NCBI GenBank assembly: GCA_030646995.1 | Contig: JAUSKF010000004.1 | Location: 148,404-181,176, forward strand | Length of the DNA stretch: 32,773 bases | Source: a bacterium | GTDB taxonomy: Bacteria > Patescibacteriota > Minisyncoccia > UBA6257 > WO2-44-18 | Direction: 5' to 3' | Part shown: positions 1 through 32,773 of the stretch, piece by piece | How the letters are laid out: every line of letters begins with the position of its first letter | Position numbering within the stretch: the stretch's first letter is position 1 | Made by a program: the position numbers and the translations under genes | The notes under the pieces: generated by a model | What the model was told of the DNA's origin: nothing | Database searches by the model: none | The model's input: only the letters and a program-made list of their open reading frames with translations

Positions 1-433
1 CAATGACCACTTCCACCTCATCTAAATTATCACCTTGAATGGCATAGGCAACCGCCTTTACTAAATTATATTCGTCAAAAATATTGTGCAGCTTTTTATC
101 TCCATCCACCTCAAAAACTCCTTTATATGTTCGCTTGTCTATCAAACGGTAGTAGGTTTTAATACTTAACTCATCCAATATAGCCAATAGCGACCCATAG
201 AGTGGCAAAGAAACATCATTACTTTTTATTTCTTTTTTATAACCAAATTTATTTTTAATTTCCATTATCCTCTGCTCCATTTTAAATAAAGTTTTCTCAT
301 CAAAACACATGGCAGAAATTATATAAAAAGGGGAGGCGCCGGTTGCCGTCTTATTCCCCGATGAGTCAACTAAAAAAGGCTTGCCCGGATCACCAGATTC
401 ATCCACAAAAATAAAGTTATTTACCTTAGCCAT
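1..433 (-). CDS. DUF3800 family protein, C-terminus cut by window edge
   Basis: This ORF starts at an ATG at 433 and runs off the left edge, giving about 144 residues. The N-terminus carries the hallmark DESGDPG motif at residues 11-17, in a hydrophobic strand context (NNFIFVDESGDPG). This acidic motif defines the DUF3800 family, thought to have an RNase H-like fold with metal-binding acidic residues. The family is common in accessory and mobile regions and near defence genes, but its biochemical role is not established. A promoter (TTGTGT, 17 bp, TAAAAT) ends only 6 nt before the ATG, so the mRNA is probably leaderless and this start is favoured. Three regularly spaced repeats lie just upstream of the -35 box. 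The family assignment is firm on the motif; the function is open. Confidence 0.8.
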   Translation of the reverse strand, partial: MAKVNNFIFVDESGDPGKPFLVDSSGNKTATGASPFYIISAMCFDEKTLFKMEQRIMEIKNKFGYKKEIKSNDVSLPLYGSLLAILDELSIKTYYRLIDKRTYKGVFEVDGDKKLHNIFDEYNLVKAVAYAIQGDNLDEVEVVI

Positions 434-439
434 ACGGCT

Positions 440-468
440 ATTTTACAGCATAGGAAAGCCCCACACAA
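440..468 (-). promoter_or_regulatory. Promoter of the DUF3800 gene, probably leaderless
   Basis: On the minus strand a -35 box TTGTGT (463-468) is followed by a 17-bp spacer and a -10 box TAAAAT (440-445). The -10 ends 6 nt before the ATG at 433, which places the transcript start at or next to the first codon. Confidence 0.55.
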
Positions 469-473
469 TGCCT

Positions 474-526
474 AAATCTACTCAACTACTAACCAAATCT
501 ACCCATAAATATAGTAATCTACCCAT
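474..526 (-). repeat. Three direct repeats upstream of the DUF3800 promoter
   Basis: The core GTAGATT (seen as AATCTAC on plus) occurs at about 475-481, 496-502 and 516-522, with 21 and 20 bp between copies, or two helical turns. Two copies extend to ATGGGTAGATT. The array sits directly upstream of the -35 box, where regulator sites usually lie. What binds it is unknown. Confidence 0.6.
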
Positions 527-557
527 TAATAGCCCTTAGCTACCATCTCCCTAGAAG

Positions 558-1424
558 CTATCTTAAATACTTAAATTTATTTTGCACGTGTTCGTCGAAG
601 TCTTTGGAAAAAATAGTTTTGTAGGTTTTGGGATCGGAGAGGTAGTAGAGATATTCCGAGGCCTGCGGATTAGCAGCGGCGCGGATAGCGTCCAAGCCGG
701 GGTTGGCGATCGGTTTTTTCGGCAAGCCGGGGTGGTCATAGGTTTCCGGAGCGGCGTCTACTTGAAGGGCCATTCCGATTTTCAGCCGCTTGTAGAGCAG
801 GCCGGCCACCAACTTCCGGTCGTCATGGAACGGAACTTCTTTTTCCAAAATTGAGGCGATAATCAAAGTTTCATAAAAATCCCGCTTGGAATCTTTCAAG
901 GCAGGAACAGCCTGATTATAAAAATTGGTGAAAAATCTCTTCACTACCGAATCCACTGGTGAATTTGGGAAGAAGCGATAAGTATCGGGAAACAAAAATC
1001 CTTCAAGAGATTTTCCGGGATATCGGGAAAGCGTCTTTGCTTTTACAATGCCCGCCTTCACCAGCTTTGCCTCAATTTCCGCCAACGTCTCCCCTTCTCG
1101 CACTAAAATTGAAATATCCTCCTTCGGGCCGGCATGCAAAGAATCCACAATCCGGAACACATTCATTGCCTTACTCAATTCATAAGTGCCGGCCTTCAAC
1201 TTACCCGCCGAACCAGAGGCTACGCTATACACAACGAAAGCCGCCGGAGATTTTATCAGGTCGTCTTTTTCCAGAGCCGCGGCAATCTCCCGCATACCAT
1301 CTCCCTTCTCTACTACGAACTTTTGCGGGGCGGCGGCGGAATTTACCGGAGCCACAAAATAAGCCGCGGGGGGCGCAGTGAAAATAACTATGGCAACTAA
1401 AATTATTGGCAACCACCTAGTCAT
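558..1424 (-). CDS. mltG: Endolytic murein transglycosylase MltG (YceG-like)
   Basis: MltG is a membrane-anchored lytic transglycosylase that cleaves nascent glycan strands and so sets their length. The 288-residue protein has one N-terminal membrane segment (about 4-25), a LysM-like region (about 35-115) and the YceG catalytic domain. The conserved stretch IIASILEKE contains the expected catalytic Glu at residue 194, followed by the family motifs LYKRLKIGMALQVD and a C-terminal FSKDFDEH. It is somewhat shorter than E. coli MltG (340 residues), as expected for a reduced genome. The start ATG at 1424 lies inside the end of rodA (8-nt overlap), so the two are translationally coupled, which makes sense because RodA polymerises the strands that MltG cuts. 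Confidence 0.93.
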   Translation of the reverse strand: MTRWLPIILVAIVIFTAPPAAYFVAPVNSAAAPQKFVVEKGDGMREIAAALEKDDLIKSPAAFVVYSVASGSAGKLKAGTYELSKAMNVFRIVDSLHAGPKEDISILVREGETLAEIEAKLVKAGIVKAKTLSRYPGKSLEGFLFPDTYRFFPNSPVDSVVKRFFTNFYNQAVPALKDSKRDFYETLIIASILEKEVPFHDDRKLVAGLLYKRLKIGMALQVDAAPETYDHPGLPKKPIANPGLDAIRAAANPQASEYLYYLSDPKTYKTIFSKDFDEHVQNKFKYLR

Positions 1425-2514
1425 AAGAATTTCTTAAAAAAGACGCCCGCAAGACTATGCTCTGAATAATACCAAGAAGCATGGCATTGATTAAAATACT
1501 TGAGCCTCCATAGCTGAAAAATGGGAAGGTAACACCGATGACCGGAGCCAAGCCAAGAGTGGAGCCGATATTGATAGCGAACTGCGCCAAGAACATTATC
1601 ACCGCGCCCAAACAAATCAGCTTGGAAAAATTATTATTGGCGTCTAGGCCGATTTTCACAATCCGCAGAAGCATTAAAACGAAAGCCCCCAGCACCAGCA
1701 CGCCCCCCAATCCACCCCACTCTTCCACGAAAGCGGCAAAGATAAAATCCGTCTCCGCCGCAGGCAAAAACCCAAGCTGAACCTGCGTCCCCTGCCCGTA
1801 GCCTTTGCCGAAAAATCCGGCCGAGCCGATGGCAATCTTAGATTGAATCACGCCGTAGTTTATCCTCAACGGAGAATAACTGGGATTCAAGAAAGCGATA
1901 ATGCGCTCTTTCTGATAGGTTCTTAAAAATGAAGTCCAACCGAATACTCCCAACACCGACAGCAACACTAGTCCAATAATAAGATGCTTCCACTGAATGC
2001 CGCTGACCAACAAAAACCCGGCCCAGATGGAGAAAATAATAATTGTGGAACCCAAATCAGGTTGCTTCAATACGAAAGCGGCCGGAATCGCAAAATATAT
2101 AAAGGATTTAGCCAACACTCCGACCCGCGCGATACCAACGTGGCTTCTGGCGAAAAAGTACGAGAAAAGAATAATCAACGCTAGCTTGGCGAATTCCGAG
2201 GTTTGGAATTGCACCGGCCCGAAAACTAGCCAGCTTCTCGCCTCGCGGATAGTCGGGGCGAAAAAGAAGGTAGCGGCCAGAAGCAGAACGGCAGAAAGAT
2301 ACACGCCAAAAACTATCCAGCGATAATTGAAAAAAGGCTGCCAATCTACAAAGGCAATCGCCTGCATTAGGCCGAAGGCAATCAGAAACCAAATCAACTG
2401 CGGCAAAAATAAAGCCCGATCAATACTCGATAAAATAGTGAGGCTGCAGCCGGCTAAAAATAACAGCGCGCAATTCAAAAACCAGTCTTGCTTAGAAAAA
2501 AATGTAAACATCAT
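1417..2514 (-). CDS. rodA: Peptidoglycan glycosyltransferase RodA (SEDS family)
   Basis: This is a polytopic SEDS (shape, elongation, division, sporulation) protein that polymerises lipid II into glycan strands. The 365 residues form about ten hydrophobic segments. Family signatures are visible: LNPSYSPLRINYGVIQSKIAIGS, then GKGYGQGTQ, the loop PAAETDFIFAAFVEEWG with the conserved acidic residues, and a C-terminal FPFFSYGGSS. The length and the loop are more like RodA than FtsW, but no penicillin-binding partner is in view to settle this. It overlaps mltG downstream. The gap to the upstream gene is filled by an AT-rich dyad repeat (2515-2616) and no clear Shine-Dalgarno precedes the ATG at 2514. 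Confidence 0.9.
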   Translation of the reverse strand: MMFTFFSKQDWFLNCALLFLAGCSLTILSSIDRALFLPQLIWFLIAFGLMQAIAFVDWQPFFNYRWIVFGVYLSAVLLLAATFFFAPTIREARSWLVFGPVQFQTSEFAKLALIILFSYFFARSHVGIARVGVLAKSFIYFAIPAAFVLKQPDLGSTIIIFSIWAGFLLVSGIQWKHLIIGLVLLSVLGVFGWTSFLRTYQKERIIAFLNPSYSPLRINYGVIQSKIAIGSAGFFGKGYGQGTQVQLGFLPAAETDFIFAAFVEEWGGLGGVLVLGAFVLMLLRIVKIGLDANNNFSKLICLGAVIMFLAQFAINIGSTLGLAPVIGVTFPFFSYGGSSILINAMLLGIIQSIVLRASFLRNSYD

Positions 2515-2616
2515 ATTGAGTATTCGCTAATAATGCGAATTTTAGCAAATAATGCAAATGGATCGAGGATCTATTCGCAATATTACCTCTTTAATTAGCA
2601 TTATTCGCGATTACTA
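2515..2616. repeat. AT-rich dyad repeat filling an intergenic gap (copy 1)
   Basis: The whole gap between two minus-strand genes is made of units related to ATTCGC-TAATAAT-GCGAAT, each an imperfect dyad of 18-19 bp. Two units stand in tandem at about 2523-2559. The right part (about 2573-2616) is nearly identical to the inverted sequence of copy 3 near 12981-13022, with 3 differences in 43 positions as aligned by eye. Related copies lie at 11891-12001 and 12978-13024. Confidence 0.75.
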
Positions 2617-3387
2617 CTACCTTTGAACCTCCGTGGTAATCAAGGTTTCAATCTCGGGCAATTTAAAGGCGGCGTCCATTGGGACTATAATCTTGAAAGC
2701 GCGCTCTTCGAATGGCTGAAGGGTCTGGAGCACGGTTTTTGAAGCTCCCACCAAGCGATTCTCTCCGTCGAAAATTTGCTGGAACACCAATACTCCCACT
2801 GATGCCTTCGGGAAGCTGGAGGCCTCACGATTCACCAGAATTCCGGAAACGGTGGCAGTGGAGCCGCTCACGACAGTCTTAATCTGGCGGGTTTGGAATT
2901 GCGGCTCGGAGAAATCCGTGAGCGACTTCCAATTTACCGCCGAGATGACAATCTCCGGCTGGCCGACTATCGAGCGATAATTAAATTTCAAATTAGGTTC
3001 AATGATTATCTTTTGAGCTTCGGCCGGATAGATAAAAGAATCTTTTGTGATGGAGAAAAGCCTTGTTCCGCCGGCGCCATTAAAATTGATTGTGTAGATA
3101 AAAGACTGCGCTCCGTACTCCAAATTAGGATTAGAAAGAGTAAGAATCGCGGTGGTATTGTCCCCCACTCCAAAATATTCCAATTTCGGAGAAATCGGCT
3201 GAAGCCGCTTAATGGCGCAGGAGATACAAGGTCCGCCGCAATCCGTCTGTTCTTCCTGCTGGTTCATCCGATTATCAAAACAGGAGGGCGCGGTCTCTCG
3301 GACTACTACCGAACCGCCGTAAACTACACCGGCGAGTATCGCTAAGTAAAAAAATCCGTAAATTAGCTGCTTTATCGTTCTGGACAT
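2617..3387 (-). CDS. Membrane-anchored extracytoplasmic protein with DCGGPC Cys motif
   Basis: A 256-residue protein of unknown function. It has one N-terminal membrane segment (about 8-28), then a four-Cys motif at residues 36-57 with the spacing C-x13-C-x3-C-x2-C, including TDCGGPCISC. This motif recurs in predicted secreted proteins of Patescibacteria and Bacteroidetes, where it probably holds disulfides. The rest (about 65-256) is beta-rich without charged helices and resembles an exported immunoglobulin-like or FxLYD-type domain, though no specific family is recognised. The ATG at 3387 overlaps a palindrome shared with the divergent gene at 3437. Likely role: an exposed cell-envelope protein. 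Confidence 0.75.
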   Translation of the reverse strand: MSRTIKQLIYGFFYLAILAGVVYGGSVVVRETAPSCFDNRMNQQEEQTDCGGPCISCAIKRLQPISPKLEYFGVGDNTTAILTLSNPNLEYGAQSFIYTINFNGAGGTRLFSITKDSFIYPAEAQKIIIEPNLKFNYRSIVGQPEIVISAVNWKSLTDFSEPQFQTRQIKTVVSGSTATVSGILVNREASSFPKASVGVLVFQQIFDGENRLVGASKTVLQTLQPFEERAFKIIVPMDAAFKLPEIETLITTEVQR

Positions 3388-3408
3388 CTTATAACTCTTA
3401 TTATAAGA
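3387..3408. promoter_or_regulatory. Palindrome and back-to-back -10 boxes between divergent genes
   Basis: The inverted repeat TCTTATAA (3387-3394) and TTATAAGA (3401-3408) is separated by 6 bp. It contains TATAAT-like -10 boxes on both strands and touches the start codon of the minus-strand gene. A regulator bound here would affect both the gene at 2617-3387 and the gene at 3437-3871. Promoter function is inferred. Confidence 0.45.
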
Positions 3409-3436
3409 TAACCCGGTTCATTGAGAAAGGACGCAT

Positions 3437-3871
3437 ATGCGAGTTTTGAAGTGGACGGTGATCGCGATCGTCATCGTAGGTCTGTCTTGGGTGGTAATTT
3501 TTGGAGCTTATAATTCCGGGGTGAAACGCCGAGTTGGCGAACTAAAAAAGATCGAGGCACAGCTAGTATCGGCGGATGAAAAAGTAGAACATCTGGTCAA
3601 TGAATACAATCAACGCATCGACAGCTATCAGGAAGATTCGGATGCATTGAGCGCAATTAAGGTAAACATCCTGCAAACAATCCAGAACATTGATACGGCA
3701 CACGCCATCAGAAAAAGAATAAATCCCTATAATCCCGACTCCTCTACCTACCTAGACAATCTCAGTATTTACCGCTATTTGGCGACCCAAGCGGAAAAAC
3801 TCAATGAGTCAACTGAACAAAAACTTAAAGAATACGACGAAAATCTGAAAAACGCAGAATCCCCGAAATGA
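3437..3871 (+). CDS. Small membrane-anchored coiled-coil protein, unknown function
   Basis: A 144-residue protein with one N-terminal membrane segment (about 7-27) followed by a charged, Lys/Glu-rich helical region that looks like a coiled coil (about 32-75) and a second helical stretch (about 115-140). The order of membrane helix, KRRVGELKKIEAQLV and YNQRI recalls LemA proteins, but the conserved LemA core is not clear, so I leave it unnamed. A good Shine-Dalgarno (AAAGGA) precedes the ATG. The gene ends inside a strong terminator and is followed by the convergent 5S gene. Confidence 0.7.
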   Translation: MRVLKWTVIAIVIVGLSWVVIFGAYNSGVKRRVGELKKIEAQLVSADEKVEHLVNEYNQRIDSYQEDSDALSAIKVNILQTIQNIDTAHAIRKRINPYNPDSSTYLDNLSIYRYLATQAEKLNESTEQKLKEYDENLKNAESPK

Positions 3872-3890
3872 ATCGGGGATTTTTTATTTT
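3858..3890 (+). terminator. Intrinsic terminator, probably bidirectional
   Basis: The stem AATCCCCG/CGGGGATT (3858-3865 with 3874-3881) is followed by a T-rich tract to 3890. It overlaps the stop codon of the 3437 gene. Read on minus, the same stem is followed by a T run about 4 nt after it, so it may also end the convergent 23S-5S transcript. Confidence 0.8.
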
Positions 3891-3906
3891 CATCAAGGCT
3901 TTTGTA

Positions 3907-4023
3907 TGCCGGCGTACCCTACTTTCCCGACCACCGAAGCAGCAAGTATCATCAGGCTCAAGCGCTTTCACTTCTCTGTTCGGAATGGGAAGAGGTGGGA
4001 CACGCTCGAGTGAAACACCAGCA
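3907..4023 (-). rRNA. rrf: 5S ribosomal RNA
   Basis: The minus strand reads as a 5S rRNA of about 117 nt. Conserved segments include the loop B/C region with CCATTCCGAACAG and the end GTAGGGTACGCCGGC. The 5' GCTGGTGT pairs with the 3' ACGCCGGC to close helix I. It lies about 100 nt downstream of the 23S gene and is presumably co-transcribed with it. The ends are accurate to a few bases. Confidence 0.93.
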
Positions 4024-4054
4024 AGCAAAAAACTTGATGTGAACACTTATTTTT

Positions 4055-4106
4055 TTGAAATTGTTTTTTGGTGATGCGCCTGTAATGTGACCAATTATTA
4101 TCAACA
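4055..4106 (-). other. Pre-23S rRNA processing stem, 3' strand
   Basis: This segment is the inverted partner of 7303-7356. The first 25 bp (4055-4079) match perfectly and the rest is mostly paired. In the transcript the two flanks form a stem of about 50 bp enclosing the mature 23S, the classic substrate for RNase III. The stem itself is visible; cleavage is inferred. Confidence 0.85.
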
Positions 4107-4117
4107 GTTCTAGTGCA

Positions 4118-7250
<3,133 letters not shown>

Positions 7251-7302
7251 GCGCTAGAGACACGACATGCTTAATGTCGCTTGCGATGTTTTCACATCGC
7301 GA

Positions 7303-7356
7303 TGTTGATAACAATTGATGACACGCCACAAGCGCATCACCAAAAAACAATTTCAA
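7303..7356 (-). other. Pre-23S rRNA processing stem, 5' strand
   Basis: This is the 5' partner of 4055-4106, transcribed about 50 nt before the mature 23S 5' end. Between it and the gene lie two small hairpins (7262-7279, and GCGATG/CATCGC at about 7283-7300). Confidence 0.85.
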
Positions 7357-7444
7357 TTCCATTCATAAATAAACATTTTATGTTTGGAGTGGATTTTCAA
7401 ATAACCATCGCGCAAGCGAGGTCTGCCTTTCATTCGTAGGAGTA

Positions 7445-7473
7445 AGTGTATACCTAGTCAAAAAGCAGGTCAA
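7445..7473 (-). promoter_or_regulatory. Promoter of the 23S-5S transcription unit
   Basis: On minus, TTGACC (7468-7473) is followed after 17 bp by TACACT (7445-7450), or after 15 bp by TATACA (7447-7452). It lies immediately after the terminator of the upstream protease gene and about 190 nt before mature 23S. This supports independent transcription of the 23S-5S unit. Confidence 0.55.
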
Positions 7474-7477
7474 TAGC

Positions 7478-7504
7478 TAAAAAACCAGCCCTTTTGGGGC
7501 TGGT
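7478..7504 (-). terminator. Intrinsic terminator of the HtrA-like gene
   Basis: The stem ACCAGCCC/GGGCTGGT (7484-7504) is followed on the minus strand by a run of T (7478-7483). It begins 6 nt after the stop codon of the protease gene. Confidence 0.85.
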
Positions 7505-7509
7505 ATTAA

Positions 7510-8721
7510 TTAGGGAGACTTAGGCTTTTCCTTCATCAGCTTCAGCTTCAAAGTGAGTTCAGAAGCGACGCCCTTTTCGACGCGCGTCACCTTCACCTCA
7601 AACTCTTTGTCAGGTCCGATATCCAGCATCATAATGCGGACGTCGCGGCCGTTCTTCACGGCGGCACCGTTGAAGTGGGTAACCAAGTCGCCACGCTTCA
7701 GGCCGGCAATTTCCGCGGGAGATTTGACGTCAACTCCGATTACAATCGACCGGAGTTCACTGTTGTCGGGAACGGGATAGGTCATGTCAGCCAGCATCTC
7801 CAGAGATTTCCGGTGATCAATGCCGGTCAACGTGTTCATCGTAACCATATCGCTGAAACCAGAATCACCAGGAACGCCGGTGCGAGCAAAGTTATCCAGC
7901 ATCACATCCGCTCCCAAGTAAGCCATCTTCACGATTCCGTCAGACATCAACTTCTTCGGATTCGCCAGCTTGATCGAAACCGCAAGGTGCAAGCCATCAA
8001 AACCGCGATAAGTGCCGGCATTGATGCCGATCGTTTCTCCGCGCGAGTTAATCAGCGGACCGCCGGAATTGCCGGGGTTGATCGGAGTGTCGGTCTGAAT
8101 AAAGTCCTGGATGTACCAAAGATCGTCTGCGCCGGTAATCTGTCGATGAGTAGCGCTAACAATTCCGTTGGTGAAAGTTCTGGGAAGATCCATCGGATTT
8201 CCATAAGCGTAAACCCTCTCGCCCATCTTCGCCTTGTCGGAATCACCCAATTTAGCAGCCTGATAAGCAGTCGGCTCAATGTCGGCCACAGTAAGAACTG
8301 CGGCATCAACATATTTGTTGGCGCCCAGCAGAGTCGCCTTGTACTTCCGATTGTTCAGCGTAATCCAATATTCGTACTGACGCACCGGAGAAACCTGATA
8401 AGTTCCGAACATCCCCTGCACTTCCGTAGAGTCATCATAGACGACGTGACAGCAGGTAAGAACGTGCGCATCTTTATCGATAAAGAATCCGCTTCCACCC
8501 CAGACTTCAGTTCGTCCATCTTCGCGCGTCACCACCGTCTGAATGTCCACAAGGGTATTTCTGTAAAGCTCGGCGATAGCCATCGCGTCGAGTTCCGGAA
8601 GAACCGAAGGTTCAACTTTCGTAGCGGCTTCAGAATTCGGAGTAGCCTCTTCGCCACAACCGATGCTGGTGAAACACAAAGAGAAAATGAGCAGAAAAAC
8701 AGGAGCACGGGCGATTTTCAT
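7510..8721 (-). CDS. HtrA/DegP-like trypsin-fold serine protease, lipoprotein, with PDZ domain
   Basis: A 403-residue exported protease of the HtrA type, which degrades or checks misfolded envelope proteins. The N-terminal signal peptide ends in a lipobox-like SIGC with Cys22, so the protein is probably lipid-anchored outside the membrane. The catalytic triad is His92 (LTCCHVV), Asp139 (KYVDAAVL) and Ser219 (NPGNSGGP). A PDZ domain follows at about 320-395 (VKSPAEIAGLKRGDLV). The region between protease and PDZ (about 255-320) carries no recognised domain. A clear Shine-Dalgarno (AAAGGG) precedes the ATG, unlike the many leaderless genes here, and the gene has its own terminator. This style may indicate later acquisition. 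Confidence 0.92.
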   Translation of the reverse strand: MKIARAPVFLLIFSLCFTSIGCGEEATPNSEAATKVEPSVLPELDAMAIAELYRNTLVDIQTVVTREDGRTEVWGGSGFFIDKDAHVLTCCHVVYDDSTEVQGMFGTYQVSPVRQYEYWITLNNRKYKATLLGANKYVDAAVLTVADIEPTAYQAAKLGDSDKAKMGERVYAYGNPMDLPRTFTNGIVSATHRQITGADDLWYIQDFIQTDTPINPGNSGGPLINSRGETIGINAGTYRGFDGLHLAVSIKLANPKKLMSDGIVKMAYLGADVMLDNFARTGVPGDSGFSDMVTMNTLTGIDHRKSLEMLADMTYPVPDNSELRSIVIGVDVKSPAEIAGLKRGDLVTHFNGAAVKNGRDVRIMMLDIGPDKEFEVKVTRVEKGVASELTLKLKLMKEKPKSP

Positions 8722-8786
8722 GACTCTGACCCTTTCAAAGTAACTACCTATTATATTACGCCGGCTTTTTGGATTGTAAACCCCCT

Positions 8787-10310
8787 CTAAATTGTCTTGA
8801 TGCGATAATTGAAAGCTTCGGCGAGATGCTCGGCGGAAACCTTTTGCGAGCCTTCCAAGTCAGCAATCGTGCGGGCTACTTTCAAGACGCGATAATAACC
8901 GCGGGTAGAAAGCATGGACTTATCAAAGACTTCTTTAATAAAATTATCGGCACCCTGATTGAGGTCCACTAATTTATCTACGAGCTTCGAACTCATCTCG
9001 GAATTAGTAAAAAGTTTATGCTCTCCAAGTCTTTCTTTTTGGACATCACGCGCTTCGGAAATCATCTTCTTTACCGCCTTAGACTCTCCAGTCTTCGCCA
9101 CACGCAATTCTGCTATCTTCATCCGCGGCACGTTAATCTGAATATCAATACGATCCAGCAACGGGCCGGAAACCTTTTTCTGATAACGGAACACCTCAAA
9201 GGCCGAGCACTGGCAGGCTTTTTCCGGATCACCGTGATATCCGCAAGGGCAGGGATTCATCGCCGCTACTAAAATAAATTTGCTCGGAAAAATCAAGCTC
9301 TGCTTGGCGCGCGCCACCGAAACTTTTCCGCTTTCCAGCGGCTGGCGCAAAGATTCCAAAAGATCACGTCGGAATTCCGGCAATTCATCCAAAAATAAAA
9401 TTCCCCGATGCGCCAAGCTGATTTCTCCGGGTTTTGGATTAGAGCCGCCGCCAACCACCGAGACGGGCGAGGCGGTGTGATGCGGGGCGCGGAAGGGACG
9501 GAAGTTTATATATGGAAGGCCGGCCAGCGCTCCGGCAGAGCTGTAAATCTGAGTCATCTCAATTACTTCGGCCGCGTCCGGCTCGGGCAAAATAGAATTC
9601 AGGGCTTGGGCGAGCAGAGTTTTTCCGGTTCCGGGCGGGCCAACCATAATGATGTTGTGGCCACCGGCCGCGGCAACCGTCAGGGCACGCTTGGCGTGCT
9701 CCTGGCCTTTCACCTCGGAAAAATCAGGGAAATTTCCGGGAGAATTAGAATCCAGCTTCGTCGGCGGATGAGCTTTGATGGTCGCGCGTTCTTCCAAGTG
9801 ATCAATTAAATCAGCGAGGTTTTTCACGGGAATAGTTTTTATGCCCGATACCATCGCCGCCTCCACGGCATTCACTTGCGGCAAGAAAACAGAATTGAAT
9901 CCCAGCTTCTTCGCGAGACGCGCGATACTCAAAGCGCCATTCACCGGACGCAATTCCCCCGACAAAGCCAACTCGCCCACGAAAATTTTATCGCTGGCAT
10001 CAAATTCTTTTATCTGTTTACTCGCAAGTAAATATCCGAGCGCGATTGCCACGTCATATTGCGAGCCGTTCTTTTTTATATCCGCCGGGGCTAAATTCAC
10101 CACAATCTTCCGATTCTCGCGATTCGGCGCTTTTACTCCGGTATTTTTCAAAGCAGAATTCACCCGTTCTTTCGCTTCCGACAAAGCCTTGTCGGCTAAG
10201 CCCACAATATTAAAAGCATGAAGACCGACGTTGATGTCGGTCTCAACTTCAATAAGCTTCGCGTCGATGCCATCCAGTTCCGCCGCAAAAACTTTTGAAA
10301 TGTTTGCCAT
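8787..10310 (-). CDS. comM: ComM/YifB-like AAA+ ATPase (magnesium-chelatase-like)
   Basis: This 507-residue protein has the ComM/YifB architecture: an N-terminal ChlI-like domain (about 1-165), an AAA+ module with Walker A GPPGTGKT (about 224-231) and Walker B ILFLDELPEF, and a C-terminal Mg-chelatase-like domain with the CPCGYHGDP motif and Cys pair. ComM is a hexameric helicase that promotes branch migration when imported DNA recombines during natural transformation. Competence genes are often kept in Patescibacteria despite genome reduction, which fits uptake of outside DNA. It stands alone; the ATG at 10310 follows an AT-rich stretch and no neighbour is co-directional upstream. Confidence 0.93.
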   Translation of the reverse strand: MANISKVFAAELDGIDAKLIEVETDINVGLHAFNIVGLADKALSEAKERVNSALKNTGVKAPNRENRKIVVNLAPADIKKNGSQYDVAIALGYLLASKQIKEFDASDKIFVGELALSGELRPVNGALSIARLAKKLGFNSVFLPQVNAVEAAMVSGIKTIPVKNLADLIDHLEERATIKAHPPTKLDSNSPGNFPDFSEVKGQEHAKRALTVAAAGGHNIIMVGPPGTGKTLLAQALNSILPEPDAAEVIEMTQIYSSAGALAGLPYINFRPFRAPHHTASPVSVVGGGSNPKPGEISLAHRGILFLDELPEFRRDLLESLRQPLESGKVSVARAKQSLIFPSKFILVAAMNPCPCGYHGDPEKACQCSAFEVFRYQKKVSGPLLDRIDIQINVPRMKIAELRVAKTGESKAVKKMISEARDVQKERLGEHKLFTNSEMSSKLVDKLVDLNQGADNFIKEVFDKSMLSTRGYYRVLKVARTIADLEGSQKVSAEHLAEAFNYRIKTI

Positions 10311-10396
10311 AGTCCATCAAGTCTATAAAGTCCGTGGGGTTTGTAAAGATTGACAGAAAAAAAGTTCGTGACAAAAAATTCCCCGCGCAACCGCCT

Positions 10397-10425
10397 ACCA
10401 CTATCTCATGAGATAGTGGTATTAT
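10397..10425 (+). promoter_or_regulatory. Operator palindrome overlapping an extended -10 promoter
   Basis: A perfect 24-bp palindrome spans 10397-10420; its half-site is ACCACTATCTCA. The extended -10 box TGG-TATTAT (10417-10425) starts inside it, and the ATG of the TrpR-like gene is at 10435. The placement predicts autorepression by that regulator. An identical palindrome lies at 10882-10905. Confidence 0.7.
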
Positions 10426-10434
10426 TTTCAGTAC

Positions 10435-10875
10435 ATGAAAAAACTAGAACAGTTTAAGTCTCGTGCGGAATGGGATCGGTTTATGTGGGATAAGGTGGTT
10501 GAAAAACTGGCCCGGGCAAAATCTAACCGCGAAGTGGAAGGGATTCTTAATAAACTCCTTGGAGAGCATGAGCGAAATTTGATGCTGCGTAGATTGACGA
10601 CAATATTACTAATTCAAGATGGCTTAAGTTATTCGCAAATCGGAGAAGTGCTTTGGCTTTCCCCGAATACGATAAGTGCCGTCAAGAAAAGTCTGTTATC
10701 AAATAAATATTATTCTTGGAGAAGGTTGGCGCCCAAAAAAGGCTCACCTGCTAAACTAGCATTGCCGGATGAATCCATTGGAGAAAAATTCTTAATAAAT
10801 TTAGGGGAATACATCGCAAATCTACAAATGGGGTACAGTGATCCAAAGTACCGTTGGAAATTCTTACGCCGATAA
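10435..10875 (+). CDS. TrpR/YerC-like helix-turn-helix regulator
   Basis: A 146-residue DNA-binding protein related to the Trp-repressor/YerC-YecD superfamily. The core at about 40-88 has LLGEHERNLMLRRL followed by the helix-turn-helix GLSYSQIGEVLWLSPNTIS, which matches the usual pattern of these regulators. The C-terminal 60 residues are basic and unassigned. There is no evidence that the ligand is tryptophan. The gene is flanked on both sides by the same 24-bp palindrome, one copy in its own promoter and one before the HD-domain gene. The simplest reading is a local regulator controlling itself and its neighbour. Confidence 0.82.
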   Translation: MKKLEQFKSRAEWDRFMWDKVVEKLARAKSNREVEGILNKLLGEHERNLMLRRLTTILLIQDGLSYSQIGEVLWLSPNTISAVKKSLLSNKYYSWRRLAPKKGSPAKLALPDESIGEKFLINLGEYIANLQMGYSDPKYRWKFLRR

Positions 10876-10881
10876 CAACCC

Positions 10882-10941
10882 ACCACTATCTCATGAGATA
10901 GTGGTTAATGTTTTGATAAAAAGGTTGGGGCATGTAATAAT
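10882..10941 (+). promoter_or_regulatory. Second operator palindrome and promoter of the HD-domain gene
   Basis: The 24-bp palindrome (10882-10905) is identical to that at 10397-10420. Seven bases on lies TTGATA (10913-10918), then a 16-17-bp spacer and TAATAAT (10935-10941). The palindrome is not followed by a T run, so a terminator is less likely than an operator. Confidence 0.6.
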
Positions 10942-10973
10942 AGAGCCGGAACATTTCACTTAAGGAAACTGGT

Positions 10974-11534
10974 ATGGGCACTAACTACCTGCGGATGGAG
11001 TACCTGATCGGGAAGATCGAAGAACCGAATCGCAGCGCTTGTATGAAATTGTATGAGGAAAATAGAAAGCTCTGGGAAAAATCTCCCGGCTCTTCGCACA
11101 ATCATCAGGCCTGGGAAGGCGGCTATCTCGACCATATCACCGAAGTAATGAATATTGCGGTGAATATCTACGAATCTCTTAATGCGGTCCGCCCACTTCC
11201 CTTTTCTCTTTCCGACGCCCTCTTAGTGCTCTACCTGCACGATCTGGAAAAGCCGTGGAAGCACGTCGGGAAAGTGAAGATGGAGAACAAGGCGGCGCGA
11301 CACGAATTCCGACTGAAGAAATCCGCGCAATACGGAATTCAGCTAACTGCCGAGCACCTCAATGGAATTAAATATGCCGAAGGAGAGATCGACGATTATT
11401 CGCCGAAGAAAAGATTTATGGGCCCACTCGCCGCCTTCGCCCACATGTGCGATGTCTGCAGTGCCCGAGTCTGGCACGACCATCCGAAAGAAAATCCCAA
11501 TCTCTGGATGTACTCACAAAGATTCCGCTCCTAA
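10974..11534 (+). CDS. HD-domain phosphohydrolase-like protein
   Basis: A 186-residue protein that shows the HD-superfamily metal ligands in order: His54 (GGYLDHITEV), His89-Asp90 (LYLHDLEKPW) and Asp160 (AHMCDVCSA). HD proteins usually hydrolyse phosphate esters, often of nucleotides, using one or two metals. The substrate cannot be read from sequence. An extra His/Cys-rich end (CDVCSARVWHDHP) is unusual. It has a Shine-Dalgarno (AAGGAA) and its own promoter next to a copy of the palindrome in front of the TrpR-like gene, so it is the probable target of that regulator. It ends in a strong terminator. Confidence 0.8.
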   Translation: MGTNYLRMEYLIGKIEEPNRSACMKLYEENRKLWEKSPGSSHNHQAWEGGYLDHITEVMNIAVNIYESLNAVRPLPFSLSDALLVLYLHDLEKPWKHVGKVKMENKAARHEFRLKKSAQYGIQLTAEHLNGIKYAEGEIDDYSPKKRFMGPLAAFAHMCDVCSARVWHDHPKENPNLWMYSQRFRS

Positions 11535-11536
11535 AC

Positions 11537-11562
11537 AAAACCGCCCCCTTCGGGGCGGTTTT
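11537..11562. terminator. Bidirectional intrinsic terminator between convergent genes
   Basis: A perfect 11-bp stem, AAAACCGCCCC/GGGGCGGTTTT, with a CTTC loop lies between the stops of the HD gene (plus) and the DksA-like gene (minus). It has T runs on both strands. Confidence 0.92.
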
Positions 11563-11563
11563 C

Positions 11564-11890
11564 CTACTTTTTATCCATTTTGCAGAGACGGGATTCCGGA
11601 TCAACTGCCAAAACTTCCGCTTCGATTTCCATTCCGCACTTCTCACATTTTCCGTAAGTACCGGTGGCAATCTTATCTAAAGCGTTTTTCACATCAATCA
11701 AGCGACCCTTCAACTCCTGCTCAATCCCTTTATTCTTGGAAAATTCTTCGGCCTCATCAGCTTCTTCTTCCGCGACTTCGCTTTCAGTGTCAGAACCAAA
11801 ATCCACGACGCCCAAAGTCTTCATTTCTTTTACGATTTCATCCTGCTCCTCAAGAAGTTTCTTTTTTTGTTCGTCCCAGCTTTTATTCAT
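11564..11890 (-). CDS. DksA/TraR-like C4-type zinc-finger protein, one Cys missing
   Basis: A 108-residue protein with an acidic, coiled N-terminal half and the DksA/TraR zinc-finger end GTYGKCEKCGMEI. DksA-type proteins enter the RNA polymerase secondary channel and modulate transcription. The usual finger has four Cys; here the first pair and a third Cys (RLCKMDKK) are present, but the fourth is replaced by Asp. Many related proteins lack some Cys, so it may still fold. I start at the ATG at 11890, because the in-frame TTG at 11923 would place its codons inside an intergenic repeat. No Shine-Dalgarno is seen. Confidence 0.8.
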   Translation of the reverse strand: MNKSWDEQKKKLLEEQDEIVKEMKTLGVVDFGSDTESEVAEEEADEAEEFSKNKGIEQELKGRLIDVKNALDKIATGTYGKCEKCGMEIEAEVLAVDPESRLCKMDKK

Positions 11891-12001
11891 AATAGTGTTC
11901 GCTAATAATTCTAATTTAAGCAAATAATGCTAATTTTGTAAATCGCCTCGTTAGAATTCGCATTATTTTGGGGCAATTCGCGTTATTCGCGATTACTAAA
12001 A
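11891..12001. repeat. AT-rich dyad repeat filling an intergenic gap (copy 2)
   Basis: The gap between two minus-strand genes is filled by units of the ATTCGC-TAATAAT-GCGAAT type: TTCGCTAATAATTCTAAT and AAGCAAATAATGCTAAT at the left, and an end TTATTCGCGATTACT that is also found at the right end of copy 1. Confidence 0.7.
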
Positions 12002-12919
12002 TCAGAGACCCAACAACGGCACCGCCGCTTTCAAGCCGTTATAGCTTGTGGCTAGAACGAAATAATCGCCGAGTAATCCATAGTTGAAGGCTGCTCCCGC
12101 TTGAGTGCCCACAGAATAACGAGTGGCTCGTCCATTAATTTGCCCATCTTTAAACGTCGCAAAGGATCCCGGAGGAGCAAGATAGAAACTTCCTAAATCC
12201 AAAACTCCTTCAATGCTCTTCATTATAGACACCAAATCTGCGGCATTCGCGCTCGCTTTTAATTTCGCCACATAAACAGGCCAGACGCCACTCGCATCAT
12301 AATAAAGCATGGCGGTGAAATCTTTTTCAAAATATCCTCCATCCGCCAAAGCCGAGGCTACAGGAGAAACCGAGGAGAGAAAGGTCGGGAAAGGAACCTG
12401 CGCGCCGTTCTCAGAAATTTTCACCTCCTTCATCTGGCCTTCCGCTAATTGATTAAAGGACTCGCTCTGTAAAGCGGTCGCAATAGTCAGATATTTGTGA
12501 TCGTTTAATTTCAATTCAACTTCGGCGGCCGGAGGTTTAACCAAATAACTCTTATGCGTAATCGGGCTAGCGACTACAGGAGGGGTATTAGTAACGGAAC
12601 CCTTCGGCGGGAAAAGCAACGGAAAAACCACGAAATAAGAGAGCGCGCCCACGCCCCCCACGAAAACTACTGCCACAATAGCTAAAATAATATTTTTCAC
12701 CAAACTGCTGTTGGATTTTACACCTGCGGGAATCGGCGAAGCTTCAAAGGTTTCCGGAGAAATAAAATCCGGACCACCAGCCGGTGAGCCTACTTTGCCT
12801 GTGGCGATTTTTACTTCTGGCCGCGAGGATCCGCCAGCTGGCGGAGGGGCTGGAGGATTCTTAGCCGGAGCTTCACTGCCTTTTGGTAATTCAAACGGGA
12901 ACTTATTTTGATCATCCAT
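12002..12919 (-). CDS. Single-pass membrane protein with Pro-rich cytoplasmic tail, unknown
   Basis: A 305-residue protein of unknown function. The first 70 residues are rich in Pro, Gly and Ala and probably disordered and cytoplasmic. One membrane segment follows (about 76-100), then an extracytoplasmic domain of about 200 residues with alternating hydrophobic strands and no Cys. This resembles lineage-specific envelope proteins of Patescibacteria. The Pro-rich tail is encoded partly by a perfect 16-bp palindrome, TCCGCCAGCTGGCGGA (12830-12845). The gene is bracketed by AT-rich dyad repeats (copies 2 and 3). Confidence 0.72.
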   Translation of the reverse strand: MDDQNKFPFELPKGSEAPAKNPPAPPPAGGSSRPEVKIATGKVGSPAGGPDFISPETFEASPIPAGVKSNSSLVKNIILAIVAVVFVGGVGALSYFVVFPLLFPPKGSVTNTPPVVASPITHKSYLVKPPAAEVELKLNDHKYLTIATALQSESFNQLAEGQMKEVKISENGAQVPFPTFLSSVSPVASALADGGYFEKDFTAMLYYDASGVWPVYVAKLKASANAADLVSIMKSIEGVLDLGSFYLAPPGSFATFKDGQINGRATRYSVGTQAGAAFNYGLLGDYFVLATSYNGLKAAVPLLGL

Positions 12920-12977
12920 ATACTTACCAGTCTATCAGCGTTGGATTATCCTACAACCGAGAGACTATCCACAGAAA

Positions 12978-13024
12978 GTAATCGCTAATAATGCAAATTG
13001 AAGAGGTAATATTGCGAATTAAAA
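12978..13024. repeat. AT-rich dyad repeat (copy 3), inverted relative to copy 1
   Basis: On the minus strand this reads ATTCGCAATATTACCTCTT and then a GCATTATTAGCGATTACT end, almost identical to the right half of copy 1 (2573-2616). It sits between the pnp stop and the start of the 12002 gene. The rest of this 141-bp gap shows nothing else firm. Confidence 0.72.
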
Positions 13025-13060
13025 AAGCGCGGGTTGAGGGAAGAGAAAATCTTTGAGCAA

Positions 13061-15172
13061 TTATTGCTGTACGCCCTTCAGCGAAAGCCCTATCTTTCCC
13101 ATATCGGTCTTGATGATTTTCGCCTTCACCACCTGACCCATTTTCACTACATCTTCAACTTTCTTTACGAATCCGTCTTTCAGCTCGGAAACGTGAATCA
13201 TTCCATCGCGGCCGGGAGAAAACTCCACAATCGCTCCGAATTCCAAAATCTTCACAATCGGGCCTTCCACGATATCCCCTACTAAATAATCTTTAGTGAT
13301 AGCTTCAACTTCTTTATAAGCGGCCAAGGCGGTTTCTTTGTTGGGGCCGGCAATCAACACGCGACCATCCTGCTCAATATCAATAGTAAGAGCGCCGGTG
13401 CGTTCAATGATTCCATTGATGACTTTTCCTCCGGGGCCGATGACTTCACCAATCTGATCAGGAGCGATATCCAAACGCATAATCACCGGAGCGTATTGCG
13501 AAACTTCTTTGCGCGGCTTATCAATTGCCTTATTCATCACTTCCAAAATTTCTAAGCGAGCTTTTTTCGCCTGCGCCAAACCGTCAATCAACATTTTGTT
13601 GGTCAATCCATCAATTTTCACATCCATCTGCACAGCGCGCACGCCATCGGCGGAGCCGGCAACTTTAAAATCCATATCACCGTAGTGATCTTCCGGACCC
13701 TGAATATCAGTCAGCACTTTATAGCTGCCATCAGGAGCGGTCATCATACCCATCGCGATACCGGCGACGGCTTTTTTAATCGGCACACCGGCGTCCATTA
13801 GAGAAAGAACCGCGCCGCAGGTAGTCGCCTGCGAAGAGGAACCGTTAGACGACAAAACTTCCGAGACCACACGAATTACATATGGAAATTCGTCTTCTGT
13901 AGGAATCAAATTTTTCACCGCTTTTTCCGCTAAAGAACCATGGCCGATTTCACGGCGGCCTGGAGCGCCCACGCGGCCGGTCTCACCGGTAGAATATGGC
14001 GGGAAGTTGTAGTGCAACATAAAACGGCGCTCCACCATTCCACGCATGCTTTCCATTAGCTGTTCGGCTCCCGGGGGGGCGATGGTAGTTACCACCAAGG
14101 CTTGGGTTTCGCCGCGGATAAACAAAGCGGAACCATGAGCGCGCTGGAGCAAACCCACTTCGGCGTGCAAGTCGCGAATTTCATCAAGCTTGCGGCCGTC
14201 TGGGCGGATTTCTGATTCAATGATTTTTTTGTGCACCAAGTCGTCGGTGAATCTTTCAGATATCTGATTCGCCAACATCAAATCCTTTTCATCTCGGCCA
14301 TCCGCTTCCAACAAAGCCTTCAAACCGGCCTGCACTTCAGCGAGCTTGCGATGTTGCTCGGCTTTATTTTTGATATACATCGCCTTTTCCAATTTTCCGT
14401 CGTTCAAATATTCCTGCACCATTTTAACCAGCTTTGCATCCGGCTCAGCGAGTTGAACACTGGATTTTGGTTTACCGATTTCTTTCACGATTCCATTCTG
14501 CCACTTAATCATCGCGGCGATTTCTTTCTGCGCTAATTCATAAGACTTGGCGATTTCGGATTCGTCAGCATCCACACCTTCCAACTCAATCATATTAATT
14601 TTTTCGGAAGTGCCGGAGACGAAACTCAAAAATCCTTTTTCTGCCGGCCAGACGGCTTTGATTTCGGAATCCTTCGGGTTGAGAGTAAGTTTACTGCCAT
14701 CGAAAAGCATCTTGATTCCCGCTACTGGGCCGTTCCACGGAATATCGGAAATAGCGATTGCTGTAGAAGCGGTAAGTAAAGTAATAAATTCCAAATCAGT
14801 TTCGCCGTCAATTTCTAAAATAGTGACCACGACTTGGGTTTCGCGGCGCAAGCGGTGATCAAAAAGCGGGCGGATGGTGCGGTCGATAATTCTGCCCGAC
14901 AAAATCGCCTCTTCGCCCGGGCGGCCTTCACGGCGCACAAAACGGCTTCCCAAAATTTTTCCAGCGGCATAAAAACGCTCTTCATAATCAACCGAGAGCG
15001 GGAAATAATCGGAATCTTTATCTTCCGAACCCATTACAGCGGTGACCAAGACGGTGTTGCCTCCATATTTTCCAATCACTGCGCCATTGGCCTGATGCGC
15101 CAAAGTAGAAACCTCAAGGCTTAAAGGCTGACCGGCAAATTCTGTTTTGAAAATCTTTTTTTGTAAATCCAT
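13061..15172 (-). CDS. pnp: Polynucleotide phosphorylase
   Basis: PNPase degrades RNA 3' to 5' by phosphorolysis, releasing nucleoside diphosphates, and can add tails in reverse. The 703 residues match the full family length. The order is RNase PH domain 1 (about 1-145), a helical linker (about 215-300), RNase PH domain 2 (about 310-545) with GSSSQATTCG and the acidic GDMDFKVAGSADG that holds the catalytic Asp pair, a KH domain (about 555-615, VIGPGGKVINGI) and an S1 domain (about 625-695, GAIVEFSPGRDGMIHVSEL). It follows the NYN gene by 4 nt. The S1-rpsO-NYN-pnp order preserves the widespread rpsO-pnp linkage. Confidence 0.97.
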   Translation of the reverse strand: MDLQKKIFKTEFAGQPLSLEVSTLAHQANGAVIGKYGGNTVLVTAVMGSEDKDSDYFPLSVDYEERFYAAGKILGSRFVRREGRPGEEAILSGRIIDRTIRPLFDHRLRRETQVVVTILEIDGETDLEFITLLTASTAIAISDIPWNGPVAGIKMLFDGSKLTLNPKDSEIKAVWPAEKGFLSFVSGTSEKINMIELEGVDADESEIAKSYELAQKEIAAMIKWQNGIVKEIGKPKSSVQLAEPDAKLVKMVQEYLNDGKLEKAMYIKNKAEQHRKLAEVQAGLKALLEADGRDEKDLMLANQISERFTDDLVHKKIIESEIRPDGRKLDEIRDLHAEVGLLQRAHGSALFIRGETQALVVTTIAPPGAEQLMESMRGMVERRFMLHYNFPPYSTGETGRVGAPGRREIGHGSLAEKAVKNLIPTEDEFPYVIRVVSEVLSSNGSSSQATTCGAVLSLMDAGVPIKKAVAGIAMGMMTAPDGSYKVLTDIQGPEDHYGDMDFKVAGSADGVRAVQMDVKIDGLTNKMLIDGLAQAKKARLEILEVMNKAIDKPRKEVSQYAPVIMRLDIAPDQIGEVIGPGGKVINGIIERTGALTIDIEQDGRVLIAGPNKETALAAYKEVEAITKDYLVGDIVEGPIVKILEFGAIVEFSPGRDGMIHVSELKDGFVKKVEDVVKMGQVVKAKIIKTDMGKIGLSLKGVQQ

Positions 15173-15176
15173 TTTT

Positions 15177-15707
15177 TTATTTTCGTATTAAAGCTCTTGG
15201 TAATTCTTCGATTGCGATAAATCTATCGGCCTGCTCTTTCATTTCCGTTTTCGCTGTGCGGCTGAAGGCGGCTACTTCGACTACCCTGCCCTGGCCCCAT
15301 TTCAGATAATCCACCAAGGGGAGGAAATCTCCATCTCCGGTAACCAGCACCACGACATCGAGAAATCCCGACATCCGGATGGCATCCACCGCCATACCCA
15401 CATCCCAATCGGCTTTCTTCATTCCGCCGGGATAAACTTGGATATCTTTCATCCGAAGTTCTATGCCCGCTTCTTTCAATGCGTCAAAAAAAGCCGCTTC
15501 ACCATCGCGCGCCTGCTTGGTTTCAGCTTCGGCGGCAGTACCTTCGGTTTTTACCACATAAGCGATGGCGCGGATTAATTTCCGGCCGGCCACTAAAGCG
15601 CGAACTAATTCTTTAAAATTAACCCTCGATTTATATAAATTTTTTGCTGAATGGTAAAGATTTTGGACATCTATGAAGATGCCAACTCTTTGTTCTTTAT
15701 TAATCAT
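15177..15707 (-). CDS. NYN-domain (LabA/DUF88-type) putative RNase
   Basis: A 176-residue PIN-like NYN-domain protein. The acidic metal site is visible: Asp13 in VGIFIDVQNLY, Asp in KADWDVGMAVDAI, and the TGDGDFLPLV motif. NYN proteins are predicted nucleases acting on structured RNA such as tRNA or rRNA. Sitting between rpsO and pnp, it is probably part of a translation and RNA-processing operon. The start codon at 15707 is preceded by five 7-bp units that fill the gap from the rpsO stop, and no Shine-Dalgarno is seen. Confidence 0.88.
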   Translation of the reverse strand: MINKEQRVGIFIDVQNLYHSAKNLYKSRVNFKELVRALVAGRKLIRAIAYVVKTEGTAAEAETKQARDGEAAFFDALKEAGIELRMKDIQVYPGGMKKADWDVGMAVDAIRMSGFLDVVVLVTGDGDFLPLVDYLKWGQGRVVEVAAFSRTAKTEMKEQADRFIAIEELPRALIRK

Positions 15708-15712
15708 ATTTC

Positions 15713-15747
15713 TTTATACCTAATACTAAATACCGTATACCAAATAC
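15713..15747 (-). repeat. Heptad array between rpsO and the NYN gene
   Basis: Reading on minus, the gap holds GTATTTG GTATACG GTATTTA GTATTAG GTATAAA, five 7-bp units each beginning GTAT. They start in the last base of the rpsO stop codon and end 5 nt before the NYN start codon. Similar arrays fill the gaps at 27015, 29547 and 30897. Confidence 0.8.
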
Positions 15748-16013
15748 TATTTCTTCAGGCCGAGTTTTTTGACAACGCTGTTGTAGGTTTTGTTGTCGGT
15801 CTTTTCGAGATACGCCAAAAGACGGCGGCGCTTGCCGACCATCTTTAACAAACCACGGCGGGAGTGGTTGTCTTTTTTGTGCGTTTTTAAGTGATCAGTC
15901 AGCTCTTCAATCTGCTTGGACAACAAACCAATCTGAACCGCGGCCGAACCGGTATCGGTGTCGTGTACGCCGTGCTCTTTAATTACTGTTTTCTTTTTTC
16001 TGGAAGTTAACAT
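15747..16013 (-). CDS. rpsO: 30S ribosomal protein S15
   Basis: The 88-residue protein has typical S15 length and signatures: [16 protein letters not shown], the helix ending [14 protein letters not shown], and [13 protein letters not shown]15 binds the central domain of 16S rRNA early in small-subunit assembly. It lies downstream of the S1-domain gene with a short AT-rich gap. Its C-terminus ends GLKK, near-standard. Confidence 0.97.
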
Positions 16014-16034
16014 GTTTATATTTTTTATTATATC

Positions 16035-17123
16035 TTACTTTTTCAACTTTAGGATGATGCGCTTTTCCATCGGCTTAACGGAATCGACTTTGAAGGTGTA
16101 GGACTTCCCTACCTCAATCTGCTTTTTCATTTCATCAATGCCGCCGAATTCGGATACGTGAATCAAGCCTTGGATATCGGCATCCAATCCAACGAAAGCT
16201 CCGAATGGGTTGAAGCGCAAGACTGTGCCGGAATATTCTCCGCCGGATTTGAACTTCTCTTCCGCCTTATCCCATGGATTCGGTTTCAAAGCTTTCAAAG
16301 AAAGGGAGACGCGACCGTCTTTAATTTCCACGATTTTCGCTTTTACAGCATCGCCGATTTTTACCACTTCTTTCGGATTCTCAATCAAGCGGTGATCCAA
16401 TTCAGAAATATGGATTAAGCCCTCAATGCTCGGGTTATCGGCAAACTGGAAGAAAGCGCCGAAATCAGCCACGCCGCCGATGATGCCATCGATAATATCG
16501 CCTACATTATACTTAGCCAAAAGCTCTTTTACGTTCTCGCTCACGATTTCCCGCTCCGACAAGATTAATTTGTTGGCGCGAGGATTCACGTCGATGATCT
16601 TTGCCTTCAGTTCGGCGCCGATTAATTTCTTCAACTCTTCCAAAATTTTCGCCTTGTCGCCGTCATCTACTTTCGGGAAGTGGGAAGTAGAAAGCTGGGA
16701 AACCGGCAAGAAAGCTTTCAAGCCATTGATATCGGTCATCAAGCCGCCGGAATTTGCTCCTGTGATTTTTACCGCCACCACATCTCCCTTGTCTTTCAAA
16801 TCTTTAATTTCCTGCCAAGCTTTTTGCTTTCCAACTTCACGAAGAGAAAGCTCCACATAGCCATCTTCATTTTCCGCATCCAAAACTTTTCCGGTGATAG
16901 TGTCGCCGACTTTGGCATTACGCAAAATTTCCTGCGCGTTCATCAGTTCGATTCCATATACTACGCCCGTGCCGAAAGAACCCAAGTCAAAATAAACCGC
17001 TTTCGGGGCTTTCTTAATCATTTTTCCATCCACTAAATCTCCATGCTTGAAGATAGTTATTCCCGCGCCTTCGGTTTTCAGAAAATTTCCGAGCTGAGAG
17101 TTTGTCTTGGTTACAGAAATCAT
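16035..17123 (-). CDS. rpsA: S1 RNA-binding-domain protein (ribosomal protein S1-like)
   Basis: A 362-residue protein with four S1 (OB-fold) domains at about 25-95, 110-180, 195-270 and 285-360. Each shows the expected GxVxxxxxFGAFVxL and GLIHVSE type motifs, clearest in the last two (FGAFFQF with GLIHISELD, and FGAFVGLDADIQGLIHVSEF). It is shorter than the six-domain S1 of E. coli, as in many non-proteobacteria. It presumably helps mRNA binding on the ribosome. I choose the ATG at 17123 because a promoter (-35 17155-17160, -10 17132-17137) ends 8 nt before it. The longer ORF to 17192 would overlap that promoter. Confidence 0.92.
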   Translation of the reverse strand: MISVTKTNSQLGNFLKTEGAGITIFKHGDLVDGKMIKKAPKAVYFDLGSFGTGVVYGIELMNAQEILRNAKVGDTITGKVLDAENEDGYVELSLREVGKQKAWQEIKDLKDKGDVVAVKITGANSGGLMTDINGLKAFLPVSQLSTSHFPKVDDGDKAKILEELKKLIGAELKAKIIDVNPRANKLILSEREIVSENVKELLAKYNVGDIIDGIIGGVADFGAFFQFADNPSIEGLIHISELDHRLIENPKEVVKIGDAVKAKIVEIKDGRVSLSLKALKPNPWDKAEEKFKSGGEYSGTVLRFNPFGAFVGLDADIQGLIHVSEFGGIDEMKKQIEVGKSYTFKVDSVKPMEKRIILKLKK

Positions 17124-17131
17124 TGTGTAAA

Positions 17132-17160
17132 AGTATAGCGGATGGCTTAAAAAAACGCAA
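17132..17160 (-). promoter_or_regulatory. Promoter of the S1-domain gene, near-leaderless
   Basis: TTGCGT (17155-17160), a 17-bp spacer and TATACT (17132-17137) lie on minus, with the -10 ending 8 nt before the ATG at 17123. A run of T lies in the spacer and may also end the structured RNA upstream. Confidence 0.65.
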
Positions 17161-17168
17161 ACAGACTC

Positions 17169-17305
17169 GTGCCGGCAAGCTTCCGCGGACACACCATGGC
17201 TGGCTTCCTGCGAGCCAGCCTGCTTCTCTCTCGCCCCGACGGCTACTATATAAGTAGACCAAGCCCGTCGGGGTTCCGAGATGTTCCTTAGAAGCTCACC
17301 GGCAC
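17169..17305 (-). ncRNA. Candidate structured RNA upstream of the S1 gene
   Basis: A long-range stem pairs 17291-17305 with 17169-17183 (15 bp). Read as minus-strand RNA all positions pair, two of them as G-U, whereas plus-strand RNA would have two mismatches, so minus is favoured. It encloses two hairpins: an 8-bp GGCTGGCT/AGCCAGCC stem (17198-17220) and a 9-bp CCCCGACGG/CCGTCGGGG stem (17234-17273) topped by CTACT/AGTAG. The result is a three-way junction. A run of T follows 10-20 nt after the closing stem. It matches no signature I know for RNase P, SRP, tmRNA or 6S. A mobile palindromic repeat is the main alternative. The rest of the 17306-17439 gap holds one further hairpin (about 17338-17360) and no gene. 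Confidence 0.5.
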
Positions 17306-17439
17306 TAGCCTACAATTTTAAAGCCGGGGGGGTGGGGCTGGCGAAGTATGTAGCCGCCAGAAATCCGCGGCTTAATAGGATTTTCTATCCACGCCAAAAA
17401 ATTTCCCGGAGAAATTATCTCCTCAAAAAGCCGACGACC

Positions 17440-18588
17440 TTATTTATCACCACCAGATATTGCCTCTAGCCCATTGCGTGCACGCTCAATAAGATCATCA
17501 TACGTCAGCACTTCGATACCATGAAAATACGACATTATCCGCCGCAGATATTTTGGATGAACATCCGAAGTCGTCTTAACCCCATCGACTCCAGAGGCGA
17601 CGCTTCTTCTTCCAATCAAAAGGATTCCCTTCGGTTTGTAATATCGTCCATAAGTATCCGGTAATATCTCCTCGCCGCTTTTATCATCTTTCTCCTGACG
17701 ATACTCGCTGGTATAAAACTCAAGATATGCCATTAACTGGCCTAGAGCTTTAGCTGTGTCGTCTGCAATGTACTGGCGACCCATTTTATCAGTCCTTAAA
17801 ACCTCAGCCGTTGGAAGTTTTATCTCTAATATATCGCTGAGCCCATCGATTCTTTTTAAGCGCCGATCGGGAATGCCGGAAGAGCCAGCTCCGCGGATAT
17901 CGGCGCTTATATATTCTGGACCAAAAATCCACGGCGCCGAGGTGAGAAATTCTTGTATTACCAACTCATTAGCGCCTGAAGTGTTAATCAATTTTTCAAA
18001 TTCGGTAATTACTGAGAACTTCTCCTCAATTTTTGTTCGTATCAAACCTTTCTTAATCAGATCTGGAAGGTCAAGTCCTGCCGTAAGATATCCATCCTGG
18101 AACAATTTAAGCAATATCTCCTTCCCAGCCTCGTCTTGAGCAAGGGCAACTAATTTAGCCTGTAGATCAGGGTCAAGTTTCAAATTGGCATCGAAACTAA
18201 GACGCCCGGCTGCTACCGCCGATAGATTTGTCTTCTGTAAAAAATCAATAAAGTCACGAAGTACAACTAGGTTTTTGGTGTCAATTCGGATTTCGACCTT
18301 ACTATTCGGGTCAAGCACTCCCTTTTTCTTTTCATACCTTTCGATTTTTAGCTCAACCACCTGCCCACGTTGAGCAATATAGGCGGCTCTTATCTGTAGC
18401 CGAGCACCCTCATATAAAACCCGACTCCCGCCTTCCGGCTGATCTGCAACAACGCTGAAATACTTCCCGCTTTGACCCCGAAAATCTGATGCATATATTT
18501 TCCCGGGCAATTTTCCAGCGACATAGTCAGGTGCTGACGCCTCAACCAGTTTCATGCCCCCTATCTCTTTCGGTTGAATGTTTTCCAT
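17440..18588 (-). CDS. sduA: Shedu anti-phage nuclease SduA-like (DUF4263)
   Basis: The 382-residue protein ends in a DUF4263 domain (about 195-370), the nuclease domain of the single-gene Shedu defence system. Key features are the preceding FLTSAPWIFGPEYI block, typical of DUF4263, and the PD-(D/E)xK-type core IPDRR...SDILEIKLP, with Asp252, Glu255 and Lys257 counted from this start, then Gln284 in LGQLMAYLEF. The N-terminal half (about 1-190) is a variable domain, as in other Shedu proteins, and probably sets the trigger. The start is ATG 18588; an in-frame ATG at 18618 adds 10 hydrophobic residues. It is the last gene of a minus-strand block of restriction-type genes. Confidence 0.85.
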   Translation of the reverse strand: MENIQPKEIGGMKLVEASAPDYVAGKLPGKIYASDFRGQSGKYFSVVADQPEGGSRVLYEGARLQIRAAYIAQRGQVVELKIERYEKKKGVLDPNSKVEIRIDTKNLVVLRDFIDFLQKTNLSAVAAGRLSFDANLKLDPDLQAKLVALAQDEAGKEILLKLFQDGYLTAGLDLPDLIKKGLIRTKIEEKFSVITEFEKLINTSGANELVIQEFLTSAPWIFGPEYISADIRGAGSSGIPDRRLKRIDGLSDILEIKLPTAEVLRTDKMGRQYIADDTAKALGQLMAYLEFYTSEYRQEKDDKSGEEILPDTYGRYYKPKGILLIGRRSVASGVDGVKTTSDVHPKYLRRIMSYFHGIEVLTYDDLIERARNGLEAISGGDK

Positions 18589-18649
18589 AGCGACAAAATA
18601 ACACAAAAGACTGCTCATTGAAAATGTGGCCGAAATTTAGGGCAGAAAA

Positions 18650-18799
18650 TTATTTTTGGTCCGAGATATAAACCACGCCCTCTATCAAAAGCGGCTCCAC
18701 GACCGGAATGGTGTCTGCCATCTGAACTTCTACTTTCTCCGGTCGCTCAACGCTTTTTGCGATTTTTTCTAGCTCTTTGATGAATCTTAATAGGTTCAT
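18650..18799 (-). CDS. Tiny ORF (49 aa) coupled to the upstream small gene
   Basis: This 49-residue ORF begins MNLLRFIKELEKIAKSVERP and ends GVVYISDQK. Its ATG overlaps the TGA of the 62-residue ORF upstream (ATGA), which argues that it is translated. The N-terminal half is amphipathic helix and the C-terminal half is beta-prone. There is no recognisable family. It lies just before the Shedu gene within the defence block and might be an antitoxin-like or accessory peptide, but that is speculation. Confidence 0.5.
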   Translation of the reverse strand: MNLLRFIKELEKIAKSVERPEKVEVQMADTIPVVEPLLIEGVVYISDQK

Positions 18800-18984
18800 A
18801 AAAGAATTTGATTAATTGCGTCTTTAATAGAATTTTCGATGTCGCTCCAAAGAACCACGTCGTTTTCGACTGCCCTTAGAATCTTATTAGCATTCGCCCT
18901 GCCTATTTTCCGCCCGGCAACTCGCTCAATTTCTTTTTCCGTGATCACAAAAGTGATTTTATTCATGATTAAATCATTGATCAC
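18796..18984 (-). CDS. Small ORF (62 aa, or 56 from internal ATG) in defence block
   Basis: The reading frame opens at GTG 18984; an ATG at 18966 gives a 56-residue form beginning MNKITFVITEKEIERVAG. It is charged and helical, with the phrase AVENDVVLWSDIENSIKDAI near the end. No domain is recognised. It lies 21 nt downstream of the DpnI-like gene and overlaps the 49-residue ORF by 4 nt, so the pair is probably co-translated. Confidence 0.55.
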   Translation of the reverse strand: MINDLIMNKITFVITEKEIERVAGRKIGRANANKILRAVENDVVLWSDIENSIKDAINQILL

Positions 18985-19005
18985 TTTCCGGAAAAGATCA
19001 AAAGG

Positions 19006-19436
19006 TTATTTCTTGTAAAGTACAAAGTGCGGGAGCTCATCGAGTCCGCTATACCTGAACATTTTATAGTTAGCGCGCCTAGCTTCCGGTGAAAGCGTAT
19101 ATTTCCTGAGGCTCCCCTTCGGAACGAACGGATAAAATCTAATTTCTTGATGCTGCCCTTGTTTGTCGGTCCATTTAAAATTCGCCATCATTGGCGGGGT
19201 CATAAAGCCGGATTTTAAAACTTTTTCCATAATTTCCCAACCGGCACCAAAAATTTCTTTTTTAGGCTAGAATTATTAGTTTTAACCTGCGCGCGGAAAG
19301 AACATCCAGTGCATTGCACATCGTAAAGGGGATAATTTTGCGGCAAAGACATTAACTTTTTCCCGCAATTCGGGCAAGGAATTAACTTTATTATTTCTTG
19401 CTCCCCCTTGTCTCCCGCAATCTTATTTCCAGCCAT
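19006..19436 (-). CDS. DpnI-like (Dam-replacing family) nuclease, split by a -1 frameshift
   Basis: Two overlapping ORFs (19215-19436 and 19006-19230) together make one protein of about 143 residues. The first has a zinc knuckle (Cys21, Cys24, Cys42, Cys45) and a PD-(D/E)xK-like site, Asp39 and QVK (Gln50, Lys52). The second supplies the rest: IFGAGWEIMEKVLKSGF, IRFYPFVPKGSL and LSPEARRANY. This order mirrors the catalytic domain of DpnI (CxxC, FELK, GAYATMMK, LAPTARRAG) as I recall it. DpnI's C-terminal winged helix is absent. The shift falls exactly at A-AAA-AAG (19257-19263). It could be an indel in the A run, a phase-variable switch or programmed frameshifting. If the family match holds, it would cut methylated DNA. 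Confidence 0.72.
19257..19263 (-). other. A-AAA-AAG slippery heptamer at the frame change
   Basis: The zero frame reads CTA AAA AAG, the dnaX-type heptamer. A -1 slip continues GAA ATT TTT GGT, the exact frame of the downstream ORF. A 5-bp GC stem (GCCGG 19241-19245 with CCGGC 19207-19211) begins 11 nt beyond it, with a 29-nt loop. Adding one A to the run would restore the same protein. Confidence 0.6.
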
Positions 19437-19501
19437 GACCGAATTAGATCATGGCGGATCTGGCTTTGCAATAAATTAAAGTCTACGTCGAAATTTTCTA
19501 A

Positions 19502-20215
19502 CTATCCCAGTAACTTTTTGATTTGTTCTTGTACCGCTTTGTCGGCCTTCAGAACAGGTCTAGGAGATGCCACCGCGATAGCCCTCCCTTTTGCGTCAAA
19601 CACATAGTCATCCTTATAAACACCATTGCATACCTGACATTGAGGAATAGAATTTTCTAACGATAAAGGCTTAAGAGGGTTCATGTGTCCCTGCTGTAGC
19701 GTCGTTCTTTTATCGGGCTCTAAAAAATTAGGCTTCCTTTCTTGCGAGCCGCATGTTGCACAACGAAAATCGTATACCGCCTTAAGCGATTCGAAATCTT
19801 TTGCGGCTAACCTGCCAGCTCTTTTCAGCGACTTAAAAAGAAATGATGGCTTTGGACTTTCTGTAGTAATTAGTATGTGATATCCACTAGGTACAGTCTC
19901 TGATTTCTCGGGCAGTTTATCGCCACGATTTAGGATATACCATCCATCACCAGCTAAATGACGCACCTGCTGGTCTTTGCCAATTTTCGGCATCACAGTC
20001 TCCACGAAAGATGAGATAGTATCTTTATGTACGGGTTTGCCCTGATATTTTCTTAAAAAAATTAACCACAAAGCTTTTGTGGTATTCCATTTTGGAAACC
20101 TTACTCCATATTTTGCAAGATATGTTGCGTGTTCTACTTCAAGCTTCCTATACCAATCCTCAATCTCCTCTGGAGACATAAAGGTATGGCTGCCCTGTTT
20201 ATCTATTTTTTTCAT
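19502..20215 (-). CDS. HNH endonuclease, likely type II restriction enzyme
   Basis: The 237-residue protein has a C-terminal HNH domain (about 150-215): a zinc pair CATCGS, then GHMNPLKPLSLENSIPQC with the catalytic His and Asn, a second pair CQVCN, and DDYVFDAKGR. The N-terminal 145 residues form an unassigned, probably DNA-recognising domain. Its start lies 17 nt inside the 3' end of the methyltransferase gene, the tight coupling usual for a restriction-modification pair, so it most likely cuts the site that the methyltransferase protects. The recognition sequence cannot be deduced. Confidence 0.85.
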   Translation of the reverse strand: MKKIDKQGSHTFMSPEEIEDWYRKLEVEHATYLAKYGVRFPKWNTTKALWLIFLRKYQGKPVHKDTISSFVETVMPKIGKDQQVRHLAGDGWYILNRGDKLPEKSETVPSGYHILITTESPKPSFLFKSLKRAGRLAAKDFESLKAVYDFRCATCGSQERKPNFLEPDKRTTLQQGHMNPLKPLSLENSIPQCQVCNGVYKDDYVFDAKGRAIAVASPRPVLKADKAVQEQIKKLLG

Positions 20216-21188
20216 GAGACTTTAATCTTTCCGCTGAGGCTTCAAAATATTTTTTTTCAATCTCAAAACCGATAAATTTCCGGCCAATACCTAGAGCGGC
20301 AACACCAGTTGTTCCACTTCCCATAAATGGATCGAGAACAATTTGCCCCGGAACACTAAATATTTCGATAAGACGACTCATCAAATCTACAGGCTTTATT
20401 GTCATATGGTCAATAGTTTTCCGGGCTCCGGTTGTTTTTTTGTAGTTAAAAATCGTTGTCGGTTGATCGTCAAAGTCAGTTTTAATAAGTCCCGTCTTCC
20501 ATTTCATCCAATTATCTACAAAGGTTCCGTCTTTTGGTTTTTGAGCCAAAAGAATTGCCTCAAATTTTGGACGTAATTGTGGCGTCTTTCTATTCCCCAT
20601 CTCCTCAATAATGCTTCGCTTTCTATCGGGATCAATTTTCATTTTATTAACAAAGTGATTTTGAGTGAACGCCTTTCCTTGTCCGCCACTATGCTCCCAT
20701 GCCAACATATCGCGTATTTCAAATCCGGCATTTTCTGCAGCAATGGCAATTCTATGGAATAATCGGCCTTGCGAGAAGGAAACCAAGAAACCACCTGGCT
20801 TTAAAACACGCGAAGCCTCAACGGAGACTTGATTAAAAAATTTCTCAAGTCGTATCCCTTGCTCAGGATCGAACTTCATACCTACCGGAAGTCCTCCAAT
20901 CGTGCCCGCCTTAGATACTTTATTTTTTAAGCTCTTATCTGACCAATTGTTATCCATCCCATCAAGAAAATAGGGCGGATCTGTAGCAATAAAATCGACG
21001 CTATTGTTTTTAAGCAAACGAAAAGCCTCCATGCAATCAGAGTTATAAATAGTGGCATTGCCTATCTTCTTAATGGGGTTCTCCATCGCCTTGGCTACTT
21101 CTCCAATTATAACAGTTTCGATAGCTGAACTATCTCTCAAACCAAAGTTGGGGTCTTTAAAAAAATCTAATGAAAGTTGTTGGATCAT
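20199..21188 (-). CDS. Beta-class site-specific DNA methyltransferase (N4/N6)
   Basis: This enzyme transfers a methyl group from SAM to an amino group on cytosine or adenine in DNA. The catalytic motif IV DPPY is near the N-terminus (ATDPPYFLDG, about residues 68-77) and the SAM-binding motif I comes late (VLDPFMGSGTTGVAALGIGRKFIGFE, split here as two runs: VLDPFMGSGTTG and IGRKFIGFE). This is the beta-class order. The ATG at 21188 is preferred over the TTG at 21197. It overlaps the HNH nuclease gene. In the upstream gap (21198-21319) I see only an imperfect dyad around GTCGGACGAGTCG (about 21209-21223) and no gene. Confidence 0.93.
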   Translation of the reverse strand: MIQQLSLDFFKDPNFGLRDSSAIETVIIGEVAKAMENPIKKIGNATIYNSDCMEAFRLLKNNSVDFIATDPPYFLDGMDNNWSDKSLKNKVSKAGTIGGLPVGMKFDPEQGIRLEKFFNQVSVEASRVLKPGGFLVSFSQGRLFHRIAIAAENAGFEIRDMLAWEHSGGQGKAFTQNHFVNKMKIDPDRKRSIIEEMGNRKTPQLRPKFEAILLAQKPKDGTFVDNWMKWKTGLIKTDFDDQPTTIFNYKKTTGARKTIDHMTIKPVDLMSRLIEIFSVPGQIVLDPFMGSGTTGVAALGIGRKFIGFEIEKKYFEASAERLKSHEKNR

Positions 21189-21319
21189 GATAAACAAAAA
21201 ATCGGAAACGACTCGTCCGACTTAGTGAAAGTATGTTTCAACTTTCTATTAAACCGGAGATTATTAGGTTTATAATTGGTTGAGTATCTCCGATAATGAC
21301 GAGTCTTATTAACTAACGC

Positions 21320-21997
21320 TTAACTTAATTTGGGTTTCTTGATGACATATATAACTTTGCCGCTGACGAAATAATTTTCGTTTTGGCCGATATAAATTGG
21401 GGGGTATTCTTCGGTCGACTCCGAGAGAAGCATGATTAGCTTATTTTTTACGTCACGGAAAAATTTCTTGATGTTGGCGACGTTGTCTATAATAGAAAGC
21501 ACATAGTCGCCGTTGTGGGGGCTTTTCTGCTTCGGGTCAACAATCACATAGTCCCCTTGCTCAATAGTGCGCCCGGCGATTTTTGCTCTGTTCATAGAAT
21601 TTCCAAAAGCCTTGATGGCAAAAAAATCGCCGATAGCTTTCAAGCCAAGGACGTTTTTAGAAATCTTTAAGTAGCCCTCAATGTTTTGATCGGCAAAAAT
21701 AGTGGCCGGGCCGCAATTGGCCGTGCCTAATACCGGTATAGATAGAAGCGAAGAGATGGCGCCTTTTCCGCCAGAGGCGGGTAAACCCGCAGGCGCGAAT
21801 AACCCACTCTTTACTCTGGTAATTGTCTTATTCTGCCAATCAACCGAGATTAGGCCCTTTTTCTCCAACTGGAGAATGTGGTGCTTAATTTTCTGCGGAT
21901 ACTGCTCCCCCACCATCTTGGCGATCTTCCGGAGGCTGCTTTTTGAAAAATCAATCTTCGTGAGAATTTTTAATAATTTAGTTTGTAGGTCGTGCAT
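21320..21997 (-). CDS. LexA/S24-type self-cleaving repressor
   Basis: A 225-residue protein with an N-terminal winged-helix-like DNA-binding region (about 5-60) and a C-terminal S24 (LexA/UmuD) peptidase domain (about 88-220). The Ser-Lys dyad is Ser134 (FGNSMNRA) and Lys177 (NVANIKKFF). The predicted self-cleavage bond is Cys95-Gly96 (GTANCGPAT), the Cys-Gly type also used by UmuD. It probably represses SOS-like or local genes and is cleaved on DNA damage. The linker (about 65-80, LPASGGKG) is encoded by two GC-rich hairpins (21768-21792) and looks like an inserted palindromic repeat. The promoter ends 6 nt before the ATG. Confidence 0.87.
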   Translation of the reverse strand: MHDLQTKLLKILTKIDFSKSSLRKIAKMVGEQYPQKIKHHILQLEKKGLISVDWQNKTITRVKSGLFAPAGLPASGGKGAISSLLSIPVLGTANCGPATIFADQNIEGYLKISKNVLGLKAIGDFFAIKAFGNSMNRAKIAGRTIEQGDYVIVDPKQKSPHNGDYVLSIIDNVANIKKFFRDVKNKLIMLLSESTEEYPPIYIGQNENYFVSGKVIYVIKKPKLS

Positions 21998-22003
21998 GAA
22001 ATA

Positions 22004-22031
22004 AATTTATCAAATGCACCGAACCCGTCAA
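22004..22031 (-). promoter_or_regulatory. Promoter of the LexA-like gene, leaderless
   Basis: TTGACG (22026-22031), a 16-bp spacer and TAAATT (22004-22009) lie on minus. The -10 ends 6 nt before the ATG at 21997. No clear LexA-type operator palindrome is visible around it. Confidence 0.5.
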
Positions 22032-22147
22032 GAAGTATTTATCCCCAGAATCATACAATCTTGACACTGATAAAAACTACAACGGAATCCCAAAAAAGTG
22101 TTTGAGGGTGTAAATCCAGTCTTCGTCTTGGGCGCCGTCTTTTGATT

Positions 22148-22176
22148 TTGGTAATTTCCTACTTTCTGTGTTATTT
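22148..22176 (+). promoter_or_regulatory. Candidate promoter of the SAM-riboswitch transcript
   Basis: TTGGTA (22148-22153), a 17-bp spacer and TTATTT (22171-22176) would start RNA near 22183, about 20 nt before the aptamer. Confidence 0.4.
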
Positions 22177-22201
22177 TAAGAATGCAGTACAACTGAATAG
22201 G

Positions 22202-22356
22202 AGGTATCTAGAGTGGTGGCGAGAGAATTGGCTCAATGACCCACCCGGCAACCTGCGAAAGTAAGGTGCCAAATCCAACCAAGGGAGCGCTCTGCTCTCA
22301 CGGAAAGATGCATAGTCGAGCGTCTTTCCTCATTACAAACGAGGATTTTTTATTTT
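22202..22356 (+). ncRNA. SAM-I-like (S-box) riboswitch with expression platform
   Basis: The aptamer core matches S-box signatures: GAGTGGTGGCGAGAGAATTG, GGCTCAATGA, CCCGGCAACC and AGGTGCCAAATCC, with P1 formed by GTATCT (22204-22209) and AGATGC (22306-22311). After it, GGAAAGATGC (22302-22311) can pair with GCGTCTTTCC (22320-22329). Alternatively TCCTC (22327-22331) pairs with GAGGA (22341-22345), followed by a T tract reaching the ATG at 22357. These two pairings exclude each other. GAGGA is also the only Shine-Dalgarno, so SAM binding should shut off the gene by termination, by hiding the ribosome site, or both. The switching logic is inferred. Confidence 0.82.
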
Positions 22357-22650
22357 ATGGAACAAAATTTTATTTTGATTCAGGACGGTAAAAAGAAGAT
22401 TTATGAGATACCAGAAGAAGATATCGGCAAGTTTAAGCTTCTAGGCAGCGCGGGCGGCTTCTCGATCGGTTTTTGTTTGTACATCGGCAGTAAACACTCC
22501 GAGAACTTCCTTGACCGAGTATGCGGCTACCGTATTGAAAAGAATGGCTTCGGAGAAATGATGAACGAAGCGGCTCGGCAGGCAGGGCTTCCGGCGCGCC
22601 ATCAAGAGAATATAACCGTCAGCTTTTACGAGGAAAAAACAAACAATTAA
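22357..22650 (+). CDS. Unknown small protein under SAM-riboswitch control
   Basis: A 97-residue protein, soluble, mixed alpha/beta, beginning MEQNFILIQDGKKKIYEIP. No family or catalytic motif is recognised; it has two Cys (in GFCLYIG and RVCGYRI). It starts directly after the terminator-like T tract of the S-box leader. S-box targets are usually methionine, cysteine or SAM metabolism or transport genes. This protein resembles none of those, so the target is unusual. Confidence 0.75.
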   Translation: MEQNFILIQDGKKKIYEIPEEDIGKFKLLGSAGGFSIGFCLYIGSKHSENFLDRVCGYRIEKNGFGEMMNEAARQAGLPARHQENITVSFYEEKTNN

Positions 22651-22670
22651 AACAAATAAAATCTAAATAT

Positions 22671-22979
22671 ATGAATGAAGAAAAAGTATCGTGCGAAATA
22701 CCGAGGGGGTTATATAAGTGTGAGCTGTGTGGCGAGTATAAAGGAGGGGTAATGGAGAAAGACTTAGATTGGGACGGATTTTTTAATAAAGAGGAGGCGG
22801 AAAAGAGCGAGGAATATCTCGGCGTGTCTTGTCTTTGCGATGGCATCTTATGCCTAAAGTGCAAAAAAAATAAGATCCATAGACCCATCTCTAATTCATA
22901 CTATGCTGACACCAATACAATTGAGCACCACCCGTATTTTTCGGGGATGATGGGCTGCGCTGAATGCAGGGAGAAATAA
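22671..22979 (+). CDS. Unknown small protein with several CxxC zinc-binding pairs
   Basis: A 102-residue protein with three CxxC pairs: CELC (residues 17-20), CLKC and CAEC, plus single Cys in VSCEI and SCLCDG. This suggests one or two structural zinc sites. It follows the 97-residue gene by 20 nt on the same strand, so both are probably controlled by the SAM leader. A weak hairpin (CCCGT/ACGGG, 22980-22994) after the stop may be its terminator. Confidence 0.7.
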   Translation: MNEEKVSCEIPRGLYKCELCGEYKGGVMEKDLDWDGFFNKEEAEKSEEYLGVSCLCDGILCLKCKKNKIHRPISNSYYADTNTIEHHPYFSGMMGCAECREK

Positions 22980-23044
22980 CCCGTGAAAGACGGGATTACA
23001 TTCCCCTTTCTTTATCGCCCGCCTTCAGTTGTATTATCAATCCT

Positions 23045-23548
23045 TCAAAGAGAAAATCCGAATGATCTAGAAGCTTCCCTGTCTTCAACTTTTTCAGACC
23101 TGCACTGCTCACCTTCCGCTAATCCAAGTAGGGTCAGCTCAAAAAAGAATAACTTCCACCCTTCGGCCACGCCAACTTCGTCACCTTTAAGTATGCCCGT
23201 CGCAGAACCGACTAATACGCCATTCACAAATTTATCTCCTGTGTATGAGAGGGCGGGTATTTTTATGGTAATGACCACATTGCTATCACCGCCATACAAG
23301 TTCCTGTAGGTCATACGCCACTCCGCTTTGTTTTTGGAAAGAGAACGGAGGTCGGGGTTGTATACCGCACTTCCCATAGTTCTTGACCCATCAGGTTCGT
23401 CTCGAAAGTTAGCAAAAACAATATTCTCTGGGAACATCCACATTGCATCCTTGCCTTCTATGGATAAGTGTTGCGGGCAGTACCCAAATAGCACTCCTCG
23501 CTTGACTGCTTCTTTCGCTTTCTTTTTGAACTCTTCGGTAATTTTCAT
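23045..23548 (-). CDS. Unknown soluble protein (167 aa)
   Basis: A 167-residue protein starting MKITEEFKKKAKEAVKRGV. The middle part is beta-rich (WMFPENIVFANF, NVVITIKIPALSY) and ends in an acidic, low-complexity tail. No family is recognised. It follows the 41-residue membrane ORF and the structured RNA at 23785-23971 on the same strand, so the RNA may be its regulatory leader. Its last bases are in a convergent gap with the zinc-knuckle gene. Confidence 0.65.
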   Translation of the reverse strand: MKITEEFKKKAKEAVKRGVLFGYCPQHLSIEGKDAMWMFPENIVFANFRDEPDGSRTMGSAVYNPDLRSLSKNKAEWRMTYRNLYGGDSNVVITIKIPALSYTGDKFVNGVLVGSATGILKGDEVGVAEGWKLFFFELTLLGLAEGEQCRSEKVEDREASRSFGFSL

Positions 23549-23610
23549 TTTTTTATTTCTTAAGTTTGTAATGTTTTCATTCCCGACAGGAAATAAAAGT
23601 TTTGCTTTGT

Positions 23611-23736
23611 TTAGTATCGGACCAGTTTCAGACCAAGCGACATTCCGAGCAGAAAGAGTATTCCCAACTCCATCAGCTTGTAGGTCATCCTGATACAGAA
23701 CTTTTTCCAGTATTTTTTGTGATTGAATTTCTTCAT
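23611..23736 (-). CDS. Small membrane peptide (41 aa)
   Basis: A 41-residue ORF with a very basic start (MKKFNHKKYWKKFCIRM) followed by one hydrophobic helix (LMELGILFLLGMSLGLKLV). It resembles small single-pass membrane peptides. It lies about 50 nt downstream of the terminator of the structured RNA and upstream of the 167-residue gene, on the same strand. Expression is unproven. Confidence 0.45.
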   Translation of the reverse strand: MKKFNHKKYWKKFCIRMTYKLMELGILFLLGMSLGLKLVRY

Positions 23737-23784
23737 ACTGATTTTTTATTTATTCCCCAGCGCTTTTGTTGCGGGCCAGGCAAA

Positions 23785-23971
23785 CAAAAAAGCGGCTAAG
23801 AGATTTAATCGAGCTCGACTAGCTCAATGAAATCTCCCAACCGCCTTTTAGTGGTTAGTCGTTTATATCTTGTGGCTCCCCGCAGATTTCCCAGATTGCC
23901 TACCCTTTCGGGAGAGATAAACGGTCCGAATTAATGGCTCGGACTACCCTTTTTATAATCTATCGAGGTAC
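23785..23971 (-). ncRNA. Unidentified structured RNA with attenuator-like terminator
   Basis: A promoter at 23978-24006 would start RNA near 23971. The RNA then forms a TCCGA/TCGGA hairpin, a 7-bp stem CGTTTAT/ATAAACG (23917-23923 with 23860-23866) enclosing CTCTCC/GGGGAG, a CCC-GAAA-GGG tetraloop hairpin and a GCA/TGC arm. The 3' part has a 15-bp terminator stem (23830-23844 with 23792-23806) followed by TTTTTT. Its 5' arm GGTTGG can instead pair with the upstream CTAACC, so two states are possible, as in a riboswitch or attenuator. No known class fits. A terminator-like stem also exists on plus (GTCCGA/TCGGAC then CTTTTT), so strand is not fully certain. Confidence 0.55.
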
Positions 23972-23977
23972 GTTCTT

Positions 23978-24006
23978 AAAATAGCATACTCGGAGGCAAA
24001 ATGCAA
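23978..24006 (-). promoter_or_regulatory. Promoter of the unidentified RNA
   Basis: TTGCAT (24001-24006), a 17-bp spacer and TATTTT (23978-23983) lie on the minus strand just upstream of the structured RNA. Confidence 0.45.
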
Positions 24007-24029
24007 CCTCCGCCTAATTTCCCCTAAGA

Positions 24030-24173
24030 TTACATACCACGGACTGAATCCATATCAACGTCGCCGTTCGCTACTAGCTCTTGGAGTGCTTCGTCCAGAT
24101 TTTCAAAATCGTCAATATCGCCCGGTTCGATTACACCTTCTTTGACTAATTCAAGAATTTTTTCAGAATCCAT
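24030..24173 (-). CDS. Small acidic protein (47 aa) coupled to the HhH-like gene
   Basis: A 47-residue, very acidic ORF starting MDSEKILELVKEGVIEPGD. It begins 5 nt after the stop of the HhH-like gene, so it is probably co-translated. The sequence reads as two short helices with many Asp and Glu, like small antitoxins or DNA mimics, but no family is recognised. Confidence 0.55.
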   Translation of the reverse strand: MDSEKILELVKEGVIEPGDIDDFENLDEALQELVANGDVDMDSVRGM

Positions 24174-24178
24174 GTGTT

Positions 24179-24826
24179 TTATTTATTTGGTTTTTGCCCG
24201 CCTTTGACTGTGTATAGCGCCCACAAAACAGAATCCAATAATTTCGCCTCCGAAAGAAGATTATCTCTCCATTGAAAACTCTCATTCTCTGCCTTGTTCT
24301 GCAAATCGATTCTCAACCTTACTAAATAATCTATCATCTCACTATTTCCCAGCGCCTCAACAAAATTTCTTTTTAGCTCATTATAAATCTCTACCCGATT
24401 TCTGACTTTTTCTTCCAATATTTTCGAATAAGTCGGCGTAGACAAGCCTAGAACAGAGGAAATGTTCCTATCATAGATTGGCAAATTTACGTTCATTGTA
24501 TGAAGTAATTTCGTCGCGAAACTCAAAAACAATCGATGCCGATTGGAAACAGCATATAAATTCTTAAGAATTTTTTCTAAGTCACAATCCTTTTCTGAGA
24601 GTAGTTGAAAAAACTCATCCTGCTGCTGCTTATTTAGACCAGTGGGACCATTTAAAACATAAAAGCGACAGAATCGACGCCTAAACTCGTCATCTATGAT
24701 GGTATTACTAAACCTTTCTCTAATGAAAAAATAACTACTAAAATGATCCCAATCGCGCGAAGATAGAAGCTGTATGATTTCTAAGTTGTACTTCTTAAGA
24801 TTTTCTAGAATTTCTGGAAGATTCAT
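24179..24826 (-). CDS. Helical protein with HhH-glycosylase-like core, unknown function
   Basis: A 215-residue, almost all-helical protein. The stretch FLSFATKLLHTMNVNLPIYDRN followed by SSVLGL (shown in parts: FLSFATKLLHTM and LPIYDRNISSVLGL) recalls the helix-hairpin-helix-type proteins annotated as DNA-glycosylase-like, in which a Lys and an Asp are active. Here the candidates are Lys in ATKLL and Asp in IYDRN. The match is by memory of the pattern, not a search. The ATG at 24826 is chosen because a promoter (TTGAAT, 17 bp, GATAAT at 24837-24842) ends 10 nt before it; the longer frame starts with TTG. It is followed at once by a 47-residue acidic ORF. Confidence 0.6.
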   Translation of the reverse strand: MNLPEILENLKKYNLEIIQLLSSRDWDHFSSYFFIRERFSNTIIDDEFRRRFCRFYVLNGPTGLNKQQQDEFFQLLSEKDCDLEKILKNLYAVSNRHRLFLSFATKLLHTMNVNLPIYDRNISSVLGLSTPTYSKILEEKVRNRVEIYNELKRNFVEALGNSEMIDYLVRLRIDLQNKAENESFQWRDNLLSEAKLLDSVLWALYTVKGGQKPNK

Positions 24827-24913
24827 GCGCGGAAAGATTATCCCAAATTTTAAGCTAAAATTCAAACCTTAATCCGCCTTTCCAACAGCGAAAATAGTTT
24901 TTGAGCAGCATAT

Positions 24914-24977
24914 CTCGGAGGCAGTTCAAGCGGGTTTTTGGTTATAATATCTCTTTAACCAAAATTGAACTGCCGAG
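24914..24977. repeat. Large imperfect inverted repeat between two genes
   Basis: CTCGG-CAGTTCAA-TTTTGGTTA on the left (24914-24944, with two insertions of 3 and 6 nt) pairs with TAACCAAAA-TTGAACTG-CCGAG on the right (24956-24977). The loop is 11 nt. A TATAAT lies at 24943-24948. It could be a small mobile palindrome or a regulatory dyad upstream of the HhH-like gene. The surrounding gap (24866-25030) holds no gene. Confidence 0.65.
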
Positions 24978-24978
24978 A

Positions 24979-25015
24979 GAAAAGAGCATTTTTGGCGCTG
25001 GCCAAAAAGAGCTCT
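24979..25015 (-). terminator. Terminator of the HAD gene
   Basis: The stem AGAGC plus TTTTTGGC (24983-24996) pairs with GCCAAAAA plus GCTCT (25001-25015) around the loop GCTG. On minus it is followed by TTTTCTC. It lies about 15 nt after the HAD stop codon, which itself sits in a smaller GCGAGA/TCTCGC hairpin. Confidence 0.65.
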
Positions 25016-25030
25016 GGTGATGCGAGAGAA

Positions 25031-25333
25031 CTATTCTCGCACTTTAATATTCATTTTCGCCAAATTGGTTTCCACATCATCGAAAGCCAGATCCATATCC
25101 GGGTGGCGTTGGCCGAAATCCGGCTTCTCAATAATTTTTACCAGATCGGAAATATTTAATTTTCCAGCGATCTCTTTCGCATAATCTACTCCCCCGCTGG
25201 ACCAGAGATAGACTTCGTCGCCGTTTTTGCAAAACCATCGGAGAACATTCAACAAATCTTCATTGGCAACTGACCGACCGTTGGCGTGGTCAACAATCAA
25301 TAAAGTGCCGTCGATATCAAAAGCGATTTTCAT
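25031..25333 (-). CDS. HAD-superfamily hydrolase
   Basis: A compact 100-residue HAD phosphatase-like protein. Motif I is FDIDGTL (nucleophile Asp6, acid Asp8), motif II is the Ser-Ser in LWSSGG, a Lys in EKPDFG can serve as motif III, and the acidic motif IV is DLAFDDVE. The small size, without a cap domain, is typical of nucleotidase or polynucleotide phosphatase-like members; the substrate is unknown. The ATG at 25333 is chosen: a TGG-TAAAAT box ends 6 nt upstream, so the mRNA is leaderless. A perfect 10-bp inverted repeat covers the -35 position. Confidence 0.85.
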   Translation of the reverse strand: MKIAFDIDGTLLIVDHANGRSVANEDLLNVLRWFCKNGDEVYLWSSGGVDYAKEIAGKLNISDLVKIIEKPDFGQRHPDMDLAFDDVETNLAKMNIKVRE

Positions 25334-25339
25334 TTCCAA

Positions 25340-25391
25340 ATTTTACCACGAGAAATTAAACTAGTTCCAAAATGGAACTAGTTGGTTTTTT
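25340..25391 (-). promoter_or_regulatory. HAD-gene promoter with operator-like inverted repeat
   Basis: The -10 is TAAAAT (25340-25345), preceded by TGG. The inverted repeat AACTAGTTCC / GGAACTAGTT (25359-25368, 25374-25383) spans the -35 position. On plus the same repeat is followed by TTTTTT (25386-25391) and could act as a terminator, but no plus-strand gene lies before it. Confidence 0.5.
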
Positions 25392-25420
25392 GAGCGACCA
25401 AGAGTTATCCACATTCTACC

Positions 25421-25449
25421 TTGACATACGCTATTTTACTTGCTATATT
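25421..25449 (+). promoter_or_regulatory. Strong consensus promoter of a short RNA
   Basis: TTGACA (25421-25426), a 17-bp spacer and TATATT (25444-25449) make the best sigma-70-type promoter in the window. No plus-strand gene follows, only a terminator about 25 nt later. Confidence 0.75.
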
Positions 25450-25455
25450 TGCAAT

Positions 25456-25514
25456 AAGATCACCACGAAAAAGCCCCTATAAGGTTTCGTCCTTATGGGG
25501 CCTTTTTCTTTTTA
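25456..25514 (+). ncRNA. Candidate small RNA ending in an intrinsic terminator
   Basis: From the strong promoter, transcription would start near 25456 and end at the hairpin GCCCC(T)ATAAGG / CCTTAT(G)GGGC (25473-25501) with the tract CTTTTTCTTTTT. The RNA would be about 55-60 nt: a 17-nt single-stranded head (AATAAGATCACCACGAA) and a stem. The same hairpin also works as a terminator for the convergent toxin gene on minus. RNA function is inferred. Confidence 0.55.
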
Positions 25515-25528
25515 GGCTACTTTGCTCA

Positions 25529-25777
25529 CTACTTATAAATTTTATCTCGTGGGCCTACCTCCAACAGAAAAATTTCCTTTTCGTTGAGAAATTTTAATAT
25601 AATTCTATAGTTACTCACTCTCACTTTGTGTTTCCCAGACAATACTCCGTGCAACGGCTCTATTTTTGCCTTGCCATTTTCCAGTCTCACTAACTTCTTT
25701 TTAATTTGCGCTTGGACAGCCCGATCGAGCTTTTTAACAGAATTCAAAAAAACACTACCAAAACGCAGTATATACAT
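25529..25777 (-). CDS. RelE/ParE-superfamily toxin
   Basis: An 82-residue toxin of the RelE type, an mRNA interferase that cuts mRNA on the ribosome, or of the ParE type, which targets gyrase. The features are the early helix KKLDRAVQAQIKKKL, then the core beta strands HKVRVSNYRIILKFL and the end LLEVGPRDKIYK, matching the family pattern of a YRI strand followed by a late Arg. It follows its antitoxin by 6 nt, the common antitoxin-first order. Whether it acts as RelE or ParE cannot be told. Confidence 0.88.
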   Translation of the reverse strand: MYILRFGSVFLNSVKKLDRAVQAQIKKKLVRLENGKAKIEPLHGVLSGKHKVRVSNYRIILKFLNEKEIFLLEVGPRDKIYK

Positions 25778-25783
25778 AGGATA

Positions 25784-25996
25784 TTAGGAAAGCGCTTTCA
25801 AAAAAGACTTAGGGTCGAAGCGATATTTTACCCCCTCTTCTTCGGCCTTAAGGATTTTCTTAACAAACTCCGGACGGTACTCACCCTCTGGATCTTTAAT
25901 TCCCTTCAAAAACGGAGTGACAAATTCTCTAATCAACTCTTGTTTTAGCTCTCTTTTCAGCTCCTTTTTTAGCTTTTGAATGGTAGCTGTAGTCAT
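25784..25996 (-). CDS. Antitoxin partner of the RelE-type toxin
   Basis: A 70-residue protein with a Lys/Glu-rich helical N-terminus (KLKKELKRELKQELIREF) and a C-terminal part (YRPEFVKKILKAEEEGVKYRF) that would wrap the toxin. It does not match a standard antitoxin DNA-binding fold by eye. The start at ATG 25996 is supported by an extended -10 (TGG-TATAAT, 26003-26008) ending 6 nt upstream; the longer frame begins with TTG. Confidence 0.75.
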   Translation of the reverse strand: MTTATIQKLKKELKRELKQELIREFVTPFLKGIKDPEGEYRPEFVKKILKAEEEGVKYRFDPKSFLKALS

Positions 25997-26002
25997 GATT
26001 TT

Positions 26003-26011
26003 ATTATACCA
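26003..26011 (-). promoter_or_regulatory. Extended -10 promoter of the toxin-antitoxin pair, leaderless
   Basis: TGG-TATAAT sits 6 nt before the antitoxin ATG on minus. There is no good -35 box, as is usual for extended -10 promoters. Confidence 0.6.
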
Positions 26012-26100
26012 GATTCTATCAGAAAAATTTTCTAAAATCAACTGCCAGCATTCCTACATCTTGAGTTGGAAAAATCGGAAAACTAATGTAAAATACTAAA

Positions 26101-26628
26101 ATGGTTATCAACTATTGCGGAGAGAAGTGTTTCAAGATTCAGAGCGGGAAGGTCTCGCTCGTAGTTGATCCTCTGCCTCGTTTTAAGGGCGACATCACCT
26201 TGCTGACCGGCCCGTGGAAAGACAGAGCGAAAGAATGGCCGCCGGTTGTGGGGGAAATTTACGGCCCGGGTGAGTATGAAATGCTGGAAGTAGAAATCAG
26301 CGGCTTTCCGATGAAAGGCACTCAAACTGCCTATACATTAGTAATGGAAGAAATCCGCTTATGCTTCTTAGGCGATGGCGGCGAAGAAATTGACCCTACT
26401 ATACTAGAAAAGCTCGGAGAGGTGGATATTTTGTTTGCCCCGTCGGGAATTAGCGCCAAAGGAATCAAGCAGATACAGCCGAAGATTGTGGTTCCTTTTT
26501 ATAAGAAGCCAGAGCAGTTAAAAGAATTTATGAAGGAAGTGGAATCAAAATCTGAGCCGCAGGAAAAGCTGGTGATTAAAAAGAAAGAAATTACCACCGG
26601 CACGAAGATTGTTGTTCTTAAAGTTTAA
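26101..26628 (+). CDS. Metallo-beta-lactamase-fold protein lacking the metal site
   Basis: A 175-residue protein that follows the pattern of the UPF0173-like branch of the metallo-beta-lactamase superfamily: start INYCGEKCFKIQSG, LVVDPLP, ITLLTG, then IYGPGEYEM, LCFLGDGG, VDILFAPSG, and the end KIVVPFYKKPEQL. The usual HxHxDH motif after the LLT strand is absent (here GPWKDRAKEWPP), and His residues expected later are also missing. It is therefore probably not a metal hydrolase and may serve a binding role. A promoter TTGAGT (26061-26066), 17 bp, TAATGT (26084-26089) gives a leader of only a few nt. Confidence 0.75.
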   Translation: MVINYCGEKCFKIQSGKVSLVVDPLPRFKGDITLLTGPWKDRAKEWPPVVGEIYGPGEYEMLEVEISGFPMKGTQTAYTLVMEEIRLCFLGDGGEEIDPTILEKLGEVDILFAPSGISAKGIKQIQPKIVVPFYKKPEQLKEFMKEVESKSEPQEKLVIKKKEITTGTKIVVLKV

Positions 26629-26640
26629 TATATATAGAAG

Positions 26641-27018
26641 ATGCCCCAATCCTTGCGAAATTTCGTAGCGAAAGTCCGGAATTCAGACGATACCACCAAG
26701 AAATTCTGGGTGCTGCTCTGCAGTGTGATTTCGATGTTTTTCGTGGTGTCACTTTGGCTGGCGTATATAAATGTAAGCATCGCCAGAATCCCCGGCCCTA
26801 CTTCCAGCCGTTCACTCGCCGGAGTCAGCGCGCCGGTAGAAGTTGAGGAGGAATTAGAAAATCCGGGATTCTTTTCAATTTTCGCCGCAGGCACTAAAAT
26901 AATCTTCGACGCGCTGAAGGAGCGGTTAGCGGTAAAAAATGATATTGTAATCAGCAAGCAGGAAGTGAATTTTGTGGCGGAAGGCATCGAACCCGTAAAA
27001 CCTACGGTTTTGCGGTAG
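26641..27018 (+). CDS. Single-pass membrane protein upstream of gyrA, unknown
   Basis: A 125-residue protein with a basic N-terminus, one membrane helix (about 24-46, FWVLLCSVISMFFVVSLWLA) and a soluble outer part with Pro- and Glu-rich sequence. No known family. It lies 12 nt after the metallo-beta-lactamase-fold gene and 26 nt before gyrA, on the same strand. Similar small membrane genes of unknown role are common in this lineage. Confidence 0.7.
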   Translation: MPQSLRNFVAKVRNSDDTTKKFWVLLCSVISMFFVVSLWLAYINVSIARIPGPTSSRSLAGVSAPVEVEEELENPGFFSIFAAGTKIIFDALKERLAVKNDIVISKQEVNFVAEGIEPVKPTVLR

Positions 27019-27042
27019 AAAGTAGAATCTAGTAAATAGAAT
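27015..27042 (+). repeat. Heptad array between the membrane-protein gene and gyrA
   Basis: GTAGAAA GTAGAAT CTAGTAA ATAGAAT, four 7-bp units, begins at the stop codon of the upstream gene and ends 2 nt before the gyrA ATG. No Shine-Dalgarno is seen. Confidence 0.65.
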
Positions 27043-27044
27043 TT

Positions 27045-29540
27045 ATGCCGAAAAATAAAGAACCAAAGAAAAATAAAAAATCCGAAGCGGGCAAGCCCGA
27101 AGAAACTAAAGCGGTTGCGCGCGTGAATGTGGAACGCCGCGAAATCAGCACCGAGCTGCAGGAGTCTTATTTGGACTATGCGATGTCGGTCATCGTGAGC
27201 CGCGCTTTGCCGGATGTGCGCGACGGCATGAAGCCCGTGCATCGCCGTATCTTGTGGACAATGTGGGAAGCCGGATTGACGCACAGCGCCAAATTCCGAA
27301 AATCCGCCACCGTAATCGGAGACGTGCTTGGTAAATATCATCCGCACGGAGATATGGCGGTTTATGACGCTTTGGTCCGTATGGCCCAAGAATTTTCACT
27401 TCGCTACACATTAGTAGACGGCCAAGGTAACTTCGGCTCCGTAGACGGTGATTCAGCTGCCGCCTATCGTTATACCGAAGCTCGGCTTTCCAAAATTGCC
27501 GAAGAAATGCTTTTTGATATTGATAAAGAAACCGTAGATTGGATTCCTAACTATGACGGTACCCGTGAAGAGCCGAAGGTTCTGCCGGCTAAACTGCCAA
27601 ACTTGCTGCTAAACGGAGCCGTGGGTATCGCCGTCGGTATGGCGACCAGCATTCCACCAAACAATTTAGTGGAGCTGGTGGACGCGACCCTGCACTTGGC
27701 CGACAACCCCAAAGCCGGAGCGCACGATTTAATGGAATTCATTCAAGGCCCGGACTTTCCAACCGGCGGCGTTATCTATGACAGAAAAGCGATTATCGAA
27801 GCCTACACTTCCGGCCACGGCACAATCACGATGCGGGCAGTAGCCGAAATTAAAGAAAGCCAGGGGGCGCGGGAAGGCCAAACGATTGAAATCACGGAAA
27901 TCCCTTATCAGGTAAATAAATCTGAATTAATTATTAAAATTGCCGAGTTGGTGACCGACAAAAAAATCGAAGGTATCCGCGACATCCGCGATGAGTCCGA
28001 CAAAAACGGCATCAGCATCATTATTGAAATGAAATCGAGCGCGACTCCGCAAAAAGTGCTGAATCAATTGTTTGAATACACCGATCTCCAGAAAAACTTT
28101 AATTTGAATATGATTGCGCTCGCCGGCGGCGTGCAGCCAGAAATTATGTCGGTAAAGGATGTGTTGGCGGCTTTCCTAGCCCATCGGAATGAAGTGGTGG
28201 TGCGCCGCGCCCAGTTCGATTTAAAGAAAGCCGAAGAGCGCGCTCACATTTTGAGAGGCTTAGCGAAAGCGCTTTCTATTATTGATAAAGTAATCGCCAC
28301 AATTAAGAAATCTAAGGATCGCGATGATGCCAGAACGAACTTGATGAAGAATTTCAAATTCTCCGAGATTCAGGCCAACGCTATTTTGGAAATGAAGTTG
28401 CAGACCTTGGCGAATTTGGAAAGAGCGAGAATTGAAGATGAGTTAGCGGAAAAAGAACGAATTATCGCCGAATTAACTTCCCTTTTGAAGAGCCCGGCCA
28501 AAATCTTGAAGGTAATTAAAGACGAATTAGTGGATGTGAAAACCCGCTTCAACAGCCCCCGCAAAACCAAAGTAGTGTCCGGCGGATTAAAAGACTTCCG
28601 AGAAGAGGATTTGATTCCTCAAGAAGAAACGATTATCACTCTCTCGCAGGGTGGCTACATCAAACGTGTTCCTCCGGCGTCATTTAAGACCCAGAACCGC
28701 GGCGGCAAAGGATTGATTGGATCAGATGTGAATGATGAAGATTTCCTCACCCACTTTATGGCCGCTGACACTCACGACAACATTTTGATTTTCACCGACC
28801 GCGGCCGCGTGTTCCAAACCAAAGTTTACGAAATCCCACCGGGCACCCGAACCTCCAAGGGCAAACCGATCCACAATTTCCTGGAAGTCCCGACCGAAGA
28901 GAAGGTCAACGCAATAATCACCTACGGAAAAGCCGACGAAGGCAATCTCGTGATGGTGACTCAAAACGGCATGATTAAAAAAACCTCTCTGAAAGATTTC
29001 AGCAACGTGCGGAAAACCGGAATCATTGCGATTTCTTTGCAAAAAGGTGACGCCTTGCGTTGGGTTAAACTCTCTAGCGGTAGCGATGAAGTAATCACCA
29101 CTACCTCCAAAGGGCAGGCTATCCGATTTAAAGAATCCCAAGTGCGGGAAATGGGCAGGACGGCCGCGGGCGTGCGGGCAATCCGATTAAAATCGGGTGA
29201 TCAGGTCAGCTCAATGGATCTCGTGAATAAGAACGTGAAAAATGCCCGATTGTTGGTAGTAATGGCCAACGGATTCGGAAAATTAACTCCAATCGGACAG
29301 TATAAAGTGCAGAGCCGCGGAGGTTCGGGCGTGAAAACAGCTAAAATTACTTCGAAGACAGGAGAGTTGGTAGCCGCTCAATTAGTAGACGCCGAAGAAG
29401 AATTGCTGGCCTTGTCCGCCAAAGGGCAGATTATCCGCACTCCTCTCTCCACAATCCGCCTCGCCAGCCGCGCTACTCAAGGAGTCAGAATAATGTCACT
29501 GAACGCAGGAGATAAGGTTGCCGGCATAGTCTGTTTGTAG
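27045..29540 (+). CDS. gyrA: DNA gyrase subunit A
   Basis: GyrA cuts and rejoins DNA in the GyrA2-GyrB2 complex that introduces negative supercoils. The 831 residues include the breakage-reunion domain with Tyr143 in RYTEARL as the DNA-linked Tyr, a coiled-coil tower, and a six-blade C-terminal domain. The GyrA box is present as QNRGGKG (about residue 549), close to the canonical QRRGGKG, which supports gyrase rather than topoisomerase IV. The quinolone region reads [12 protein letters not shown]: the position of E. coli Ser83 is Met104, while Asp87 is kept as Asp108. A Lys-rich tail of about 30 residues precedes the conserved start. Confidence 0.97.
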
Positions 29541-29546
29541 TCCCAA

Positions 29547-29595
29547 GTCGTTAGTTGTTAGTCGTAAGTCTTTTGTCGTGTGTGAGATGTTATAA
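29547..29595 (+). repeat. Heptad array between gyrA and the solute-binding protein gene
   Basis: Seven successive 7-bp units each begin with GT: GTCGTTA GTTGTTA GTCGTAA GTCTTTT GTCGTGT GTGAGAT GTTATAA. The last unit contains the TATAAT box (29591-29596) that lies 10 nt before the ATG at 29607. Confidence 0.75.
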
Positions 29596-29606
29596 TTAGT
29601 TGGTAG

Positions 29607-30896
29607 ATGTCATTCACAAGAAATCAGGTAATTATTTTAATAATGGGACTGGCGCTAGTCGCCGGAGTAGTCTTTCTTTTGATTTATGGCTCGCAGAAAA
29701 ACTCCAGCGAGCTTTCCGGCACAATAAATTTCTGGGGAGTTTTTGATTCCCCCGCCGCTATGGGCGAAGTGATTAGTGCCTATCGCGCCACCCAACCAAA
29801 AGTTGATGTGGTTTACCGGCAAATTGATCCGAATAGTTATGAAAGTGAACTAATTAACGCGCTCGCGAGCGGCAGAGCTCCGGATGTGATTATGTTTCAT
29901 AATTCTTGGCTGCCTAAGCATATTAATAAGATATTGCCGTTGGACCCTGCTCAAATTTCTATTCCTCAATATCGAGAGCTCTTCCCGCAAGTTGCCGAGC
30001 AGGACTTCGCCCCAGACAACGCGGTCTATGCCCTTCCTTTATATATCGACACCCTCGCTCTTTTCTACAACCAAGACACATTCGACAACAGCAGCATCGC
30101 AGTGCCGCCGAAAACTTGGGGCGAATTTGAGAAATTGATTCCCAAGCTACGCCAACTCGATAAATTAGGCCGCATTCAAAAACCCGCGGCGGCTATCGGC
30201 GGCTCCAACCGAAGCATCAACCGAGCGCCCGATTTGTTGAGCCTACTGATGCTTCAAACCGGAACAGAGATGGTGAGCAAAGACTTCTCTCGGGCTAACT
30301 TCTCTTCAAAAGAAGGCATAAATGCTCTCAATTTTTACACCAAATTTGCCAACCCAATCAGCCCCGCCTTTACTTGGAGCGACTCATTCGGCTATTCGCT
30401 AGACAGCTTCTCCGTGGGCGACACGGCAATAATGTTTAACTACGGCTATCAAGCGCCATACCTGAGAGACAAAAACCCCTTCCTGAATTTCCGAGTCATT
30501 CCGATGCTTCAACCCGATGACCGCTCTCAAGAAGTGAATTACGCCAACTATTGGGGCTTAGCGATGACGGTAGCCGCGCAAAACAAACTAGTAGCCCAAG
30601 ATTTCATTATAAAAATCACTACAGACCCCACAATCGCCGAACGATACCTAACCATTACCAAGCGCCCACCCGCATTGCGTTCGCTGATTAATAAATACAT
30701 CAACGATCCGGAAATCGGAACCTTCGCCCGCCAAGCTCTCACTGCCCGCTCTTGGCCGCAAATTGATAGCGTGGAAATTGATAAGGCTTTTTCGGAAATG
30801 ATCTCGGCGGTCTTAACCAACCGGCTTTCTTCCCAAAGAGCCATCGAAGAAGCCGCCGGAAAGGTTTCCCAGTTGATGGATCAGAGAGCTAGATAA
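29607..30896 (+). CDS. Membrane-anchored extracellular solute-binding protein (family 1)
   Basis: A 429-residue ABC-type substrate-binding protein of the sugar-binding kind. After an uncleaved-looking N-terminal membrane anchor (about 8-28, no lipobox Cys), the fold shows the family features GTINFWGVFD, YRATQPKVDVVYRQID, ALASGRAPDVIMFHNSW and YALPLYIDTLALFYNQDTF. Such proteins normally deliver sugars or peptides to an ABC permease, but no permease genes are beside it. It is followed at once by pilin-like genes, so a role in surface binding is also possible. Confidence 0.85.
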   Translation: MSFTRNQVIILIMGLALVAGVVFLLIYGSQKNSSELSGTINFWGVFDSPAAMGEVISAYRATQPKVDVVYRQIDPNSYESELINALASGRAPDVIMFHNSWLPKHINKILPLDPAQISIPQYRELFPQVAEQDFAPDNAVYALPLYIDTLALFYNQDTFDNSSIAVPPKTWGEFEKLIPKLRQLDKLGRIQKPAAAIGGSNRSINRAPDLLSLLMLQTGTEMVSKDFSRANFSSKEGINALNFYTKFANPISPAFTWSDSFGYSLDSFSVGDTAIMFNYGYQAPYLRDKNPFLNFRVIPMLQPDDRSQEVNYANYWGLAMTVAAQNKLVAQDFIIKITTDPTIAERYLTITKRPPALRSLINKYINDPEIGTFARQALTARSWPQIDSVEIDKAFSEMISAVLTNRLSSQRAIEEAAGKVSQLMDQRAR

Positions 30897-30931
30897 GTAT
30901 TATGTATAAAGTATTAAGTATTAAGTATTGG
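30897..30931 (+). repeat. Heptad array before the first pilin-like gene
   Basis: GTATTAT GTATAAA GTATTAA GTATTAA GTATTGG, five 7-bp units, begins right after the TAA of the upstream gene and ends exactly at the ATG at 30932. An in-frame ATG at 30902 lies inside the array and is probably not the true start. Confidence 0.82.
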
Positions 30932-31378
30932 ATGCGGGGAAAGGGAATTATCAAGATTCGCCCAGTTTTCTTTTCGTTTATTCTATTTTCTACTTTCTGC
31001 TTCCTACTACTCGGTGCGCCGGCATTAGGCGCTGAGCCAATCAAGCTAACCCCGAATTGCAATGCAGCCCTTCCTCCAAACACCGTACCTGGAGGCACAC
31101 CGGAAACGACACCGTGCAACGTATCTGCCTTTATCGTCTGGGTGAAGCAAATCATTAAGTATATGTTTATTGTTTCCGTGCCTATCGCCACGGCATTTAT
31201 CGTTTACGGGGCATTTGTTATGATGAAGTCTGGAGGTAATCCCGGTGAGTTCGCAAACGGCAAGAAAGTAGTTTTGTCGGCCATTATCGGCATTGTGATA
31301 ATGTTTACCGCCAACATAGTCGTATCCACGATAGTCAACGCATTAACGGGAAGTTCGGAATATTATAAAAAACTCTAA
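30932..31378 (+). CDS. VirB2/TrbC-like pilin family protein (first of three)
   Basis: From ATG 30932 the protein has 148 residues. A signal peptide (about 10-33, ending GAPALGAEP) precedes a short extracytoplasmic part with two Cys and two hydrophobic helices (about 72-97 and 110-132) separated by MMKSGGNPGEFANGKK. This matches VirB2/TrbC-like subunits of type IV secretion pili, which are common in this lineage without a complete secretion system. The helix-loop-helix with GGNPG or GGDPK recurs in the next two genes. The ATG at 30902 would add 10 residues encoded by the heptad array and is not preferred. Confidence 0.78.
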   Translation: MRGKGIIKIRPVFFSFILFSTFCFLLLGAPALGAEPIKLTPNCNAALPPNTVPGGTPETTPCNVSAFIVWVKQIIKYMFIVSVPIATAFIVYGAFVMMKSGGNPGEFANGKKVVLSAIIGIVIMFTANIVVSTIVNALTGSSEYYKKL

Positions 31379-31381
31379 AAT

Positions 31382-31762
31382 ATGAAAATTCCTAAATATG
31401 TCGGGATTGTAGCATTAGGTTTATTGCTGGTTTCAAATTTTGCTTTTGCACTCCCTGGCGAAGGCACGAATCCCCCATCTAACAGCCTTAACCTCTCCGA
31501 CATCGACCCCCTAAAAAATGTCACCCTGATGGGATTAATCGACCGTATCGTTGGCTTTGCCATCGGATTTATCATCGCCATCTCGGTACTCTTCATCATC
31601 TATGCCGCCTATCTCTATATGTTTGCCGGTGGAGACCCGAAAAATGTAACCCAAGCTAAAGCCATCATCCAATATACCGTGATTGCGATTATCATCGCCT
31701 TGATGTCGCAGGCAATGGTAAAAATAGTGATAGAGCTTCTTGGTGGAACACCGGCTAAGTAA
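31382..31762 (+). CDS. VirB2/TrbC-like pilin family protein (second of three)
   Basis: A 126-residue protein with a signal peptide (ending FAFALPGEG), then two membrane helices around the loop YMFAGGDPKNVTQAKAII. It starts 3 nt after the first copy's stop and so is translationally coupled. Its loop shares a 24-nt identical DNA stretch (31625-31648) with the third gene (32022-32045), suggesting recent duplication or gene conversion. Confidence 0.8.
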   Translation: MKIPKYVGIVALGLLLVSNFAFALPGEGTNPPSNSLNLSDIDPLKNVTLMGLIDRIVGFAIGFIIAISVLFIIYAAYLYMFAGGDPKNVTQAKAIIQYTVIAIIIALMSQAMVKIVIELLGGTPAK

Positions 31763-31814
31763 TTTGCTATAATTAAACAATATTCAGAAAGGTCGCCTAA
31801 ATTCAAAAAAATTA

Positions 31815-32153
31815 ATGAAATACTTAATAAAAACAATAATTGCAATCTCCAGCCTTGCTCCGTTGATGGCTTTCGCCGATATTAGCGGGATTCCCACTGG
31901 TATCAAAGCCGGGACTACCAACTTAGGTAAGTTAATTAGCGACGTTTCCGGATGGGCAACTGGCCTTTTGATCGCGCTTTCCGTATTGTTCGTGATCTAC
32001 GCCGCGTTCTTGTATTTGACCGCCGGTGGAGACCCGAAAAATGTAGAGAACGCTAAGAACATCATCATCTACGCCGTAATAGCTATCGTAATAGCTCTGA
32101 TGGCAAACTTGGTGGCCAGCATCGCGAAGGGATTAGTAGGCGCTACTGGATAA
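31815..32153 (+). CDS. VirB2/TrbC-like pilin family protein (third of three)
   Basis: A 112-residue paralogue with a signal peptide (about 1-21, LMAFADIS), a helix (VLFVIYAAFLYLTAGGDPK), and a second helix (IIYAVIAIVIALMANLVA). The AGGDPKNV loop is shared with copy two. It is the shortest and most regular copy. Upstream (31763-31814) is a short gap with a possible -10 (TATAAT, 31768-31773), and the gene ends before a strong terminator. Confidence 0.82.
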   Translation: MKYLIKTIIAISSLAPLMAFADISGIPTGIKAGTTNLGKLISDVSGWATGLLIALSVLFVIYAAFLYLTAGGDPKNVENAKNIIIYAVIAIVIALMANLVASIAKGLVGATG

Positions 32154-32174
32154 AACCTCATTGCGGAAATAGAA

Positions 32175-32205
32175 AAACCCCTCCGATTACTCGGAGGGGT
32201 TTTGG
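32175..32205. terminator. Strong bidirectional terminator
   Basis: The stem AAACCCCTCCGA / TCGGAGGGGTTT (32175-32202) around the loop TTAC has T runs on both strands. It separates the pilin-like genes from the convergent membrane-protein gene. Confidence 0.9.
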
Positions 32206-32211
32206 TTTAAT

Positions 32212-32727
32212 CTAACGCACCGTCACCGTCAACTTCTTGTCGGGCTCTTCAACCAGCATGCGGAATACTTTCTTCCTCAAGCCGTAGTCTTTGAACTCCT
32301 TGTCCGACTGGCTGACCTTCATGATTGTGTCGTCCTTGAACCAGATATAAAAATGATCTGGTCCAGGATTAACAATCGTTTCGAAATCTGAATCAGTCGG
32401 CATAACGATCTCACGGGACCAGACCCCGGACTTGAGATCAACAATGGTCGGCTCCGCGCCTTTTGGAATCCAGAGCGGCGCTTCCGCACTTTTCGGCATC
32501 GCCCTGACCCGGTCAAATTCCGGACTCCGGCTCGCCTCTCCGTTCGGATTAACGAATCCCGACTGCGCCATCTGGGCAGAGTTCCCAGGCCTCGAAGTTC
32601 CAAAATCGCAACTCACGGGATTCGCAGAGAAAAAAAGAAAGGATACAGCGAAGATCAGAATTACCCAGAGGATCTTGAACTTGTAGAACTCGATGATATG
32701 GGGGTCATTCTTTTCGTAGTGAATCAT
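32212..32727 (-). CDS. Membrane-anchored protein of unknown function (171 aa)
   Basis: A 171-residue protein with one N-terminal hydrophobic helix (about 18-40, ILWVILIFAVSFLFFSA) after a charged start and a soluble part of about 130 residues ending KLTVTVR. The outer part is rich in Asp, Lys and Pro (WIPKGAEPTIVDLK, FYIWFKDDTIMKV) and looks beta-structured, but no family is recognised. It has a perfect Shine-Dalgarno (AAGGAGA) 7 nt before the ATG, which contrasts with most genes here. The 46 bp beyond it hold nothing further. Confidence 0.72.
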   Translation of the reverse strand: MIHYEKNDPHIIEFYKFKILWVILIFAVSFLFFSANPVSCDFGTSRPGNSAQMAQSGFVNPNGEASRSPEFDRVRAMPKSAEAPLWIPKGAEPTIVDLKSGVWSREIVMPTDSDFETIVNPGPDHFYIWFKDDTIMKVSQSDKEFKDYGLRKKVFRMLVEEPDKKLTVTVR

Positions 32728-32773
32728 GACTTGTCTCCTTGTTTGGGGTTTTACTGCGATGTTTTCAATGGAC

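What the first reader, a model, noticed from the sequence alone, without database searches (positions are those of the whole stretch)
19006..19436. DpnI-like nuclease split exactly at an A-AAA-AAG slippery site
The zinc-knuckle and catalytic half lies in one frame and the ARRANY half in the -1 frame. The junction is precisely the dnaX-type heptamer, and a GC stem lies 11 nt downstream. Slippage would make the full-length protein. A deleted A in the run would give the same picture, so this is a pseudogene, a phase-variable switch, a sequencing error or programmed frameshifting. If the enzyme cuts methylated DNA, low or switchable expression next to a methyltransferase would make sense.
Basis: partly seen in the sequence, partly recalled or inferred. 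Interest (0 to 1): 0.7.

Follow-up and report, generated by a model that had tools for sequence, protein, structure and literature searches.

The report
Broken DpnI-like nuclease gene
A small DNA-cutting enzyme gene of a tiny bacterium has lost one base just ahead of a slippery A-run; its many relatives elsewhere are whole, so this is most likely a recently inactivated gene rather than a programmed frameshift.

Summary
The split is real. On the minus strand, 19436-19215 encodes the Zn-knuckle/catalytic half of a PF06044 (DpnI) protein and 19266-19006, in the -1 frame, encodes the rest. A_AAA_AAG (19263-19257) is in the right phase for -1 slippage. But the junction is not the heptamer. Of 74 homologous loci, 65 are whole single frames; 65 of 65 have Pro, and 63 of 65 have Lys before it, where the window is one base short (19268-19267), 3 bases upstream of the heptamer. 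The downstream frame already reads that Pro (CCT) before the A-run. AAA AAA GAA is simply Lys-Lys-Glu read out of phase; three whole homologues carry the same run in frame. No homologue is split there, the GC stem is no better than shuffled sequence, and it can form in 10 of 64 homologues. Six other homologues are disrupted by different lesions. Best reading: a recent one-base inactivating deletion. Slippage would restore a same-length protein (Lys-Pro becoming Ser-Leu), so weak leaky rescue is not excluded. The neighbouring methyltransferase belongs to an HNH nuclease, not to this gene. In passing: a conserved promoter with GATC sites precedes this gene in about a sixth of homologues, including the window.

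The parts
19215..19436 (-). N-terminal half of the DpnI-like nuclease (73 aa): C-x2-C ... C-x2-C, D...QVK; last 17 residues are out of frame
   Evidence: PF06044 27.5 bits (cut-off 26.7)
19267..19268 (-). site of the lesion: the codon that is Lys in 63 of 65 intact homologues is one base short
19257..19263 (-). A_AAA_AAG heptamer, 3 bases after the lesion; the Lys-Lys-Glu codons AAA AAA GAA seen out of phase
19006..19266 (-). C-terminal half in the -1 frame (86 codons + stop), starting with the universal Pro codon; includes GAGW, QEIRFYPF and ARRANY
19207..19245 (-). GCCGG/CCGGC stem proposed as stimulator; not better than shuffles, pairs kept in 10 of 64 homologues
19443..19471 (-). conserved sigma70-like promoter TTG-N17-TGATCTAAT ending 6 nt before the ATG, two GATC sites 10 bp apart
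19502..20215 (-). HNH-type protein (by motif, read from the sequence), partner of the MTase in an R-M pair
20199..21197 (-). N6/N4 DNA methyltransferase (PF01555)
17440..18618 (-). Shedu SduA-like nuclease (PF14082) downstream in the same defence cluster

Best explanation
The gene encodes a wing-less, about 142-aa DpnI-type nuclease that was inactivated recently by loss of one base in the Lys codon just before an invariant Pro. Shown: the frame changes upstream of the A-run; all other strongly conserved residues and the promoter are still present. Inferred: ribosomes read 17 wrong codons and stop, giving a 73-aa product with catalytic residues but without the rest of the nuclease fold, hence no enzyme. 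The A_AAA_AAG is the old Lys-Lys-Glu codons, put into slippery phase by the deletion itself.
For: 65 of 74 homologous loci are intact single frames; Pro in 65/65 and Lys in 63/65 at the break; the codon alignment leaves the window one base short there. Best HMM junction is at Lys-Pro (259.4 bits vs 254.6 at the heptamer). Homologues L012, L035 and L036 have CCN AAA AAA G in frame and are whole. Disruption is common in the family: 6 of 74 loci carry other lesions (L044 TGA, L063 TAG, L078 TGA plus truncation, L084 TAA, L085 internal loss, L081 lacking the N-terminal part). Of 8 genomes of the window's family searched, 2 carry the gene and both are broken differently. The lesion is recent: 44 of 45 columns at least 95% conserved are kept, the only loss being the junction Lys; identity of both halves to intact homologues (medians 74% and 66%) equals intact-vs-intact (71%, 67%); end branch 0.34 vs median 0.25. 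No second copy matching PF06044 in the genome. In the AlphaFold model of the intact homologue L035 (pLDDT 92.5) the break falls in the loop after the catalytic strand, so neither half is a domain.
Against: The in-phase heptamer 3 bases downstream is a 1-4% coincidence, and slippage there would give a protein of exactly the homologues' length with only two residues changed (254.6 bits against a homologue median of 255.2), so it would probably fold. Full conservation elsewhere also fits a gene still in use. The HMM margin (about 5 bits) rests mainly on one Pro. No reads and no same-species genomes were available.
Confidence: 0.72

Rival explanations
1. Sequencing or assembly error: the living cell has an intact gene.
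For: Lesion is a single base; everything else is conserved, including the promoter; this is a draft genome of 6 contigs.
Against: The missing base is not in the homopolymer run, where such errors concentrate (general knowledge); I saw no other split gene among the 22 window genes used (read from the ORF list, not tested by homology); independent lesions in other genomes show that the gene is often lost.
Confidence: 0.15
2. Leaky rescue ('savior' situation): a real deletion tolerated because -1 slippage at the adjacent A_AAA_AAG restores a trickle of full-length enzyme.
For: Correct phase, same-length product, near-normal HMM score; 44 of 45 conserved columns kept. PMC4066793 (passages read) gives about 0.3% slippage for V_VVA_AAG heptamers without stimulator in E. 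coli, up to 3.7% in the best 3' context; PMC5009743 (passages) describes compensatory and 'savior' frameshifting, including an A_AAG site compensating a nearby -1 mutation.
Against: No stimulator: stem at shuffle level; no Shine-Dalgarno-like run in the 20 nt upstream (read by eye); a recent pseudogene predicts the same conservation.
Confidence: 0.09
3. Programmed -1 frameshifting selected to set enzyme dosage.
For: Heptamer phase and a short GC stem at 11 nt.
Against: 0 of 65 intact homologues is split; the frame changes upstream of the heptamer; stem not conserved (10 of 64) and not stable beyond chance. The GeneTack study requires a conserved frameshift site in a cluster (PMC3711429, Table 1 passage).
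Confidence: 0.02
4. Two separate polypeptides: the C-half is started by coupling at ATG 19230-19228, which overlaps the N-half ORF end, and the halves assemble.
For: The ATG lies just upstream of the TAA of the first half.
Against: That ATG is an internal Met of intact homologues; the residues from Pro57 through GAGW would be missing, including strand 61-65 and the start of helix 66-74.
Confidence: 0.02

Closest known systems
R.DpnI (PF06044; PDB 4KYW, 4ESJ)
   Same: Catalytic-domain fold (Foldseek E 2.9e-7, TM 0.79 on the query), four-Cys Zn knuckle, Asp and Lys of the active site (alignment)
   Different: No C-terminal winged helix (142 vs 254 aa); Gln replaces the second catalytic Glu (Glu64 of DpnI, PMC4117772 passages) in all 52 rows of A2; the window copy is broken
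Neisseria Drg (dam-replacing gene product)
   Same: The namesake of the PF06044 'Dam-replacing family'; Gm6ATC-specific nuclease (PMC4269198, abstract in listing and passages)
   Different: About 38 kDa with a winged helix, at the dam locus; not compared here by sequence
dnaX-type -1 programmed frameshifting
   Same: A_AAA_AAG heptamer in phase
   Different: No conserved site, no stimulator, frame changes upstream of the heptamer
Compensatory ('savior') frameshifting after an indel (PMC5009743)
   Same: Indel with a slippery site close by that restores the frame
   Different: No evidence of expression

Membership tests
PF06044 DpnI / Dam-replacing nuclease | Pfam score above cut-off | tested here: met
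   N-half 27.5 bits vs 26.7; intact homologues L005 45.4 and L006 30.4, but L010 25.5, below the cut-off
PF06044 DpnI / Dam-replacing nuclease | Zn-binding Cys pairs and PD-(D/E)XK active site | tested here: inconclusive
   Four Cys, Asp and Lys invariant; Gln instead of the second acid, as in the PD-QXK of Mrr named in PMC11037411
PF06044 DpnI / Dam-replacing nuclease | C-terminal winged-helix m6A reader | tested here: not met
   Homologues end after about 142 aa, the catalytic domain only
PF06044 DpnI / Dam-replacing nuclease | Cleavage of Gm6ATC | not testable with these tools
   No assay
Programmed -1 ribosomal frameshifting | Slippery heptamer in the zero-frame phase | tested here: met
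Programmed -1 ribosomal frameshifting | Homologues are split at the same site | tested here: not met
   0 of 65 intact homologues split; the 6 disrupted loci have other lesions
Programmed -1 ribosomal frameshifting | Homology changes frame at the heptamer | tested here: not met
   Changes at the Lys-Pro codons upstream
Programmed -1 ribosomal frameshifting | Downstream stimulator or upstream Shine-Dalgarno-like element | tested here: not met
   Stem z -0.04; longer spans z -0.61 and -0.74; no purine-rich SD within 20 nt upstream (by eye)
Phase variation by repeat slippage | Long homopolymer or tandem repeat at the frame change | tested here: not met
   The lesion is not in the A6 run
R-M partner of the adjacent MTase | DpnI-like gene conserved beside this MTase | tested here: not met
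   MTase adjoins the HNH gene in 6 of 6 related loci; DpnI-like found in 0 of 6 within the flanks held, at most about 1.5 kb

The most novel reading that the evidence does not exclude
The deletion is kept because the A_AAA_AAG next to it lets a small share of ribosomes make the full-length nuclease, so the lesion turns expression down rather than off, on top of a promoter whose -10 element overlaps a GATC and could sense adenine methylation.
Probability: 0.07. Interest if true: 0.55.

Novelty: new member of a known kind. Interest (0 to 1): 0.22.

Why it matters
It shows how a slippery heptamer can appear at a frame break by chance: an upstream deletion shifts ordinary Lys-Lys codons into slippery phase. 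Homologue codons, not the heptamer, settle the matter. The by-product may matter more: a DpnI-like gene widespread in Patescibacteria and found in other phyla, often disrupted, sometimes carried with its own GATC-bearing promoter, which makes methylation-sensitive control of a methyl-directed nuclease testable.

Tried and rejected
Rejected: (1) programmed frameshifting, see above. (2) Deletion inside the A-run. (3) Phase variation. (4) A first thought that L011 had a compensated double frameshift round ARRANY (written so in my first notebook entry): the same FTTIKKSGREL-type segment recurs in L070, L074, L075 and L076, so it is a natural variant. (5) Reassigned TGA in the genome of L044: its neighbour ORFs (e.g. 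489 and 417 aa) are intact under table 11, so TGA is a stop. (6) MTase-nuclease pairing, rejected. (7) A viral origin: 25 pattern matches in viral contigs, none a relative. (8) GATC avoidance in the window: 92 seen vs 157 expected, but GTAC and CATG are also low, so inconclusive. (9) A Dam-type enzyme as reason for loss: the only PF02086 match in the genome is below the cut-off and overlaps a PF01555 match. Search for Patescibacteria + restriction-modification + DpnI gave 0 papers; the regulation search was seen as listing only, so no claim of priority is made. Literature was seen as listings and passages only.

Dropped rows: from 74 loci, L044, L063, L078, L084, L085 (disrupted) and L080-L083 (contig ends, or N-part missing in L081) were left out of the 65; 52 of the 65 were given to the structure prediction. 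The tree used 69 rows: 65 intact, L044, L063, L084 and the window. Stem count: 64 loci in which both motifs were found. Promoter count: L081-L083 and L033 (short upstream) left out, window added, 71 rows; 11 promoters aligned (L015 without a TTG and L027 with an 18-nt spacer left out).

Full report
What is there. The window lies in a 751-kb, 6-contig genome. On the minus strand an ORF of 73 codons (19436-19215) holds the Zn knuckle and D...QVK motif of the DpnI family (PF06044, 27.5 bits). The -1 frame, open from 19266 to 19006, carries the other half, GAGW...QEIRFYPF...ARRANY. A_AAA_AAG sits at 19263-19257 in slippery phase.

Where the frame changes. The C-half was searched in 8 genomes of the family (2 with a match, the window's own included), 379 of the phylum (9 with a match) and 383 of the class (7; the draws overlap); an alignment of seven homologues was then scanned against 84,980 species genomes and gave 74 loci. 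65 of them are whole single frames. Every one has Pro, and 63 have Lys before it, in ..T-x-x-x-K-P-K... In the window the frame-0 codons align up to Ser (TCT, 19271-19269); two bases follow (19268-19267); then comes CCT (Pro) in the -1 frame, then AAA AAA GAA. The Lys codon is one base short and the A-run is complete. Scoring every possible junction with an HMM of the 65 puts the best at this codon (259.4 bits with X at the break; 259.7 for the equivalent slip next to it) and gives 254.6 at the heptamer. The margin is modest, but the universal Pro codon in the downstream frame, before the heptamer, points the same way.

Is the heptamer more than chance? The -1 deletion itself turns any downstream AAA AAA G into A_AAA_AAG. 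In the homologues 1.2% of simulated deletions (285 of 23,313), and in window genes 0.6% (115 of 19,257), are followed by one before the next stop; 3 of 69 homologues have CCN AAA AAA G right here. This is a mild coincidence chosen after the fact. The stem 11 nt downstream folds like shuffled sequence (z -0.04; 93 of 200 shuffles as good; longer spans z -0.61 and -0.74) and all five pairs can form in 10 of 64 homologues.

What kind of lesion. Six other loci are disrupted in other ways, including L063 (the same gene as L003), the only other carrier among 8 genomes of the window's family, which has an in-frame TAG. Decay of this gene is thus common. In the window it is recent: 44 of 45 strongly conserved columns are kept, both halves are as similar to intact homologues as these are to each other, the end branch is ordinary (0.34 vs median 0.25) and the promoter is intact. 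No second PF06044 match exists in the genome.

What the intact protein is. AlphaFold on 52 of the 65 (pLDDT 92.5) gives the DpnI catalytic fold (4KYW, TM 0.79 on the query). The winged helix is absent, and Gln takes the place of the second catalytic acid in all 52 rows. PD-QXK nucleases exist (Mrr, named in PMC11037411), so activity is plausible but untested. The break lies in the loop after the catalytic strand; neither half could be a working nuclease (inference).

Neighbours. The MTase at 20199-21197 overlaps the HNH gene 19502-20215; homologues of the HNH gene found in 6 other genomes of 379 searched all have the MTase next to them and no DpnI-like gene in the flanks held. A Shedu-like gene lies downstream. 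The DpnI-like gene is a separate item in a defence cluster. Elsewhere some copies follow hsdR at once, e.g. L012, L024 and L039 (named HsdR by me from its sequence, not by a family search).

A promoter seen in passing. TGATCTAAT ends 6 nt before the ATG in 10 rows and 8 nt before in one, 11 exact cases of 71 rows including the window; in the 74 loci (1.457 Mb, both strands) 10 of all 15 exact copies are these. A TTG lies 17 nt upstream in 11 of the 11 rows aligned (L027, left out, has 18), and 9 of those 11 have a second GATC 10 or 11 bp upstream of the first. In 379 phylum genomes the full pattern occurs in 8; only the two before the DpnI-like gene (G000, G017) precede an ORF longer than 11 codons (the one in G000 is the window's own gene, whose first frame runs 73 codons); the reversed control pattern matched 1 genome. 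It looks like a sigma70-type, near-leaderless promoter whose -10 overlaps GATC, travelling with the gene. Shared descent is not excluded, but the genes themselves are about 65-75% identical and the bases between the motifs vary. That methylation controls it is a guess.

Verdict. Ordinary in its main point: a recently broken DpnI-like gene, with a slippery heptamer made by the lesion itself. Weak leaky rescue remains possible; programmed frameshifting is unlikely.

Noticed in passing
window 19443-19471 (-); also upstream of the gene in L019, L020, L026, L027, L035, L037, L040, L042, L044, L058, L063: Conserved promoter TTG-N17-TGATCTAAT-N6-ATG with GATC overlapping the -10 and often a second GATC one helical turn upstream, specific to the DpnI-like gene.
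   Followed up: partly
window 19502-21197 (-): HNH-type gene plus N6/N4 methyltransferase form a conserved R-M pair: 6 of 6 related loci.
   Followed up: partly
window 17440-18618 (-): Shedu SduA-like protein (PF14082, 43.6 bits) next to the R-M pair: a small defence cluster.
   Followed up: no
L012-L085: Short DpnI-like nuclease without winged helix, with Gln for the second catalytic acid, spread over Patescibacteria, DPANN archaea, gut Alphaproteobacteria and Elusimicrobia, sometimes directly after an hsdR-like gene.
   Followed up: partly
L063, L044, L078, L081, L084, L085: Different disruptions of the same gene: repeated loss.
   Followed up: partly
window 22201-22314 (+): SAM riboswitch (RF00162, 48.8 bits) upstream of two small ORFs (22357-22650, 22671-22979) with no Pfam match.
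   Followed up: no
window 3906-7243 (-): 23S and 5S rRNA without a 16S in the window; the 23S match spans 3122 nt against a 2925-position model, so an insertion is possible.
   Followed up: no

What the first reader, a model, noticed from the sequence alone, without database searches (positions are those of the whole stretch)
22202..22979. SAM-I riboswitch in front of two unknown small genes
The leader carries the S-box core (GGCTCAATGA, CCCGGCAACC, GGTGCCAAATCC) and two mutually exclusive hairpins. The off-state hairpin uses GAGGA, which is both the 3' arm of a terminator-like stem and the only Shine-Dalgarno. Known S-box targets are methionine, cysteine and SAM genes. Here the targets are a 97-residue protein and a 102-residue CxxC protein that match none of these. 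They sit in an accessory region about 1 kb from a SAM-using DNA methyltransferase, so they might link SAM supply to modification or uptake. That link is a hypothesis.
Basis: partly seen in the sequence, partly recalled or inferred. Interest (0 to 1): 0.75.

Follow-up and report, generated by a model that had tools for sequence, protein, structure and literature searches.

The report
SAM riboswitch controlling unknown small genes
A standard S-adenosylmethionine (SAM) sensor sits in front of a small gene of unknown function in an ultrasmall bacterium, and the same sensor is attached to that gene family and to the family of the gene next door in several distantly related bacteria of the same class, which points to an undescribed response to SAM shortage.

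Summary
The SAM-I (S-box) aptamer is real. Rfam RF00162 matches window 22201-22314(+) at 48.8 bits (cut-off 44.4), E 2e-8, and it is the only SAM-I in the genome. The two overlapping hairpins are there. Folding fits a SAM-off switch that hides the Shine-Dalgarno; the 5-bp terminator-like stem is weak.

In a sample of the class, 56 of 84 SAM-I sites sit before metK. This genome's metK has no SAM-I. The 97-aa protein (P1) matches no Pfam, NCBIfam, PHROG, PADLOC or PDB family. P1 homologues in two other bacterial families are also directly behind SAM-I (68.4 and 35 bits), so the leader-gene pair recurs. The 102-aa CxxC protein had no homologue in 244 genomes of the order.

In four other genomes F2 lies directly behind SAM-I.

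The proposed link to DNA modification is unproven. F2 genes often lie near DNA methyltransferases; the other two SAM-I/P1 loci do not. Both proteins look cytosolic, so they are unlikely to be transporters. Best reading: an ordinary SAM-I switch driving uncharacterised small proteins when SAM is low. Function unknown.

The parts
22201..22314 (+). SAM-I (S-box) riboswitch aptamer
   Evidence: RF00162 48.8 bits, GA 44.4, E 2e-8, model 1-108; only SAM-I in the genome
22302..22329 (+). Hairpin A, anti-sequestering (SAM-free, ON): GGAAAGAUG/CGUCUUUCC, takes up the 3' strand of P1
   Evidence: -14.2 kcal/mol, present in the MFE
22327..22345 (+). Hairpin B, UCCUC/GAGGA (SAM-bound, OFF): hides the Shine-Dalgarno 22341-22345; followed by U6
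   Evidence: -4.8 kcal/mol; forms when P1 is forced; too weak for a clear terminator
22357..22650 (+). P1, 97-aa cytosolic alpha/beta protein of unknown family; direct riboswitch target
   Evidence: 9 homologues at E<=1e-4 in the same class, two behind SAM-I; AF2 pLDDT 83.8, no PDB fold match
22671..22979 (+). P2, 102-aa Cys-rich protein (CxxC pairs, probable metal site), 20 nt behind P1
   Evidence: no homologue in 244 genomes of the order; only sub-threshold family hits
23045..23548 (-). F2, 167-aa beta-rich protein, convergent with P1-P2; its family is a recurrent SAM-I target elsewhere
   Evidence: phmmer E 3e-14 to 1e-32 to genes directly behind SAM-I in L047, L052, L066, L097; AF2 pLDDT 76.1
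23776..23946 (-). Second structured leader ending in a long hairpin plus U6, upstream of a 41-aa ORF and F2; not SAM-I; no Rfam match
   Evidence: larger fold z -3.45; homologue in same-family genome G004, E 3.7e-31; 3 pairs with changes on both sides
20199..21197 (-). Context: N6/N4 DNA methyltransferase (type II-like), adjoining a possible HNH protein at 19502-20215
   Evidence: PF01555 E 4.9e-39; PADLOC MTase_II 5.5e-52
21320..21997 (-). Context: LexA/S24-like repressor-protease
   Evidence: PF00717 E 4.5e-17

Best explanation
A canonical SAM-I riboswitch represses the P1-P2 mRNA when SAM is plentiful. The SAM-bound aptamer helix frees UCCUC to pair with the GAGGA Shine-Dalgarno, which blocks translation and perhaps causes some termination. 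When SAM falls, hairpin A takes up both the 3' strand of that helix and UCC, and the proteins P1 and P2 are made. P1 is a small cytosolic protein of an undescribed, patchily distributed family that has repeatedly come under SAM-I control in this class of Patescibacteria. It most likely acts in an accessory response to SAM or methionine shortage. Shown here: the aptamer, the alternative hairpins by folding, and the recurrence of the leader-P1 and leader-F2 pairings. Inferred: SAM binding, the direction of control, and the role of the proteins.
For: RF00162 hit above cut-off. Mutually exclusive hairpins and the effect of forcing the closing helix. Of 84 SAM-I loci in the class, 56 precede metK, so the RNA is very likely a working SAM sensor in this group. 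P1 homologues behind SAM-I in L039 (68.4 bits) and L031 (35 bits, E 9.6e-5); by chance at about 2e-4 per gene, 2 of 9 has p about 1.5e-6. F2 genes in four genomes directly behind SAM-I; an unselected sample of 130 genomes found F2 only in the window genome and in two genomes where it follows SAM-I. No transmembrane segment in P1, P2 or F2. Own metK lacks SAM-I.
Against: Seven of nine P1 homologues have no SAM-I leader, so P1 does not depend on it. L031's aptamer is below the Rfam cut-off. P2 is not conserved. SAM binding was not measured. The unconstrained MFE favours hairpin A by about 8 kcal/mol, so switching relies on ligand energy and co-transcriptional folding. The chance estimates treat related genomes as independent.
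Confidence: 0.72

Rival explanations
1. The SAM-I-controlled small proteins serve restriction-modification or defence islands. When SAM is too low for methylation, for example because a phage SAM lyase consumes it, they are switched on and restrain self-restriction or act in defence.
For: The window SAM-I lies 1.2 kb from a DNA methyltransferase, near a Shedu-like gene (SduA C-terminal PF14082, E 4.6e-11) and an HNH candidate. Four of five F2 loci lie within 6 kb of an N6_N4 methyltransferase, post hoc p about 3e-6. In G250 the order is SAM-I, F2, type III mod, res.
Against: Accessory genes cluster anyway. SAM-I sites near methyltransferases: 5 of 26 not at metK against 1 of 26 at metK, p 0.19. 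The other two SAM-I/P1 loci are not near one, and G364 (P1, L039) has none, nor has G525 (F2). In G323 the methyltransferase is a ParB fusion beside a recombinase, apparently part of a mobile element. No PADLOC hit to P1 or F2.
Confidence: 0.12
2. The proteins take part directly in SAM or methionine economy: salvage, a sulfur carrier, or modulation of MetK or methyltransferases.
For: Other SAM-I targets in the same class include a Cys/Met PLP enzyme (L007), a ThiS-like sulfur carrier (L017) and a cobalamin-adenosyltransferase-fold protein (L050, homologue L093). SAM-I targets elsewhere are methionine genes (PMC3766115).
Against: No enzyme family or fold match for P1 or F2. They are not beside metK. 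Most P1 homologues are free of SAM-I.
Confidence: 0.4
3. The riboswitch is a relic of a lost metK or met operon; P1-P2 are passengers that landed behind it and gain nothing from SAM control.
For: metK lies on another contig without SAM-I; P1 and P2 are patchy.
Against: The aptamer core, pseudoknot and switching hairpins are intact. The same gene family sits behind SAM-I in two other bacterial families, and F2 in four.
Confidence: 0.12

Closest known systems
SAM-I / S-box riboswitch (RF00162)
   Same: Sequence and structure score above the curated cut-off; kink-turn, pseudoknot and SAM-site motifs; off-type platform
   Different: Target is an unknown small-protein gene, not a methionine, cysteine or SAM gene; the platform looks translational rather than a strong terminator
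SAM-I-metK leaders of Patescibacteria (56 of 84 loci here)
   Same: Same aptamer and group of organisms
   Different: Those control SAM synthetase, often through a terminator; here metK is elsewhere and has no SAM-I
SAM-I-P1 loci L039 and L031
   Same: Aptamer directly before a P1 homologue (39% and 38% identity in the family alignment)
   Different: Strong intrinsic terminators; L039 has another 85-aa gene in front of P1; no P2

Membership tests
SAM-I riboswitch (RF00162) | Covariance-model score above the gathering threshold | tested here: met
   48.8 against 44.4 bits, E 2e-8
SAM-I riboswitch (RF00162) | P1-P4 core, kink-turn, loop-2/J3-4 pseudoknot and SAM-contact motifs | tested here: met
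   Full-length alignment; UUGG/CCAA pseudoknot, covarying in other loci (by eye)
SAM-I riboswitch (RF00162) | Expression platform that formation of the closing helix switches | tested here: met
   Hairpins A and B overlap; forcing the helix forms B over the Shine-Dalgarno; by computation only
SAM-I riboswitch (RF00162) | Binds SAM, discriminates against SAH | not testable with these tools
   Needs in-line probing or ITC
SAM-I riboswitch (RF00162) | Controls a methionine, cysteine or SAM gene (typical, not defining) | tested here: not met
   P1 and P2 match no Pfam, NCBIfam, PHROG or PADLOC family above threshold
P1 family (defined here) | Gly34, Cys40, Phe51 and Phe90 conserved; C-terminal FY/FF-E motif | tested here: met
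   10-sequence alignment; the His before Cys40 found in most members is Phe in the window copy
F2 family (defined here) | Invariant FP.N..F, G.A.Y.PD and M.Y.N.Y motifs | tested here: met
   Alignments A5 and A6

The most novel reading that the evidence does not exclude
Patescibacteria carry a SAM-starvation response built from several unrelated, undescribed small-protein families that have each come under SAM-I control, some of them in restriction-modification or defence islands, where low SAM would be read as failing methylation or as phage SAM-lyase attack.
Probability: 0.12. Interest if true: 0.85.

Novelty: new member of a known kind. Interest (0 to 1): 0.55.

Why it matters
The riboswitch gives each unknown gene a testable condition: it should be expressed when SAM is low. 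I found no paper on SAM riboswitches in Patescibacteria in the open library searched. About a third of SAM-I sites in this class precede genes other than metK, including at least two recurring unknown families present side by side in this window. Parasitic, auxotrophic cells that depend on a host for methionine may respond to SAM shortage with proteins nobody has named.

Tried and rejected
A phylum-wide sample found P1 only in this genome. Foldseek for P1 and F2 gave no match with E<=0.001. PDB sequence searches gave nothing below E 0.3. I looked for SAM-I in front of the window's F2 gene and found none; the resemblance CTAGCTCAATGA at 23820 is on the wrong strand and part of a terminator hairpin. 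IMG/VR matches to the second leader's core were chance hits in coding DNA. F2 was absent from IMG/VR; the P1 leader was absent from plasmids and the second leader from phages.

Full report
Naming. P1, P2 and F2 below are proteins; the closing helix of the aptamer, which riboswitch papers also call P1, is written 'closing helix'.

Observation. A scan of the window with all Rfam families gives one riboswitch: RF00162, SAM-I, at 22201-22314(+), 48.8 bits against a cut-off of 44.4, E 2e-8, over the whole model. A genome-wide search finds no second SAM-I site in this 97.8% complete, 0.75-Mb genome. The loop-2 pseudoknot pairs as UUGG/CCAA here and as CUGG/CCAG, AUGG/CCAU and CUAG/CUAG in other loci (read by eye), which supports a maintained tertiary contact.

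Expression platform. Two hairpins overlap by three bases. Hairpin A (22302-22329, -14.2 kcal/mol) consumes the 3' strand of the closing helix. Hairpin B (22327-22345, -4.8 kcal/mol) contains GAGGA, the Shine-Dalgarno of gene P1, 11 nt before ATG 22357. The unconstrained fold has A; forcing the closing helix gives B. This is the logic of a SAM-off switch. Hairpin B is much weaker than the terminators at the same place in other SAM-I leaders (-11 to -14 kcal/mol), so sequestration of the ribosome site is the more likely mode; a contribution from termination is not excluded.

What SAM-I controls in these bacteria. SAM-I was found in 27 of 101 near relatives and 61 of 368 genomes of the class. I read the downstream gene at 84 loci. 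At 56 it is metK. The other 28 loci lack metK in the stretch read, and most precede small genes with no name; at least one of the 28 (L045) is cut off by a contig end. Exceptions with a recognisable product are a Cys/Met PLP enzyme (L007), a ThiS-like sulfur carrier (L017) and a cobalamin-adenosyltransferase-fold protein (L050, with a homologous two-gene arrangement in L093). In this genome metK is on contig 3 and has no SAM-I.

P1. The 97-aa protein matches no Pfam, NCBIfam, PHROG or PADLOC family. Profile searches found nine homologues in the class and none elsewhere in a phylum sample. Two lie directly behind SAM-I: L039 (68.4 bits, an 85-aa gene between) and L031 (35 bits, below cut-off but E 9.6e-5). 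They come from two other bacterial families. With about 2e-4 SAM-I sites per gene, two of nine has a chance of about 1.5e-6, treating homologues as independent. The other seven have no SAM-I core upstream. The family has four invariant residues, including Cys40. AlphaFold2 gives a compact alpha/beta model (pLDDT 83.8) without a PDB match. No transmembrane segment.

P2. The 102-aa CxxC protein has no homologue in 244 genomes of the order. It is probably co-transcribed with P1 (20-nt gap), but it is not part of the recurring association.

F2, found here. The convergent gene at 23045-23548(-) is homologous to the first gene behind SAM-I in L047, L052, L066 and L097 (phmmer E 3e-14 to 1e-32). Three of these contigs are named Patescibacteria UBA2163, Candidatus Portnoybacteria and Candidatus Moraniibacteriota; a fourth relative is in a Verrucomicrobiales MAG, where cmscan at gathering thresholds finds no SAM-I. 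In a sample of 130 genomes not chosen for SAM-I, F2 appears only in the window genome and in two genomes where it follows SAM-I. In the window F2 itself has no SAM-I. Instead, a 41-aa ORF and a structured leader (23776-23946, -) precede it. That leader recurs in a same-family genome before an unrelated gene, with three pairs changed on both sides, and ends in a strong terminator-like hairpin. It looks like a second attenuator of unknown class.

The methyltransferase link. The N6/N4 methyltransferase is about 1.2 kb from the aptamer (measured to the PF01555 domain), divergent. Across 26 genomes with a SAM-I not at metK, five have such a methyltransferase within 6 kb; one of 26 metK genomes does (p 0.19). 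F2 loci do so in four of five cases (post hoc p about 3e-6), in one case as SAM-I, F2, type III mod, res. The other two SAM-I/P1 loci do not. Shared residence in accessory islands explains this as well as a functional link does.

Verdict. The riboswitch is ordinary; its targets are not. The two-gene unit and the uptake idea did not hold; the modification idea remains open for F2 and is unsupported for P1.

Noticed in passing
window 23776-23946 (-): Structured leader with a long terminal hairpin plus U6 before a 41-aa membrane-type ORF (23611-23736, -) and F2; homologous leader in G004 (L118, about 1456-1650, -) before an unrelated 122-aa gene; no Rfam match. Candidate new attenuator or riboswitch.
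   Followed up: partly
L050 and L093, downstream of SAM-I: Conserved two-gene SAM-I operon whose first product has a cobalamin-adenosyltransferase fold (PF01923 E 3e-24 in L050) and whose second is unknown.
   Followed up: partly
L016 and L028 (G051 contig 9): Two SAM-I aptamers in tandem, about 230 bases apart, before small unknown genes.
   Followed up: no
L034 1330-1900 (-): A P1 homologue and a small Cys-containing gene, each preceded by the same sequence ttgacaaatccatcctaaattgctaatctatcggcgg: repeated promoter or cassette-like array.
   Followed up: no
L079 and L089 (G423); L057 and L071 (G409): Genomes with two SAM-I sites, one at metK and one at an unknown small gene.
   Followed up: no
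L104 2404-6979: ParB-methyltransferase fusion, two genes that look like small and large terminase subunits, and a serine recombinase close to a SAM-I-F2 locus; a similar ParB-methyltransferase/terminase-like set is in L105: mobile elements near these loci.
   Followed up: partly
window 17440-18618 (-): Shedu-like protein (SduA C-terminal PF14082 E 4.6e-11; PADLOC SduA E 1.2e-19) in the same accessory region.
   Followed up: partly
window 22199-22239 (+): AGGAGG followed by an 8-codon GTG frame inside the aptamer; probably chance.
   Followed up: no
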